A program made the translations under genes and the position numbers. Shown here one piece after another: positions 1-64,000 of a stretch of 64,000 nucleotides of DNA. Position 1 is the stretch's first letter; every line of letters starts with the position of its first letter. Location of the stretch: assembly GCF_008271365.1 (NCBI RefSeq), contig NZ_CP043430.1, forward strand, positions 1 through 64,000, read 5' to 3'. This DNA is from Microbacterium sp. 1S1 (GTDB lineage: Bacteria > Actinomycetota > Actinomycetes > Actinomycetales > Microbacteriaceae). The notes under the pieces were generated by a model that made no database searches, had not been told where the DNA came from, and saw only the letters and a list, made by a program, of their open reading frames with translations.

Positions 1-115
1 CGGCGGGTCCTACTCTCCCACAGGGTCCCCCTGCAGTACCATCGGCGCTGTGAGGCTTAGCTTCCGGGTTCGGAATGTGACCGGGCGTTTCCCTCACGCT
101 ATGGCCGCCGAAACA
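1..115 (-). rRNA. rrf: 5S ribosomal RNA (3' end cut by window edge)
   Basis: Read on the minus strand, the sequence begins GTTTCGGCGGCCATAGCG and continues with the conserved 5S core around CCGAACCCGGAAGCTAAG. It follows the 23S gene by about 110 bases, the usual 16S-23S-5S order. The last few 3' bases, pairing with the 5' end, lie outside the window. Confidence 0.93.
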
Positions 116-227
116 CTATTGATGTTTCAATCAAACCTAAAGCAATGATGAATCATTGTTGAAGGTAGTTCTCGACCGTACATCGAGAACCACTCAGTGG
201 ACGCAAGCACCAACAAACGGTGTGTTA

Positions 228-5266
<5,039 letters not shown>

Positions 5267-5443
5267 AAAAGAAATTGCATACGAACCGGGGAAAAACCGG
5301 AACGCAGCGAGTTTGATGCTGACCAAAGAGATAAATCATTGCTGACTATCCGTTGCCAACCCCACAAGGAGGTTGGTCTTTGATCCAAAGGAATCTCATC
5401 CAGCCGAAGCTGAATCGAGGTTACTTGGCATTTGACAAGTGCA

Positions 5444-5462
5444 CGCTGTTGAGTTCTCAAGG
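5444..5462 (-). promoter_or_regulatory. rRNA leader box (antitermination/processing element)
   Basis: Minus strand CCTTGAGAACTCAACAGCG, about 180 bases before the mature 16S 5' end and downstream of the proximal promoter. It matches the spacer element at 3450-3470 in its TTGAGAACT core. This is the place where actinobacterial rRNA leaders carry boxA-like and RNase III processing sequences. Confidence 0.6.
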
Positions 5463-5517
5463 ATCGGATGCTCCCACGACCCAGCCATCACAACCAGGCC
5501 CGCAGGGCAACTTCTCT

Positions 5518-5545
5518 ATCTTACCGATCTCGCTTCCTTTGTCAA
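5518..5545 (-). promoter_or_regulatory. rRNA proximal promoter
   Basis: A perfect -35 TTGACA and a -10 TAAGAT are separated by 16 bases on the minus strand. Transcription would start near 5511 and run through the leader box into 16S. It is the closest match to the sigma-A consensus in the region. Confidence 0.75.
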
Positions 5546-5693
5546 ATCGCCGTTCGGCGACCTGCTCGAGGGAACGAGTCAGCACCTTCGTCCGGATCGC
5601 TCTGCTGAGCTTCTCTGGATTCGGGAGGTGTTCGATGCTTGACGGGAGCCGGTCCGAGGACCTCCGCTCAACCGTTTGGGGCGAACAGGTAAT

Positions 5694-5722
5694 AACTTAC
5701 GTGGGTTCCGGGCATCGGGCAA
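5694..5722 (-). promoter_or_regulatory. rRNA distal promoter
   Basis: TTGCCC and TAAGTT with a 17-base spacer lie 170 bases upstream of the proximal promoter. Tandem rRNA promoters are common in Actinomycetota. The -35 is weaker than in the proximal one. Confidence 0.5.
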
Positions 5723-5803
5723 ATCACCGGCGACTCCCGGGCGTGTCGCGCCCTGTCCCCGATCTGTGCCCGCTGGCGAGGAGCGCAACGGCGCCGGATA
5801 CGA

Positions 5804-5836
5804 CGAAAGCCCCGGGTACATGACCCGGGGCTTTCG
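5804..5836 (-). terminator. hairpin terminator after tRNA-Ala
   Basis: The stem CGAAAGCCCCGGGT pairs with ACCCGGGGCTTTCG around a five-base loop. It sits eight bases past the tRNA-Ala 3' end. There is no T tract, as is common in high-GC actinobacteria. Confidence 0.6.
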
Positions 5837-5843
5837 TGTTCTG

Positions 5844-5916
5844 TGGACCTAAGGGGATTCGAACCCCTGACCTCCTCGATGCGAACGAGGCGCGCTACCA
5901 ACTGCGCCATAGGCCC
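5844..5916 (-). tRNA. tRNA-Ala (CGC)
   Basis: This is a full 73-base cloverleaf on the minus strand. The acceptor GGGCCTA pairs with TAGGTCC and the discriminator is A. The anticodon stem CCTCG/CGAGG encloses loop TTCGCAT, giving anticodon CGC, which reads GCG. The T arm carries GTTCGAATC. CCA is not encoded. Confidence 0.95.
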
Positions 5917-5967
5917 GTGAACGACATCTACGTTATCACGCCGCGGGACGTGCTCTCACCGCGGGGC

Positions 5968-6822
5968 TCACCCGGCGGCGCGTCGCGCGAGAAGCTCCCG
6001 CACATGCGCCTCGATCTCGGCGTCGTCGACGAATCCCATCCGTGCATAGGGGGATTCCGCGGATGCCGCAGGAAGGCTGACCGGCGCTGCCGGCGCCATC
6101 TCTTCGGCGCGCGCGCGAAGGGCGGCGACACGGGCGGCCTTGCGGCGCTCCTCCTGCGCGTCGATCTCGGCACGGGCGGCCTGGGCGCGAGAGCCGGCCA
6201 CCGACACCATGGGCTCGGGAAGCGGGCGAGGGGTCCACGTCGCGGGGCCCTGATCGTGAAGCGCAGGCGCGACGCGCTCCCCCACTGGCTCAGCGACCGC
6301 TGCGCTCGGACGGCGTGCGGCGCGGACGGCGACCGACGCCATGCGCTGGAGGATCATCGTCGCGACCAGCGCCGCGGTGCCACCACTCCAGAGGAGCACC
6401 GCGCCACCCGTGGCGAGGAGCTGCCAGATGCCGAGCCCCACGGCCACGAGACCCAGCAGCAGCATGGCGGTGGCCGCCATGCGCACGCGGCGGCGGGCAC
6501 GGGCCTGGCGGACGACGGGGTCAGCGCGCGTGGCGGCGAGTTCCTGGCGCAGCGCCTCGAGCTCGGCGGCCTCGCGCTGGGCCTGCAGCCTCTTCGCGAG
6601 CTTCTGCTGCGCGACCACGGTTCGGGCGTTGAGCTCCATGTGCACCTCGCCGGGCGTCTCGCTCGTCTCGGCGAGGACGCGCAAGGCCTGGTTGAGGCGG
6701 ACCGCATTGCGCTCGGCCGCGTTGTATTGGAAGCGTCCGCGCCACGAGGGCAGCAGATACAGCATCCAGAGGAGCACGGCGACGAGCACGATCACTCCCC
6801 CGCTCAGCACCGGCCCGTCCAT
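5968..6822 (-). CDS. conserved membrane protein, function unknown
   Basis: I do not recognise a characterised family in this 284-residue protein. It begins with a hydrophobic segment (about residues 6-25) that could anchor it in the membrane. A basic, Ala/Glu-rich coiled-coil stretch follows (about 70-110), then two membrane helices close together (about 115-135 and 140-160) and a charged, Ala/Arg-rich cytoplasmic tail. The tail ends in a short acidic patch and ELLARRAAG. The start is the ATG with TACCGT six bases upstream and no Shine-Dalgarno, the leaderless pattern seen at many genes here. It lies alone between tRNA-Ala and the GNAT gene on the same strand. Similar proteins seem to accompany galU in Microbacteriaceae, but this is recollection only. 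Confidence 0.8.
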   Translation of the reverse strand: MDGPVLSGGVIVLVAVLLWMLYLLPSWRGRFQYNAAERNAVRLNQALRVLAETSETPGEVHMELNARTVVAQQKLAKRLQAQREAAELEALRQELAATRADPVVRQARARRRVRMAATAMLLLGLVAVGLGIWQLLATGGAVLLWSGGTAALVATMILQRMASVAVRAARRPSAAVAEPVGERVAPALHDQGPATWTPRPLPEPMVSVAGSRAQAARAEIDAQEERRKAARVAALRARAEEMAPAAPVSLPAASAESPYARMGFVDDAEIEAHVRELLARRAAG

Positions 6823-6828
6823 AGGTCA

Positions 6829-6834
6829 ACGGTA
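6829..6834 (-). promoter_or_regulatory. -10 element of leaderless membrane-protein gene
   Basis: TACCGT on the minus strand lies six bases before the ATG at 6822. No Shine-Dalgarno is present. Confidence 0.45.
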
Positions 6835-6902
6835 ACGGGGCCGGAGCGGGCGCGCCGTGCAGTCGGGGCGCGTGTCGCGGCGAGTCTCCCGGCGGGTGGG
6901 GT

Positions 6903-7532
6903 TCAGAGGGCGAGGCGGTCGGCGGGAGGGATGGCCGCCGCATTCGGCGGAACCTGTCCGTGGACCCAACGGGCGAGGACGCCCTGCGGGACCTCCTCCT
7001 GCGTCAGCGCGAAGGCGTAGTGATCGCGCCAGTCCCCGTCGATGTGGATGTACCTGCGACGCAGCCCCTCGTAGCGGAAGCCCAGCTTCTGCACCACCCG
7101 CAGGCTCGCGGCGTTCTCGGGACGGATGCAGATCTCCATCCGGTGCAGCCCGTACTCCGTGAAGCAGGCGTCAGTGGCGAGGGCGACCGCGGTCGGGGTG
7201 ATCCCCCGACCCGCGAACCGCTCGCTCACCCAGTAGCCGATCGTCGCGGAGCAGAGCGAACCGCGCGCTACACCCCACACGTTGAGTTGCCCCGCGATCT
7301 CACCGTCGTACTCCATGACGAACGGGTACCCGCCGCCGTCGCGGTACTGCTGGAGCAGCCGACGGATACCGACACGCATGTCGAAGGAGACGGCCCCGTG
7401 CGGGACCGTCGCCTCCCACGGCTGCAACCAGGAACGGTTCGCGAGCAGCTCCTGCTGGAGGGGCCGCGCGTCCTTCGTCCGGATGAGGCGCAGTTCGACC
7501 GGCCCGTGCTGCATTCCCGCCAACAGCTCCAC
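6903..7532 (-). CDS. GNAT N-acetyltransferase, RimJ-like
   Basis: A 209-residue Gcn5-related acetyltransferase expected to move acetyl from acetyl-CoA to an amine, probably a protein N-terminus. The acetyl-CoA loop region is ERFAGRGITPTAV (about residues 105-117). The later RPENAASLRVVQKLGF is typical of the RimJ/RimL ribosomal-protein acetyltransferase group. The GTG start at 7532 has GGAGGG five bases upstream, better than the internal ATG at residue 7. It follows galU by 27 bases on the same strand and is probably cotranscribed with it. The substrate is not known. A RimJ-type activity on ribosomal protein S5 is only the family guess. Confidence 0.88.
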   Translation of the reverse strand: MELLAGMQHGPVELRLIRTKDARPLQQELLANRSWLQPWEATVPHGAVSFDMRVGIRRLLQQYRDGGGYPFVMEYDGEIAGQLNVWGVARGSLCSATIGYWVSERFAGRGITPTAVALATDACFTEYGLHRMEICIRPENAASLRVVQKLGFRYEGLRRRYIHIDGDWRDHYAFALTQEEVPQGVLARWVHGQVPPNAAAIPPADRLAL

Positions 7533-7559
7533 GCCGTCCCTCCGCTGCCCGCGAGACGC

Positions 7560-8447
7560 CTAGAGGCGCTCCGCGAAGTCCTTGAGCCAGGGGCGCAGCT
7601 CGTCGCCCAGGTCGTCTCGGTCCGCCGCGAGCTGCACGATCGCCTTGATGTAGTCCACCCGGTCGCCGGTGTCGTAGCGGCGTCCACGGAAGATGACGCC
7701 GACCACGCCGGGTCCGCCGTCGGCGGTCGCGAGCTCCTGCAGCGCATCCGTGAGCTGGATCTCTCCGCCCTTCCCGGGTTCCGTGCGCTCGAGGATGTCG
7801 AACACGGAGGCCGGGAGCACGTAGCGACCGATGATCGCGAGGTTGGACGGGGCGTCCTCCTTCGCGGGCTTCTCGACGAGGTCCGTGACGCGCACGGCCG
7901 CGGATCCCTCGATCTCCTCCACCGCCGCGGCACCGTACATGTGGATGTTGTCCGGGTCGACCTCCATGAGGGCGATGACGGCCGCGCCGGTGCGCTCGTG
8001 CTCCGCGATCATCTCGGTGAGCAGCGGGTCGCGCTCGTCGATCAGGTCGTCCCCGAGCAGCACCGCGAAAGAACTGTCGCCGACGTGCGTCCTGGCACGG
8101 AGGACCGCGTGGCCGAGCCCCTTGGGCTCGCCCTGGCGGACGAAGTGGATGTCGGCGAGGTCGCTCGACTTCATCACGCGCTCCAGGCGGCCCGTGTCGC
8201 CCTTCTCCATGAGCTTCACCTCGAGCTCCGGCACCGAGTCGAAGTGGTTGGAGATGGCGTTCTTGTTGCGTCCGATGATCACGAGGATGTCCTCGATGCC
8301 GGCGTCCGCCGCCTCCTCGACGACGTACTGGATCGCCGGCTTGTCGACGACGGGGAGCATCTCCTTCGGCATCGCCTTCGTCGCGGGCAGGAATCGTGTC
8401 CCCAACCCTGCAGCGGGAATGACAGCCTTGATCTTCTCGTGAGCCAT
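7560..8447 (-). CDS. galU: UTP-glucose-1-phosphate uridylyltransferase
   Basis: It makes UDP-glucose from UTP and glucose-1-phosphate for cell-wall polysaccharides and glycolipids. The nucleotide-binding signature AAGLGTRFLPATKAMPKEM is at the N-terminus and is diagnostic of bacterial GalU. The catalytic and sugar-binding stretches VVDKP, GDD and VEKP follow in order. The length of 295 residues is normal. I chose the ATG at 8447: TAGGCT ends six bases upstream, whereas the GTG at 8453 abuts that -10 and has no ribosome site. The gene diverges from the 5-formyl-THF cyclo-ligase gene. Both appear leaderless, with -10 elements only 16 bases apart. Confidence 0.95.
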   Translation of the reverse strand: MAHEKIKAVIPAAGLGTRFLPATKAMPKEMLPVVDKPAIQYVVEEAADAGIEDILVIIGRNKNAISNHFDSVPELEVKLMEKGDTGRLERVMKSSDLADIHFVRQGEPKGLGHAVLRARTHVGDSSFAVLLGDDLIDERDPLLTEMIAEHERTGAAVIALMEVDPDNIHMYGAAAVEEIEGSAAVRVTDLVEKPAKEDAPSNLAIIGRYVLPASVFDILERTEPGKGGEIQLTDALQELATADGGPGVVGVIFRGRRYDTGDRVDYIKAIVQLAADRDDLGDELRPWLKDFAERL

Positions 8448-8453
8448 TCCCAC

Positions 8454-8459
8454 AGCCTA
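8454..8459 (-). promoter_or_regulatory. -10 element of leaderless galU
   Basis: TAGGCT on the minus strand lies six bases before the ATG at 8447. Confidence 0.55.
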
Positions 8460-8475
8460 CCCGTGGGTGCCGCCC

Positions 8476-8481
8476 TAGACT
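8476..8481 (+). promoter_or_regulatory. -10 element of leaderless cyclo-ligase gene
   Basis: TAGACT lies six bases before the ATG at 8488. It forms a back-to-back divergent promoter with galU. Confidence 0.55.
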
Positions 8482-8487
8482 CGGACC

Positions 8488-9084
8488 ATGGCTACCGACG
8501 TCGAGCACGCCAAGCGAGCCCTCCGCGCGGAGCTGCGCGAGCGGCGTCAGCTTCTGTCCGATACGCAGCGCGAATCCGCTGCCGCCGCGATCGGAGAACG
8601 GCTCGACGCCCTGGTGGACGAGCTCGGTGCCCGCTCGGTCTCCTGCTTTCTCTCCACCACCACGGAGCCCGGCACGCGCGAGTTCGTGACGAGGGCCGTC
8701 CGGCGCGGGATCAGGGTGCTCCTCCCGGTCACCCGCTCGGACGGGCTGCTGGACTGGGCCGTCGCCGACGACACCGACGAGGTCTCCGAGGGACTGCACG
8801 GTCTGCCCGAGCCGACCGGCGAGGTGCTCGGGCCCATCGCAGTGAACGACGTGGACCTGATGATCGTGCCCGCCGCCGCCGTCGACCGCTCGGGCATGCG
8901 GATGGGCTGGGGCCGCGGCTACTTCGACAAGACCATCGGCTCCATGGAGAAATGCCCTCCGGTGTACGCGGTGATCTATGATTCCGAGGTACTCGACGAA
9001 CTGCCGCGTGAGGTGCACGATCAGCCGGTCGACGGCATCGTGACCCCGTCGCAGACTCTGCACCTGTCGCCACGGCGACGCTGA
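8488..9084 (+). CDS. 5-formyltetrahydrofolate cyclo-ligase
   Basis: This cytosolic enzyme uses ATP to convert 5-formyl-THF to 5,10-methenyl-THF, recycling an inhibitory folate. The family motif GMRMGWGRGYFDK (about residues 136-148) supplies the Mg/ATP phosphate-binding loop. The basic N-terminus with KRALRAELRERR also fits. At 198 residues it is full length. There is no Shine-Dalgarno: the -10 TAGACT at 8476-8481 places the transcript start on the ATG. It is followed 15 bases later by the zinc-ribbon gene, then mscL. The order cyclo-ligase, FmdB-like protein, mscL recurs in Actinomycetota. Confidence 0.94.
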   Translation: MATDVEHAKRALRAELRERRQLLSDTQRESAAAAIGERLDALVDELGARSVSCFLSTTTEPGTREFVTRAVRRGIRVLLPVTRSDGLLDWAVADDTDEVSEGLHGLPEPTGEVLGPIAVNDVDLMIVPAAAVDRSGMRMGWGRGYFDKTIGSMEKCPPVYAVIYDSEVLDELPREVHDQPVDGIVTPSQTLHLSPRRR

Positions 9085-9099
9085 CCCGCAAGGACCGCC

Positions 9100-9372
9100 A
9101 TGCCCACCTACGCCTATGCCTGCACCGCGTGCGGGCACCAGTTCGATGCCGTCCAGAGCTTCTCCGACGATGCGCTCACGGTCTGCCCCGAATGCGGCGG
9201 CGCGCTGCGCAAGCAGTACGGCTCCATCGGCGTGACGTTCAACGGCTCCGGCTTCTATCGCACGGACTCGCGCGCCAAATCCGGAGGTTCGAAAGAGGCT
9301 TCGGCATCATCGAAGTCGGATTCGACGACGAGCGCCAAACCGGCCGCTGCGTCGACTCCCGCCTCGAACTGA
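9100..9372 (+). CDS. FmdB-family zinc ribbon protein
   Basis: A 90-residue protein with an N-terminal zinc ribbon. It begins MPTYAYAC, and the pairs CTAC (residues 8-11) and CPEC (about 31-34) should hold one zinc. The second half is a low-complexity Ser/Lys/Ala tail and is probably disordered. AAGGA lies six bases before the ATG. It is named after the FmdB regulator of formamidase genes, but for most members, including this one, the role is unknown. It sits between the cyclo-ligase and mscL genes and is very likely cotranscribed. Confidence 0.9.
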   Translation: MPTYAYACTACGHQFDAVQSFSDDALTVCPECGGALRKQYGSIGVTFNGSGFYRTDSRAKSGGSKEASASSKSDSTTSAKPAAASTPASN

Positions 9373-9396
9373 GGCGCCGTCGACTTGGGGGTTTCC

Positions 9397-9828
9397 ATGC
9401 TCAAAGGTTTCAAGGACTTCCTGCTCCGCGGGAACGTCATCGATCTGGCCGTCGCGGTCGTCATCGGCACCGCCTTCACGGCCGTCGTGACGGCGGTGGT
9501 GAACAGCGTCATCAACCCGCTGATCGCGCTCTTCCTCAAAGCCGACGCCGCCGGCAAGTTCGGCATCCCCGTCACGAACATCTATGGCGAGACGGTCGTC
9601 TTCCCGATCGGCGACCTCATCTCGGCGATCATCAGCTTCCTCGCGGTCGCCGCGGTGGTCTACTTCGTGTTCGTGCTGCCGATGAACACCTTCAAGGCGC
9701 ACGTCGAAGCGCGCAAGGGAACGCCGGCCGAGGAGCCGCAGGAGGAGCCGGCGGCCGCGACCGAGGCCGAGCTGCTCGTCGAGATCCGCGATCTGCTCAA
9801 GGCCCAGCAGGGGCCGCGCGGCGCCTGA
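9397..9828 (+). CDS. mscL: large-conductance mechanosensitive channel MscL
   Basis: A homopentameric inner-membrane channel that opens under membrane tension and releases solutes during hypo-osmotic shock. The start MLKGFKDFLLRGNVIDLAVA is the diagnostic amphipathic helix plus first membrane helix. The second membrane helix is at about residues 65-90, and a charged C-terminal helix ends in EIRDLLKAQQG. I take the ATG at 9397, with GGGGG just upstream, rather than the TTG at 9385, giving 143 residues. The C-terminal part has an acidic Glu/Pro-rich linker (EEPQEEPAA). A hairpin terminator follows at once. Confidence 0.96.
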   Translation: MLKGFKDFLLRGNVIDLAVAVVIGTAFTAVVTAVVNSVINPLIALFLKADAAGKFGIPVTNIYGETVVFPIGDLISAIISFLAVAAVVYFVFVLPMNTFKAHVEARKGTPAEEPQEEPAAATEAELLVEIRDLLKAQQGPRGA

Positions 9829-9843
9829 CCGCACCGAACTCAC

Positions 9844-9880
9844 GACCCACGGCTCTCCTCGGAGGGCCGTGGGTCTTTCT
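9844..9880 (+). terminator. terminator after mscL
   Basis: GACCCACGG pairs with CCGTGGGTC around a GC-rich loop and is followed by TTTCT. It closes the cyclo-ligase/FmdB/mscL operon. Confidence 0.75.
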
Positions 9881-9899
9881 CGTCGCGGACGCGGGCGCG

Positions 9900-10097
9900 T
9901 CAGTAATGCGGGGGCACGTCACGGAGGAGCTGATCGTCGTTGGGACCCTTCCGGCCGCCCGGGACGGATCGGCGCGGCGGCTCGGCCGCTGGGGCCTCGG
10001 GCGCCGGGTCGCTGCCGGGAACCGCGGTCAGTCGTGCGCGCCGCGAACCCGGCACCCGGACGACGCGCTGACGCGCCTCGTCCCGGTCCTCAGTCAT
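9900..10097 (-). CDS. small hypothetical protein (65 residues)
   Basis: Not recognised as a named family. Its ATG overlaps the stop of the upstream helicase-like gene by eight bases, so translation is probably coupled. The protein is basic and Pro/Arg-rich with no membrane segment, and ends in DDQLLRDVPPHY. Short actinobacterial proteins with a similar C-terminal pattern exist as far as I recall. The overlap and codon use typical of the neighbours suggest a real gene. Its convergent neighbour is the mscL terminator. Confidence 0.6.
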   Translation of the reverse strand: MTEDRDEARQRVVRVPGSRRARLTAVPGSDPAPEAPAAEPPRRSVPGGRKGPNDDQLLRDVPPHY

Positions 10098-13000
10098 TCC
10101 GGTGGTCGCCGAGGTCGAGAGGCTGCGTGTCGTTCTCCGCGCGCGGGGCCGTCTCTGAGATCCCGAGGACCGTCGCGATCCGCGACGCGACGGTGCGCGG
10201 GTCGCTGTAGAGGTCGAACGCGTGGACGCGGACGTAGTGCCAGCCGAGGCGGCGGAGGACGTGCGGACGCAGGCGCAGGGTCTCGCGCAACGACTCCCCG
10301 CGGGATTCCGGGTCGGGCTCGATCACCACGGCCTTGCCGTTGTGCTGTGCCACGAGGGGCAGGAGCCCCCGGTAGTCGACGTCGACGGAGGCACCAAGAC
10401 GACGCAGCTCCCTGGCCAGCGCCAGGGTGAGCGGATCGGCCAGGTCCTCCAGTCGCGCGTCGCGGGCCCGCGCCGCGAGACCGCCGAGGATCGACATGAG
10501 CGTCGCCGCACCGTGCTCGAGACGACCGTCGTCGAACGCCGAGGGCCGGATCGACGACACGATCACCATCGAGCGCCGCGCGCGGGTCATGCTCACGGTC
10601 AGCAGTCGCTCGCCGTCGGGGGTCGACAGGTCACCGAAGTCGCTGAGCACCCGTCCGTGCTTCGTGAGCCCGAAGCCGAGGGAGAAGATCACCCGGTCAC
10701 GGCTCTCCGCCACCGACTCCTCGAGCGTGAGCACGGCGAAGGGTTCCGCGGTGTCGCGGGAGACGAAGTCCGCCACATCGGAGCGCCCGGCGAAGGCGGC
10801 GGTCACCGCCGCGCGCACGCGCTCCGCGTGCCGCGCGCTCGCGGTCACGACCATGAGCGACTCGGCCGGACGATGTACCGCGTGCTCCACCACCAGGGTC
10901 ACGACGCGAGCGACCTCGGCGTCGGGGCTCTCGACCGCCCCGGAGACCGGGTCCGGCGTTCCCGTCCCGCCCTCGACGTAGTCGACGGTCAGGCTGCCGC
11001 GCCCGAGGTAGGAGCCGGCCCAGGGCAAAGAGACGATCTCGCCGCCGTAGAACGCGTCGTTGATGAGTTCCGCGAGGTCCTCGCCCCCCGCCCGGTAGCT
11101 CCGGGTGAGGGTCATGACCGGGAGGAGCTCCGACAGCCGCTCGAAGACGGACACGTCGTCGAACGGGACCTCGGCCTCCCACTCCTCACCCGGGTCGACG
11201 GCGATGCGGAAGGGGGTGGGGCGCTGAGTCACCGGATCGCCGAAGGCGACGACTTGGCGAGCTCGCCGGATGGCCGGGGCCGCCTCGGCGAGGTTGATCG
11301 CAGCCGCGTCGACGAGCAGCACGGTGTCGAACTCCACCGCGTCCGGGATCTCGGGTACGCGATACGGCGACGAGATCCAGACCGGAGCCAGCACGTCCAC
11401 GAGGGCGGGAGCGGCGCTCACGATCTCGGCGGCCGTCGTTGACGTCTGGGTGAGCGCACGGCGCAGGTGCTGCGACTGCTCAGGCTCGTCGACGATGGCG
11501 ATGCGCCACTGGTTCGCGAGCTGCCACGCCAGCAGCGGTCCCGCCATCGCCGCGTGCGCCTCGTCCACGAGCCGGAAGTCACGCTCCAAGCGGTCGACCA
11601 CGGCGGTGTTCGCGCCCAGCAACGCCCTGTTGTCCTGGAGCGCGCGCTCGAGGAGGGACTGCCACCAGGCGAACTCGAGCTCCTCCCCCACGCGCGCCTC
11701 GGACACGTGACGGACGGAGAGCTCGGTGAGCAGGGGCTCCAGGCCCAGCAGTGCGAGCTTGTCGCGCAGCTGCGCACGTTCGACGAGGTTCTCGAAGACG
11801 TCCGACTTCGCGGCGAGGCCGGCCAGCATCCGCACGAGTCGCGCAACGGGCAGCGACGACAGGGGCTCTCGGCGACCGAGTGCCGCATCCAGCTCCGCGA
11901 GCTCCGCTTCGACCCGCTGCCAGGCGGCGGAAACGTCGGCGAGGCCGAGGGGGATCTCCGGCGCGACGCCGGCGTCCACGTAGCGCTGCCACTGGGTGCG
12001 CTGCGTCTGGATGCGCAGCAGCGCCTCGTGCATCTCGGTCACGTGCACCCCGGGGCGCACGTACTCCTTCGCCAGCCGGCGGAGCCGTCGGCGGTTGGCC
12101 CCGGACATCCCGGGCGCATCGCGCCGCGAGCCGTGGGCCTGGATGAGCTCCCCGAGGGGGCGCTCGAAGACGGTAGGGCTGAAGCGGTCGAGGGTGTCCC
12201 GGATCCCCTGCAGCAGCCGGAGATACTCGCCGAGCTCGTCGATGGTGGAGAACGGCCGCATGTGCGTCTGCGCGATGAGTTCGTAACCGCGCTCCAGCAG
12301 GGCGGGCACGCTGTCGGCGTGGAGGCGTCCGGCGAGCTCGTGCGCAGCCCGCGCGGCTTCCGTGCTCCCGAAGCTGACTCCGTACCAGGGCGAGTCGTTC
12401 GGCCCGACGCGGAACTCGCCGAGCCGCGCAGCCTGCGCCAGCGTCGCCGCCGCCTCCGTCCGGTCCTTCGCCAGACGCCGCAGCGCGTCGACACTCAGCC
12501 GCGCCGTGGTCGACGGGGGGACCGGAAGCGAGGCGAGTCGGGTGAGCTCTCTGGTGGCGTCGAGGACGGAGGCGTCCAGGCCCGGGACCGGCACCGTCAG
12601 CGCGTCCCGGTAGTCGCGCAGCACCGTGCGCAGTCGGACGAGCGCGTCGTCGACCTCGCCGACCTTCGGAGCCGTCGCCTTCTCGTTCCGGCCGATCGCG
12701 CGGACGAGGTCGCGCCGCAGGCTCGTCGGGGACACGGCGAGACTGTCGAGGCCGATGCCGGCGAGGCGGTGGCGCACACCGTCCAACGTGGACCGGCGCG
12801 CGGAGACGACGAGCACCTTCTTGCCTGCGCGGACCAGCTCACCCAGGGCGTTGATGACGGTCTGCGTCCCTCCGGTCCCCGGGAGCGTCGCAACGGTGAG
12901 CGAATGCCCGGCGGCGACGCGGGCGAGAACCGCCTCCTGCTCCGCGTCGGCGTCGAGGAGCAGGTTGTCCGACGCGGGCGCGCGGTCGTCGGGACCCACA

Positions 13001-13809
13001 TGGTGCGGGATCGCGCGGGCCGCCGTGACCTGCTCCCGATCGCCGACATGACCACCGAGCGCGTTCAGCATCACGTGGTCGAGTCCGCTCCCGTCGCGGG
13101 ACATCGCGCCGGCGACGTCCGCGAACGTGGAGACGACGAGCCGGGGCTCGACGGAGAACGTGTCGATGGAGCGGGTGAGGGCACGCAGGCTGTCGATCAC
13201 CGGCTGCGGCTTGAAGATGCCCCCGTCGTACGCGAGGGCAGCGAGCGCCGCTGCGTCGAGGGACAGCCCGAAATGCTCGCGAGTGATCCGGACGAGCTCG
13301 GGGTTGACTTCGAAAGTGCCCTGCAGCTTCAGCTCGAAATCGGTGTGATGGCGCCGGATCGCCAATGGCCGGAGCAGGACGGGCGCGGCGAACCCCGCTC
13401 CACCGATGCGCCAGCGGGCGACGCCGACGGCGAGGTGCACGGCTTCGATGCCGCGGACCGTGCGCAGTTCGGTGTTCTTGGCGGTGATCCGCTCGGCGGC
13501 CAGCCGTGCCGTGCGTAGTCCCACCTCGTCCCGGAAGAGGTTGGACAGGAGCGTCGACTTGCCGGTGATGAACTGAGGAAGGCTGCCGGGGTGCGCCTTG
13601 GAGATGTCGATGCCCGACTCCGGACCGTCACGGAAGCTGCTCAGCGGCGAGGGACCGCCGAGATCGGCCGCCTCCGCGCGCAGCCGTGTCCGCTCGGCCT
13701 CGGCCGCATGCGCGATGCCGACACCGGTGGATGCGTCGTGCAGGTCGCCGAGGGACACAGCGCTGTCCACCGCCGTGTCGTCCGCAGACCTGCTTTCCCG
13801 TCGCCACAC
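10090..13809 (-). CDS. SF1 helicase-like protein with C-terminal REase-like domain, catalytic motifs degenerate
   Basis: A 1239-residue protein with the layout of actinobacterial DUF4011/MTES_1575 helicase-nucleases. It has an N-terminal region (1-280), a first RecA-like part, a long helical insertion (about 390-750), a second RecA-like part and a C-terminal restriction-endonuclease-like domain (about 1110-1220). The core motifs are eroded. Walker A reads LPGTGGTQT (309-317), with Gly for the essential Lys. Walker B is LLVDAAA, lacking the catalytic Glu. Motif III is AFGDPVTQRP instead of GDPKQLPP. Motif V has VAES where QGDE is usual. Motif VI, VSMTRAR, is intact. In the nuclease-like domain, VVIEPD keeps an ExD-like pair, but the preceding Asp appears replaced. 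The GTG at 13809 is chosen because TAGGGT ends six bases before it; a GTG six bases further upstream is the alternative. Function unknown: possibly a DNA-binding pseudoenzyme. Confidence 0.82.
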   Translation of the reverse strand: MWRRESRSADDTAVDSAVSLGDLHDASTGVGIAHAAEAERTRLRAEAADLGGPSPLSSFRDGPESGIDISKAHPGSLPQFITGKSTLLSNLFRDEVGLRTARLAAERITAKNTELRTVRGIEAVHLAVGVARWRIGGAGFAAPVLLRPLAIRRHHTDFELKLQGTFEVNPELVRITREHFGLSLDAAALAALAYDGGIFKPQPVIDSLRALTRSIDTFSVEPRLVVSTFADVAGAMSRDGSGLDHVMLNALGGHVGDREQVTAARAIPHHVGPDDRAPASDNLLLDADAEQEAVLARVAAGHSLTVATLPGTGGTQTVINALGELVRAGKKVLVVSARRSTLDGVRHRLAGIGLDSLAVSPTSLRRDLVRAIGRNEKATAPKVGEVDDALVRLRTVLRDYRDALTVPVPGLDASVLDATRELTRLASLPVPPSTTARLSVDALRRLAKDRTEAAATLAQAARLGEFRVGPNDSPWYGVSFGSTEAARAAHELAGRLHADSVPALLERGYELIAQTHMRPFSTIDELGEYLRLLQGIRDTLDRFSPTVFERPLGELIQAHGSRRDAPGMSGANRRRLRRLAKEYVRPGVHVTEMHEALLRIQTQRTQWQRYVDAGVAPEIPLGLADVSAAWQRVEAELAELDAALGRREPLSSLPVARLVRMLAGLAAKSDVFENLVERAQLRDKLALLGLEPLLTELSVRHVSEARVGEELEFAWWQSLLERALQDNRALLGANTAVVDRLERDFRLVDEAHAAMAGPLLAWQLANQWRIAIVDEPEQSQHLRRALTQTSTTAAEIVSAAPALVDVLAPVWISSPYRVPEIPDAVEFDTVLLVDAAAINLAEAAPAIRRARQVVAFGDPVTQRPTPFRIAVDPGEEWEAEVPFDDVSVFERLSELLPVMTLTRSYRAGGEDLAELINDAFYGGEIVSLPWAGSYLGRGSLTVDYVEGGTGTPDPVSGAVESPDAEVARVVTLVVEHAVHRPAESLMVVTASARHAERVRAAVTAAFAGRSDVADFVSRDTAEPFAVLTLEESVAESRDRVIFSLGFGLTKHGRVLSDFGDLSTPDGERLLTVSMTRARRSMVIVSSIRPSAFDDGRLEHGAATLMSILGGLAARARDARLEDLADPLTLALARELRRLGASVDVDYRGLLPLVAQHNGKAVVIEPDPESRGESLRETLRLRPHVLRRLGWHYVRVHAFDLYSDPRTVASRIATVLGISETAPRAENDTQPLDLGDHRND

Positions 13810-13815
13810 ACTCAC

Positions 13816-13821
13816 ACCCTA
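13816..13821 (-). promoter_or_regulatory. -10 element of helicase-like gene
   Basis: TAGGGT on the minus strand lies six bases before the GTG at 13809. This suggests a leaderless transcript and decides the start. Confidence 0.45.
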
Positions 13822-13983
13822 GGCGCGACACGGCCGGAGACCGGTATCCCCGGCGGGTTTCCGGTGAAAAACCGCACGTCGCACACGTCAGACTGCTCCT
13901 CCCCTTCTCGCCACCCATGCTCGTTGTCCACCGGACACGCGCAGAGCACCCCCGACGACGCCTTCCCTCTCGGTAAGGGCGGT

Positions 13984-13989
13984 CAGGAT
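13984..13989 (+). promoter_or_regulatory. possible -10 of alkyltransferase-like gene
   Basis: CAGGAT lies six bases before the ATG at 13996, the same spacing as at other leaderless starts here. The hexamer itself is weak. Confidence 0.3.
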
Positions 13990-13995
13990 GGGGGC

Positions 13996-14508
13996 ATGAC
14001 CTTCCGCTACGACTTCGCTCCGACCCCGTTCGGTGACGCCCTCGCCGTGTTCTCCGACGACGGCATCGTGCGCTTCGACCTGTCCGAATCCGCCGATCCG
14101 CAGGTGCCGTGGCTGCTCGAAGGGGTGTCGCGGCAGCTCGGTGCCGTCCCGGACCCCGAGCCCGGCGCCGCCGACGACCTCGTTCGGCTCCTGGCCGCGT
14201 ACTTCGAGGGTGAAGCCGTGCGCTTTGACGAGCACATCGCCCTCGACTGGCGCCTCGTCGACGGCTTCCACCGCGCGGCGCTGCGCACGGTGTGCGACAT
14301 CCCGTGGGGCCAGACGATGAGCTACGGCGAGGTCGCCGCCATCGCCGGCCACCCCGGCGCGGCTCGCGCTGTCGGAACCGCGTGCCGGCTCACGCCTTTC
14401 TCGATCATCGTCCCCGTGCACCGCGTGGTGCGCTCCGACGGCTCCCCCGGCCACTACGGCGGCCACCCCGAACGGAAGCGGTTCCTGCTCGACCTCGAAT
14501 CCGTCTGA
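13996..14508 (+). CDS. alkyltransferase-like protein (MGMT fold, active-site Cys replaced by Val)
   Basis: A 170-residue protein of the O6-alkylguanine-DNA alkyltransferase family. The DNA-binding part is conserved: IPWGQTMSYGEVA (103-115) includes the helix-turn-helix Tyr, and RAVGTA (124-129) carries the Arg finger. The active-site motif PCHR reads PVHRVV (140-145), so the methyl-accepting Cys is Val. The Asn before it (usually NP) is Thr. The flanking gene structure is intact. This resembles ATL proteins, which bind alkylated DNA without repairing it and hand lesions to nucleotide excision repair, although the described ATLs mostly carry Trp at this position. Start: ATG at 13996; upstream in-frame codons lack any ribosome site. 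Confidence 0.88.
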   Translation: MTFRYDFAPTPFGDALAVFSDDGIVRFDLSESADPQVPWLLEGVSRQLGAVPDPEPGAADDLVRLLAAYFEGEAVRFDEHIALDWRLVDGFHRAALRTVCDIPWGQTMSYGEVAAIAGHPGAARAVGTACRLTPFSIIVPVHRVVRSDGSPGHYGGHPERKRFLLDLESV

Positions 14509-14535
14509 GTCGCGAGTGTGCCACGCCTGGGGTGG

Positions 14536-14562
14536 GGGTCCGGCGAGTAGGCCGCCGGACCC
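14536..14562. terminator. bidirectional hairpin terminator
   Basis: GGGTCCGGCG and CGCCGGACCC form a ten-base-pair stem with a seven-base loop, midway between two convergent genes. Confidence 0.65.
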
Positions 14563-14581
14563 GCACCCGAGGGAGGAGGCA

Positions 14582-16219
14582 TCAGTGGTCGACGGCCTTC
14601 TCCGCGCCGAAGCCAGTGAGCGAACGCACCTCCATCTCGGCCGCGAGCTGCGGCGACTCCCTCCGCGTACTCGTGATGGTGCCGAGCCAGCCGAGGGCGA
14701 ACCCGAGCGGGATCGAGACGATGCCAGGGTTGTTCAACGGCCAGACGGCGATGTCGATCCCCGGGATCATCGACGTCGGCGTACCGGAGAACACCGGCGA
14801 CAGGACGATGAGGATGATCGCGGATCCGAGTCCGCCGTACATGCTCCACACCGCGCCGCGTGTCGTGAACCGGCGCCAGAACAGCGAGTAGAGGATCGTC
14901 GGGAGGTTGGCGGACGCCGCCACCGCGAACGCGAGGGCCACGAGGAAGGCGATGTTCTGCCCCTGCGCTCCGATGCCGCCGAGGATCGCCAGGATGCCGA
15001 TCACGATCACGGTCCGCCGCGCCACCTTCACCTCGCCGTTGGGATCCGGGTCGACCGGCTTCCCTGCCGCGTCCTTCCGCCCCTTCTGGATGACGTTCGC
15101 ATAGATGTCGTGGGCGAACGAGGCGGCGGCGGTGATGGTGAGTCCGGCGACGACCGCGAGGATCGTCGCGAAGGCGACGGCGGAGATGAACCCGAGGAGC
15201 ACCGGCCCGCCGAGTTTCAGCGCCAACAGGGGCGCGGCGGAGTTCACGCCACCGGGCGCCGCAGCGATCACGTCCGCGCCGACGAGGGCCCCCGCGCCGT
15301 ACCCGAGCACGAGCGTCAGCAGGTAGAAACCGCCGATCAGCCAGATCGCCCACACCACCGAACGGCGCGCCTCCTTGGCGGTGGGCACCGTGTAGAAGCG
15401 CATGAGCACGTGGGGCAGGCCCGCGGTGCCCAGAACCAGCGCCATCCCCAGCGAGAGGAAGTCCCACGGGTTGGCGCCGTACTGCAGACCGGGCGCGAGC
15501 ACCGCCTCCCCCTTGTCGGAGTTCGCCACGGCAGCCTCCAGCAGGGTGTTCAGACTGAAGCCGTTGATCGCGAGGACCCAGATGGTCATGGCCAGCGCCC
15601 CGCCGATGAGGAGCACCGCCTTCACGATCTGCACCCATGTCGTGCCCTTCATGCCGCCGATCAGCACGTACACGATCATGAGGATGCCGACGACGGCGAT
15701 CACGACCGATTGCCCGACGCGCCCATCGATTCCGAGGAGCAAGGACACGAGGCCACCCGCGCCGGCCATCTGCGCCAGGAGGTAGAAGAAGCACACCGCC
15801 AGCGTGGTGATGGCGGCCGCCATCCGCACGGGGCGCTGCTTCAGCCGGAAGGACAGCACGTCGGCCATCGTGAACTTGCCGGTGTTCCGCATGAGCTCCG
15901 CCACCAGGAGCAGTGCCACCAGCCAGGCGACGAGGAACCCGATCGAGTAGAGGAAACCGTCGTACCCGTTGATGGCGATCGCCCCGCAGATGCCGAGGAA
16001 GGAGGCCGCCGAGAGGTAGTCGCCGGCGATCGCGAACCCGTTCTGCGGCCCGGTGAAGGAACGACCGGCCGCGTAGTAGTCGGCGGCCGTCTTGTTGTTC
16101 CTGCTGGCGCGGATGACGATGAACAGCGTCACGGCGACGAACGCCAGGAAGATCGAGATGTTGAACACCGGGTTGATGTCGAGTGCGACATCTTCGGTGA
16201 CCGTGCGGATGATGGTCAT
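14582..16219 (-). CDS. sodium:solute symporter, cation/acetate (ActP/MctC) type
   Basis: A 545-residue multi-pass transporter of the solute:sodium symporter family, likely bringing acetate or another short monocarboxylate in with a cation. Membrane helices run through the sequence. The signature AADYYAAGRSFTGPQNG, followed by AGDYLSAASFLG near residues 45-75, is typical of ActP and MctC. The gene starts four bases inside the end of the DUF485 gene (ATGA overlap). DUF485-symporter pairs are the standard arrangement for acetate permeases such as YjcH-ActP. A GAF-LuxR regulator diverges upstream. Acetate as substrate is inference; pyruvate or propionate are alternatives. Confidence 0.9.
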   Translation of the reverse strand: MTIIRTVTEDVALDINPVFNISIFLAFVAVTLFIVIRASRNNKTAADYYAAGRSFTGPQNGFAIAGDYLSAASFLGICGAIAINGYDGFLYSIGFLVAWLVALLLVAELMRNTGKFTMADVLSFRLKQRPVRMAAAITTLAVCFFYLLAQMAGAGGLVSLLLGIDGRVGQSVVIAVVGILMIVYVLIGGMKGTTWVQIVKAVLLIGGALAMTIWVLAINGFSLNTLLEAAVANSDKGEAVLAPGLQYGANPWDFLSLGMALVLGTAGLPHVLMRFYTVPTAKEARRSVVWAIWLIGGFYLLTLVLGYGAGALVGADVIAAAPGGVNSAAPLLALKLGGPVLLGFISAVAFATILAVVAGLTITAAASFAHDIYANVIQKGRKDAAGKPVDPDPNGEVKVARRTVIVIGILAILGGIGAQGQNIAFLVALAFAVAASANLPTILYSLFWRRFTTRGAVWSMYGGLGSAIILIVLSPVFSGTPTSMIPGIDIAVWPLNNPGIVSIPLGFALGWLGTITSTRRESPQLAAEMEVRSLTGFGAEKAVDH

Positions 16220-16563
16220 GCGTCGCCCTGCGCTTTCTCGAGTTCATCGCGGATCTCCGACGCCAAGGGGTCGAGTTTCCGATTCGCGAAGGCGACGTAT
16301 GCCATGGTGATCGCGAATGTCGTCACGAATTGGCCGAGCCCGAACAGCAGCCCGACGGTGATATCCCCCCACACGCGCTGCGCCATGAAGTCACGGGCGA
16401 ATGCCGCCAGCAGGACGTAGACGAAATACCAGACGAGGAAGAATGCGGCGAGGGGGAAGATGAATGATCGCTGCGTTCGTTTCAAACGCAGGAATCGAGG
16501 GGATCGCTCGACGGCGATGTAATCGATCGCGTCGCTGTGAGGGGTCGGAACCTGTTCGCTCAT
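16216..16563 (-). CDS. DUF485 membrane protein, symporter partner
   Basis: A 115-residue protein with two membrane helices (about 40-62 and 75-98) and the DUF485 pattern, including RRQ/RTQRSFIFPLAAFFL and FVTTFAITMAYV. Its role in acetate uptake is not settled for the family, but it is nearly always encoded just before the symporter, as here. The ATG at 16563 is chosen for GGAGG four bases upstream. A start six codons earlier has no ribosome site. The stop overlaps the symporter start. Confidence 0.9.
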   Translation of the reverse strand: MSEQVPTPHSDAIDYIAVERSPRFLRLKRTQRSFIFPLAAFFLVWYFVYVLLAAFARDFMAQRVWGDITVGLLFGLGQFVTTFAITMAYVAFANRKLDPLASEIRDELEKAQGDA

Positions 16564-16672
16564 GGGGCCTCCTTGCCACATGTCCGCTGCACGCGCGGCC
16601 GTCGCCGCCCGAGTGGTAGGGTCGACGCTACGAAACGGGGAACGGCGCCGTCACCCCCGAAAGTAGGTATTC

Positions 16673-17530
16673 GTGAGCTCTCCGATCACCGTCGAATCCG
16701 AGGCGGAGCTCGTCGCCAACGCGGTGCGCGAGCTCGCGCGTCGCACGCGCTTCCCGGTCGCGTTCGGCGGGCTGATCGAGGAGGGCGTCGTGAGCGTCAC
16801 GAGCATCGTCGGGGCTCGCACCCGTGCGCTCGACGGTCTTCGCGTACGACCGGAGCGGGGCCTGGGCGGTCGGGCCATGATGGAGTTGCGTCCCCGGATG
16901 ACCAGCGACTACGGCTCCTCCCGTCAGATCACCCACGACTACGACGTCTTCGTCCTCGGGGAGGGCCTGCGGACGCTTCTCGCTCTGCCGATCGTGGTCC
17001 AGGGGCGCCCGCGTGGCGTCCTCTATGCGGGCGCCTGGGCGGAGGAGAGGATCGGCGGTGTCACGACCGCTCCGGCGATGCAGGTCGCCCAGTCCGTGGC
17101 CGATGAGCTGCGCATCAGGGACGAGGTGCAGCGCCGCCTCCGCACGGCTCCGCCGCCGGCGCCGACGGTCGCGCCGGCGCAGCGCGAGGAACTGCGGGAG
17201 AGCTTCGCCGAACTCCGCAGCATCGCCGCCACCGTCGACGACGTCGCTATCCGGGCGCGCCTCGCGCAGGTGGAGCGGCGCCTGCTGACCTTGGCGGGAG
17301 ACGACCTCCCCGCGGCCACCGGCCCGGTCCCGGTCGTCCACCTCTCGCCGCGCGAGACCGACGTCCTCGCGTGCGCCGCCCTGGGATCCACGAACGCGGA
17401 GATCGCCTCGCACCTCGGTCTACGCGAAGGCACTGTCAAGGCCTATCTCGGGACGGCGATGTCGAAACTGGATGCCTCAACGCGGCATGCGGCCGTGACG
17501 AAAGCGCGGCGCGCGGGGCTTCTTCCCTGA
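16673..17530 (+). CDS. GAF-domain LuxR-type transcriptional regulator
   Basis: A 285-residue cytoplasmic regulator. Residues about 15-145 resemble a GAF sensor (RGLGGRAMMELRP, LLALPIVVQGRPRGVLYAGA), a linker has Pro/Ala repeats (about 155-170), and the last 65 residues are a LuxR helix-turn-helix (LSPRETDVLACAALGSTNAE). It lies about 110 bases from the DUF485-symporter operon and diverges from it, so control of that uptake system is the natural guess. No effector can be inferred. The GTG start is preceded by the weak site AGTAGG; no better start is visible. Confidence 0.88.
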   Translation: MSSPITVESEAELVANAVRELARRTRFPVAFGGLIEEGVVSVTSIVGARTRALDGLRVRPERGLGGRAMMELRPRMTSDYGSSRQITHDYDVFVLGEGLRTLLALPIVVQGRPRGVLYAGAWAEERIGGVTTAPAMQVAQSVADELRIRDEVQRRLRTAPPPAPTVAPAQREELRESFAELRSIAATVDDVAIRARLAQVERRLLTLAGDDLPAATGPVPVVHLSPRETDVLACAALGSTNAEIASHLGLREGTVKAYLGTAMSKLDASTRHAAVTKARRAGLLP

Positions 17531-17581
17531 GTTCCGGTTCTGCGGGCGGGGCGCTATTCGAAAACCCGCCGATCCTCATTG

Positions 17582-17611
17582 TTGTACGAATTGCATTGCG
17601 CGCGATAAAGT
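17582..17611 (+). promoter_or_regulatory. lsr2 promoter, leaderless
   Basis: TTGTAC and TAAAGT are separated by 18 bases, and the -10 ends seven bases before the lsr2 ATG. No ribosome site exists, so the mRNA probably starts at or next to the A of the ATG. Confidence 0.65.
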
Positions 17612-17618
17612 CGCCGTC

Positions 17619-17975
17619 ATGGCGAGACGAATTGTGCACCAGCTGGTCGACGACATCGATGGCACCGTCCTGGAGGTCGGCGAGGGCGAGACCGTTCATT
17701 TCTCCCTCAACGGCACGTCCTACGAGATCGACCTGAATTCCGCACACGCCGAGGAATTGCGGCAGGCCCTCGAGCCGTACATCACGGCCGGCCGTCGGGC
17801 CGGCACGTCCACCTCCGCCGGAGGCCGGTCGTCGTCATCGTCATCCCGCAAGCGGCCGTCCCGCAACCCGGAGGTCGCGGCGATCCGCGCCTGGGCGAAG
17901 GAGAACGGCTACACGCTCTCCGAGCGGGGACGGGTCCCCGCCCCCATCCTCGACGCCTATCGCGCGGCACATTGA
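17619..17975 (+). CDS. lsr2: Lsr2-family nucleoid-associated protein
   Basis: An H-NS-like protein that bridges DNA and silences AT-rich or foreign genes in Actinomycetota. In this 118-residue version, residues 1-60 form the dimerisation domain beginning MARRIVHQLVDDIDG. A flexible Ser/Arg-rich linker (62-82) follows. The C-terminal domain (about 83-118) has AIRAWAKENGY and the RGR DNA minor-groove motif in SERGRVPAPI. The mRNA appears leaderless. The gene stands alone and ends in a strong terminator that overlaps the 3' end of the convergent crtR-like gene. Confidence 0.96.
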   Translation: MARRIVHQLVDDIDGTVLEVGEGETVHFSLNGTSYEIDLNSAHAEELRQALEPYITAGRRAGTSTSAGGRSSSSSSRKRPSRNPEVAAIRAWAKENGYTLSERGRVPAPILDAYRAAH

Positions 17976-17980
17976 TCCGG

Positions 17981-18016
17981 CCCCGCCCCTCCTCACGGTC
18001 GGGCGGGGTCTTTTTC
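17981..18016 (+). terminator. terminator after lsr2
   Basis: CCCCGCCC pairs with GGGCGGGG and is followed by TCTTTTTCT. It overlaps the last codons of the convergent MarR gene. Confidence 0.85.
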
Positions 18017-18625
18017 TGCTCCCGGAGCCGCCCACGGCTCGTCACGCAGGGTGATCTCTTCCGTCATGTCGCGGAGGAAACGGATCACCACTTCGCGCTC
18101 CGCCGCCGAGAGTCGAGCGGCCGCATAGAAGCGCTTGGCCTGCTGACGCCCGACGGTCTCCATGGCGGCATGCCTGGTCTCCGGCGTGATGGTGATCGCG
18201 AGCGCCCGGCGATCCGTCGGATGCGGCGAGCGCCGGATGTGGCCACCCTTCTCCAGCCGGTCGAGGAGCTTCGTCGTCGCGGCGGTCGAGACCCCGAGAT
18301 GATGGGCGATCCCGCTGGGAGTCGCCACCAACGAGCGGTTGGCGCACACGATCAGGTAGTGCAGCGCCCGCATGTCGGTCTCGTTCAGCTGCATGTATCG
18401 CCGGGAGGCCTGCGAGAGGCGCTGCTCAGCATCTCGAAGCCCCCCGAGCGCCTCCATGACGCGGGCGATCTGGCGCAGGTCCTCCGGCGCGACGCCGGAG
18501 CGATCGATCAGGGTGCTGCGCGGATCACTGGCCTCGACGTCGTAGATCGCGCCATGGGTCAGGGCGTCCGGCCCCGCGGTCGCCGGCGCAGGGGCGACCG
18601 GGGTGGTGCGGGGCTCTGTGGGCAT
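17993..18625 (-). CDS. crtR: MarR-family repressor, CrtR-like
   Basis: A 210-residue winged-helix regulator. The N-terminal 40 residues are a Pro/Ala-rich extension. The DNA-binding domain (about 85-155) contains LNETDMRALHYL, GIAHHLGVSTAATTKLLDRL and the wing HPTDRRALAITI. It diverges from idi-crtE and the rest of the carotenoid operon. This is the position of CrtR in Corynebacterium, a MarR protein that represses carotenoid genes and is relieved by GGPP-type pyrophosphates. The ligand here is inferred from that precedent. The promoter is leaderless, with an inverted repeat between its -35 and -10, suggesting autorepression. Confidence 0.85.
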   Translation of the reverse strand: MPTEPRTTPVAPAPATAGPDALTHGAIYDVEASDPRSTLIDRSGVAPEDLRQIARVMEALGGLRDAEQRLSQASRRYMQLNETDMRALHYLIVCANRSLVATPSGIAHHLGVSTAATTKLLDRLEKGGHIRRSPHPTDRRALAITITPETRHAAMETVGRQQAKRFYAAARLSAAEREVVIRFLRDMTEEITLRDEPWAAPGAEKDPARP

Positions 18626-18631
18626 GCGATC

Positions 18632-18659
18632 ATGTTACACACCATGAGCTTCATGCTAA
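18632..18659 (-). promoter_or_regulatory. crtR promoter, leaderless
   Basis: TTAGCA, 16 bases, then TAACAT on the minus strand, with the -10 six bases before the crtR ATG. The candidate operator at 18643-18655 fills the spacer. Confidence 0.55.
18643..18655. promoter_or_regulatory. candidate CrtR operator
   Basis: CATGA-GCT-TCATG is a perfect five-base inverted repeat between the -35 and -10 of crtR. A second pair, CATG-CGAT-CATG, overlaps the crtR start at 18623-18634. MarR proteins bind such short palindromes in divergent intergenic regions. No binding data can be read from sequence. Confidence 0.4.
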
Positions 18660-18700
18660 GTTGATATTTCGCCAGGTTAGCTAAAAGACGAGAGGACGCC

Positions 18701-19222
18701 ATGGAGCACGTCACCCTCCTCGCCGAAGACGGGACGGCCGTCGGCGTCCTGCCCAAGAGCGAAGTCCACACGACCGACACACCTCTCCATCTGGCGTTCT
18801 CCTGCTATGTGCAGGACCGCGAGGGGCGGCTGCTCGTCACGCGACGCGCCCTCGGCAAGCGCACGTGGCCGGGCGTGTGGACCAACAGCTTCTGCGGCCA
18901 CCCGCAACCGGGTGAGGACATGATCCAGGCGGTGACCCGTCGGGGGTTCGATGAATTGGGCCTGCGGATCACCGATATCCGGCTCGCCCTCCCCGACTAC
19001 CGCTATCGCGCCGTCGATGCGAGCGGCATCGTGGAGAACGAGATCTGCCCGGTGCACGTCGCCGTGGTCGACGAACAACCCACGGCGAACCCCGACGAGG
19101 TGGCCGAGTGGGCGTGGGCCGACGTCGACGGTCTGCTCGAGGCGGTCGCGCGCGCCCCCTTCGCCTTCAGCCCCTGGCTCGCCGAACAGCTTCCGCTCCT
19201 TCGCCGACACGGAGAGGTCTGA
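18701..19222 (+). CDS. idi: isopentenyl-diphosphate delta-isomerase, type I
   Basis: It interconverts IPP and DMAPP, setting the DMAPP supply for prenyl chain starts and, here, for the two extra C5 units of a C50 carotenoid. It is a Nudix-fold enzyme of 173 residues. The catalytic Cys65 lies in TNSFCGHPQPGE and the catalytic Glu is within VENEICPVHV (112-121), matching E. coli Idi. GAGAGG lies five bases before the ATG. It is the first gene of the carotenoid operon, three bases ahead of crtE. Confidence 0.96.
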   Translation: MEHVTLLAEDGTAVGVLPKSEVHTTDTPLHLAFSCYVQDREGRLLVTRRALGKRTWPGVWTNSFCGHPQPGEDMIQAVTRRGFDELGLRITDIRLALPDYRYRAVDASGIVENEICPVHVAVVDEQPTANPDEVAEWAWADVDGLLEAVARAPFAFSPWLAEQLPLLRRHGEV

Positions 19223-19225
19223 CCC

Positions 19226-20308
19226 ATGGCCGTCACAGCGACAGAAGAGGACCTCGGCACCGGAGTCGAGGCGGTGCTGCGACGACGTTTCGCCGAGCGC
19301 ACGGTCGCCGCCGAGCACTACGGTCCGGAGTTCGCCGCACTCTGGCACACCGCCGCGGAGCACGCGCTGGGCGGGAAGCTCCTCCGCCCCCGCATGCTGA
19401 TGGACCTCCTTCCCGTACTCTCGTCGAATCCACTCACGGAGGCGGACACCGCCCGCGCGATCGACGTGGCAGCCCACGTGGAGCTGCTTCACTTCGCCTT
19501 CCTCCTTCACGACGACGTCATCGACGGCGACCTGACCCGCCGCGGCCGCCCGAATCTCATCGGTTCGCTGGTGGCGCGCCGACCCGAAGAGGCTGACGAG
19601 GCCGCCCTTCATTGGGCGCGGTCCAGCGCGATCCTTCTCGGTGACCTCCTCCTGTCCACCGCGGTGCTCGGGTTCGCGCGTGCCGACGTCGCCGCTGCGC
19701 AGCGAGAGCGACTGCTGTCACTGCTGGAGACGACCGTTTTCGAGACGGTGGCGGGCGAGCACTCCGATGTCGCGCTCAGCGACGGGATCCTCACGGCGGA
19801 CCTCCGCACGATCCTCGCCACGAGCGCCTCCAAGACCGCCACGTACTCCTTCGTCCTCCCCCTGCGCGCAGCGGCGATCCTCGCGGATGCCACCCCCACT
19901 GCTGAGGACCATCTGACCGAGATCGGCAGCCACCTGGGCCTCGCCTACCAGCTTCAGGACGACCTGCTGTCCGTGTTCGGCGACCCGGACGCCCATGGTA
20001 AGGACCCCTTCTCCGACCTCCGTGAGGGCAAGGAGACCGCGATCATCGCCTACGCGCGGATGACCAGTCACTGGCCCAGCATCGAGCTCCGATTCGGCGA
20101 GACCGACCTCAGCATGGGCGACGCGGCCGAGATGCGGGACCGCCTGCGCGAGTGCGGCGCGGAGGGCTTCGTCCGCGGGCTCGTGGAGGAGCAGCTCGCC
20201 GCCGTGTCCGCCGTCCTCGCCGAGGCCGAGGAGGCCGGCACGCTCTCCGCGGACGCAGGACGCATCATCCTCGCGCTCGCCGACCGGATCGAGGGCCGCA
20301 GCCGATGA
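19226..20308 (+). CDS. crtE: geranylgeranyl diphosphate synthase
   Basis: A trans-polyprenyl synthase of 360 residues that condenses DMAPP with IPP to GGPP, the carotenoid precursor. The first Asp-rich motif is DDVID (96-100) and the second is DDLLSVFGD (245-253), both needed for Mg-diphosphate binding. LRPRMLMDL near residue 53 also fits. As second gene of the operon it ends in an ATGA overlap with crtB. Chain length (C20) is inferred from context. Confidence 0.94.
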   Translation: MAVTATEEDLGTGVEAVLRRRFAERTVAAEHYGPEFAALWHTAAEHALGGKLLRPRMLMDLLPVLSSNPLTEADTARAIDVAAHVELLHFAFLLHDDVIDGDLTRRGRPNLIGSLVARRPEEADEAALHWARSSAILLGDLLLSTAVLGFARADVAAAQRERLLSLLETTVFETVAGEHSDVALSDGILTADLRTILATSASKTATYSFVLPLRAAAILADATPTAEDHLTEIGSHLGLAYQLQDDLLSVFGDPDAHGKDPFSDLREGKETAIIAYARMTSHWPSIELRFGETDLSMGDAAEMRDRLRECGAEGFVRGLVEEQLAAVSAVLAEAEEAGTLSADAGRIILALADRIEGRSR

Positions 20309-21213
20309 CCGCGACCCCCGCCGAGCACCGCGGAGACGCGGCGCTGCGCCGCTTCAGCCGGACAGCAGAGATCGCCACCTCCGACGTGATCCGCACCTAC
20401 TCGACGTCGTTCGGCCTGGCGACGCGACTCCTCGGGCGCCGCCATCGCCAGCATGTGCGCAACATCTACGCCATGGTGCGGATCGCCGACGAGATCGTCG
20501 ACGGAGTCGCCGCCGAGGCGGGTCTCGACGCCGGCGCCCAGGCCGCCGCCCTCGACTCCTACATCGCGGAGACCCATCGGTCGATGCGCACCGGATACAG
20601 CAGCGACCTCATCCTGCACGCGTTCGCCCGGACGGCACGGGAGTGCCGGATCGGCGAGGACCTGACCCAGCCCTTCTTCGACTCGATGCGGGCTGACATC
20701 GCCGGCGAGTCCGGCTTCACCGCCTACGACGCGGACGCGCATGCTGCCTACGTGTACGGGTCGGCAGAGGTGGTCGGCCTCATGTGCCTGCAGGTCTTCC
20801 TCCGGGGCGCCACCCGAACGCCCGCGGAACTCGAGACCCTGCGCCGCGGCGCGCGGCGGCTGGGCGCCGCGTTCCAGAACGTGAACTTCCTGCGCGACCT
20901 CGCCGACGACACCGATCGGCTGCAGCGCGGGTACCTGGGCGGCTCCGCCCGCCTCACGGACGCCGACCGCGACGCCTGGGTCGACACCGTCCACCGCCAG
21001 CTCGCAGACGCCGCCGCGGCGATCCCGCTGCTCCCGAAGGACGCCAGAGCCGCCGTGCGCAGTGCGCTCGCCCTCTTCGCCGCGCTGACCCGGAAAGTCG
21101 CGCGGACTCCCGCCGCCGAGCTGTACCGGCGCCGCGTCCGCGTGCCGGATCCTCTCAAGGCACTGCTCGCGGCCCGAGCCGTCGTGGTCACCGCACTGGA
21201 GCGGGACCGATGA
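20305..21213 (+). CDS. crtB: phytoene synthase
   Basis: It joins two GGPP head to head to make phytoene. The protein has 302 residues. The substrate-binding Asp motifs are DEIVD (62-66) and RDLADDTD (197-204), followed by RGYLG. The start is the ATG overlapping the crtE stop by four bases; frames extending upstream run through crtE and are not real. It in turn overlaps crtI by four bases, so the operon is tightly coupled. Confidence 0.95.
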   Translation: MTATPAEHRGDAALRRFSRTAEIATSDVIRTYSTSFGLATRLLGRRHRQHVRNIYAMVRIADEIVDGVAAEAGLDAGAQAAALDSYIAETHRSMRTGYSSDLILHAFARTARECRIGEDLTQPFFDSMRADIAGESGFTAYDADAHAAYVYGSAEVVGLMCLQVFLRGATRTPAELETLRRGARRLGAAFQNVNFLRDLADDTDRLQRGYLGGSARLTDADRDAWVDTVHRQLADAAAAIPLLPKDARAAVRSALALFAALTRKVARTPAAELYRRRVRVPDPLKALLAARAVVVTALERDR

Positions 21214-22802
21214 GCCGCGTCGTGATCATCGGTGCGGGCGTCGCCGGCTTGGCCACGGCGGGGCTGCTCGCCCGCGACGGGCATGACGTGGTGGTCCTGG
21301 AGAAGAACGACCGTGTGGGAGGACGGGCAGGGACCATCGAGCGCGACGGCTTCCGGTTCGACTCCGGCCCCTCGTGGTACCTCATGCCCGAGGTCTTCGA
21401 CCACTACTTCCGGATGATGGGGACGACCACCGAGGAGCAGCTCGACCTGACCTTGCTCGACCCCGGATATCGGGTGTTCCGGTCCCCGGAGTCCGGCGAC
21501 GCCCCGGTCACGGTGCCCGCCGGCCGTGAGGCGGTGGGGCGGCTGTTCGAATCGATGGAGCCGGGCTCCGCCGCTGCACTCGGCGCCTACCTCGCCTCCG
21601 CCCACGATGCCGGGGCGATGGCGCGGCGGTACTTCCTCTACAACCCGTTCACCCGGACCCGGACCCTGGCCGCCCCCGAGGTCGTGCGCGCCCTGCCGCG
21701 GTTGTTCTCGCTGCTCGGTACGCGCCTCCAGGCCTTCGCCGCCCGACGCTTCCGGCACCCGGTGCTGCGGCAGATCCTCGGCTACCCCGCGGTCTTCCTC
21801 GGAACCGACCCACGGACGGCCCCGGCGATGTACCACCTGATGAGCGCTCTCGACCTCGACCAGGGCGTGCTCTACCCCCAGGGCGGCTTCTGGCGCGTGG
21901 TCGAGCGACTGGAAGCGCTGAGCACGGCGGCCGGCGCACGGATCGTCACCGGTGCGGACGTCACCGGAATCCGCACCCAGGACGCCGACGGCGCGACGAG
22001 CGCGACGGGCGTCGGCTGGACGGACCGCGACGGCCATCAGCACGTGGAGGAGGCCGACATCGTCGTCTCCGCGGCGGATCTCCACCACACCGAGACGGCG
22101 CTGCTGCCACCGACTCTGCAGTCCTACCCGGAGTCCTGGTGGGCGCGGCGCACGAGCGGACCAGGTGGCGTCCTCGTGATGCTGGGGGTGCGCGGGACCC
22201 TGCCCGAGCTCCCGCATCACTCGCTGTTCTTCACCGACGACTGGGATGCGAACTTCGACGCGATCTTCGGCCGCACCCCCGCCGTTCCGACGCCCGCATC
22301 CACCTATGTCTGCCGGCCCAGTGCGACGGACGGGGACGTCGCCCCGGAGGGGCACGAGAACCTGTTCGTGCTGGTGCCCGTGCCGGCCGACGTCGCGCTC
22401 GGTCACGGCGGAAGCGACGGCGACGGCTCCCCGGAGGTCGAGCGAGCCGCGGACGCCGCGATCGACATGATCGCGACCTGGGCCGCGATTCCCGACCTCC
22501 GAGAGCGCATCGTCGTGCGGGAGACCATCGGCCCCGCCGACTTCCGCGACGACTACCACTCGTGGCGCGGCGGCATGCTGGGACCGGCACACATCCTCTC
22601 GCAGAGCGCGATGTTCCGCGCGCAGAACGCCTCGCGCCGCGTGCAGGGGCTGTACTACGCCGGGGCGACCACAGCACCGGGAGTCGGCGTCCCGATGTGC
22701 CTCATCAGCGCCGAGATCGTGCTCAAGCGCATCCGTGGCGACCACTCCCCCGGTCCGTTGCCGGAGCCGGCGACCCGACCGGCGAGCGCGGAGAAGGCGT
22801 GA
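21210..22802 (+). CDS. crtI: phytoene desaturase (lycopene-forming)
   Basis: An FAD-dependent desaturase of 530 residues that introduces four double bonds to give lycopene. The N-terminal dinucleotide fold is VVIIGAGVAGLATAGLL with VVLEKNDRVGGRAGT. The C-terminal signature GLYYAGATTAPGVGVPM is that of bacterial CrtI. The ATG overlaps the crtB stop. The last 25 residues are Pro/Glu/Ala-rich. The stop shares a base with the next start (TGATG). Confidence 0.95.
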   Translation: MSRVVIIGAGVAGLATAGLLARDGHDVVVLEKNDRVGGRAGTIERDGFRFDSGPSWYLMPEVFDHYFRMMGTTTEEQLDLTLLDPGYRVFRSPESGDAPVTVPAGREAVGRLFESMEPGSAAALGAYLASAHDAGAMARRYFLYNPFTRTRTLAAPEVVRALPRLFSLLGTRLQAFAARRFRHPVLRQILGYPAVFLGTDPRTAPAMYHLMSALDLDQGVLYPQGGFWRVVERLEALSTAAGARIVTGADVTGIRTQDADGATSATGVGWTDRDGHQHVEEADIVVSAADLHHTETALLPPTLQSYPESWWARRTSGPGGVLVMLGVRGTLPELPHHSLFFTDDWDANFDAIFGRTPAVPTPASTYVCRPSATDGDVAPEGHENLFVLVPVPADVALGHGGSDGDGSPEVERAADAAIDMIATWAAIPDLRERIVVRETIGPADFRDDYHSWRGGMLGPAHILSQSAMFRAQNASRRVQGLYYAGATTAPGVGVPMCLISAEIVLKRIRGDHSPGPLPEPATRPASAEKA

Positions 22803-23149
22803 TGGGCGCGATCTACCTGACCGCCCTCCTCGTCTCCCTCGGCTGCATGCTGCTGCTGGACTGGCGGTTCCGGCTCTTCTTCTGGCGCGACGCCGTGGCC
22901 GCGGCCGTCGTCACCGTGGTCGGCCTCCTCTTCTTCCTGGCCTGGGACGTCGCCGGGATCGCGGCGGGGATCTTCTTCCGCGGTGAGGCGGCGATCGCCA
23001 CGGGCATCGTCCTGGCGCCCGAACTTCCCCTCGAAGAACCGATCTTCCTGGTCTTCCTGGTCGTCTGCACGATGGTGATCTACGGCGGCGCCGTCCGCCT
23101 CCTGGAGCGACGGCGTGGGACTGCGGACGCGGAAGGAGCACTGCCGTGA
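22802..23149 (+). CDS. crtYe: carotenoid cyclase subunit, CrtYe/CrtYc type
   Basis: A 115-residue membrane protein with three helices (about 3-19, 30-52, 72-95). It carries the heterodimeric lycopene cyclase pattern, including the conserved PLEEPIFLVFL near residues 76-86. It works with the next gene product, as CrtYe and CrtYf do in Corynebacterium, where they form the epsilon rings of decaprenoxanthin. Which subunit is 'e' is assigned only from gene order. Sarcinaxanthin-type gamma rings are an alternative. Confidence 0.88.
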   Translation: MGAIYLTALLVSLGCMLLLDWRFRLFFWRDAVAAAVVTVVGLLFFLAWDVAGIAAGIFFRGEAAIATGIVLAPELPLEEPIFLVFLVVCTMVIYGGAVRLLERRRGTADAEGALP

Positions 23150-23481
23150 CCTACCTCCAGCTCTCGGCCGTCTTCCTCGCCGCCGCCGCTCTGATCGCGG
23201 TCGCCGTCGCCGTCACGGTGCGGCGTACTCCGCACCTCGGCGCCTTGACGCTGACGGCCCTCGCCCTCCTCGTGCTGACGGCCGTGTTCGACACCGTCAT
23301 GATCGCCACCGGGCTCTTCCACTACGCCCCCGGCCCGCTCGCCGGCGTACACATCGGACTCGCCCCGATCGAGGACTTCGCCTATCCGCTGGCCGGGGTG
23401 CTGCTGCTGCCCGCGCTGTGGACCGCGCTGCGCGCGCGTCGATCCCGCACGAACCTGCCGCGGCAGGAGGAACGCCCATGA
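23146..23481 (+). CDS. crtYf: carotenoid cyclase subunit, CrtYf/CrtYd type
   Basis: A 111-residue second cyclase subunit with three membrane helices. It retains the family features DTVMIATGLFHY and LGLAPIEDFAYPLAG-like LAPIEDFAYPLAG (about 72-84). The GTG start overlaps the preceding stop (GTGA). It pairs with the upstream subunit to cyclise the C50 chain ends. The ring type cannot be told from sequence by eye. Confidence 0.88.
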   Translation: MTYLQLSAVFLAAAALIAVAVAVTVRRTPHLGALTLTALALLVLTAVFDTVMIATGLFHYAPGPLAGVHIGLAPIEDFAYPLAGVLLLPALWTALRARRSRTNLPRQEERP

Positions 23482-24374
23482 CCGGCCAGACATCCCGCCG
23501 TGCTGGCGGCCTCGGCCGCGACATCGCTCAGATCGTCCTCTCCTCCCGGCCGATCAGCTGGATCAACACGGCCTTCCCGTTTGCCGCCGCGTACCTGCTG
23601 AGCACCAGGGAGGTCGACGCGACGTTCGTGATCGGGACCCTGTACTTCCTCGTGCCCTACAACCTCGCCATGTACGGCATCAACGACGTCTTCGACTACG
23701 CCTCGGATCTCGCCAACCCGCGCAAGGGCGGAATCGAGGGGGCGCTGCTGTCCCCGCGCATCCATCGCGCGACCCTGTGGGCGGCGGCGGCGACGAACGT
23801 TCCGTTCCTCGTCTACCTCTTCGCCGTGGGCACACCGGCGTCGTGGCTGTGGCTCGCCGTCAGCGTCTTCGCCGTCCTCGCCTACTCGGCACCGGTGCTG
23901 CGCTTCAAGGAGCGTCCTTTCCTGGACTCCGTGACCTCGAGCACGCACTTCGTGAGCCCCGCCCTCGTCGGCCTCACTCTGGCGGGTGCGCCGATCACCA
24001 CGACCGGCGTCCTAGTCCTCGGCGCTTTCTTCCTGTGGGGCATGGCCGCCCACGCGTTCGGCGCGGTCCAAGACATCGGGCCCGATCGCGAGGGCGGGAT
24101 CTCGTCCATCGCGACGGTGATCGGCGCGCGGGCGACCGTGCGCCTCTCTCTCGTGCTGTGGGTGATCGCCGGATGCGCGATGCTGCTGACCCCGTGGCCC
24201 GGCCCGCTCGCCGCCGTGCTGGCTCTGCCCTACATCGTCAACGCCGCGCCGTGGTGGAACGTCACGGATGAGACGTCGGCCACCACCAACCGCGCCTGGC
24301 GCCGGTTCATCGCGCTGAACTACATCGCCGGTTTCCTCGCCACGATGATCCTCATCCTCGCCTGGGTCTCCTGA
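23478..24374 (+). CDS. crtEb: lycopene elongase (UbiA-family prenyltransferase)
   Basis: A 298-residue membrane prenyltransferase of the UbiA superfamily. The Asp-rich Mg-binding motif is NDVFDYASD (about 69-77) and the second is QDIGPDREGG. In Corynebacterium CrtEb adds two DMAPP to lycopene to give the C50 flavuxanthin. Its place directly after the split cyclase genes strongly supports the same step. The ATG overlaps the previous stop by four bases. A 43-base gap with AAAGGA precedes the MMPL gene. Confidence 0.92.
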   Translation: MTGQTSRRAGGLGRDIAQIVLSSRPISWINTAFPFAAAYLLSTREVDATFVIGTLYFLVPYNLAMYGINDVFDYASDLANPRKGGIEGALLSPRIHRATLWAAAATNVPFLVYLFAVGTPASWLWLAVSVFAVLAYSAPVLRFKERPFLDSVTSSTHFVSPALVGLTLAGAPITTTGVLVLGAFFLWGMAAHAFGAVQDIGPDREGGISSIATVIGARATVRLSLVLWVIAGCAMLLTPWPGPLAAVLALPYIVNAAPWWNVTDETSATTNRAWRRFIALNYIAGFLATMILILAWVS

Positions 24375-24417
24375 CCCGTCGAGCCCACCGTCCGACCGCC
24401 CTCCCGAAAGGACCTCG

Positions 24418-26604
24418 ATGTCCCGCCCCGACACCGCATCGACGCCGCCGACCCGCGAGCGCACCCGTCGCCGTTCCTGGTTGCGTGTGTTCCTTCCCGT
24501 CGCCCTCATCCTGGTGTGGTTGGCGGGCGCCTCCTTCGGCGGTCCGCTCTTCGGCAAGGTCGACGAGGTGTCGTCGAACGACCAGACCACGTACCTGCCG
24601 GAGTCCGCGGACGCGACCACCGTGCAGCAGCTCCTCGGCGAGTTCACGGACAGCGACGCCATCCCGGCGATCGCGGTCTTCACCTCGGACGAGGAGCTGA
24701 CGCCGTCCGAGCTCGAAGCCATCTCGGAGGCCGTCGCCGACGCACCCGACGTCGAGGGCGTCGCCGACGACGTCTCCCCGGCGCTCCCGTCCGAGGACGG
24801 CCGCGCCGTGCAGGCCTTCATCCCCATCGACGGAGACGCCGAGCTCAGCGACGCGACGACCGCCCTCGGCGACGAGCTGCGCGCCGCCGTACCCGACGGC
24901 ATCACGGTCTACATCACCGGACCCGCGGGCTTCACCGCCGACCTCGCTGCCGGATTCGCGGGCATCGACGGCCTGCTCCTCGGCGTCGCCCTGCTCGCCG
25001 TGCTCGTGATCCTCGTGCTTGTGTATCGGTCGTTCCTGCTGCCGCTCGTGGTGCTCTCCACGAGCCTGTTCGCGCTGTGCGTCGCGCTCCTCGTGGTGTG
25101 GTGGCTGGCGAAGTGGGAGATCCTCCTGCTCAGCGGGCAGACCCAGGGCATCCTCTTCATCCTCGTGATCGGCGCCGCCACCGACTACGCGCTGCTCTTC
25201 GTCGCGCGCTTCCGGGAGGAGCTGCGGGTCGCGCAGGACAAGGGCGTCGCGCTCCTGGCCGCGTGGAAGGGGTCCGTCGAGCCGATCGTCGCCTCCGGCG
25301 GCACGGTGATCGCCGGCCTCCTGTGCCTCCTGCTCAGCGACCTGAAGTCGAACAGCACCCTGGGACCCGTCGCCGCGATCGGCATCGTGTTCGCCATGCT
25401 CTCCGCCCTCACGCTGCTGCCCGCGCTGCTGCTCCTGTTCGGACGGGCGGCCTTCTGGCCCCGGCGGCCCCGCTTCGAGCCGGACGTGGTCGCGGAGGAG
25501 CACGGCATGCGCACCACCGGTCTCTGGGCACGTCTCTCGGGTCTCATCAAGAAGCGCCCCCGTGTCATCTGGATCGTCACCACCCTGGTCCTCCTCGCCG
25601 GAGCAGCGGGCGTGACGCAGCTCGATGCGCAGGGGGTACCGCAGTCGGACCTCGTGCTGGGAGCCTCGGAGGCGCGCGACGGCCAGGTCGCGCTCGGCGA
25701 GCACTTCCCCGGCGGCTCGGGGAGCCCCGTCTCCGTGGTGGTGGACGAGGACCGGCTGCAGGACGCCGCCGACGTGCTCCTCGCGAACGACGGGGTCGAC
25801 GGGGTGACCGTCACCGCGGCCGACGCTCCGAGCGGCTCCGCGCCGGTCACCGAAGACGGCATCGCCGCCGTGGGTCCGCCCGGTACTCCGGCGCCGGAGC
25901 CGACGACGGTCGACGGCCAGGTGCTCCTGCAGGGGACTCTGACGGACGCCGCCGACTCCGCTGCTGCGGCATCCACCGTGCGCGAGCTGCGCGGGGAACT
26001 CGACGACATCGGAGCCGTGGTGGGCGGGGTGACGGCCACTTCGATCGACACGAACGACGCGTCCATCCACGACCGCAACCTCATCATCCCGGTGATCCTC
26101 GTCGTGATCATGGTGATCCTGATGCTGCTGCTGCGTTCGATCCTCGCACCGGTGCTGCTGATCCTCACCACGGTGCTGTCGTTCGGCACGGCCATGGGCG
26201 TCTCGGCGCTCGTGTTCAACGGCGTCTTCGACTTCCCCGGCGCCGACCCTGCCGTCCCGCTCTACGGCTTCGTGTTCCTCGTCGCCCTCGGCATCGACTA
26301 CAACATCTTCCTCATGACGCGCGTGCGCGAGGAGTCGAAGCAGCACGGCACCAGGGAGGGCATCCTCCGAGGGCTCTCCATCACGGGCGGCGTCATCACC
26401 TCCGCCGGGCTGGTGCTCGCGGCGACGTTCGCCGCGCTGTCCGTGATCCCGATCCTGTTCCTCGTGCAGCTCGCGTTCATCGTGGCGTTCGGTGTGCTGC
26501 TGGACACCTTCGTGGTGCGCTCGCTGCTCGTCCCCGCGCTGACGTACGACATCGGTAAGGCCATCTGGTGGCCGTCGAAGCTCTGGCGGAACGGCAAGAG
26601 CTGA
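24418..26604 (+). CDS. MMPL-family membrane transporter
   Basis: A 728-residue RND-superfamily protein made of two repeats. Each has one helix, a periplasmic domain (about 45-175 and 405-555) and a five-helix bundle. Inside the membrane domains GAATDYALLFVARFREE and LGIDYNIFLMTRVREE carry the conserved Asp-Tyr pairs used for proton coupling in MmpL proteins. An MMPL gene sits inside the carotenoid operon of Corynebacterium too. Here it is the last gene, so export or membrane placement of the pigment or a related lipid is plausible but unproven. AAAGGA precedes the ATG. Confidence 0.92.
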   Translation: MSRPDTASTPPTRERTRRRSWLRVFLPVALILVWLAGASFGGPLFGKVDEVSSNDQTTYLPESADATTVQQLLGEFTDSDAIPAIAVFTSDEELTPSELEAISEAVADAPDVEGVADDVSPALPSEDGRAVQAFIPIDGDAELSDATTALGDELRAAVPDGITVYITGPAGFTADLAAGFAGIDGLLLGVALLAVLVILVLVYRSFLLPLVVLSTSLFALCVALLVVWWLAKWEILLLSGQTQGILFILVIGAATDYALLFVARFREELRVAQDKGVALLAAWKGSVEPIVASGGTVIAGLLCLLLSDLKSNSTLGPVAAIGIVFAMLSALTLLPALLLLFGRAAFWPRRPRFEPDVVAEEHGMRTTGLWARLSGLIKKRPRVIWIVTTLVLLAGAAGVTQLDAQGVPQSDLVLGASEARDGQVALGEHFPGGSGSPVSVVVDEDRLQDAADVLLANDGVDGVTVTAADAPSGSAPVTEDGIAAVGPPGTPAPEPTTVDGQVLLQGTLTDAADSAAAASTVRELRGELDDIGAVVGGVTATSIDTNDASIHDRNLIIPVILVVIMVILMLLLRSILAPVLLILTTVLSFGTAMGVSALVFNGVFDFPGADPAVPLYGFVFLVALGIDYNIFLMTRVREESKQHGTREGILRGLSITGGVITSAGLVLAATFAALSVIPILFLVQLAFIVAFGVLLDTFVVRSLLVPALTYDIGKAIWWPSKLWRNGKS

Positions 26605-26621
26605 GGCTTGCGGAAGCGGGG

Positions 26622-26695
26622 TGCCCTCGACAGGATTCGAACCTGCGACCTGCCCTTTAGGAGAGGGCTGCTCTATCCTGCTGAGCTACGAGGGC
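26622..26695 (-). tRNA. tRNA-Arg (CCT)
   Basis: A 74-base cloverleaf. The acceptor GCCCTCG pairs with CGAGGGC, the anticodon stem GCCCT/AGGGC holds loop CTCCTAA, and the anticodon CCT reads AGG. The T arm is GCAGGTTCGAATCCTGT and the discriminator is A. It lies 18 bases past the MMPL stop on the opposite strand. Confidence 0.95.
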
Positions 26696-26745
26696 GCGCT
26701 GCCAGTCTACGGGACCACGGCCGCGCACCCTCGCGCCGGCACGGG

Positions 26746-27243
26746 TCAGGCGGCGAGAGCGAGGTAGGGCTCCCAGCGCGGGTCGCTGCGCTCCACGCCG
26801 CGCACCGTCCACGCCGTCCCGTGCGGCGGTCGCGGCGTGAACCGCAGCTGCCACCGCATCTCCTGCGGGGTCCGGTTGCTCTTGAGATTGTTGCAGCGCA
26901 GACAGCAGGCGACGAGGTTCTCCCAGGAGTCCGCACCTCCCCGAGAACGTGGAAGGACGTGGTCGATGGTCGCCGCGGTCTTGCCGCAGTAGCCGCAGCG
27001 ATGCCCGTCCCGCCGCAGCACCCCGCGACGGGTCACCGGCACGCGCCGACTCGTGGGCACGCGCACGTAGCGGGAGAGGATGATCACCGCCGGGCGATCG
27101 TACGCGCCGTGGGTGCCCCAGACGGGGTCATCCTCGACGCGTTCGATGACCGTCGCCTTGTCGTTCATGACCAGGACGAGGGCCCGCTTGAAGGACACGA
27201 TCGCCAGGGGCTCGTATCCGGCGTTCAGGACCAGTGTGCGCAT
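26746..27243 (-). CDS. HNH endonuclease
   Basis: A 165-residue protein. An N-terminal domain (1-70) of the kind common in actinobacterial HNH proteins (MRTLVLNAGYEPL) precedes an HNH nuclease core. The zinc pairs CGYC (83-86) and CLRC (114-117) flank IDHVLPRSRGG and W-EN-L, holding the catalytic His95 and Asn109. AGAGG lies seven bases before the ATG. It stands alone between a terminator and tRNA-Arg. The target and biological role are unknown; similar solitary genes are widespread in Actinomycetota. Confidence 0.92.
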   Translation of the reverse strand: MRTLVLNAGYEPLAIVSFKRALVLVMNDKATVIERVEDDPVWGTHGAYDRPAVIILSRYVRVPTSRRVPVTRRGVLRRDGHRCGYCGKTAATIDHVLPRSRGGADSWENLVACCLRCNNLKSNRTPQEMRWQLRFTPRPPHGTAWTVRGVERSDPRWEPYLALAA

Positions 27244-27548
27244 TCGTCATCCTCTCGATCCGCCGGGACGGCTTCCCGGCACTCTCGACTCACACGACGT
27301 CGTGCAGGAGGAAGAGCGTTCGAAGGGACGAAAAAAGGCGCCGTCTACAGACGGCGCCTTTCGCGCGCGGCAGCGCGGCCTCCCTGCGGGCAATGCCGAA
27401 GGACGTGACGACCGAGAGCGTCCATGGTTCGGATGCTCGGTGTTCGCTCCATCAGCCTCTCCCGCCTGTATGACGACGGGTTCAGGCTAACCCATCCCGC
27501 GGGGACCGAGGCGGAACGGGAGATGAATGCTCGAGAACGTGTCCGGTC
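27244..27548 (-). other. intergenic region with terminator
   Basis: About 300 bases between the HNH and M23 genes. The only clear element is the terminator at 27331-27360. Small reading frames here have no ribosome sites or family features. Confidence 0.6.
27331..27360 (-). terminator. terminator after M23 peptidase gene
   Basis: On the minus strand AAGGCGCCGTC pairs with GACGGCGCCTT around a four-base loop, then a run of six T. It separates the M23 gene from the HNH gene. Confidence 0.88.
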
Positions 27549-28376
27549 TCAGCCCGCGTTGACGGAGAGCCAGGACATCGGCTCGACGAGACCGCCGTTG
27601 ATCCAGACCTCGAAGTGGAGGTGGTTCGCGGTCGAGCGCCCGGTGCTGCCCACGTAGCCGATCAGCTGGCCCGCGGCGACGGTCTGCCCGGCCTGCACCT
27701 GACGCGACCCGTAGAGCATGTGACCGTAGGTGGTCTGCACGCGCTGCCCGCCCACGACACTGTCCAGCATCACGGCGACGCCGTAGCCACCGATGCTCTC
27801 GGCGGATGCCCGGACGACGCCGGCGGCGGCGGCGTAGATCGGAGTGCCGGCCGGTGCGAGCATGTCGGCGCCGTTGTGACCGCCGCCGATGGTGCGGCTG
27901 ACGTTCCACGAACCGAGCGGCAGCGGATAGCGGACCTGGCCGGAGCCGGGGGCCACGAGGGCGTAACCGGCGGTGTTGAAGTTGCCGGAGGACGGTGCGG
28001 AGGCGGACGCGGCGGCCGCGGCGGCGCGGGCCGCAGCAGCGGCTGCCTCTTCAGCCTTCTTCTTCTCGATCTCCTCGGGCGTCGTCGCGGTGAAGGTCCC
28101 GCGGACGAGCGGAGCGGCCGTGGCTTCGGAGGCGACGACGAGCGACTGCGCATCGACCGCGGCGAGCTGCTGGACCGTCTGCGCGGTCGCGTCGGTCGGC
28201 TTGGACGCCGCGTACGCGGGCAGGGCGACTGCGGCGACGAGGGCGCCGACGGCGCCGAAGATCGCCACCGACCGGAGAGGGGCTGCGATCTTCCGAGCGT
28301 TCACTCGTGCACCGGTGCGACGGGCGGGTACTCGATCTTCAGATGTCTTCGCGGTCGGTTCGATGTCTGCGGCCAA
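27549..28376 (-). CDS. M23 peptidase, cell-wall hydrolase
   Basis: A 275-residue membrane-anchored or secreted LytM-type endopeptidase likely to cut peptidoglycan cross-links. The basic N-terminus and hydrophobic helix (about 34-56) form a signal or anchor. An Ala/Glu coiled segment (100-127) follows. The catalytic domain has HNGAD (His167, Asp171) and HLHFE (His252, His254), all zinc ligands present. The start is TTG with AGGAGG eight bases upstream; no ATG or GTG competes. The upstream region holds a possible c-di-AMP riboswitch, a control often placed on actinobacterial wall hydrolases. Confidence 0.9.
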   Translation of the reverse strand: MAADIEPTAKTSEDRVPARRTGARVNARKIAAPLRSVAIFGAVGALVAAVALPAYAASKPTDATAQTVQQLAAVDAQSLVVASEATAAPLVRGTFTATTPEEIEKKKAEEAAAAAARAAAAAASASAPSSGNFNTAGYALVAPGSGQVRYPLPLGSWNVSRTIGGGHNGADMLAPAGTPIYAAAAGVVRASAESIGGYGVAVMLDSVVGGQRVQTTYGHMLYGSRQVQAGQTVAAGQLIGYVGSTGRSTANHLHFEVWINGGLVEPMSWLSVNAG

Positions 28377-28424
28377 AACGTGGTCCTCCTGAGCCTTCGC
28401 ACCTCGGGCGGCGCTGGCCCGTCG

Positions 28425-28545
28425 ACATTCTCCCCAGGGCAGGGGTGCACTGCTCGGGTTCGAGTGCGTCCCTTTCGGGAAGACGACGAGCCGGAAGGCG
28501 GATCTTCGCGGTTCGCCCCCAGCGGGCTTCTTCGCTGAGGACCTG
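28425..28545 (-). promoter_or_regulatory. candidate ydaO/yuaA-type c-di-AMP riboswitch
   Basis: The leader of the M23 gene contains, in order, CGCTGGGGGCGAACC, GCGAAGATCCGCC and CGAACCCGAGCAGTGCACC. These resemble the conserved GGGGGAACC, GGGUGAAUCC and GAACCCGACAGCUAACC blocks of the riboswitch, with changes. A possible promoter (GTGACA, 17 bases, TAACCT; 28550-28578) lies just upstream. The match is by eye and the last block is divergent, so this is tentative. Confidence 0.48.
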
Positions 28546-28610
28546 ACCGAGGTTACCGGAAGATAACGATCGTGTCACCCTGAGAAACTGACAATCCCCG
28601 GTGAGGCCGT

Positions 28611-29312
28611 TCAGGCAGGCTCGCCGACGAGGAAGATGTGGGACGCCAGCTCCACGGGGAGCTCGAGGCCCTCGTCCTTTCCGTCCATCTGGATGAGCAC
28701 GTAGCCCTCGTTGAAACGGAAGTCGCCGCGGGCGCCGGGGACGACGCCCGCGTCACGCAACTGCTCCAGGAGTTCGGGGTCGACCTGCGCCGGCTCCGCG
28801 AGGCGGCGGACCGTCCCCTCGACGGGCTCACCGGCGGCGTTCAGGCGCTGGACGAGCCCGACGACCCCCTCGTCGAAGGTGCGCGCAGGAAGGTCGCCGA
28901 GCTGGTCGAGGCCGGGGATGGGGTTGCCGTACGGCGACTCCGTAGGGTGCCCGAGCAATTCGACGAGACGGCGCTCCACCTGCTCGCTCATGACGTGCTC
29001 CCAGCGGCAGGCCTCTTCGTGCACGAATGCCCAGTCGAGTCCGATCACGTCGGACAGCAGCCGCTCGGCGAGGCGGTGCTTGCGCATCACGTCGACCGCC
29101 TTGCGACGGCCGGCGTCGGTGAGCTCGAGCGTGCGGTCCTCGGACACCACGACCAGACCGTCCCGCTCCATGCGTCCGACGGTCTGCGAGACGGTGGGCC
29201 CCGAGTGGCCGAGGCGCTCCGAGATCCGCGCCCGCAGCGGCACGATGTTCTCCTCCTCGAGTTCGAGGATGGTGCGGAGATACATCTCCGTGGTGTCGAT
29301 CAGATCGGTCAT
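28611..29312 (-). CDS. dtxR: DtxR-family metal-dependent regulator
   Basis: A 233-residue iron- (or manganese-) sensing repressor. The winged helix lies in residues 1-70 and the dimer domain in about 75-140. A C-terminal FeoA/SH3-like domain follows (about 150-225). The metal ligands fall at the classical DtxR numbers: Met10, His79, Glu83, His98, Cys102, Glu105 and His106 (HEEACRWEHVMSE). The DNA helix HSGPTVSQTVGRMERDGLV is close to DtxR/IdeR. GGAGGG lies five bases before the ATG. A DtxR-box-like palindrome overlaps its promoter region, suggesting autoregulation. Fe(II) is the likelier metal because Cys102 is present. Confidence 0.94.
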   Translation of the reverse strand: MTDLIDTTEMYLRTILELEEENIVPLRARISERLGHSGPTVSQTVGRMERDGLVVVSEDRTLELTDAGRRKAVDVMRKHRLAERLLSDVIGLDWAFVHEEACRWEHVMSEQVERRLVELLGHPTESPYGNPIPGLDQLGDLPARTFDEGVVGLVQRLNAAGEPVEGTVRRLAEPAQVDPELLEQLRDAGVVPGARGDFRFNEGYVLIQMDGKDEGLELPVELASHIFLVGEPA

Positions 29313-29330
29313 GTGGGCCCTCCGAAGTTC

Positions 29331-29349
29331 TTAGGCAAGCCTACATTCC
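29331..29349. promoter_or_regulatory. candidate DtxR/IdeR box
   Basis: TTAGGCAAGCCTA (29331-29343) is a near-perfect inverted repeat resembling half to two thirds of the 19-base actinobacterial iron box. It lies 18 bases upstream of the dtxR start and about 70 bases before serC. Confidence 0.5.
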
Positions 29350-29398
29350 TCCGCGGACATCGGATCGGCGCCCCGACGAAGGAGGTCCGGCGCTCCCC

Positions 29399-30523
<1,125 letters not shown>

Positions 30524-30532
30524 CCGCCCGGA

Positions 30533-31141
30533 TCACTCCTCCTCGTCGCCGGCGTCCGCATCGCGGGCGTCGGCGTCGTCGTCCTCAGCGTCGTCGTCCT
30601 CATCGGCGTCGACCTCAGCGTCGTCGTCCTCATCGGCGTCGACCTGGGCGGAGTCGTCCAGTTCGTCGATGTCGACGCCGTCGAGGTCACCTGCGTGGAG
30701 GATGTCGGACGTGTCGTCGTCCAGGTCGTCCTCGTCGAGGGAGTCCTCGTCCGTGAGCTCGTCGTCGTCGCTCTCCGCGGGCTCGCCGTCGTCCGCCGCG
30801 GCGGCCGCTTCGGCCAGCTCGGCCTGGTGCGCGCGGTATTCGGCGAGTCGCTCCGCCCACGGGACCCACTCCGGGGCGAGCAACGCGCCCTCGCCCGGCA
30901 GCAGTTCGACCTCCAGGACCGTGGGCTCCGCGTCCTCGACTCGGGCGACCGTCACGGTCCAGTACCAGCCCGGATAGCCGGGAAGGCGATTCACGAACCG
31001 GAGGGAGACGGACCCGTCGTCCTCCGGAAGGAAGCCGGCGGCCGGCCCGATGGTCGACGCAGGAGTGATCTCGCGCAGGGCGGCCAGCGCGAGATCGTGC
31101 GCCTCGACGAGACGGGCGTCGGCCTCAGGCTTCGAGGTCAT
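30533..31141 (-). CDS. DUF3027 protein with acidic repeat tail
   Basis: A 202-residue protein. The first 110 residues match the DUF3027 domain, including RFVNRLPGYPGWYWTVTV, found across Actinomycetota next to a cold-shock protein. The function is unknown. The C-terminal 80 residues are almost entirely Asp, Glu and Ala and include two exact copies of a ten-residue unit. Such a tail is surely disordered and could mimic nucleic acid. The ATG has AAGG upstream and lies inside the end of the csp gene (17-base overlap), so the two are translationally linked. Confidence 0.85.
   Translation of the reverse strand: MTSKPEADARLVEAHDLALAALREITPASTIGPAAGFLPEDDGSVSLRFVNRLPGYPGWYWTVTVARVEDAEPTVLEVELLPGEGALLAPEWVPWAERLAEYRAHQAELAEAAAAADDGEPAESDDDELTDEDSLDEDDLDDDTSDILHAGDLDGVDIDELDDSAQVDADEDDDAEVDADEDDDAEDDDADARDADAGDEEE
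30583..30642. repeat. tandem 30-base repeat in DUF3027 gene
   Basis: Two identical 30-base units (30583-30612 and 30613-30642) keep the reading frame and encode the acidic decapeptide DEDDDAEVDA twice. A third, diverged unit begins after them. Confidence 0.9.
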
Positions 31142-31505
31142 CGGCGACCTTGCGAAGAACGGCGGCGATCTTGCGGCCGTGGCTGGAGGAGGGATAACGG
31201 CCGCGACGCAGATCGCCGCCGATGCCGTCGAGGAGCTTCACGAGGTCTTCGACGATGATGGCCATGTCGTCGGCCGGCTTGCGCTTCGCCTTCGCCAGGC
31301 TCGGCGGGGCTTCCAGCACCCGCACGGACAGCGCCTGCAGTCCGCGCTTGCCGTCGGCGACACCGAACTCCACGCGCGCGCCCGCCTTCACAGCGGTACC
31401 GGCCGGCATCGCGGAGGCGTGCAGGAAGACATCCTGGCCGTCATCGCTGGCGATGAAGCCGAAACCCTTGTCTTCGTCGTAGAACCTGACCTTGCCGGTG
31501 GGCAT
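31125..31505 (-). CDS. cold-shock domain protein with C-terminal extension
   Basis: A 126-residue single-stranded nucleic-acid binding protein. The cold-shock domain (1-65) has RNP1 as DKGFGFIA and RNP2 as DVFLH. Residues 70-126 are an extra basic region (KAKRKPADD) unlike the short CspA type but typical of the Actinomycetota form paired with DUF3027. The start is the ATG at 31505, with GAGG upstream. The upstream part of the open frame is not coding. It probably acts as an RNA chaperone. Confidence 0.93.
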   Translation of the reverse strand: MPTGKVRFYDEDKGFGFIASDDGQDVFLHASAMPAGTAVKAGARVEFGVADGKRGLQALSVRVLEAPPSLAKAKRKPADDMAIIVEDLVKLLDGIGGDLRRGRYPSSSHGRKIAAVLRKVADDLEA

Positions 31506-31607
31506 GGGAGAACCTCGCTGGGATCGAATGCAGAACGGAGCGCGCTCATGCGCGTGCCTCCAGCCTACCGCTCGCGGGCGGGTCGGAACCGCTGCCGCGC
31601 GTGCGAG

Positions 31608-31613
31608 TAGGCT
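31608..31613 (+). promoter_or_regulatory. -10 element of leaderless small membrane protein gene
   Basis: TAGGCT lies seven bases before the ATG at 31621. Confidence 0.45.
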
Positions 31614-31620
31614 GGGGCGG

Positions 31621-31896
31621 ATGAGCACGAAGAGCCCCGGACCGGAGGTCCCCATCCGCCGGATCGACCGCATCCTGGCGTTCACCGCGCTCGGCATCGC
31701 CGCCGCCGCGGTGATCTGCTTCTTCATCATCATCATCGGCACGGCGCTCGGTATGGACCGGGCCGCGTTCGGCGAAGGACTGTGGCCGGTGATCGCGGCG
31801 ATCCCCTACTGGGGCCTTCCGCTCGCGTTCGTGATGATCATCGTGCTGCTGGTGATGAGCTTCGTGCGGAAGGGGCGCGCCGAGTCGCGTCGCTGA
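31621..31896 (+). CDS. small two-helix membrane protein
   Basis: A 91-residue protein with two membrane helices (about 19-43 and 60-84) and a basic C-terminus; it is not a characterised family. Comparable proteins in databases are often labelled as ABC transporter parts, but I see no nucleotide-binding motif. It is followed after ten bases by the helicase-associated gene and may share its promoter. The ATG is placed by the -10 seven bases upstream. Confidence 0.75.
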   Translation: MSTKSPGPEVPIRRIDRILAFTALGIAAAAVICFFIIIIGTALGMDRAAFGEGLWPVIAAIPYWGLPLAFVMIIVLLVMSFVRKGRAESRR

Positions 31897-31906
31897 GGCC
31901 GCACCC

Positions 31907-33610
31907 ATGAGCACGCACGCACGACCGCTGGCCGATCACCTGGCCGCGGCGAGCGATGCCGAGCTGGCCGCGCTGTTCGCCGCCCGCGGTGTGCGCCCGG
32001 ACGCCGGATGGCAGGACTTCTTCGACGCGGCCGAGTCGTTGCTCGATGTTGCCTCGGTGGCCCGCGCCCTTCCCTCGCTCACGGCATCCGAGGCGGCCGC
32101 GTTGGTCGATGCCGTCGCGGGGCACGACGCCGGCGCCGAGCGGGAAGCCCTCACGGCGCTCGGCCTGCTGCGCCACGACGGTGCACCGCACCCGCCCGTC
32201 GCGGAGGCCGCCGCGGGGAGGAGCCGCCCCACACCGCTCGACGAGGCGCCCGCGCCGACCGCGACGGAGACGGTGGCCGCCCACGCCGCGGAGCGCGCCT
32301 TCACCACCGTGGGTGTGCTCGCCGACATCCTGCTCCTCGCCAGGGAGCAGCCCTTCGCGCTGCTGATGGGCGGCGCGGTGAGCGCCGGGCAGAAGCGGCA
32401 GCTCGCTGAGGCCGGTGTGGACGTCGACGACGTGGACGCGCTCGTCGCGCTCGCGCTCCGCGCCGATCTGGCCACCCCCGTCGACCGGCTCCTGCGAACG
32501 ACCCCTGTCGCCGAGGGATGGCTCCGCTCCTCCGCGGCCGAGCGCTGGGCGCACCTGGCGACGGCGTTCCGTGACACCCTCCCCCGTGGCGTGCGCTCGT
32601 CCGCGGGAGGCTGGGTGCCCCCGGCGGCGTGGCCACGCGCCCACCCGTGGGATCCGTCCTGGCCGGAGGAGGCAGCACGGCAGGTCGAGGCCGCCCGCCT
32701 CCTCGGACTCGTCGCCGAGGACGGCTCGGAGCCTCCCTGGGCGCACGCGCTCGGGCGCGGCGGCACCGCGGAGCCCTCCGCCCTGTCCGCCCTCCTGCCC
32801 GCGGAGGTCGACCGGATCTTCCTCCAGAACGACCTGACCGCGATCGCGCCCGGCCCGCTGCTGCCGTCGCTCGACGTGCGCCTGCGCACCATGGCTCGTC
32901 GCGAGTCCGCCGCGCAGGCCTCGTCGTATCGGTTCACCGCGGAGTCGGTGGCCCACGCTTTCGCGGCCGGAGAGGATGAGGGGTCGATCCTGGAGTTCCT
33001 CGGCGGCATCTCGCTCACGGGCATCCCGCAGCCGCTCGGCTACCTCGTCGCGCAGACCGCCCAGCGTCATGGCCTCGTGCGCGTCTCGGTGGACGAGGAG
33101 ACCGGGCGCACACGGGTGGAGAGCTCGGACCCGCATCTCCTCGAGGCCATGGCCGTCGACCAGTCGCTGCGCCCGCTCGGGCTCACCGCGCACGTCGGTT
33201 CATTGACGACGAAGGTCGGACAGGACACCGTCTACTGGGCCCTCACCGACGCTCGTTACCCCGCGACGCTGGTCGACCGCGACGGCGCCGTCACCATACG
33301 GACACGCCATCCGGCGGCCTCCCCGGATCCCGTTGCGGCTCCCGATTACGGGCCGCTGATCGCCCGGCTCCGCGCGCACCAGGGCCCCGACGCCGATGCC
33401 GCGTGGCTCGGCCGCGAGCTGGAGGCGGCCGTCCGGGCGAAAGCGGTGCTCCGGGTGACGGTCGGCATGCCAGACGGGTCCACCAGGGATCTCCTGCTCG
33501 AGGCCACCGGTCTCGGCGGCGGACGGCTGCGCGGGAGGGACAGGGCGGCCGACGTCGAGCGCACCCTGCCCGTGTCGAGCATCAGGGCCGCGACCGTCGT
33601 CCCGACCTAG
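31907..33610 (+). CDS. helicase-associated protein, partner of XPB
   Basis: A 567-residue protein of the actinobacterial helicase-C3-type family, regularly encoded before the XPB helicase (as in mycobacteria). The N-terminal two thirds are helical with Ala/Leu-rich winged-helix-like segments. The region about 300-430 (RIFLQNDLTAIAPGPL, FLGGISLTGIPQPL) is the conserved core. There are no Walker motifs, so it is not itself an ATPase. Role is by association: probably a binding partner or regulator of XPB in DNA repair. Confidence 0.85.
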   Translation: MSTHARPLADHLAAASDAELAALFAARGVRPDAGWQDFFDAAESLLDVASVARALPSLTASEAAALVDAVAGHDAGAEREALTALGLLRHDGAPHPPVAEAAAGRSRPTPLDEAPAPTATETVAAHAAERAFTTVGVLADILLLAREQPFALLMGGAVSAGQKRQLAEAGVDVDDVDALVALALRADLATPVDRLLRTTPVAEGWLRSSAAERWAHLATAFRDTLPRGVRSSAGGWVPPAAWPRAHPWDPSWPEEAARQVEAARLLGLVAEDGSEPPWAHALGRGGTAEPSALSALLPAEVDRIFLQNDLTAIAPGPLLPSLDVRLRTMARRESAAQASSYRFTAESVAHAFAAGEDEGSILEFLGGISLTGIPQPLGYLVAQTAQRHGLVRVSVDEETGRTRVESSDPHLLEAMAVDQSLRPLGLTAHVGSLTTKVGQDTVYWALTDARYPATLVDRDGAVTIRTRHPAASPDPVAAPDYGPLIARLRAHQGPDADAAWLGRELEAAVRAKAVLRVTVGMPDGSTRDLLLEATGLGGGRLRGRDRAADVERTLPVSSIRAATVVPT

Positions 33611-33632
33611 GCCCCGTGGCATCGAGGGCCGG

Positions 33633-33638
33633 TAGACT
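33633..33638 (+). promoter_or_regulatory. -10 element before XPB gene
   Basis: TAGACT lies eight bases before the ATG at 33647, with no Shine-Dalgarno. XPB may thus have its own leaderless transcript besides read-through. Confidence 0.45.
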
Positions 33639-33646
33639 GGTCTGCT

Positions 33647-35287
33647 ATGTCTGATGGCCCCCTGATCGTCCAGAGCGACCGCACCGTGCTGCTCGAGGTC
33701 GCCCACGCCGACGCCGAGAGCGCCCGGCACGAGCTCGCGATCTTCGCAGAGCTGGAGCGCGCCCCCGAGCACATCCACACCTACCGGATCACGCGGCTCG
33801 GGCTGTGGAACGCCCGTGCCGCCGGGCACACCGCCGAGGACATGCTCGAGACACTCGACCGCTGGTCCCGTTTCCCGGTCCCGCCCTCGGTCGCCGTCGA
33901 CCTGCGCGAGACGGTCAATCGCTATGGGCGCCTCGTCATCGAGCGCGACGAGGAGGGCGTGCTCATCCTGCGCTCCTCCGACCCCGCGGTGCTGGCGCAG
34001 GTCGCGAACAACAAGCGCATCCAGCCGCTGCTCATCGGGCACCCGACGCCGGAGACCTTCGTCGTGGATGCGTGGGCTCGCGGTCAGATCAAACAGGAGC
34101 TGCTGAAGATCGGATGGCCGGCCGAGGACCTGGCCGGCTACACCCCGGGTACTCCGCACGAGATCGAGCTGGCGGAGGACGGTTGGGCCATCCGCCCGTA
34201 CCAGCAGGATGCCGTCGACGCCTTCGCCAAGGACGGGTCCGGCGTGGTGGTGCTCCCCTGCGGTGCGGGCAAGACGATCGTCGGTGCGGGGGCCATGGCC
34301 GCCACCAAGACCACGACACTGATCCTCGTGACGAACACGGTCTCCGCGCGACAGTGGCGGGACGAGCTCCTCAAGCGCACGAGCCTGACCCCCGAGGAGA
34401 TCGGCGAGTACTCCGGGCAGGCCAAGGAGGTCAAGCCCGTCACGATCGCGACCTATCAGATCCTCACGGCGAAGCGGAAGGGCGAGTACGCCCACCTCGC
34501 CCTCCTGGATGCCCTCGACTGGGGGCTCATCGTGTACGACGAGGTCCACCTGCTCCCGGCGCCGGTGTTCAAGCTCACGGCCGATCTGCAGGCGCGGCGC
34601 CGGATCGGACTGACCGCGACCCTGGTCCGCGAGGACGGGCGTGAGGGCGACGTGTTCAGCCTCATCGGCCCGAAGCGCTTCGACGCGCCCTGGAAGCAGA
34701 TCGAGGCACAGGGCTTCATCTCGCCGGCGGCCTGCTTCGAGGTGCGGGTCGACCTGCCCCCGGCCGACCGGCTGGAGTACGCCGCCGCGACGGACGACGA
34801 ACGCTACCGCCTGGCGGCCTCGGCGCCCGCGAAGATCGAAGCGGTGCGCGAACTGATCGCCGCCCACCAGGGTGAGCAGATCCTCGTGATCGGTCAGTAC
34901 CTCGACCAGCTCGACGCGCTCTCCCAAGCGCTCGACGCCCCGCAGATCACCGGGTCCACCCCGGTCGAGGAGCGGGAGGAGCTGTACCGGGCCTTCCGCG
35001 AGGGCGACATCTCCCTGCTCGTGGTGTCGAAGGTCGCGAACTTCTCCATCGACCTCCCCGAGGCGTCGGTCGCCATCCAGGTATCCGGCTCGTTCGGCTC
35101 CCGGCAGGAGGAGGCCCAGCGGCTCGGGCGGCTGCTCCGTCCCAAGCAGTCCGGCCACACCGCGAGCTTCTACACGCTCGTGGCCCGCGACACGATCGAC
35201 CAGGACTACGCGCAGAACCGGCAGCGGTTCCTCGCGGAGCAGGGGTACAGCTACACGATCATGGACGCCGAGGCGATCGCCGCCTGA
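33647..35287 (+). CDS. DNA repair helicase XPB
   Basis: A 546-residue SF2 3'-5' helicase homologous to eukaryotic XPB/ERCC3 and mycobacterial XPB. The N-terminal damage-recognition-like domain (1-170) precedes Walker A PCGAGKT (204-210) and motif II DEVH (298-301). The XPB-specific RED motif in LVREDGREGD follows, and motif VI is QRLGRLLRPK (about 493-502). All catalytic residues are present. Its partner gene lies 36 bases upstream. It probably unwinds DNA in repair, perhaps with a nuclease encoded elsewhere. Confidence 0.95.
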   Translation: MSDGPLIVQSDRTVLLEVAHADAESARHELAIFAELERAPEHIHTYRITRLGLWNARAAGHTAEDMLETLDRWSRFPVPPSVAVDLRETVNRYGRLVIERDEEGVLILRSSDPAVLAQVANNKRIQPLLIGHPTPETFVVDAWARGQIKQELLKIGWPAEDLAGYTPGTPHEIELAEDGWAIRPYQQDAVDAFAKDGSGVVVLPCGAGKTIVGAGAMAATKTTTLILVTNTVSARQWRDELLKRTSLTPEEIGEYSGQAKEVKPVTIATYQILTAKRKGEYAHLALLDALDWGLIVYDEVHLLPAPVFKLTADLQARRRIGLTATLVREDGREGDVFSLIGPKRFDAPWKQIEAQGFISPAACFEVRVDLPPADRLEYAAATDDERYRLAASAPAKIEAVRELIAAHQGEQILVIGQYLDQLDALSQALDAPQITGSTPVEEREELYRAFREGDISLLVVSKVANFSIDLPEASVAIQVSGSFGSRQEEAQRLGRLLRPKQSGHTASFYTLVARDTIDQDYAQNRQRFLAEQGYSYTIMDAEAIAA

Positions 35288-35302
35288 CGCACGAGGCGGC
35301 GC

Positions 35303-36310
35303 TCAGCCGCGCAGCACCCGCGGAAGTCGATGCGTCCCCGGCGCGCGCTCCGTGAGCGGCGCGGTCCGGGCGATCCCGCGGCGACGCGCCCAGCGGTCCG
35401 CGACGACGGCGAAGACGATCATCGCGAGGGCGGAGCCGAGCAGGTCGACCGGCGTTCCGGAGGTCGCGTTCGCGTCGACCAAGGCGACGGAGCCCAGCAG
35501 GAAGATGAGCAGATTGTTCACGATGTGCAGCGCGATCGCCGCCTCCAGGCCGCCCGTGCGCCACGTGAGCCAGGCGGCGACGACGGCGAAGAGCCCGACG
35601 CTCGCCGCGCCCCACACGTCGTAGCCGTGCCCCAGGACGAACAACGGGACGGGAAGCAGGATCGCGAAGGCCGGATGGCGCAGCCAGCTCCCGACGAGCT
35701 GCATCAGATACCCCCGGAAGACGTACTCCTCAGCGGCCGCCTGGAACGGGATGAGCACGAGCAGGAGCACCACCATGAGGAGGAGCCCGGGGTGGGAGAA
35801 GTCCGGCCGCACCGGGTCCCCCGTCGCCGCCGACCAGCCCAGCACCACGGCGAAGTACACGACGAACACCCCGAACGCCAGTCCGAGGGACCGCCAGAGC
35901 CACCCCATGCGCAGCCGGCCCGTGACCGACGACAGGAAGCCGACGCCCCGTCCCTGTACCACCCGCGAGGCCAGCAGCAGGGCGGGGATCATGAGGATGA
36001 GCGGCAGCACCAGCGCCACGAGGAGCCACGGTCGATCCAACTGGAAATACGCGGTGGTCCGGAACAGCATCTGCAGCTCGGCACCCCACCCCGGGACGAG
36101 GGCCGCCACCATCGCGAGCGGCGCGATGACGAGCACGAGGATCGCGAGGTAGAAGGCGATGCCGAGAAGACCGGTGAGAAGCGGCTTCCACCACCGAGGG
36201 CGGGGGCGGAGCGACGCGAGGCGGTGGTACTCGAGCCCGGCGTCCGGGGCCGGGGACGGCGGGGCGGACGGGGGGACGGGGGCGGCGACGGCGTCCTCGA
36301 TCGAGCTCAT
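35303..36310 (-). CDS. CPBP-family intramembrane metalloprotease
   Basis: A 335-residue membrane protein with about eight helices. The CPBP/Abi motifs are complete: EEYVFRG (Glu194, Glu195, Arg199), LGHGYD (His228) and HIVNN (His262, Asn265). The N-terminal 40 residues are Pro/Ala-rich and cytosolic. Relatives cleave membrane proteins or lipidated peptides; the substrate here is unknown. The ATG at 36310 is preceded by GGGGAGG at a slightly long distance. It is convergent with the XPB gene, 15 bases apart. Confidence 0.9.
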   Translation of the reverse strand: MSSIEDAVAAPVPPSAPPSPAPDAGLEYHRLASLRPRPRWWKPLLTGLLGIAFYLAILVLVIAPLAMVAALVPGWGAELQMLFRTTAYFQLDRPWLLVALVLPLILMIPALLLASRVVQGRGVGFLSSVTGRLRMGWLWRSLGLAFGVFVVYFAVVLGWSAATGDPVRPDFSHPGLLLMVVLLLVLIPFQAAAEEYVFRGYLMQLVGSWLRHPAFAILLPVPLFVLGHGYDVWGAASVGLFAVVAAWLTWRTGGLEAAIALHIVNNLLIFLLGSVALVDANATSGTPVDLLGSALAMIVFAVVADRWARRRGIARTAPLTERAPGTHRLPRVLRG

Positions 36311-36415
36311 ACCTCGATCCTCCCCTGCGCGGCTCTGCGGCGCATCCACCCGTCGACGGACTGCCGACTCGGCGCCGTTCCGCAGGATAATCAGCCCGCG
36401 CATGGCCGGAGTCAC

Positions 36416-36421
36416 CATAAT
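36416..36421 (+). promoter_or_regulatory. -10 element of leaderless response-regulator gene
   Basis: CATAAT lies six bases before the ATG at 36428, with no Shine-Dalgarno. Confidence 0.5.
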
Positions 36422-36427
36422 GGGGTC

Positions 36428-37120
36428 ATGACTGCTGCGCGCATCCTGGTCGTCGACGACGAACCCAACATCCGCGACCTGCTCTCCACGGGTCTCAGCT
36501 TCGCCGGGTTCCAGGTGAAGACGGTGGCCAACGGCGCCGCCACGATCTCGGCCGTCCTCGAGGAGGAGCCGGACCTCATCATCCTCGACGTCATGCTCCC
36601 CGACATGAACGGGTTCAGCGTGACCAAGCGCCTCCGCGGCGCCGGGTTCACCGCGCCCATCCTCTTCCTCACGGCGAAGGACGGCACCGAGGACAAGATC
36701 GAGGGGCTGAACGCCGGCGGCGACGACTACGTCACGAAGCCCTTCAGCCTGGACGAGATCGTCGCGAGAGCCCAGGCCATCCTCCGCCGCACGATGCAGG
36801 CCGACGAGGAGTCGATCATCCGCGCCGGAGAGCTCTCGATGGACCAGGACACGCACGACGTCCACGTCGGCAAGGAGCCCATCGACCTGAGCCCCACCGA
36901 GTTCAAGCTGCTCCGTTACCTCATGCTCAACCCGAACCGGGTGCTGTCGAAGGCGCAGATCCTCGATCACGTCTGGGAATACGACTTCAACGGCGATGCC
37001 GGCATCGTCGAGAGCTACATCTCGTACCTGCGCCGCAAGATCGACCCGCACACCGAGGAGTCGCTGATCCAGACGAAGCGCGGCTTCGGGTACATGCTCA
37101 AGGTGGGCAAGACGGTCTGA
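36428..37120 (+). CDS. OmpR-family response regulator
   Basis: A 230-residue two-component regulator. The receiver has Asp10/Asp11 acidic pocket, phospho-acceptor Asp54 in IILDVMLPDMNG and TKPF. The C-terminal winged helix (about 130-228) ends RGFGYMLKVGKTV. It is close to the TcrX/MprA-type group. The gene is followed 57 bases later by its histidine kinase. The transcript appears leaderless, with CATAAT six bases before the ATG. The signal sensed is not evident. Confidence 0.93.
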   Translation: MTAARILVVDDEPNIRDLLSTGLSFAGFQVKTVANGAATISAVLEEEPDLIILDVMLPDMNGFSVTKRLRGAGFTAPILFLTAKDGTEDKIEGLNAGGDDYVTKPFSLDEIVARAQAILRRTMQADEESIIRAGELSMDQDTHDVHVGKEPIDLSPTEFKLLRYLMLNPNRVLSKAQILDHVWEYDFNGDAGIVESYISYLRRKIDPHTEESLIQTKRGFGYMLKVGKTV

Positions 37121-37177
37121 GACCGCCCCACCACCGCCGTTCGTCGACGGCACCGCCGCCGCAGCAGGGAGGACCGC

Positions 37178-38866
37178 ATGGCGCACAAGCCGGATGCGGT
37201 CACCGCGTGGTGGCGGCGCATCAGCCTGCGCGCCAAGGTCACCGGGGTCACCGTGGCGGTGCTCGCGCTCGGCCTCCTCGTCGCCGGCATCGGCACCGTA
37301 CCGCTCCTGCGGAACGCGCTCGTCGAGAACATCAACGCGCAGCTCCCTGCGCTCGTGACCAGCGACCTCGTCAACCGCTACTTCGACACGACGACGATCG
37401 ACGGCGTCACGACCTACACCCCGCGCGACGAGAAGCCCCGTGACTTCTCCTTCGCCGTCTACGACGCCGAGGGCTCCCTCCGCGCGACCGCTCCCAGCGC
37501 GTCCGGCCGGGCACCGGTCTTCCCCGCGGAGTACTCGCTGTCGGACGCGCAGGCCAACGAGGATCAGGTGCTCGCGCTCGAGGACGCGAACGGCGGCGTG
37601 TACCACGCGGCCGCCGCGGTGGTGCAGCAGGAGGGCGACCCGCTCAGCATCCAGATGGTCGCGCTCCCCCTCGCTGAGGCGGACCGCATCATCAGCCAGT
37701 ACTTCGGGATCTACATCACCATCGCGCTGATCACGATCTTCGTCGCCGCTCTGCTCACCCGAGGTCTCGTGACACTGACCTTCCGCCGGCTCGGACAGGT
37801 GGAGCAGACCGCCATGTCGATCGCCGCCGGCGACTTCCGCCAGAGGCTCACCGACCTCGAGCCGACGACGGAGGTCGGCCGGCTGAACGCGGCCATCAAC
37901 ACGATGCTGGACCGCGTCGATCGATCGTTGGCTCAGCGCGACCGTACGGTGCAGCACATGCGGCGGTTCATCGGCGATGCCAGCCATGAGCTGCGGACGC
38001 CCCTCGTCAGTGTTCGCGGGTACGCGGAGCTCTACCGCATGGGCGCGATCAAGGGCGAGGAGGACACCGCGCGGGCGATGGAGCGCATCGAGAAGGAGGC
38101 GATCCGGATGGGCGTCCTCGTCGAGGACCTGCTCGCCCTGGCCCGGCTCGACGAGGAGCGGGAGCCGCAGATCGTCCCCCTCGACCTACGCCCCATCGCC
38201 CGCGACGCCGCCCTGGACGTGCGTGCCGCCGCACCGGGACGCACGATCTCCGTCATCGACAGAACGCTGGAGAGCGTGCCGACCGCCCCCATCCGGACGA
38301 CCGTCGTGCCGATCGAGCCCGAGCCCGCCCCGAAGGCCCGCCCGCGGGCCACTCTGTCGCGGCTGCGCCGCCGCGCCCGCCAGCCGGAGCAGCCCCCGGC
38401 GATCGACTTCAGCGAGGTGCCCGACATCCCCGTCCGCACGCCGCCGATCGTGCTCGGCGAGGAGAACAAGGTCCGCCAGGTCGTCACGAACCTCCTCGGC
38501 AACGCGCGACGCTTCTCCCCCGAGGACAGCCCCATCGAGATCGTCGTGGACTCGGATCGCGTCGCGGGCACCGCGAGCATCTCCATCGTCGACCACGGCG
38601 AAGGGGTCCCCCCGCAGATCCGCGAGCAGATCTTCGAGCGATTCTGGCGTGCCGACACCTCGCGTGCTCGCGAGACCGGAGGCTCTGGCCTCGGACTGGC
38701 GATCGTCGCCTCCATCCTGAAGGCGCTGAACGGCGACATCGCGGTGTCGGAGAGTCCCGGTGGCGGAGCGACCTTCACCGTGACGTTGCCCCTCGCGCCG
38801 GCTCGGTCGACGCCGGAGCACCTGCTGGAGGACACGCAGCCGCTGTACCCTCTCGACCTGCCGTAG
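37178..38866 (+). CDS. sensor histidine kinase with HATPase-domain insertion
   Basis: A 562-residue membrane kinase paired with the preceding regulator. Helix 1 (about 21-45), an extracytoplasmic domain (46-175), helix 2 (176-196) and a HAMP linker lead to the phospho-acceptor His270 in GDASHELRTPL. The ATPase boxes are NLLGNARRFSP (438-448), DHGEGV and GGSGLGLAIV. Between about residues 362 and 425, where the ATPase domain starts, is a 60-residue Pro/Arg-rich insertion not usual in this family. GGGAGG precedes the ATG. Confidence 0.93.
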   Translation: MAHKPDAVTAWWRRISLRAKVTGVTVAVLALGLLVAGIGTVPLLRNALVENINAQLPALVTSDLVNRYFDTTTIDGVTTYTPRDEKPRDFSFAVYDAEGSLRATAPSASGRAPVFPAEYSLSDAQANEDQVLALEDANGGVYHAAAAVVQQEGDPLSIQMVALPLAEADRIISQYFGIYITIALITIFVAALLTRGLVTLTFRRLGQVEQTAMSIAAGDFRQRLTDLEPTTEVGRLNAAINTMLDRVDRSLAQRDRTVQHMRRFIGDASHELRTPLVSVRGYAELYRMGAIKGEEDTARAMERIEKEAIRMGVLVEDLLALARLDEEREPQIVPLDLRPIARDAALDVRAAAPGRTISVIDRTLESVPTAPIRTTVVPIEPEPAPKARPRATLSRLRRRARQPEQPPAIDFSEVPDIPVRTPPIVLGEENKVRQVVTNLLGNARRFSPEDSPIEIVVDSDRVAGTASISIVDHGEGVPPQIREQIFERFWRADTSRARETGGSGLGLAIVASILKALNGDIAVSESPGGGATFTVTLPLAPARSTPEHLLEDTQPLYPLDLP

Positions 38867-38989
38867 GCAGCGCTCCTGCACCGAAGCTGCGACCGCGACC
38901 TTCTCCCCTGCATGCGGGACATCGTGCCGGCATCTCTCCGGCCGCACCCGCGCGGGACGTAGCCTCGAAGCTCCTCGGAAGGAGTTCCC

Positions 38990-39277
38990 ATGACCGTCTT
39001 CACCGTCGACACCGACGCCGTCCACGCGGCAGAGGCCGCCACCCGTGCCACGATCGAGCGGCTGCGCACGGAGTCCGCCACTCTCATGTCGCAGCTCAGG
39101 CAGCTGCAGACCGTGTGGGTCGGTACCGCCTCCACCGCGTTCCAGGGGTGCGCTGAGCAGTGGCAGGGTGCCCAGCAGCACGTCGAGCTCGTCCTCGACG
39201 GGATCGGTACCTCGCTCGGGGCAGTAGCCACCCAGTACGCCGAAGCGGACCAATACTCGGCGAGCCTGTTCCGCTGA
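38990..39277 (+). CDS. WXG100-family ESX substrate-like protein
   Basis: A 95-residue helical-hairpin protein with the turn motif WVG (residues 43-45) between two helices, the mark of ESAT-6-type type VII secretion targets. GGAAGGAG lies before the ATG. There is no partner WXG gene, PPE gene or EccC ATPase nearby, so it is an orphan. It may be secreted by an ESX system elsewhere or act as a homodimer. A shared terminator separates it from convergent groEL. Confidence 0.88.
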   Translation: MTVFTVDTDAVHAAEAATRATIERLRTESATLMSQLRQLQTVWVGTASTAFQGCAEQWQGAQQHVELVLDGIGTSLGAVATQYAEADQYSASLFR

Positions 39278-39283
39278 CGGCAC

Positions 39284-39322
39284 GCAGAAAGCCCCCGGCC
39301 GGAGCCGGGGGGCTTTCTGTGC
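39284..39322. terminator. bidirectional terminator between WXG100 gene and groEL
   Basis: A GC-rich stem, CAGAAAGCCCCC with GGGGGGCTTTCTG, flanks CGGCCGGAGCCG and yields T-rich ends on both strands. Confidence 0.8.
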
Positions 39323-39353
39323 GGAGACCGGAGTCCCTGATCCTGTCGAAGGA

Positions 39354-41009
<1,656 letters not shown>

Positions 41010-41036
41010 TTAGCACTCAGAGTGAGAGAGTGCTAA
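41010..41036. promoter_or_regulatory. CIRCE operator (HrcA site)
   Basis: TTAGCACTC, nine bases, GAGTGCTAA: a perfect inverted repeat matching the CIRCE consensus, downstream of the groEL promoter. HrcA binding here would repress groEL until heat shock. Confidence 0.96.
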
Positions 41037-41040
41037 CGCC

Positions 41041-41069
41041 ATTCTGGCACTCGACACCATCGAGTGCAA
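41041..41069 (-). promoter_or_regulatory. groEL promoter
   Basis: TTGCAC, 17 bases, CAGAAT on the minus strand. The transcript would start at about 41034, inside CIRCE, giving a leader of about 60 bases. Confidence 0.65.
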
Positions 41070-41097
41070 GCCGCGCGATCCGTCGGGGAGAGAGGCG

Positions 41098-41664
41098 TCA
41101 GGGCGCCGGAGTCTCGGGTGCCGACGCGGAGCGGTCGAGGCCGATGACGACGGTGAGCTGCTTCTGCCCATCGTCCGTCTGCCCCTCGTAGTAGTCGCTC
41201 TGCTGCACCTGGGCACCGCCGATGACGCCCGCCAGCCCCATCGCCGCCTCCTCGTCCTCGGCGCTGACGTAGTAGACGGTCGTCGTCTCGAAGTCATTGC
41301 TGGCGCTGTCGCTGGCGAGCACGGCTTCGGCCGGCCACCCGGCATTGACGAGGGTGTCCCGCATCTGCTCGTCCAGTCCGCTGTCCGGGGTCGCGTTGAG
41401 GATCAGCACGGAGTAGGCGGTATCGACCACGCCCGTCTCCTCCGGCGTCGGGGCCGCCGACGGGGCGGCCTCAGGGAAGAGCTCGATGCGACCCATCACG
41501 GCCAGAGAGCCGAAGATGCCGGCCACGATGAGCACGAGCGCGGCGACGAAAGACCACAGCAGCACGATCCAGCCGTTCATGCCCGGGGCTTCCGCGCGGT
41601 GTGCTCCTACGCGTCCGGTGGAACGGGGGACCTCGTCGAAACGGTCACGGGGGGGCTTGGACAC
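41098..41664 (-). CDS. LytR C-terminal domain protein
   Basis: A 188-residue single-pass membrane protein. The cytosolic N-terminus (1-30) is basic, a helix spans about 32-56, and the outer part is a LytR_C domain (about 84-175, VLILNATPDSGLDEQ and TTTVYYVSAEDE). The domain is found in LytR-CpsA-Psr wall ligases, but here it stands alone, as in several Actinomycetota. A peptidoglycan-related role is plausible. GTG start with TAGCAT six bases before it. Confidence 0.88.
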   Translation of the reverse strand: MSKPPRDRFDEVPRSTGRVGAHRAEAPGMNGWIVLLWSFVAALVLIVAGIFGSLAVMGRIELFPEAAPSAAPTPEETGVVDTAYSVLILNATPDSGLDEQMRDTLVNAGWPAEAVLASDSASNDFETTTVYYVSAEDEEAAMGLAGVIGGAQVQQSDYYEGQTDDGQKQLTVVIGLDRSASAPETPAP

Positions 41665-41670
41665 CCCTCG

Positions 41671-41676
41671 ATGCTA
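41671..41676 (-). promoter_or_regulatory. -10 element of leaderless LytR_C gene
   Basis: TAGCAT on the minus strand lies six bases before the GTG at 41664. Confidence 0.5.
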
Positions 41677-41734
41677 GCGGCACGTCCCTGGCAATCCGTT
41701 CCGCATGCCCCGCTTCCCGTCGCGCGGAGTCCGC

Positions 41735-41995
41735 TCACCCGGTGAAGCCGGGGATCCGCGCGGCGCGCCTGGCACCACGCGCGTCGCGGAGCCGTCGCAG
41801 GCGCCGGACGAGCATGGGATCGAACTCGAGGGCCGCCTCGGAGTCGATCAGCCGCCCGAGGAGCTGGTAGTACCGCGCCGCGCTCATGCCCAGCCGCGCC
41901 CGGATGACCTCCTCCTTCATGCCGCCGTGGCGCGGCCAGGCGGCCTCCAGGGCGAGGATCGCGCGATCGCGTTCCGTCAGGTGGTCTGCGGGCAT
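41735..41995 (-). CDS. DUF3263 protein
   Basis: An 86-residue protein with a helix-turn-helix-like domain (MKEEVIRARLGMSAARYYQLLGRL, read in two parts) of the DUF3263 family. This family is conserved in Actinomycetota and usually lies beside the LytR_C gene, as here. DNA binding is likely but not shown, and the function is unknown. The ATG has TAACCT six bases upstream and no ribosome site. Confidence 0.87.
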   Translation of the reverse strand: MPADHLTERDRAILALEAAWPRHGGMKEEVIRARLGMSAARYYQLLGRLIDSEAALEFDPMLVRRLRRLRDARGARRAARIPGFTG

Positions 41996-42001
41996 GCCCT
42001 C

Positions 42002-42007
42002 AGGTTA
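42002..42007 (-). promoter_or_regulatory. -10 element of leaderless DUF3263 gene
   Basis: TAACCT on the minus strand lies six bases before the ATG at 41995, inside the end of the DUF2332 gene. Confidence 0.5.
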
Positions 42008-42997
42008 GGTCGCCGATGCCCGATCGCCCGCGCGCCACTCCCAGCGAGCGCCGAGCGGATCGGCTGCAGTGAGGACTCGTCCGTCGAGCGCGACGACGAA
42101 ACCGGGCCACGTCTCCGCCTCGACCGGGGGCTTCCACACGTCGAGCAGGGCAGGTGGGTCGATCGTGACCCATCGCGCCGGAAGCGCCGTGATCCGGGCG
42201 ACCAGCTCCTCCCGGTCCGCCCGCGGGATGTGCACGAGCACGCCCGGCGTCGTGATCACCAGCGCCGCGTCCGGCGGGGCGGATCGTGCGAGGCGCTCCA
42301 GATGAGCGGCGGCATCGCCGGCGACGAGCAGCGGAGGATCGGCCGCGGCGATGTCGAGGGCGGCCGTGATGCGCTGCTCCCTCCCCTGCTCGCCCGGCCA
42401 GACGAGCGCGCGAAGCCAGCGCCGGTCCTCGTCGTCCGCGGCGTCCAGCGGAGCCAGGTCGATCCCCGCGCGCCAGACGACCTCGGGCATCCGCAACGGC
42501 GGCAGGTCGCCGGAGACGACGCACTCGAGCACCACCGGCGACGGACCGGCGACGGGATCGAGGGCGCGGCGGAGGGTGCCGTCCTCGTCGGTGAAGCGGT
42601 ACGAGTAGCGGTCCGGATAGAGGCAGAGCCCCGCGGAGGCGCCCACTTCCAGCAGGGCGAGCGGCCCGTCGATCTCCGAGAGCGCGGGCAGCAGGGCCGC
42701 TGTCCGGAGGGGCTCGTTCGTCTGGAGCGCGCGTCTCGTGCACTCGTCGACGAACCGGTCTCCCGCCGCGAGGACGAACCGGCGCCACTCCCCGTAGGGC
42801 CCGTTTCCGGCACCGAGCAGGCGGGAGACCGCGAAGACGAGGGGAGGCTGCCTCCGGGTGGCGGGGATCCGCCGGAGTAGGTCACGGAGTTCCTCGTCCT
42901 CGGCGATGCCCGCAGCCCACTCGGCGTACAGGGCGCTGCGCCCCGGCGCTTCCTCCACCGCGAATCGGGCGTAGCGCTCCTGTACGGCGTCCGTCAT
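42005..42997 (-). CDS. DUF2332 protein
   Basis: A 330-residue cytosolic protein of the DUF2332 family. The segment LLEVGASAGLCLYPDRYSY (about 115-133) resembles the SAM-binding loop of class I methyltransferases, so an enzyme with that fold is possible. The substrate is unknown. It starts at the ATG with CAGAAT six bases upstream, giving a leaderless transcript. The longer frame upstream overlaps msrB on the other strand and is not used. Confidence 0.87.
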   Translation of the reverse strand: MTDAVQERYARFAVEEAPGRSALYAEWAAGIAEDEELRDLLRRIPATRRQPPLVFAVSRLLGAGNGPYGEWRRFVLAAGDRFVDECTRRALQTNEPLRTAALLPALSEIDGPLALLEVGASAGLCLYPDRYSYRFTDEDGTLRRALDPVAGPSPVVLECVVSGDLPPLRMPEVVWRAGIDLAPLDAADDEDRRWLRALVWPGEQGREQRITAALDIAAADPPLLVAGDAAAHLERLARSAPPDAALVITTPGVLVHIPRADREELVARITALPARWVTIDPPALLDVWKPPVEAETWPGFVVALDGRVLTAADPLGARWEWRAGDRASAT

Positions 42998-43003
42998 GCG
43001 TCC

Positions 43004-43009
43004 ATTCTG
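43004..43009 (-). promoter_or_regulatory. -10 element of leaderless DUF2332 gene
   Basis: CAGAAT on the minus strand lies six bases before the ATG at 42997. Confidence 0.45.
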
Positions 43010-43068
43010 TCGCGGGGCGCCACCACGGCCCCACACGAGGGAGAATGGAGGGGACTCAGGAGGACACG

Positions 43069-43473
43069 ATGCCCTACAGCGTGAACAAGACCGAAGACGA
43101 GTGGCGCGAAGAGCTCGGGGAAGAGCAGTACGCCGTGCTGCGCCAGGCTGCCACCGAGCGCGCCTGGACCGGCGAGCTGCTCGACGAGGAGCGTGCCGGC
43201 CTCTACACCTGCGGTGCATGCGGGGCCGAGCTGTTCAAGAGCGGCACCAAGTTCGATTCCGGATGCGGCTGGCCGAGCTTCTACGAGTCTGTGCGTCCCG
43301 ACGCCGTCGAACTGCTCGAGGACGACAGTCTCGGCATGGTCCGTACCGAGGTCCGCTGCGCCACCTGCGGCTCGCATCTCGGCCACGTCTTCCCCGACGG
43401 CTTCGGCACCCCCACCGGAGACCGCTACTGCATGAACTCGATCGCGCTGAACTTCACGCCCGACGAGTCGTGA
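43069..43473 (+). CDS. msrB: peptide-methionine (R)-S-oxide reductase
   Basis: It repairs methionine-R-sulfoxide in proteins. The 134-residue enzyme has four zinc Cys (48, 51, 97, 100), the resolving Cys66 in SGCGWPSF and catalytic Cys121 in RYCMNS. AGGAGG is five bases before the ATG at 43069; the upstream ATG at 43045 lacks a ribosome site. The next gene overlaps by four bases (GTGA), coupling it to a nitroreductase. Confidence 0.97.
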   Translation: MPYSVNKTEDEWREELGEEQYAVLRQAATERAWTGELLDEERAGLYTCGACGAELFKSGTKFDSGCGWPSFYESVRPDAVELLEDDSLGMVRTEVRCATCGSHLGHVFPDGFGTPTGDRYCMNSIALNFTPDES

Positions 43474-44144
43474 GCGCCCTCGACGCCGTCCGCGCACGGC
43501 AGTCCTGGTCGAAGGTCGGAGACACCGCGCCGGGGCGCGAGGAGCTGGTGACGCTCGTGGGAGCGGCCGGTCGTGTCGCCGACCACTCCTCCCTGCGCCC
43601 GTGGCGGCTGATCGAGCTCCGGGGCGCCGACCGTGAGGCGCTCGGCGCCGCGATCGCGGAGGCGCAGGGCGATGCCGAGCCGTCGACGAAGCCGCTGCGC
43701 GCCCCGCTCCTCATCGCCGTGGTCGCCAGCTATCGCGCCAGCGAGAAGGTCCCGCGCTGGGAGCAGGAGGCCGTGGCCTCCGGGGTCGCCCACATGCTGA
43801 GCCTGCTGCTCGACGAAGCCGGGTGGGGGGTCATCTGGCGGACCGGACACTACACCCGGTCGGAACCGGTCGCGCGCATGCACGGGCTGGGGCCGCACGA
43901 GGAGCTGCTCGGCTGGCTGTACGTCGGCGCGAAGCCCGAGGGCAAGAGCCCGGGCCGCCGCAAGACCGTCGACGCCCGCGCCCTGCTGACCCGCCCGCCG
44001 AAGCTCACCGCGGAGGCGCGGGCGGCCGCGGAGGCGGCGGCGCAGGAAGCCGAGAAGAGGAAGGCCGTGAAGGCCGAGAAGAAGGCTCGCAAGAAGGCCG
44101 AGAAGAAGGCTCGCAAGAAGGCGAAGAAGAAGAAGGACTCCTAA
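43470..44144 (+). CDS. nitroreductase-family protein with Lys-rich tail
   Basis: A 224-residue FMN-dependent oxidoreductase-like protein. Residues about 5-165 show the nitroreductase fold, with DHSSLRPWRLIEL (the usual hapsgnRqP-like loop) and GWGVIWRTGHYT. Residues 184-224 are a lysine/alanine helix (KAEKKARKKAEKKARKKAKK) unlike other family members I know. It could bind nucleic acid or acidic membranes. GTG start overlaps msrB. The substrate is unknown; a role in redox repair is suggested only by the neighbour. Confidence 0.88.
   Translation: MSALDAVRARQSWSKVGDTAPGREELVTLVGAAGRVADHSSLRPWRLIELRGADREALGAAIAEAQGDAEPSTKPLRAPLLIAVVASYRASEKVPRWEQEAVASGVAHMLSLLLDEAGWGVIWRTGHYTRSEPVARMHGLGPHEELLGWLYVGAKPEGKSPGRRKTVDARALLTRPPKLTAEARAAAEAAAQEAEKRKAVKAEKKARKKAEKKARKKAKKKKDS
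44070..44117. repeat. tandem 24-base repeat in nitroreductase tail
   Basis: Two identical 24-base units (44070-44093, 44094-44117) encode KAEKKARK twice. Recent duplication has extended the basic tail. Confidence 0.9.
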
Positions 44145-45085
44145 AGGCGGCGGCGGCGCCAGGGCACCGCGACGAGGACCGAGCCGACCGCGACGACCAC
44201 CATCGCCATCACCTGCCACAGCGCCGGCCCCGCCTGTGCCGGCCAGAGCAGGTCGATCACGACCGACGTGACGAGCTGCCCGAGCACCGAGCCGAGGCCC
44301 ATCAGCAGCACGCCGGTGTGCGCGACGATGAACGCGCCGAGCAGGATGTAGCCCGCCCCGAGGAAGCCGCCGAGGTACAGCCACGGTTCCGCGGGCAGCG
44401 CCGCCGGCCAGCCGCGAACGGCGATACTCGTGCCTGCGGCGAGCGCGAGCACCAGCGTTCCCGCGATGAAGCTCATCAGGGTCGCGGCGATCGGCGACTG
44501 CACGCGCTGCGCGAGCCGGCCGTTCGTCGCAGCCTGCCATGCGATGCCCACACCGGCGGCGAAGGGCAGCAGCAGCATCCACAGCGGCGCGTTCGTCAGC
44601 ACGTCGCCGGAGAGCGAGATGCCGACGGCGGCGAGGGCGAGCAGCCCGCCCAGCACGCGGCCGGGAGTCACGGCCACGACTCCGGCGGGTCCGAACCCGA
44701 TGCGGTCGAGGACGAGACCGTGCAGCGTCTGCCCCGCCACCACACCGACCGTGAACAGCGAGACGCCGAGGATCCCGGCGGTCAGCCCCTGGGTGGAGAC
44801 GGTGAGCGCACCGCAGGCGCCACCGAGGAGCATCCAGAACGGGATGCTCCTGTCTCGGACCCCGCGGCCGAGACGCGCCGCCCCCCGGCGTGCAGAGGGC
44901 AGGAAGGAGATGACGGCGGCGAGCGCGACGAGTCCGACGGCGAAGGACAGGAATCCGGCGACGATGCCGTTGTCGACCCGCACGCCGAGGACGCCGTTGA
45001 TGCGCGCCTGGATCGCGGTCATCACCCCGATCGCGACGGCTCCACCGAGCGCCAGCGGGGCGGGGAGTCGGCGGGCGGGGGTCAC
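44141..45085 (-). CDS. YdcZ/DUF606-type transporter, fused double form
   Basis: A 314-residue membrane protein with about ten helices, made of two DUF606 (YdcZ-like) halves (about 10-150 and 160-310). It belongs to the drug/metabolite transporter superfamily. Each half carries a GGxxG-like segment and an AGQ or LGQ-type helix (VGVVAGQTLHGL and GLGSVLGQLVTS). The substrate is unknown. The GTG start has TAGTGT six bases upstream. Its 3' end overlaps the convergent nitroreductase gene by four bases. Confidence 0.88.
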   Translation of the reverse strand: MTPARRLPAPLALGGAVAIGVMTAIQARINGVLGVRVDNGIVAGFLSFAVGLVALAAVISFLPSARRGAARLGRGVRDRSIPFWMLLGGACGALTVSTQGLTAGILGVSLFTVGVVAGQTLHGLVLDRIGFGPAGVVAVTPGRVLGGLLALAAVGISLSGDVLTNAPLWMLLLPFAAGVGIAWQAATNGRLAQRVQSPIAATLMSFIAGTLVLALAAGTSIAVRGWPAALPAEPWLYLGGFLGAGYILLGAFIVAHTGVLLMGLGSVLGQLVTSVVIDLLWPAQAGPALWQVMAMVVVAVGSVLVAVPWRRRRL

Positions 45086-45091
45086 CTGTCG

Positions 45092-45097
45092 ACACTA
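45092..45097 (-). promoter_or_regulatory. -10 element of leaderless YdcZ-type gene
   Basis: TAGTGT on the minus strand lies six bases before the GTG at 45085. Confidence 0.45.
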
Positions 45098-45206
45098 TCG
45101 GAGCGGCACCCCGCGGCCGTCCTCCACAGCGCCGTCCTTCCCGAGGACGATCACGACGCCCGTGGGAATCGTCCTCCGGGAGGACGCGCCGAGGCTCCGC
45201 GATCCG

Positions 45207-45212
45207 TAGCGT
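45207..45212 (+). promoter_or_regulatory. -10 element of ABC transporter operon
   Basis: TAGCGT lies seven bases before the ATG at 45220. It overlaps and argues against the GTG at 45211. Confidence 0.45.
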
Positions 45213-45219
45213 GGAGCCC

Positions 45220-46131
45220 ATGATCACCGCAGAAGGCCTCACCAAGAGATTCGGGGACAAGACCGCCGTGGACGGCGTGTCCTTCACCGTGCAGCCCGGC
45301 AGCGTCACCGGCTTCCTCGGGCCGAACGGCGCAGGGAAGTCGACGACCATGCGCATGATCGTCGGGCTGGACCGCCCGACGGCGGGGAAGGCGACCGTGG
45401 CCGGGCGGGAGTACCACAAGCTTCGCGCGCCCCTCACCGAGGTGGGCGTGCTCCTCGACGCGAAGGCCGTGCACACCGGGCGGACGGCGCGCGACCACCT
45501 GCGCGCCATGGCCGCCACACACGGCATCCCGAACTCCCGGGTCGACGAGGTCATCGAGCTCGCCGGGATCGGCTCGGTCGCCCGCAAGCGCGCCGGGAAG
45601 TTCTCCCTCGGGATGGGGCAGCGTCTGGGGATCGCGTCCGCTCTGCTCGGCGACCCGCACACCCTCATCCTCGACGAACCGGTCAACGGCCTCGACCCGG
45701 AGGGTGTCCGCTGGGTGCGGCAGTTCGTTCGGCATGCCGCATCCGAAGGTCGGACGGTGCTGCTGTCCAGCCATCTCATGAGCGAGATGGCGCAGACGGC
45801 CGACCACGTCATCGTGATGGGACGCGGCAAGGTGCTCGCCGACGCCCCGCTGGCGGACCTCGTCCGCTCCTGGACGACGAACCGCGTGCGGGTGCGCACG
45901 CCCCGCCCGACCGACCTCGTGGCGGCAGTGGGCGGGCCCGACGTGGAGATCATCAGCGCCGCCCCCGATCTGCTCGATATCGCCGGACTCCCGGCCGCAC
46001 GCATCGGGGACCTCGCCGCGGAGCGCGGGATCCCGTTGCACGAACTCACCCCGACCACCGGGTCCCTCGAAGAGGCGTACCTCGCCCTCACCGGCGATGC
46101 CGTCGAGTACCGCACGAAGGAGCTCTCATGA
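45220..46131 (+). CDS. ABC transporter ATP-binding protein
   Basis: A 303-residue ATPase of a DrrA/BcrA-like two-protein exporter. Walker A is GPNGAGKST (about 34-42), the signature is FSLGMGQRLGIASAL and Walker B is LILDEPVNGLD. A C-terminal regulatory extension follows (about 215-303). It is followed by a permease (ATGA overlap) and a NarL-type kinase and regulator, the standard layout of bacitracin/antibiotic-responsive exporters. The ATG at 45220 is preferred over the GTG nine bases earlier. Confidence 0.93.
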   Translation: MITAEGLTKRFGDKTAVDGVSFTVQPGSVTGFLGPNGAGKSTTMRMIVGLDRPTAGKATVAGREYHKLRAPLTEVGVLLDAKAVHTGRTARDHLRAMAATHGIPNSRVDEVIELAGIGSVARKRAGKFSLGMGQRLGIASALLGDPHTLILDEPVNGLDPEGVRWVRQFVRHAASEGRTVLLSSHLMSEMAQTADHVIVMGRGKVLADAPLADLVRSWTTNRVRVRTPRPTDLVAAVGGPDVEIISAAPDLLDIAGLPAARIGDLAAERGIPLHELTPTTGSLEEAYLALTGDAVEYRTKELS

Positions 46132-46952
46132 CCGCCACCCCCGCCGTGACGACCTCCGCCGTCGCACATCCCGCCACCAACTCCGGTCACCGCCTCACCT
46201 TCGCCCGTGCGGTGCGTGGCGAGGCCATCAAGCTCACGACGCTCCGCTCGACCTGGTGGTCGATCGCGATCGTGGCCGTGCTGACGGTCGGCATCGCCGT
46301 CCTCATCGCCCAGGCGATCGATGCCCCCGGCTTCGAGCCGATCCAGGCCGTGGTCATGCCCATCCAGTTCACGATGCTGCTTGCCGGCATCATCGGTGCC
46401 ATCTCCGTGACGGGCGAGTACTCCACCGGGATGATCCGTTCTACGCTGACGGCCGACCCGATCCGCGGCTCCGTCCTGCTGGCGAAGTCGCTCGTCCTCG
46501 CGGCCTTCCTGTTCCTTTCCTCGCTGGTGATCTTCGGTGCCGCCGCCGCGGCCGTCTCCGTGGTGGTCGCCGGTCGCGACCAGGGCATCGACTGGGCCGA
46601 CCCCGCGACGTCGGTGCTGCCCATCGTCGTGGCGTCCTTGGCGATGGCGGTCTTCGCTCTCATCGGCGTGGCGTTCGGCTTCATCCTGCGGTCGGGAGCC
46701 GGGGCGATCGCGGCGACGGTCGGCCTGTTGTTCGTCCTCCCCATCGTCGCGAGCTTCTTCTCGATGGCCGGAGAGGCCTGGGCCTGGGTGATCGACGCCT
46801 CCGCCTACCTGCCGGTCTCCGCCGCGCAGAACGCGATCCTCCCCAGCGACTCCGCGACTCTGGAGGCTCCCGTCGCCTTCCTCACCCTGGGCTGCTGGGC
46901 GATCGGCGGGCTGCTGGCCGCCTGGGCCGTCCTGCGCACTCGCGACGCATAG
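46128..46952 (+). CDS. ABC transporter permease
   Basis: A 274-residue membrane protein with six helices (about 43-65, 78-98, 120-148, 163-190, 200-220, 248-268). The conserved GEYSTGMIRSTLTA after helix 2 is typical of ABC-2/YhaP-type exporter permeases. The start overlaps the ATPase stop by four bases. With the ATPase it should form an exporter of a lipid or peptide antibiotic. Confidence 0.92.
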   Translation: MTATPAVTTSAVAHPATNSGHRLTFARAVRGEAIKLTTLRSTWWSIAIVAVLTVGIAVLIAQAIDAPGFEPIQAVVMPIQFTMLLAGIIGAISVTGEYSTGMIRSTLTADPIRGSVLLAKSLVLAAFLFLSSLVIFGAAAAAVSVVVAGRDQGIDWADPATSVLPIVVASLAMAVFALIGVAFGFILRSGAGAIAATVGLLFVLPIVASFFSMAGEAWAWVIDASAYLPVSAAQNAILPSDSATLEAPVAFLTLGCWAIGGLLAAWAVLRTRDA

Positions 46953-46960
46953 GCGGTCCG

Positions 46961-48229
46961 GTGCCGGCGAAGCGACGCGGACCGGACACGGTCCGGGAGG
47001 ACGAGGGGCTACGGCTCCCTCGTCCTCCCGGCGTGTTCCGGCGCTTCTGGGCGCGCCATCCGGTTCTCGCCGACGTCCTGCTCACGCTGCTCTGCATCCT
47101 CCTGACGATCACTCCTGCCGCGCGGATCGATGAGACCGACCTCGGCCCCGTCCCTCTCGCGCCGGCCGCGCTGGTGCCGGTGTGGGTGATCGCGGCCTGT
47201 GCCACCCTGCTCTGGCGCCGGCGGAAGCCCTGGCTCCCCGCGATCGCGGCGATTCTGCTCGAGGTCTTCCTGCTGTTCTCCGCGCTGCCGGGGAGCAGCC
47301 CGCTGCTGCTGTTCGCCGGTTACTCCCTCGCCGTCCACCGCTCCACCCGCGCCGCGTGGACTGCTTTCGGCATCGGGGTCGCAAGCACCGCCACCGGAGC
47401 CGGACTCCTGCTCTGGGCGGGCGTCTTCACACTGCAAGAGGCGGCCAACGCCCTGCTCGGCACGGTCGTGCTCGGCCTCATCGGCACTCTGATCGGCGCG
47501 AACGTCGGGAGCAGGAAACGCTATCTGGACGCACTGATCGATCGCTCACGCCAGCTTCTCGTGGAGCGCGACCAGCAGGCGCAACTGGCCGCTGCCGCGG
47601 AACGGGCCCGCATCGCCAGGGAGATGCACGACATCGTGTCACACTCCCTCACGGTGGTCGTCGCGCTGTCCGAGGGAGCCGCGGCCACGCCGGACCGCGA
47701 GCAGGCCCGCGCTGCCGCCGCCTCGGCCGCGGACACCGCCCGCAGCGCGCTCGCCCAGATGCGCGCGATGCTCGGCGTCCTCCGGGACGACGACGCCCCG
47801 CTCCTTCTCGCACCGGTGTCTCCCGCCTCGCCGCAGGAGACCGTCGCGGCGGCACAGCGGACGGGATACCCGGTCACCCTCACCACGACGGGTGAGGCGG
47901 AGGTCTCGTCCGACGTCGCCCATGCGCTCGGCCGGATCGTGCAGGAGGGGCTGACGAACGCGATGCGGCACGCCCCGGCCGCGACGACGGCGTCCGTGCG
48001 GCTGACGTATGCGCCCGCTACCGTGGTCGTGGAGATCGTCAACGACGGAGTCGTGGGCTCTCCCGGGCAGGACGGCTTCGGTCTCCGGGGGCTCCTCGAG
48101 CGCGCCGCCCACGTCCGCGGCACACTGGAGTCACGGCCGGACGGTGCGGGCCGCTGGCTCCTGCGCGCCGTCCTGCCGACATCATCCGAGGCCCCGGCCG
48201 TGTCGCCGGGCGGAGAGGGGAACGCATGA
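46961..48229 (+). CDS. NarL-type sensor histidine kinase
   Basis: A 422-residue kinase. The N-terminal half has about five membrane helices (residues 35-185) and no large external sensor. The HisKA_3 domain has ARIAREMHDIVSHSLTVVV with the phospho-acceptor His. The ATPase part has a degenerate N-box (EGLTNAMRHAP) and GFGLRGLLERA. The GTG at 46961 is chosen nine bases past the permease stop. Its ATGA overlap with the regulator shows coupling. It probably senses damage or drug at the membrane. Confidence 0.91.
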   Translation: MPAKRRGPDTVREDEGLRLPRPPGVFRRFWARHPVLADVLLTLLCILLTITPAARIDETDLGPVPLAPAALVPVWVIAACATLLWRRRKPWLPAIAAILLEVFLLFSALPGSSPLLLFAGYSLAVHRSTRAAWTAFGIGVASTATGAGLLLWAGVFTLQEAANALLGTVVLGLIGTLIGANVGSRKRYLDALIDRSRQLLVERDQQAQLAAAAERARIAREMHDIVSHSLTVVVALSEGAAATPDREQARAAAASAADTARSALAQMRAMLGVLRDDDAPLLLAPVSPASPQETVAAAQRTGYPVTLTTTGEAEVSSDVAHALGRIVQEGLTNAMRHAPAATTASVRLTYAPATVVVEIVNDGVVGSPGQDGFGLRGLLERAAHVRGTLESRPDGAGRWLLRAVLPTSSEAPAVSPGGEGNA

Positions 48230-48900
48230 CATCGCCCATCCGTGTGCTCCTGGTCGACGACCAGGAGCTGATCCGACTCGGCTTCCGGATGGTCCTCGAG
48301 GCGGAGCCGGACATCGTCGTCATCGGGGAAGCCGCGGACGGGAAGGCGGCCATCGCCCAGAGCGCCGCACTCGCCCCCGACCTCGTGCTCATGGACATCC
48401 GCATGCCGGAACTCGACGGCATCGGCGCGACGAAGGCCATCGTCGACGCGCACCCCGAGACCCGGGTGCTCGTCCTGACGACGTTCGACCTGGACGAGTA
48501 CGCCTTCGGCGCGATCCGTGCCGGCGCCAGCGGCTTCCTCCTCAAGGACGCCCAGCGGCACGAGATGCTCTCCGCGGTACGCGCCGTCCACCGCGGGGAC
48601 GCGGCCCTGGCGCCGCGGGTCACCCGCATGCTGCTGGAGCACGTCGGCCCGCAGCTCACGGATCCCGGGACGGCCGCCGCGGCTGTGGACGACGCCGGAT
48701 ACCGTTCCCTGACCGACCGCGAGCGCGAGGTGTTCCTCGCGATAGGGCGGGGCCTCAGCAACACCGAGATCGCTGCCACGCTCTATGTCGGCGAGTCCAC
48801 GGTCAAGACGCACGTCGGCCGCATCCTGGCCAAGCTCGGGGCGCGGGATCGGATCCACGCCGTGATCCTCGCGCACCGGCTCGGCCTGGTCGGCCGGTGA
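48226..48900 (+). CDS. NarL/LuxR-type response regulator
   Basis: A 224-residue regulator. The receiver domain has the acidic pair in LLVDDQELIRLGF, phospho-acceptor Asp57 in LVLMDIRMPELDG and Lys in GFLLKDA. The LuxR helix-turn-helix is near the C-terminus (LTDREREVFLAIGRGLSNTE). It is the last gene of the exporter operon and probably controls it. Convergent to the aldo/keto reductase gene. Confidence 0.93.
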   Translation: MTSPIRVLLVDDQELIRLGFRMVLEAEPDIVVIGEAADGKAAIAQSAALAPDLVLMDIRMPELDGIGATKAIVDAHPETRVLVLTTFDLDEYAFGAIRAGASGFLLKDAQRHEMLSAVRAVHRGDAALAPRVTRMLLEHVGPQLTDPGTAAAAVDDAGYRSLTDREREVFLAIGRGLSNTEIAATLYVGESTVKTHVGRILAKLGARDRIHAVILAHRLGLVGR

Positions 48901-48907
48901 GGTCCGG

Positions 48908-49861
48908 TCAGCGCTGCGGCGGCGTCCAGGCGGAGACGCGGTTCAGGCGCTCGACCTCCTCGGATGACAGCTCCAGCCGCGCGCCCGCGAGCAGGTCCGG
49001 GACCTGGTCGACGGTCCGGGCGCTGGCGATGGGCGCGACCACGGTCGGCTGCGCGCGCAGCCAGGCCAGGGCCGTTGCGGCGACCGAAGCGCCATGTGCA
49101 CGGCCGATCTCGTCCAGCGCGTCGATGATCCGCAGGCCCGCCTCGGTGGCGTACTTCGACGCACCGGCCGCCCGGGGAGAGCTCTCCCCCGCGGGCTCCG
49201 TGGAGCGGTACTTGCCGGTCAGGAATCCGCTTGCGAGCGCGTAGTACGGCACGAGACTCAGTCCGAACTCCTCGGCGACGGGGATGACGGTGTCCTCGAC
49301 CTCGTTGCGGTGCACCAGGTTGTAGTGCGGCTGGATGGCGACGGGACGTGCGACGCCGAGGCGGTCGGCGATGTCGATCCACTCGCGGATCCGGTCGGCC
49401 GTGTAGTTCGACACCGCCACGTGCCGGACGAGTCCGTCCGTGACGAGCGCACCGAACGCCGCGACCGTCTCCTCGAGCGGCACGGACTCGTCGTCGAAGT
49501 GCGCGTAGTAGAGATCGATCTCGTCCACTCCGAGGCGAGCGAGCGACGCCTCCGCCGCACGGCGGACGTTGTCGGCCGAGAGACCACGGAACGCCGGGTG
49601 CTGGCTCACCTTGGTCGCGACGACAACGCCCTGGGGCTTCCGCGCCGCGAGCCACGCTCCGATGATCGTCTCGCTCTCGCCGCCCTCGTTGCCCGGCACC
49701 CATGAGCTGTAGGAGTCCGCCGTGTCGATGAAGTCGCCACCCCCATCGAGGAAGGCGTCGAGGACGGCGAAGGAGGCGTCACGGTCGGCGGTCCAGCCGA
49801 ACACGTTGCCGCCGAGGGCGAGGGGGAAGACGTCGAGGTCACTGGTGCCGATGCGGGTCAT
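48908..49861 (-). CDS. aldo/keto reductase
   Basis: A 317-residue NADPH-dependent oxidoreductase with the TIM-barrel fold. Catalytic residues are Asp (about 43, in FIDTADSYSSW), Tyr48 of that segment, Lys in VVATKVSQ and His in DLYYAHFDD. The NADP-binding end is PIASARTVDQV. I chose the ATG at 49861 because homology begins there. A GTG at 49951, six bases after TATGTT, would add a 30-residue extension and fits the leaderless pattern, so the start is uncertain. Substrate unknown. Confidence 0.9.
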   Translation of the reverse strand: MTRIGTSDLDVFPLALGGNVFGWTADRDASFAVLDAFLDGGGDFIDTADSYSSWVPGNEGGESETIIGAWLAARKPQGVVVATKVSQHPAFRGLSADNVRRAAEASLARLGVDEIDLYYAHFDDESVPLEETVAAFGALVTDGLVRHVAVSNYTADRIREWIDIADRLGVARPVAIQPHYNLVHRNEVEDTVIPVAEEFGLSLVPYYALASGFLTGKYRSTEPAGESSPRAAGASKYATEAGLRIIDALDEIGRAHGASVAATALAWLRAQPTVVAPIASARTVDQVPDLLAGARLELSSEEVERLNRVSAWTPPQR

Positions 49862-49957
49862 GTTCGTGACAACCGCCAGGGGCGGTCCGGACATTCCCGC
49901 GGGGGTGAAGAGATGCGCAGGTGGCCGGGGCGGGGTGCCGACCACCTGCACCTCAGT

Positions 49958-49981
49958 AACATAACACTCTCCAAAGTGATA
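49958..49981 (-). promoter_or_regulatory. candidate promoter/operator of aldo/keto reductase gene
   Basis: TAACACT-CTCCAA-AGTGATA (49962-49981) is a seven-base inverted repeat with one mismatch, overlapping the -10-like TATGTT (49958-49963, minus strand). It may be the site of a repressor. Confidence 0.35.
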
Positions 49982-50006
49982 CGCGACCACCGATCGCGCG
50001 CCCGCC

Positions 50007-50040
50007 GCGCGGCCCCCGTCGGATCCGACAAGGGCCGCGC
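50007..50040 (-). terminator. hairpin terminator after M23/FG-GAP gene
   Basis: GCGCGGCCC and GGGCCGCGC enclose GTCGGATCCGAC, itself palindromic, 14 bases past the stop. No T tract follows. Confidence 0.5.
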
Positions 50041-50053
50041 CGCGCGTGACGCG

Positions 50054-51364
50054 CTACGAGATCAGCGGGTACGCACCCCAGCCGGATCCGATCTGAGCAC
50101 CATTGCCGAAGGTGCCTGCGCCGTTGCCGGGGTAGAGCCAGAGCGTCTGGTCGCTTGCTCGGCGGGCGATGATGTCGGGGTTGCCGTCGCCGTTGTGGTC
50201 GCCGTTACTCAGGATGGTGGTGAATCCACTCCACCCCTGGCCGATCTTCTGTCCGGCGGACAGACCCGTCGCCGTGCCGTAATACGCCCACAGCTCCCCG
50301 GCGGTGTTGCGCGCGATCAGGTCCCCCCGGCCGTTCTTGTCGAAGTCGCCCGCGATCAGCTTGTCGAAGGCAGACCAGTTCACGCCGATCTGGGTCGGCG
50401 CTCCGAAGCTCCCCTGCCCGTCGCCGGGGTAGAGGTACAGGTTCGAGTTCGAGCCTCGGGCGACGATGTCACGTCGGCCATCGCCGTTGAAGTCGACGCC
50501 ACCGGTGACCAGGGAGTAGGTGTTCCACCCGGGGCCGAGATAGGTCGGCGTGAACGTGCTCGTGTGATTGCCCTTGTAGAAGTACAGGCCTCCGTCCGTA
50601 CGGGTCTGCATGAAGTCCCCGGCACCGTCACCGTTGAAGTCTCCGGTGACCAGAGCCGCGGTCGTCGCCCATCCCGGACCACCGACGTGCGTGAGCATCG
50701 TGCCTCCGGCACCATCTCCGAAGTAGATGACGAGGTAGCCGTCGTTCCGAACGGCCAGCATGTCGGCCTTCACGTCTCCGTTGATGTCGAACTTGACGCT
50801 GGAGGGCCCGGCCGGTCCGCCGAGACCGGGAAAGTCCATCGGGATCGGCGTGCCGCGGGTGACCGTGGACTGGCAGGTGAACCCCAGGTTGGCGATGGAC
50901 TTGTCGCCGTTCCGACGCATCTCGAAGTGCAGGTGCGGCCCCGTCGAGTTTCCGGTACTGCCGACGACGCCGATCTGCTGTCCGGTGGAGACCGTCTGCC
51001 CTTCGGCGACCAGCCCCGCTGTAGCCATGTGCGCGTACAGGGTGGTGTACCCGCCCGAGTGCTCGATCACCATGTAGTTCCCGTAACCGGCGCTGAACGC
51101 TCGGGTGATCACCTTGCCTGCATAAGCGGCGACCACGGGCGTGTTCGCGTTGTACGAGATGTCGATACCGGCGTGGGTGCGCGGATTCCCGCAGCCGTCG
51201 TCGACGCGCGAGAGGATCGTGCCGGAAGCCGGGTGCACCATCGCCCCGTAGTCCGCCTGGGCCGGCGCACCATCTGCGGCGAGGGGGACGAGCGCGCCCG
51301 CCACCACGGCAAGTGCGGCAAGGATCCCGAATCGGGCGCGTCGTCGCGCCAGAGTTCTCTTCAT
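50054..51364 (-). CDS. secreted M23 peptidase with FG-GAP/VCBS repeats
   Basis: A 436-residue secreted protein. The signal peptide (1-37: basic start, hydrophobic 13-29, then AxA) is followed by an M23 domain with His64 and Asp68 (THAGID) and HLHFE (His144, His146), so the zinc site is complete. Residues about 185-436 hold five or more FG-GAP/VCBS repeats of about 50 residues, each with a DxNGDGxxD-type calcium loop (DFNGDGAGD, DFNGDGRRD, DHNGDGNPD). These probably form a beta-propeller that binds wall or substrate. The ATG at 51364 has AAGGAC upstream; a TTG one codon earlier is less likely. Confidence 0.93.
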   Translation of the reverse strand: MKRTLARRRARFGILAALAVVAGALVPLAADGAPAQADYGAMVHPASGTILSRVDDGCGNPRTHAGIDISYNANTPVVAAYAGKVITRAFSAGYGNYMVIEHSGGYTTLYAHMATAGLVAEGQTVSTGQQIGVVGSTGNSTGPHLHFEMRRNGDKSIANLGFTCQSTVTRGTPIPMDFPGLGGPAGPSSVKFDINGDVKADMLAVRNDGYLVIYFGDGAGGTMLTHVGGPGWATTAALVTGDFNGDGAGDFMQTRTDGGLYFYKGNHTSTFTPTYLGPGWNTYSLVTGGVDFNGDGRRDIVARGSNSNLYLYPGDGQGSFGAPTQIGVNWSAFDKLIAGDFDKNGRGDLIARNTAGELWAYYGTATGLSAGQKIGQGWSGFTTILSNGDHNGDGNPDIIARRASDQTLWLYPGNGAGTFGNGAQIGSGWGAYPLIS

Positions 51365-51509
51365 CAATAGTCCTTCGTTCGGTGAGAGAAACCCGCGGCC
51401 GTGGGTGTTTCAGCGTCAAGCTATCAACGTCTCCGCGCGGACTTCTGTCCCCTCTTCGGCCTACAGACGCGCTCGTCGCGTCACCGCTAGGCTCCGCCCC
51501 GACAAACAG

Positions 51510-51545
51510 AAAACCCTCACTCGCTGGTGGCGGAGTGAGGGTTTT
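51510..51545 (-). terminator. terminator after tRNA-Thr
   Basis: AAAACCCTCACTC pairs with GAGTGAGGGTTTT around ten bases and ends in a T-rich stretch on the minus strand. Confidence 0.85.
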
Positions 51546-51581
51546 CCTACGGAGGGCTCGGCGAGCGGGGCTCCGACAGAG

Positions 51582-51654
51582 AGCCGACTACGGGACTCGA
51601 ACCCGTAACCCCCGTATTACAAGTACGGTGCGCTACCAATTGCGCCAAGTCGGC
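51582..51654 (-). tRNA. tRNA-Thr (TGT)
   Basis: A 73-base cloverleaf. The acceptor GCCGACT pairs with AGTCGGC, the anticodon stem CCGTA/TACGG holds loop CTTGTAA, and the anticodon TGT reads ACA. The T arm is TTACGGGTTCGAGTCCCGT and the discriminator is T. Confidence 0.95.
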
Positions 51655-51696
51655 GGATGCCATCACAGCTTAGCGATGACAGGGAGGTGCGACGGA

Positions 51697-52647
51697 CTAC
51701 TCCGCCGGCGCCGACGTGGCGGTCGGGCTCGGCGTCGGGGTCGCCGACTCGTAGTACGCCTCGCTGGCCGCGGACATGACGAAGGTCGACAGCTCCTGCG
51801 GGTCGTCCAGCGCTCCGACGTAGGCCTCGCCGTTCACGACGATCATCGGAGCGGCGGTGAGAACGAGGTCATCGGAGCCGGGAAGCGGCCCCTCGAGCGC
51901 CCGCGCGGTCGCTTCCTTCGCCCAGCTGACGTAGTCGCCGTCCTGGATGCAGGAGCGCACGGTCTTCACGTTGTCGACGCCGACGGCGCCCGCGAGGTTG
52001 GCGAGCTCCTCATCCGACATCCCGTCGCTGCCCACCTCGGGCTGGTCATCGAGCAGGTCGTGGTTGAACGCGTAGAACTGGTCCGGCGAGTGCGTGGCGA
52101 CGCAGGCGGCCGCGGCGGCAGAGCGCAGGGAGTACTTCGTCCCGTTGGAGCTGGCGGTCAGCAGCGCGACCGGGTGATAGCTGACGGTGGCGGCACCGTC
52201 CTCGATCCACTGCGAGAGCAGGCGCGCGTTGGCACGCTCGAACTTGCCCGCATCGGGCGACAGGTAGTCGACGTACACGTGCACCTCGACGGTGCCGGCG
52301 GCGGTGGGTTCCGGCGAGGGGGTCTCGGTAGCGCCCGCCTCGGAGGGCTCGGGATCGGGCGTGCCCGAGGCGGAGCCGGCGATCGCGGCGGAGGCGATGT
52401 CCGTCACGACGACGCCGTCCGCCTCCATGCCGCTCGGGCTGAGCTGCGGTTTGGACGTCTGGGACGTCACGGCGAGCGTCACGGCGGTCCCGATCGCGCC
52501 GACCGCGATGATCGCGACCACCCCGATGATGATCCGTCGCATGAGACGCGCCCGCGACTGCTGGGCGTGCACCTTCTGTGCCTTCTCCCGCACGACCTCG
52601 CGGGAATTGCGAGGTGCGGGGACGTTCGGCGTTTCGTCGCTCGACAT
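51697..52647 (-). CDS. DsbA-like thioredoxin-fold membrane protein lacking CXXC
   Basis: A 316-residue protein. A basic cytosolic start and helix (38-60) anchor it, a Pro/Glu/Thr linker (95-118) follows, then a DsbA/thioredoxin fold (about 119-292). The first strand reads VHVYVDYLSPDAGKFE. Where DsbA-like proteins carry CPYC (or CxxC), this has SPDA (130-133), so neither redox Cys exists. The cis-Pro loop is TAAPMIVVNGE. Two other Cys (182, 233) remain. The family label is by fold only. It could be a chaperone, not an oxidase. AGAGG precedes the ATG. Confidence 0.85.
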   Translation of the reverse strand: MSSDETPNVPAPRNSREVVREKAQKVHAQQSRARLMRRIIIGVVAIIAVGAIGTAVTLAVTSQTSKPQLSPSGMEADGVVVTDIASAAIAGSASGTPDPEPSEAGATETPSPEPTAAGTVEVHVYVDYLSPDAGKFERANARLLSQWIEDGAATVSYHPVALLTASSNGTKYSLRSAAAAACVATHSPDQFYAFNHDLLDDQPEVGSDGMSDEELANLAGAVGVDNVKTVRSCIQDGDYVSWAKEATARALEGPLPGSDDLVLTAAPMIVVNGEAYVGALDDPQELSTFVMSAASEAYYESATPTPSPTATSAPAE

Positions 52648-52875
52648 CGTTCCTCTTGAGTCTCAGGGGGTCCGGGTTGGCCCCGATCGCCGTCGGGCGG
52701 CGATCGCCGCTGCGCACGGCCGGATTCGATGCTAACGAGTGAGGCTGAGAAATACCCAGGTGCTGGCGATCGTGCCATACTGATCCCGACCCGATGGCGG
52801 GTCACGGCGGGTCGCTCCGCCGCTTCATTCACTACGGATCGTCCGGCACGTACCTGCCGGTGAAGGAGAAACACG

Positions 52876-53979
52876 ATGGCATCTGTGACTTTCGACGAGG
52901 CCACCCGCCTGTACCCCGGTGGCACCCGTCCGGCTGTCGACAAGCTCAACCTCGAGGTGGGAGACGGCGAGTTCCTCGTCCTGGTCGGTCCCTCCGGTTG
53001 TGGTAAGTCCACCTCCCTTCGCATGCTCGCCGGCCTCGAAGAGGTCAACTCCGGCCGCATCCTCATCGGCGACCGCGACGTCACCGACGTGCCGCCGAAG
53101 GACCGCGACATCGCGATGGTGTTCCAGAACTACGCCCTGTACCCGCACATGACCGTCGCCGAGAACATGGGCTTCGCGCTCAAGATCGCCGGCGTCGGCA
53201 AGGAGGAGCGCGCCGCCCGCGTCCTCGAGGCCGCGAAGCTCCTCGACCTCGAGCAGTACCTGACCCGCAAGCCGAAGGCCCTCTCCGGTGGTCAGCGTCA
53301 GCGTGTCGCCATGGGTCGCGCGATCGTCCGCCAGCCCCAGGTCTTCCTCATGGACGAGCCGCTGTCGAACCTCGACGCGAAGCTCCGCGTGCAGACCCGT
53401 ACGCAGATCGCGTCGCTGCAGCGTCGCCTCGGTGTCACCACCGTCTACGTCACGCACGACCAGACCGAGGCGCTCACCATGGGCGACCGCATCGCCGTGC
53501 TGAAGGACGGCCTGCTCCAGCAGGTCGGCACTCCGCGCGACCTGTACGAGAAGCCGAACAACGTGTTCGTCGCCGGCTTCATCGGCTCCCCCGCGATGAA
53601 CCTGTTCAGCGCTGACCTCGCCGAAGGCGGCGTCCAGTTCGGCACCGAGGTCGTGCCGCTCGACCGCGACACCGTCGGCCGCGCGACGGGCTCGCAGGTC
53701 ACGGTCGGCGTCCGCCCCGAGGACATCACCGTCGGCCCCGCCGACGGTCGCGGCCTCTCGGTCGTCGTCGACCTCGTCGAGGAGCTCGGCGCCGACGGCT
53801 ACCTGTACGGCCACACGGAGATCAACGGCAAGCGCACCGACCTCGTCGCCCGCGTCGACGGCCGCAACCACCCGAACGCCGGCGAGACCGTCACCCTCGC
53901 CGCGAACCCGGGCCACGTGCACGCGTTCGACCTCGAGTCCGGCGACCGTCTGAACGACAAGCCGGTCGTCTCCGCCTGA
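52876..53979 (+). CDS. msiK: multiple-sugar ABC transporter ATPase MsiK
   Basis: A 367-residue ATPase of the MalK/UgpC group. Walker A is GPSGCGKST (38-46), the signature LSGGQRQRVAMGRA, Walker B VFLMDEPLSNLD, and the C-terminal TOBE-like domain begins near 240 (VGVRPEDITVGPADG). No permease or binding-protein gene adjoins, as with Streptomyces MsiK, one ATPase that serves many sugar importers. AAGGAG is 6 bases before the ATG. A strong terminator separates it from the DUF4032 gene. Confidence 0.95.
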   Translation: MASVTFDEATRLYPGGTRPAVDKLNLEVGDGEFLVLVGPSGCGKSTSLRMLAGLEEVNSGRILIGDRDVTDVPPKDRDIAMVFQNYALYPHMTVAENMGFALKIAGVGKEERAARVLEAAKLLDLEQYLTRKPKALSGGQRQRVAMGRAIVRQPQVFLMDEPLSNLDAKLRVQTRTQIASLQRRLGVTTVYVTHDQTEALTMGDRIAVLKDGLLQQVGTPRDLYEKPNNVFVAGFIGSPAMNLFSADLAEGGVQFGTEVVPLDRDTVGRATGSQVTVGVRPEDITVGPADGRGLSVVVDLVEELGADGYLYGHTEINGKRTDLVARVDGRNHPNAGETVTLAANPGHVHAFDLESGDRLNDKPVVSA

Positions 53980-53994
53980 TCGGAGAGCACCATC

Positions 53995-54036
53995 CGCGGC
54001 GCGGGCTGACTTCGGTCGCCCGCGCCGCGTCTTTTC
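53995..54036 (+). terminator. terminator after msiK
   Basis: CGCGGCGCGGGC and GCCCGCGCCGCG form a 12-base-pair stem, followed by TCTTTTCCCC. Confidence 0.88.
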
Positions 54037-54059
54037 CCCGGAACCCCTCAGGAGCATCC

Positions 54060-55367
54060 ATGCAGGAATCCCTCCGGATCACCGCCAAGACGGTCGACCC
54101 CGGGCTGCTCGCGCTGCCCTGGTCGACGCCTCTGGAGAAGTGGCCGTCCGAGCACATCGTCTCGCTTCCCAAGGGTCTGTCGCGACACCTCGTCCGCTTC
54201 GCCGACCTCTCCGGCCGGGTGGTGGCGGTGAAGGAGACGACGGCGGAGATGGCGCGACGGGAGTACGAGATGCTGGGCAATCTGTCCCGACTCGACGTGC
54301 CGTGCGTGGAACGCGTCGCCGTGATCGCCGGCCGCACGGACTCCTCCGGTGCCCCGCTGCCCGCCGCGTTGGTGACCTCGCACCTGCGCTTCTCCATGCC
54401 GTACCGCGCGCTGTTCACGCGGGTCCTCCGCCCGGACACGGCCACCCGCCTCGTGGACGCGCTCGCACTCCTGCTCGTGCGGCTGCACAACGTCGGCTTC
54501 TACTGGGGTGACGTCTCGCTCTCCAACACCCTGTTCAGACGGGACGCGGGTGCGTTCGCGGCCTACCTGGTGGACGCGGAGACGGGGGAGCTGCACGAGG
54601 AGGGGCTGACCGACGGACAGCGCGCCTACGACCTCGACCTCGCCCGGACGAACGTCGCCGGCGAGATCATGGACCTCGCCGCGGGCGGACGGCTGGAGCA
54701 CGGGGTCGACGCCGTCGCGATCGCGGACGGCATCGTGTCCTCCTACCGCTCGCTGTGGGCGGAGCTGACCGCCCAGGAGTCCTTCTCGGCGGCAGAGACC
54801 TGGCGCATCACGGAGCGCGTCGAACGGCTCAACGCCCTCGGCTTCGACATCGACGAGATGTCGATGTCGACGACCGCAGACGGTACGGTCGTCGAGATCC
54901 AGCCGAAGGTCGTCGACGCCGGCCACCATCAGCGGCGCCTCATCCGGCTGACCGGCCTCGACGTCGAGGAGAACCAGGCGCGGCGGCTCCTCAACGATCT
55001 CGACGAGTTCCGCGCCCGCTCGACGAAGCAGTGGGCGGACGAGGAGATGTACGCGCACGAGTGGCTCACGCGGGTCTTCGAGCCGGTCGTCAGGGCGATC
55101 CCCTACGACCTGCGCGCCAAGCTGGAACCGGCCGAGGTGTTCCACCAGGTGCTTGAGCACCGCTGGTATCTGTCCCAGGCGCAGGGCCGCTCGGTCGCAC
55201 TGGCCGAGGTGCTGACGAGCTACATCAACGACGTGCTCCGCCACCGCCGCGACGAAGCCACCATCATGGGGCCCCCGACCGAGACGATGAGCCTCCCGGT
55301 CGTGACGGGCACGCTGTCACTCGCCGACGACGAGGACGACGACGTGGACTGGCGCGACCTCGTCTGA
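54060..55367 (+). CDS. DUF4032 protein with kinase-like N-terminal domain
   Basis: A 435-residue cytosolic protein. The N-terminal half resembles a lipopolysaccharide/RIO-type kinase: Lys58 in VVAVKET, Glu68 on the next helix, Asp151 and Asn156 in WGDVSLSNTLF, and Asp172 in YLVDAETGE. The rest is the DUF4032 region. The family is found in Actinomycetota near the orphan sugar ATPase gene, as here. Substrate unknown; phosphorylation of a protein or sugar is inference. AGGAG precedes the ATG. Confidence 0.88.
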   Translation: MQESLRITAKTVDPGLLALPWSTPLEKWPSEHIVSLPKGLSRHLVRFADLSGRVVAVKETTAEMARREYEMLGNLSRLDVPCVERVAVIAGRTDSSGAPLPAALVTSHLRFSMPYRALFTRVLRPDTATRLVDALALLLVRLHNVGFYWGDVSLSNTLFRRDAGAFAAYLVDAETGELHEEGLTDGQRAYDLDLARTNVAGEIMDLAAGGRLEHGVDAVAIADGIVSSYRSLWAELTAQESFSAAETWRITERVERLNALGFDIDEMSMSTTADGTVVEIQPKVVDAGHHQRRLIRLTGLDVEENQARRLLNDLDEFRARSTKQWADEEMYAHEWLTRVFEPVVRAIPYDLRAKLEPAEVFHQVLEHRWYLSQAQGRSVALAEVLTSYINDVLRHRRDEATIMGPPTETMSLPVVTGTLSLADDEDDDVDWRDLV

Positions 55368-55407
55368 GGCCCGTGCCCGACGGACGGGTGGGATGCGAGA
55401 CCGCGCG

Positions 55408-56049
55408 TCAGTACCCGACGGTGAACCGCTCGCGGTGATGGTTGCCCTGCTCGATCTCGTCCACGATCGCCACGGCGAAGTCCGCCCCCGAGATGAAGGA
55501 GTTGCCGTCCTCGTCGCGGACGAGCACGTCACCGCCGTCCCGGTAGTGTCCGGTGCGCTCCCCTTCGGCCCACGGGCCGAAGACCTCGGCCGGGTGCACG
55601 AAGAACCAGTCCAGCCCCTCCCCGGTGCGCTCGAGGAGCGCGAGCGAGTCGATGCCCACCTGCGCCTCGTGCTTGTACTCCTCCGGGAAATCCTGGTCGA
55701 ACAGCCGGGGGCCGCCCGGCGCGACGAGACTCCCGCCGGCGCCGCCGACCACGCCGAGCCGGGTCTCCGTGCCGTCGAGCAGCGCGACGACGTTCGTCAG
55801 GGCGTCGAGGACACGGTCCTCCATGTCTCCGCGCGGCGAGAGGGCGGAGACGACCGCGTCCGCGCCGGCGAACGCCTCGGACAGTGACGCCGGGTCGAGC
55901 GCCGACCCCTGGACGTACGCGGCCCCGGCGACCGGGTCCGCGGGGGTCGATCGGGAGATGGCGACGACCGCATGGTCGCGGCTCACCGCCTCTGCCACGA
56001 TGTGACGTCCGGCGTAGCCGGTTCCTCCCAGGACGATGATGCGGGCCAT
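55408..56049 (-). CDS. NAD(P)-binding oxidoreductase, SDR-like
   Basis: A 213-residue atypical short-chain dehydrogenase/NmrA-like protein. The cofactor loop is IVLGGTGYAGRHIV (4-17), and DAVVSALSPRG follows at strand 4. There is no classical Tyr-Lys pair in YxxxK form, so catalysis may be absent; the closest candidates are in EEYKHEAQV. GAGAGG precedes the ATG. It is 16 bases ahead of rlmB on the minus strand but transcribed after it. Function unknown. Confidence 0.87.
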   Translation of the reverse strand: MARIIVLGGTGYAGRHIVAEAVSRDHAVVAISRSTPADPVAGAAYVQGSALDPASLSEAFAGADAVVSALSPRGDMEDRVLDALTNVVALLDGTETRLGVVGGAGGSLVAPGGPRLFDQDFPEEYKHEAQVGIDSLALLERTGEGLDWFFVHPAEVFGPWAEGERTGHYRDGGDVLVRDEDGNSFISGADFAVAIVDEIEQGNHHRERFTVGY

Positions 56050-56065
56050 GCGGGGTTCCTCTCGA

Positions 56066-57070
56066 TCAGTTCGCGGCGCGGACCGTGGCGACCTGGTACA
56101 GCGCGACGGAGGCCGCGATGCCGGCGTTCAGCGACTCGGTCGCGCCGGAGATGGGGATGGAGACGATCTGGTCGCAGGTCTCGGTCACGAGGCGGGACAG
56201 CCCCTTGCCCTCGGAGCCCACGACGATGACCACCGGGCGATCCGCCAGCTCCAGGGCGGGCAGCGAGACGTCGCCGTCACCGTCGAGCCCGAGCACGAAC
56301 ACGCCCTGCTTCTTGAACTCCTTGAGCTGGGTGGTGAGGTTGGTGGCGAGCGCGACCGGGATCCGGGCAGCCGCTCCTGCGCTCGTCTTCCACGCCGCGG
56401 AGTTCACTCCGGCGGAGCGGCGCTGCGGAAGAATGATGCCGTGACCGCCGAATGCCGCGGTGGAACGGATGATCGCTCCGAGGTTGCGCGGGTCGGTGAT
56501 GCCGTCGAGGGCCACGAACAGCGGCGTCTCGCCGCGGTCGATGACCTCCTCCAGCAGATCCTGCGGGTGCGCGTACTCGTAGGGCGGGACCTTGAGCGCC
56601 ACCCCCTGATGCACGCCGTCAAAGCCGGCCATCCGGTCGAGCTCCTGGCGGGTGACCTCGAGCACGGGAATGTCGCGGTGCGTCGCGATCGACAGCATCT
56701 CCTTAACGCGGTCGTCCATCTCGACGCGCTGAGCGATGTACATCGCCGTCGCCGGGATCTTCGCCCGCAGCGCCTCGAGCACCGAGTTACGCCCGGTGAC
56801 CGTCTCCGTGTCGTTCGTGTTGTCCTTCGACCGGGCCGTGCGGTTCGGGTTGCCGCCGGAAGCGGGACGGCCGCCCGGCTTGCCCTTGCCCCCGGCCGCC
56901 GCGTAGCGCTCGGCCGCGGCCTTGCGCTTGCCGGCGGGGTGCCAGGCGCGGTCCTCCGCCTTCGGCGTGGGGCCACGCCCCTCGAGCGCCTTGCGCCCGA
57001 GGCCGCCGGTGCCCTTCGTGGGGCCCTTCTTGTTTCCCTTGCTCGCGCCGGGGCGCCCTGGCTTAGCCAT
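56066..57070 (-). CDS. rlmB: 23S rRNA (guanosine-2'-O-)-methyltransferase RlmB
   Basis: A 334-residue SpoU/TrmH-type enzyme that methylates the 2'-O of a guanosine in 23S rRNA. The N-terminal 85 residues are basic and Gly-rich, an extension common in Actinomycetota. A substrate-binding domain (86-165) follows, then the SPOUT knot: [31 protein letters not shown] and [14 protein letters not shown] bind AdoMet. The ATG overlaps the cysS stop by eight bases. The order cysS-rlmB is as in mycobacteria. Confidence 0.95.
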
Positions 57071-58469
57071 CGATACTCCAATGAGTTCCGGCCGGAGTGT
57101 CCTCCAGCGTGATTCCTGCGGCGGCGATCGCGTCGCGGATGCGATCCGCCGCCGCCCAGTCCTTCTCCGCGCGCGCGGTCGCGCGCTGCGCGATCATCTC
57201 CTGCACCAGCGCATCCAGCGCCGCCGCCTGCGCGCCCCCGGCAGTTCCGGAATCCGCGCCCGGGTCGAGACCGAGGATCCGCGTCATCCCCAGCACGGCC
57301 TTCGCGGCCTCGATCGCCGCGACCGTATCGCCGGCGTCGAGAGCCGAGTTCCCGGCCCGCACGCTGTCATGCACGACGGCCAGAGCCTGCGGCACGCCCA
57401 GATCGTCGTCCAGCGCATCGGCGAAAGCCGCAGGCAGGTCCTGCACGTCGGCGTCATCGACGCCGTCGCCGGCAGCTCGGAGTGCACGCTCCAGGAAGGA
57501 GCGGATGCGGCCGAGCGCGGCCTCCGCCTCCGCCCAGGACGACTCCGACAGGTCGAGGCTCGACCGGTAGTGGGCAGCGGCGAGGGCATAACGCACGACG
57601 AGCGGGTCCCGTTCAGCGAGCACGTCCCGCGCAAGCGTGAAGTTGCCGAGGGACTTCGACATCTTCTGGCCGTCGACGGTGACGAGGCCGTTGTGGACCC
57701 AGTACCGGGCGAAGGCGTCACCCGCGGCCGTCGACTGCGCGAGCTCGTTCTCGTGATGCGGGAAGCGAAGATCCAGTCCCCCGCCGTGGATGTCGAACTC
57801 CGCCCCGAGATACCGCTTCGCCATGGCCGAGCACTCGATGTGCCAGCCGGGACGACCGCGACCCCACGGCGAGGCCCAGACGGCGTCCGCGGGTTCCTCG
57901 GGCTTCGCGCCCTTCCAGAGCGCGAAGTCCTGCGGGGTGCGCTTCCCGCGCGGATCGGCGTCCTGAGCGGCTTCCATCGCGTCCACCGACTGATGCGTGA
58001 GGTCGCCGTAGGACGGCCAGGAACGCACGTCGAAGTACACGTCCCCCGAATCGTCGTCGGCGGGGTAGGCGTGCCCGCGCTCGATGAGCAGGCCGATGAG
58101 CTCCTGCATCTGTGGGACTGACGCGGTGGCTCGGGGCTCGTAGGTCGGCGGGAGGATGCCGATGCCGGCGTAGGCCGCGGCGAACTCCTGCTCCATGCGG
58201 TACGCGAGTGCCCACCATGGCTCGGTCGGCGTGGCGTTGGCGAGCACCTTGTCGTCGATGTCGGTGACGTTGCGCACGAAGGTCACCCGCCCGTACCGAT
58301 AGGTCAGCCACCGGCGGAGGAGGTCGAAGCTGAGAGCCGCCCGGACGTGACCGATATGGGGACCGGACTGCACCGTGGGTCCGCACACGTACATCGTGAT
58401 GTTCTCGGGATCGAGAGGCACGAAGTCGCGCAGGAGCTGTGCGCGGGTGTCGTAGAGGCGGAGAGTCAC
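57063..58469 (-). CDS. cysS: cysteinyl-tRNA synthetase
   Basis: A 468-residue class I synthetase charging tRNA-Cys. The zinc Cys28 lies in MYVCGPTV, the HIGH motif is PHIGHVR, and KMSKS is in [12 protein letters not shown]. The anticodon-binding DALR-like part lies beyond residue 320. The GTG start has TAGGCT six bases upstream, inside the 3' end of ispDF, so it has its own leaderless promoter. It overlaps rlmB by eight bases. Confidence 0.97.
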
Positions 58470-58475
58470 CGCTCA

Positions 58476-58481
58476 AGCCTA
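58476..58481 (-). promoter_or_regulatory. -10 element of leaderless cysS
   Basis: TAGGCT on the minus strand lies six bases before the GTG at 58469. Confidence 0.5.
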
Positions 58482-59726
58482 CTCGGCGGGCGCTGAGAGA
58501 CTCCGCTCCGGTCGCGGGATGACGATGGCGACGGCCGTGACGGCGATGCCTTCGCTTCGTCCGGGGAACCCGAGCCCGTCGGTCGTGGTGGCCGTGACCG
58601 ACACCGCGGCTCCCCCGAGGGCCGCCGACAGCACGGCCTCGGCCTCCGCGCGGCGCCCGCTGAACCGCGGGCGATTGCCCTGGAACTGCACCGACACGTT
58701 GCCGATCGCGAATCCGGCCTCGGCGAGGAGCTCGCCGGTCCGAGAGAGGAAGACGTCCGCGTGGGCCCCCGCGTACTCGGGGTGGGCCATGCCGAAGTGC
58801 TGGCCGATGTCGCCGAGTCCCGCCGCTCCGAGCAACGCGTCCACGATGGCGTGCGCGACCGCGTCGCCGTCGGAATGCCCGGAGAGCGCCGGCTCTCCCG
58901 GCCACTCCAGACCCGCAAGCCAGAGCGGCCCGTCGCCGCCGAAAGCGTGCACGTCCGTGCCGATCCCCACGCGGGGCGCAGCGATGACGGCCGCCGGAAG
59001 CCGGTCGGCCGCAGCCGGAGCCGCGGACGACGCGGCGATCACCAGGCGGGCGCGCTCGAGGTCGGCGGCCGTCGTGATCTTGAAGGATCGTTCGGATCCC
59101 GGCACGAGTCGGACGAGGTGTCCTGCCGCGGCGAAGACGGCCGCGTCATCGGTGTACTCCGTGCCCTGGGCGCGGGCCTTCTCGTAGGCCGCTTCCAAGA
59201 GCGCACGGGGAAAGCCCTGGGGAGTCTGCGCCGCCGCGAGCTCCGCACGGTCGACCGCGCCGGTGACGAGACCGTCCGCGACCCGCTTGAGCGTGTCGAC
59301 CACGGGAAGGCTCGGCACCGCGCCCGCGTCGTCGACGACTGCGGCGGCGACGGCGTCGATCACCTCGGGCGGGGTGAGGGCTCGAGCGGCATCGTGCACG
59401 AGAACCGTCGCCACATCGCCCCAGAGGGCGGCAAGCCCCGCCGCGACGGACTCCTGCCTCGTCGCTCCGCCCGTGACCACCCGGCCGAGATCGGCGCGGT
59501 CGCCGGCGGCCGCGTGCAGTTCCGTCAGCGCATCGCCCTCGTAACCCTCAGGAGCGACGACCACCACCTGCATGGGCTCCGCCGCGAACACGCCGTCGAG
59601 CGCGTGCCGGAGGATGGTGTGGCCGTCGATGCCGACGAAGGCCTTGGGTGCCCCGGCATCGAGACGGGTACCGGAACCGGCGGCGACGACGATGACGGCG
59701 GTGTGCGGGACGGGAAGGATGCTCAC
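58479..59726 (-). CDS. ispDF: bifunctional IspD/IspF (MEP pathway)
   Basis: A 415-residue fusion. The IspD domain (about 8-235) transfers CMP to methylerythritol phosphate; its loop is [18 protein letters not shown]. The IspF domain (about 255-405) makes the cyclic diphosphate, with the metal site GIGTDVHAF and [12 protein letters not shown]. Both domains look intact. Most bacteria have separate genes; fusion is known in some. Its product feeds the carotenoid pathway at 18-24 kb. GTG start with TAACGT six bases upstream. Confidence 0.96.
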
Positions 59727-59732
59727 AGGTTC

Positions 59733-59738
59733 ACGTTA
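59733..59738 (-). promoter_or_regulatory. -10 element of leaderless ispDF
   Basis: TAACGT on the minus strand lies six bases before the GTG at 59726, just after the carD terminator. Confidence 0.5.
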
Positions 59739-59754
59739 CCTGCGGGAACGACGA

Positions 59755-59780
59755 AAGGCGGGTGCCGCAGCACCCGCCTT
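59755..59780 (-). terminator. terminator after carD
   Basis: AAGGCGGGTGC pairs with GCACCCGCCTT around four bases, 14 bases past the carD stop, and is followed by TCGTCGTT on the minus strand. Confidence 0.75.
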
Positions 59781-59794
59781 CCGTGAGGATCGTC

Positions 59795-60277
59795 TCAGGA
59801 CGCGAGGACCTCGTCGAGCAGCGCGCCCGCCTTGTCCTCGTCGATCTTCTCGGCCAGAGCCAGCTCGGAGATGAGGATCTGCCTCGCCTTGGCCAGCATC
59901 CGCTTCTCGCCGGCCGACAGGCCGCGGTCCTGGTCACGGCGCCACAGGTCGCGCACGACCTCGCTCACCTTGATGACATCGCCGGACGCGAGCTTCTCCA
60001 GGTTCGCCTTGTACCGGCGCGACCAGTTGGTGGGCTCCTCGGTGAAGGGGGCGCGCAAGACCTCGAACACGTGGTCGAGGCCCTCCTTGCCGATCACGTC
60101 GCGAACGCCGACGAGGTCGACGTTCTCGGCGGGGACCTCGATGATGAGATCGCCCTGCGTGACGTTGAGCTTCAGGTACTTCTTCGTCTCGCCCTTGATG
60201 ATGCGCTCCTTGACCTCGATGATGGTCGCAGCGCCATGGTGCGGATAGACGACGGTCTCGCCAACCTCAAAAAGCAT
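59795..60277 (-). CDS. carD: CarD-family transcription factor
   Basis: A 160-residue RNA-polymerase-binding protein that stabilises open complexes at rRNA and other promoters in Actinomycetota. The N-terminal RNAP-interaction Tudor domain starts [17 protein letters not shown], and the C-terminal DNA-binding helices include [17 protein letters not shown]. The length equals mycobacterial CarD. The ATG at 60277 is used, with AAAGGA upstream, and 12 upstream residues are discarded. A -10-like TATCCT lies at 60304-60309. Divergent from lpqE. Confidence 0.96.
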
Positions 60278-60370
60278 AAAAACATGTCCTTTCGGCAACC
60301 TCAAGGATACCACAGGGGATATGCGCTAAGGTTCGCGCTTCCCGTTCCCAGCGTCCTCGCGACTTACCCA

Positions 60371-60376
60371 TAGAAT
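60371..60376 (+). promoter_or_regulatory. -10 element of lpqE
   Basis: TAGAAT is about 35 bases before the GTG start. The gene has a real Shine-Dalgarno (AGGAGG), so this one is not leaderless. Confidence 0.45.
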
Positions 60377-60411
60377 GGGGAGGGATATCCCGTCGGACCT
60401 CAGGAGGACCC

Positions 60412-60882
60412 GTGAAATCGCGCCTTGTCGCGTCTGCCGCCATCAGCGCCCTCGTTCTGCTCGGCGCGACCGGGTGCACGTTCATCACGCCGCAGTCGAC
60501 GAAGATCGAGTACGCGGCCTCCGACGGCGTCAACATCTCGGACGAAGACGGCCCCGTCGCCGTGCGCAACGCCCTCATCATCGCGAACGAGGACGGCACG
60601 GTCGGCAACTTCGTCGGCGCGATCGTCAACCCGACGCAGGACCGCGGAACGCTGACCATCTCGCTCGAGGGCAGCGATCCGTTCATGATCACGGTGCCCG
60701 CCGGCGGCTCGATCAGCCTCGGTGCCGACGAGGAGCCGCTGCGCATCGTCGACCTCGACGCGATGCCAGGCGCGACCGTCGCGATGCACTTCCAGTCCGG
60801 CGACTCCGCCGGCGTGACGACCGAGGTGCCGGTTCTGGACGGCACGCTGCCGTACTACGCGGACCTCGCTCCGGAGGACTGA
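60412..60882 (+). CDS. lpqE: lipoprotein LpqE-like
   Basis: A 156-residue secreted lipoprotein. The signal peptide ends in the lipobox LGATGC with lipid-acceptor Cys22. The mature part (about 45-145) forms a beta-rich domain of the DUF461/copper-chaperone-like fold, but I see no obvious metal-binding Met/His set. In mycobacteria lpqE is also next to carD in the divergent direction. Role unknown. GTG start with AGGAGG five bases upstream. Confidence 0.88.
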   Translation: MKSRLVASAAISALVLLGATGCTFITPQSTKIEYAASDGVNISDEDGPVAVRNALIIANEDGTVGNFVGAIVNPTQDRGTLTISLEGSDPFMITVPAGGSISLGADEEPLRIVDLDAMPGATVAMHFQSGDSAGVTTEVPVLDGTLPYYADLAPED

Positions 60883-60894
60883 GCCCCCTGACAT

Positions 60895-60932
60895 CGCGAG
60901 AGGCCGGCACCCTCGGGTGCCGGCCTCTCGCG
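60895..60932. terminator. bidirectional terminator between lpqE and regX3
   Basis: A perfect 16-base-pair stem beginning CGCGAGAGGCCGGCAC, with a six-base loop, lies between convergent genes. Confidence 0.85.
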
Positions 60933-60939
60933 TGTGCGG

Positions 60940-61623
60940 TCAGCCCTCGAAGCGATATCCCAGGCCACGGACCGTCACGAGCATCACGGGCTCGCTCGGG
61001 TTCTCCTCGATCCGGGAACGGATGCGCTTGATGTGCACGTCGAGCGTCTTCGTGTCGCCGAAGTAGTCACTCCCCCACACGCGATCGATGAGCTGACCGC
61101 GCGTGAGCACACGGCCCGAATTGCGCATGAGCACCTCGAGAAGCTCGAACTCTTTCAGCGGCATGTTGATCTGCGTGCCTGCGACGGACACCGTGTGCCG
61201 ATCGATGTCGAGAGAGACCCGACCGCCCTCCAGGATCCGCTCGTCGAGCTCGCCCTCTGCCTGCACCACCCGCCGGAGCACTGCCCGCATCCGGGCGAGC
61301 AGCTCCCGCGAGGAGTATGGCTTGGTGATGTAGTCGTCCGCACCGAGCTCGAGCCCCACGACGATGTCGACCTCGGAATCCTTGGCGGTCAGCATGATGA
61401 TGGGCACCGCCGAGGTGGAACGGATCTGACGGCACACCTCCGTCCCCGGCATGCCCGGCAGCATGAGGTCGAGCAGCACGATATCGGCACCGCGCTCTCG
61501 GAATGCCGTCAGGGCGCCGGGGCCGTCCTCGGCGATCTCCACCTCGTAGCCCTCCCGGCGCAGCAGGTACGCGAGGGGGTCGGCGAGGTCGGGCTCGTCT
61601 TCGACCAGAAGGATGCGGGTCAT
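60940..61623 (-). CDS. regX3: response regulator RegX3 (PhoB-like)
   Basis: A 227-residue OmpR/PhoB-type regulator of phosphate-starvation genes. The receiver has ILLVEDEPDLADPL, phospho-acceptor Asp52 in VLLDLMLPGMPG and TKPYSS. The winged helix carries GSDYFGDTKTLDVHIKRI and ends RGLGYRFEG. The ATG overlaps the senX3 stop by four bases (senX3 is upstream). Synteny with phoU and gpmA supports the name. Confidence 0.94.
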   Translation of the reverse strand: MTRILLVEDEPDLADPLAYLLRREGYEVEIAEDGPGALTAFRERGADIVLLDLMLPGMPGTEVCRQIRSTSAVPIIMLTAKDSEVDIVVGLELGADDYITKPYSSRELLARMRAVLRRVVQAEGELDERILEGGRVSLDIDRHTVSVAGTQINMPLKEFELLEVLMRNSGRVLTRGQLIDRVWGSDYFGDTKTLDVHIKRIRSRIEENPSEPVMLVTVRGLGYRFEG

Positions 61624-62843
61624 GCGGTCTCTCCGTTTCGGACGCGCGATGCCCCGGTCACCGAGGCGGTCTTGCGCGTGCGCTTCTTCTTGCTCTTCTT
61701 GCCCTGTCCGGCATTCGCGGGGGCGTCGATACGGGGCAGGCGGATGGTGAAGGTGGAGCCCCGCCCCGGGCGGGACCACAGCCGGACCTCTCCCCCGTGC
61801 CGCTGGGTCGCGTGTTTGACGATCGAGAGCCCGAGGCCGGTGCCGCCGGTGCGCCGCGAGCGAGCCTCGTCGGCGCGGTAGAACCGCTCGAAGATCCGCT
61901 CGCGGTCGGCCTCGGCGATCCCGATGCCCTGGTCGGACACGGCGATCTCCACGACGTCGTCGTCGGCCTTCACGCCCACGCCGACGCGGGAGCCGCGGGG
62001 CGAATAGACGATGGCGTTCGCGATGAGGTTCCCGACGGCCTCGATGAGGATCTGCGCATCCCCGCGAACCCACACGCCGCGATCGCCACCGCGGGCCAGC
62101 TCGACACCGGCGGAGTCCGCCTGTACGACATGCGCCTCGATCGAGGAGGCGATGACCTCGTCGATCGCGACCGGGGCGACCTCCGTCAGCCCGTCCTCCG
62201 CCTGCAGGCGGGACAGGCTCATGATGCGTCCGGTGAGCTGGCCGAGGCGGCCGGCCTCCGCAGAGATCCGGGAAGCGAACACTCGCACCTGCGCAGGGTC
62301 GTCGGCGGCGGATTCGATCGCCTCGGCGAGCAGACTGACGGCACCGACGGGAGTCTTCAACTCGTGGCTCGTGTTGGCCACGAAGTCGCGGCGCATCTGG
62401 TCCAGACGCTCCTGCTCCGTCACGTCGCGGATGATGAGGAGCACGAGCCGTGCGCCGATCGCACTCGCCCTGGCCGAGACGAGGCGGGGATCGAGGCTGA
62501 GACCGCCCCGGGTGATGCGCATCGACTCGGTCGCCGTATCCCCGGTCGACCGGACGCCACGGACGAGCTGCCGCAACTCCGGGTTCTCGAGTGTCGACCC
62601 CACCTCGATGCCGAACCGCGCGGCGGCCTTGGAGGTGGCGAGTACGAGACCGGAGACGTCCACGACGCACGCGGCATCGTCCATGCTCCGCAGCACGTCG
62701 GTGATCCCGGGTGGGATGGCCATCGACGTCTCCTCCTCTGCCCGCGCCCGCGCCCGGTAGGCCCAGACGACGAGGAGCGAGAGGCCCACCCCGATCGCCA
62801 ACCCGATGGCGAGGGAGGACAGCGCGAGCTGCGGCAGGGTCAT
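61620..62843 (-). CDS. senX3: sensor histidine kinase SenX3
   Basis: A 407-residue kinase controlling RegX3 in response to phosphate limitation. One membrane helix (about 8-28), a PAS-like domain (about 45-140), and the phospho-acceptor His160 in ANTSHELKTPVG. ATPase boxes: NLIANAIVYSP, SDQGIGIAEAD and GTGLGLSIVKHA. A Lys/Arg-rich tail follows. The start is the ATG at 62843 because TACGCT ends six bases upstream; earlier in-frame codons lack support. Length matches the mycobacterial protein. Confidence 0.94.
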   Translation of the reverse strand: MTLPQLALSSLAIGLAIGVGLSLLVVWAYRARARAEEETSMAIPPGITDVLRSMDDAACVVDVSGLVLATSKAAARFGIEVGSTLENPELRQLVRGVRSTGDTATESMRITRGGLSLDPRLVSARASAIGARLVLLIIRDVTEQERLDQMRRDFVANTSHELKTPVGAVSLLAEAIESAADDPAQVRVFASRISAEAGRLGQLTGRIMSLSRLQAEDGLTEVAPVAIDEVIASSIEAHVVQADSAGVELARGGDRGVWVRGDAQILIEAVGNLIANAIVYSPRGSRVGVGVKADDDVVEIAVSDQGIGIAEADRERIFERFYRADEARSRRTGGTGLGLSIVKHATQRHGGEVRLWSRPGRGSTFTIRLPRIDAPANAGQGKKSKKKRTRKTASVTGASRVRNGETA

Positions 62844-62849
62844 GACTCC

Positions 62850-62855
62850 AGCGTA
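62850..62855 (-). promoter_or_regulatory. -10 element of leaderless senX3
   Basis: TACGCT on the minus strand lies six bases before the ATG at 62843. A PHO-box-like GTTCACC lies close upstream at 62862-62868 (plus strand). Confidence 0.5.
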
Positions 62856-62911
62856 GAGCGCGTTCACCGTCGATCCGGCGGGTTTCCGCGCCATCGCGGG
62901 GAGCGGAGACG

Positions 62912-62917
62912 TACTAT
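62912..62917 (+). promoter_or_regulatory. -10 element of phoU
   Basis: TACTAT, with a leader of about 130 bases to the phoU start. A GTTAACC sequence, similar to the RegX3/PhoP-type half site GTTCACC, lies at 62938-62944. Whether it is functional is unknown. Confidence 0.35.
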
Positions 62918-63058
62918 TCACTCGCTGGGCACCGTTCGTTAACCTTCGGAGCACACAATCGCTTCAGGCCTGCGCGCGCGCAGTCCTTCCCCATGCGGAC
63001 GCCCCGCCGCCCCGTGCTGGACCATCAGCCGGGATCCGAACGAAAGGTTGCGCCCACC

Positions 63059-63757
63059 ATGCGCGAAGTCTTCCATCAGTCCCTCGAGGACCTGCAGGCT
63101 CGGCTCGTCGAGATCGCCGACCTCGTCACCGTCTCCATCGACAAGGCGACCCGCGCGTTCGCGACGAGCGACGTCGCGCTGGCCGAGGAGGTCATCGCCG
63201 ACGACGCCAAGATCGACGAGCTGGCCGTCGCCCTCGACGAGCAGGCCATCGAGATCCTCGCCCGGCAGCAGCCGGTCGCTCGCGACCTCCGTATCGTCGT
63301 CACCGCGCTCCGCGTCAGCGCGTCTCTGGAGCGGATGGGCGACATGTCCGAGCACATCGCCCAGCTCGCCCGGCTGCGCTTCCCGGAGCGCGCGATCCCG
63401 CGGGGCCTCAAGGGCACCTTCGTGAGGATGGGCGAGCTGGACGTCGAGATCTCCCGCACGCTCACCGAGCTTCTCCGCACGCAGGATCTGAAGTTCGCGG
63501 ACGCCATCCGCAATGCGGACGACGATGTGGACGAGCTGCACGCGAGCGTCTTCGAGAAGGTCCTCAGCGACAACTGGAAGGGCGAGGCCGTGGCCACGGT
63601 CGATGCGACCCTCGCCAGCCGGTACCACGAGCGGTTCGCGGACCACGCGGTCGCCGTCGCCAAGAAGGTCGTCTACCTCTCGACGGGCGACTGGCACGTC
63701 GAGGAGGAGGACATCGCGCTGGCGGTGGAGCAGCAGGAGCAGCTCGGCCACGCCTGA
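63059..63757 (+). CDS. phoU: phosphate signalling regulator PhoU
   Basis: A 232-residue cytosolic protein of two three-helix bundles, which in other bacteria keeps the phosphate sensor kinase inactive when phosphate is plentiful. MREVFHQSLEDLQARL and SLERMGDMSEHIAQLA, then DDDVDELHASVFEKVL and RYHERFADHAVAVAKKV, are the paired E/DxxxD metal-binding repeats. The ATG at 63059 is chosen because homology begins there; GAAAGG lies rather far upstream. It diverges from senX3 and converges on gpmA. Confidence 0.95.
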   Translation: MREVFHQSLEDLQARLVEIADLVTVSIDKATRAFATSDVALAEEVIADDAKIDELAVALDEQAIEILARQQPVARDLRIVVTALRVSASLERMGDMSEHIAQLARLRFPERAIPRGLKGTFVRMGELDVEISRTLTELLRTQDLKFADAIRNADDDVDELHASVFEKVLSDNWKGEAVATVDATLASRYHERFADHAVAVAKKVVYLSTGDWHVEEEDIALAVEQQEQLGHA

Positions 63758-63775
63758 ACCGAAACCCCGTCTTAT

Positions 63776-63821
63776 CGCCGAGACCCCCTGCCGCAGTCGC
63801 CTGCGGCAGGGGGTCTCGGCG
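63776..63821. terminator. bidirectional terminator between phoU and gpmA
   Basis: A perfect 20-base-pair stem from CGCCGAGACCCCCTGCCGCA closes a six-base loop. Confidence 0.85.
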
Positions 63822-63838
63822 TGAAACCGGGGTCTCGG

Positions 63839-64000
63839 TTACTTCTTGCCCTGGGCGGCGACGGCCGCGGCACCGGCGGCGGCGGCCTCCGGGTCGAGGT
63901 ATCGACCGGCACCGGTCGGCACGTTGTGCTCGTCGAGCTCATACACGAGCGGGATGCCGGTCGGGATGTTGAGGCCGGCGATGTCGTCGTCGCTGATCCC
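63839..64000 (-). CDS. gpmA: phosphoglycerate mutase, C-terminal end (partial)
   Basis: Fifty-three residues at the C-terminus of a 2,3-bisphosphoglycerate-dependent phosphoglycerate mutase, which interconverts 3- and 2-phosphoglycerate. The segment [17 protein letters not shown] is the conserved dPGM end, followed by GRYLDPEA and an Ala-rich tail to GKK. The rest lies beyond the window. gpm beside senX3-regX3 is also the mycobacterial order. Confidence 0.92.

Follow-up and report, generated by a model that had tools for sequence, protein, structure and literature searches.

The described systems closest to the gene considered here are ProA (NCBIfam NF058533) and Hhe (NF042953), DUF4011-type anti-phage proteins of ~1900 amino acids that combine a helicase with an MTES_1575 nuclease. 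The window, the whole 64,000-nucleotide stretch of Microbacterium sp. 1S1 DNA that was analyzed, encodes a 1240-amino-acid protein with kinship to this architecture, which scores 287.2 bits against the ProA model (cut-off, 1500) and 143.1 bits against the Hhe model (cut-off, 2000). The family link to phage defense proposed in the initial annotation is real as a matter of kinship. However, ProA and Hhe are defined by intact Walker A and B motifs, and the window protein has Gly 314, Val 833, and Asp 834 at these sites. In further contrast to ProA and Hhe, the window gene is a syntenic core gene and has a small tail protein as its partner. The window protein also matches the defense-candidate model PADLOC PDC-S37 at 287.7 bits, a score good enough for this core gene to be mistaken for a defense gene in counts.

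The MTES_1575 domain was named by Anantharaman and others (PMC3710099), who describe it as a C-terminal, Vsr-like nuclease. The protein that gave the domain its name is described there as a giant of >2100 residues with extra domains, and on that description it is not an orthologue of the window protein. Helicase folds without motor motifs have been reported in the pseudohelicases Deinococcus PriA (PMC4504706) and Utp25 (PMC9539457), and inactive helicase-like or nuclease-like parts have been reported in RecC (PMC1185551) and AddB (PMC4824097). As described, those proteins belong to families other than that of the window protein, and the likeness is that the fold was kept and the motor motifs are gone. 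The window group differs from all four in having both active-looking and inactive-looking orthologues and a detachable tail peptide.

The gene is on the minus strand at 10090..13815. Its frame is open from the first GTG at 13815 (1241 amino acids) or from an alternative GTG at 13809 (1239 amino acids) to a stop ending at 10090, and residues are numbered here from GTG 13809. The initial annotation had placed an uninterrupted frame at 10090..13809; the frame is real, but its strand has to be corrected to minus.

Motif states, all on the minus strand, were read against intact orthologues. The Walker A region, LPGTGGTQT (12859..12885; residues 309 to 317), has Gly 314 in place of the Lys. Gap-free alignment pairs the canonical Walker B sequence FDVVIFDEASQ with FDTVLLVDAAA (11299..11331; residues 827 to 837), and thus the Walker B Asp corresponds to Val 833 and the Glu to Asp 834. 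Motif III, GDxxQLPP in intact orthologues, reads GDPVTQRP within VVAFGDPVTQRP (11218..11253; residues 853 to 864), with the Gln lost. In motif V (10675..10725; residues 1029 to 1045) RD..I is kept and V-A-E-S replaces QGDE. Motif IV, LTRSYRAG (11086..11109; residues 901 to 908), retains Tyr 905 and Arg 906, and motif VI, within GERLLTVSMTRARRSM (10567..10614; residues 1066 to 1081), retains Arg 1076 and Arg 1078. The loss of motifs is thereby confirmed as a real observation: the Walker Lys substitution, the erosion of motifs III and V, and the persistence of motifs IV and VI are all as first annotated. For Walker B the annotation was right that the motif had changed, but it had named the Glu as the lost residue, when it is the Asp that was lost. 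The Walker Lys, the Asp-Glu pair, the motif III Gln, and the motif V QGDE, which characterize active helicases of the UPF1-like SF1B group (IGHMBP2, DNA2, UPF1, and SETX/Sen1), are all missing from the window protein.

The fold itself appears to be preserved. A structure model of the large protein (pLDDT 91.4) has the two RecA-like domains of a UPF1-like SF1B helicase. Profile matches to AAA_12 and MTES_1575 were near threshold; the window protein scored 21.7 bits against Pfam PF18741 (MTES_1575), below the cut-off of 38.2, and the intact orthologue L140 scored 71.3. In the nuclease domain (10165..10437, minus strand; approximately residues 1125 to 1215) the first Asp, found in the sequence IDLAV in intact orthologues, is replaced by Pro 1151 in LPLVA, as had been suspected, and Glu 1164 and Asp 1166 are kept. 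Asp 1166 was present in 125/125 decayed rows and the first Asp still in 20 of the 125, in a count of 135 of 137 rows that includes two genomes twice, G197 (L145 and L294) and G182 (L155 and L293). Judging from these residues, the window protein has probably lost both ATPase and nuclease activity. Because Thr 315, Asp 834, the motif VI arginines, and Asp 1166 persist, it could still bind nucleotide or metal.

Among the sampled genomes, the gene was matched in 149 of 150 from the family and 146 of 149 from the order. Among the best 80 of 312 relatives, every orthologue had an open frame of >1200 amino acids and the same Walker A letters, LPGTGGTQT. The 123-row alignment contains 7 rows with both the Walker Lys and the Asp-Glu pair and 116 with neither. 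Excluded from it were the long or weak rows L156 to L161 and L164, the unmatched L162 and L163, duplicate sequences, and 75 of the close-orthologue loci, all 80 of which had been read for LPGTGGTQT. Orthologues with intact motor motifs and nuclease Asp, which had been considered a potential sign of local decay, do exist. However, they are in other families (f5, f18, and one f45 genome) and sit at the base of the rooted tree, which shows descent from an ancestral helicase-nuclease rather than local decay. Parsimony placed three losses of the Walker Lys on both trees. A single clade of all Lys-less rows was not rejected (p-AU 0.556; the tree constrained to that clade was 2.1 log units better), and therefore we claim no more than one loss.

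The dN/dS of the large gene relative to its 12 nearest relatives was 0.045 to 0.068. The median over Microbacterium pairs was 0.25 (3142 of 3160 pairs passing the dS filter), but dS is near saturation over such pairs, and we therefore relied on the 12 nearest, a choice that favors a reading of purifying selection. Elsewhere, 3 of the 22 decayed pairs that gave a value (23 tried) were above both intact pairs (0.265 and 0.271), with a maximum of 0.48. The gene thus has the marks of a pseudoenzyme: catalytic residues were lost, the loss is conserved, and the gene is under purifying selection. The suggestion of selection for a noncatalytic role is supported by these values, by the 80/80 conserved substitutions among the best 80 of 312 relatives, by near-universal retention in the family and order, and by the good fold in silico.

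Three conserved neighbors lie on the plus strand: mscL (9385..9828; Pfam MscL, 122.5 bits), which is convergent with the large gene, an FmdB-like zinc-ribbon gene (9100..9372; Zn_ribbon_8, 65.4 bits), and a 5-formyltetrahydrofolate cyclo-ligase gene (8488..9084; Pfam, 125.8 bits). In 80 of 80 Microbacterium-type loci, mscL adjoins the large gene. One set of neighbor counts contained shadow frames and was set aside. On the minus strand, a 65-amino-acid protein ending NDDQLLRDVPPHY is encoded at 9900..10097, with an 8-nucleotide overlap between its ATG and the large gene's stop, in agreement with the coupled protein first annotated. This coupled protein is the best clue to the role of the large protein. 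In an analysis with controls, a protein with a PPHW/PPHY tail was downstream of or fused to 110 of the 123 orthologues. Among the other 13, five have <300 nucleotides of flank and three f38 rows <1 kb, and for these three a tail match was found farther away in the same genomes; no tail was seen in L165 and L180 within ~5 kb of flank. Elsewhere in the class the tail protein occurs alone, near mscL.

The best explanation for the observed motif states, synteny, selection, and tail linkage and fusion, and one we consider reasonably probable, is that a defense-type helicase-nuclease joined to a tail gene is now an ATP-independent scaffold. On this reading, the core gene of the order descends from a functional UPF1-like SF1B helicase that carried a Vsr-like MTES_1575 nuclease and was related to ProA and Hhe. 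Most of the order, including the window, has lost the residues of the motor and, as a rule, the first Asp of the nuclease, with the body under purifying selection. A small protein whose C terminus is a PPHW/PPHY peptide is joined to the gene, as an overlapping downstream gene or a C-terminal fusion, and the large protein may hold or control this peptide and its ligand, perhaps still in contact with nucleic acid. Body and tail are probably in contact in the two-gene forms as well. Speaking against this reading are the residues that persist, the first nuclease Asp retained in 20 of 125 decayed rows, the lineages in which the large gene has no visible tail, and the low pLDDT of the tail in the model of a fused orthologue. 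These features suggest that an old defense-type enzyme has become a nonenzymatic housekeeping part with a partner.

Local decay to a pseudogene might be suspected from the many catalytic motifs lost, but its probability is negligible: the open orthologous frames with identical Walker A letters (80/80, best 80 of 312 relatives) and the low dN/dS among nearest relatives rule it out. It is quite improbable that the protein still serves in defense, whether as an anti-phage factor with an atypical active site or as a guarded decoy. The kinship to ProA, Hhe, and PDC-S37 is what such a role would build on, but the gene is a near-universal, single core copy beside mscL, unlike patchy defense genes, its ProA score is far below the cut-off, and the same genome has a separate 1892-amino-acid relative with all motifs present, Walker A and B included. 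The immune decoy proposed initially is accordingly unsupported.

Two further alternatives were considered. One possibility, which we consider unlikely, is that the P-loop frame binds nucleotide without hydrolysis and changes shape, so that the protein would work as a sensor and not simply as a scaffold. Conservation of the loop is high in family f1 (Gly 311, Gly 313, Thr 315, and Gln 316 in the 83rd to 97th percentile), and Asp 834 is found in 93 of 123 rows. However, 13 residue types occur at the Lys position across these rows, and family f4 retains the gene with loops such as ASGRNGVSSA. Slightly less likely again is an inactive subunit of a DNA-processing complex, which would steer nucleic acid toward a separate, active enzyme. 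The retained helicase fold with motifs IV and VI would suit such a subunit, and RecC (PMC1185551) and AddB (PMC4824097) are reported precedents, but no DNA-repair gene was among the conserved neighbors tested (mscL, FmdB, cyclo-ligase, galU, and SSF), and the partner conserved with the large gene is the tail protein.

A broader form of the scaffold explanation is tentative, and we consider it rather less than an even prospect: a class-wide peptide might bind a universal core machine, with the order's defense-type helicase-nuclease having become first its carrier and then a motor-less, ATP-independent scaffold. The actinobacterial PPHW/PPHH tail peptide would have been encoded ancestrally beside mscL, and the carrier's motor, and in most cases its nuclease, would have been lost, in three losses by parsimony and possibly in one. 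The result would be a domesticated immune enzyme that has taken on a housekeeping role, with living intermediates (intact, part-decayed, and fully decayed) and with the tail both in trans and in cis. To our knowledge, pseudohelicases are mostly known as single cases. Here active-looking and inactive-looking orthologues occupy the same genomic place, which makes it possible to trace the motor-to-scaffold transition and to test it pair by pair.

CrsL (PMC12709188), a small disordered protein conserved in actinobacteria, was considered as a counterpart of the tail protein. It was rejected on its described C-terminus (Thr52-Val54), its Cys38, and its operon with otsA, and its description mentions no PPHW tail; this comparison is with the description rather than directly between sequences. 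A literature search that included few subscription papers or preprints and no supplements returned nothing on the orthologue group or the PPHW-tail family. No Pfam or NCBIfam model matched the tail family, and no solved structure matched the tail at E values up to 5. In the model of the fused orthologue L175, the tail has a pLDDT of 52 to 68 in its last four blocks. The tail is a small-protein family awaiting a model, and the sharp conservation of its C-terminal peptide makes that peptide a usable bait.

The window's large gene is, as the initial annotation had it, an open frame at positions 10090 to 13809; it lies on the minus strand (residues numbered from the GTG at 13809; the first GTG is at 13815), and the genome that carries it is a single contig of 3.40 Mb. 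Alignment with orthologues that keep the motor motifs (intact rows) bore out most of the motif losses proposed from the sequence. The Walker A Lys is gone (Gly 314), the motif III Gln and motif V QGDE are missing, the first nuclease Asp is replaced (Pro 1151), and the motif IV Tyr and Arg and the motif VI arginines are still present, as are nuclease residues Glu 1164 and Asp 1166. The reading of Walker B required revision: the Glu said to be lost is replaced by Asp 834, and it is the neighboring Asp that is lost (Val 833).

The altered loop is not peculiar to this strain. LPGTGGTQT was found in 80/80 close orthologues (the best 80 of 312 in the contig scan; best-segment identity, 69 to 96%). 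Across 123 aligned orthologues the Walker Lys column holds G in 46, A in 15, R in 13, V in 11, Q in 8, K in 7, and other residues in the remainder, and the same seven rows have both the Lys and the Asp-Glu pair. Elsewhere in the P-loop, G313 is kept in 104 rows and T315 or Ser in 100; the loop of family f4 reads ASGRNGVSSA. In an enlarged set, in which 135 of 137 rows were counted, the first nuclease Asp is present in 10/10 intact rows (9 genomes) versus 20/125 rows without motor motifs (decayed rows), mostly from f6 and f7. Because those 20 rows retain it, nuclease decay, as judged from the alignment, is common yet incomplete. Asp 1166, the second acidic residue of the nuclease motif (approximately 10312 to 10314, minus strand), is found in 135/135 rows counted, decayed ones included.

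The suggestion that the frame is under selection agrees with a dN/dS of 0.045 to 0.068 for the 12 nearest orthologues. Matches at an E value of ≤0.001 were found in 149/150 genomes of the family, 146/149 of the order, and 33/148 of the class sample, part of them being long relatives rather than orthologues. The lone family genome without a match is 82% complete, and the three order genomes are 62, 92, and 95% complete. A profile of the large protein (A1) recovered full-length orthologues outside the order in 12/138 class genomes by manual count (ten f38, one f25, and one f45). Profile searching also established orthologues in three f19 genomes that were weak in the first search, gave only fragments, beside other relatives, in G178 and G124, and found none in G094 and G274. 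The gene is retained in a strongly reduced genome of 0.93 Mb (G015, locus L165), with no tail found in the flank of approximately 5 kb. Microbacterium-like copies (72% and 89% identity; L061, P0053, and P0304) occur under the record titles Planococcus sp. APC 4015 and Streptomyces sp. AC495_CC817; the genomes are probably mislabeled.

The coupled 65-aa protein noted initially was likewise recovered behind the large gene (9900 to 10097, minus strand); its C-terminal end is NDDQLLRDVPPHY. Of the 123 rows, 16 have a PPHW/PPHY-like tail as a fusion to the large protein and 94 have it encoded downstream; in 13 none was found. Under a single motif rule, a tail was present in 98/110 downstream flanks, fused tails counted in, versus 0 downstream antisense, 0 upstream, 1 upstream antisense, and 8/615 random windows within the large gene. 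Where ≥450 nt of downstream sequence was available (192 loci), a separate tail ORF lies at 169, and at 129 of these 169 a possible tail start overlaps the large-gene stop. None was found at L165 or L180 despite good flanks. Fused forms were seen in f1 (six rows), f6, f10, f14, f16, f18, and f19, and these natural fusions argue that the large protein and the tail may share a joint function.

The tail protein has no relative in Pfam, NCBIfam, or PDB, and, apart from one odd label, the named copies among the best 120 of 1640 in the database are called "hypothetical" or "uncharacterized." A profile built from 26 tail proteins matched 127/149 order and 101/148 class genomes (E ≤ 0.05); at E ≤ 0.01 the class count, made manually, was 84/148, and the class matches are partly weak. 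Elsewhere in the phylum 1/91 genomes matched (E ≤ 0.01), within a 564-aa frame. In 18 class stretches picked around profile matches (L255 to L272), 17 have a tail ORF and 13 an MscL and/or FmdB-like gene (MscL in 10, FmdB in 12). The C-terminal peptide of this small-protein family is PPHW, PPHY, or PPHH, the last in f22 forms. In one stretch from f22, the gene for the tail protein is preceded by genes encoding a response regulator, a histidine kinase, a PDZ protease, and a MoCF-domain protein; we take this series to resemble mprA-mprB-pepD-moaB2.

Intact forms are supported as orthologues because those of f5 and f18 share the same tail gene and MscL/FmdB neighborhood; the f45 genome has neither at its large gene. 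The nearest named relatives of one intact form (L140) are from Angustibacter; next come Pedococcus, Phycicoccus, Nostocoides, and further members of the Dermatophilaceae. When a 52-row tree was rooted on two long relatives, the basal positions fell to intact rows (those of f45 and f5 and most f18). Rows lacking the Lys form three groups, and a single clade of them was not rejected (p-AU, 0.556); one loss and several losses are both compatible with the tree test. Under either, the reconstructed ancestral state is that of intact motifs because the long relatives have the same motifs too.

Throughout the order the helicase gene occupies the tail gene/mscL site; in f38 it sits at the tail gene or close to it, and the f45 genome carries it at another place. 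The association of the tail gene with mscL looks older and wider than that with the helicase. In the simplest history, a helicase-nuclease gene would have become linked to the tail gene; a few lineages would have preserved an active-looking form, most would have shed the motor residues, and in several a fusion with the tail would have arisen. From the sequences we infer a loss of catalysis. The retained task probably needs no ATP because in some families the damage to the P-loop extends well past the Lys and the gene is still kept, and therefore the favored reading is that the large protein may serve as a scaffold, holding or controlling the ligand of the tail. However, residues of both active sites persist, some well-flanked lineages (L165 and L180) have no visible tail, and the predicted model of a fused orthologue places the tail without confidence, all of which count against this reading.

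Among the best 120 of 1797 matches, the best relatives of the large protein bear the name Microbacterium. Its Pfam matches, AAA_12 and MTES_1575 (a Vsr-like nuclease domain), are both below cut-off, as are the NCBIfam scores for ProA (287.2 bits; cut-off, 1500) and Hhe (143.1 bits; cut-off, 2000). The PADLOC defense-candidate model PDC-S37 gave a bit score of 287.7, and Hhe was also matched. With such a PDC-S37 score, defense scans may report this core gene. Apart from it, the same genome (G000) encodes a 1892-aa ProA/Hhe-like relative at approximately 3.09 Mb (C1:3086613-3091103) with all motifs present: GPPGTGKSQT, FDEASQ, GDDKQLPP, HYRS, QGDERD, TRAR, and nuclease ECDG.
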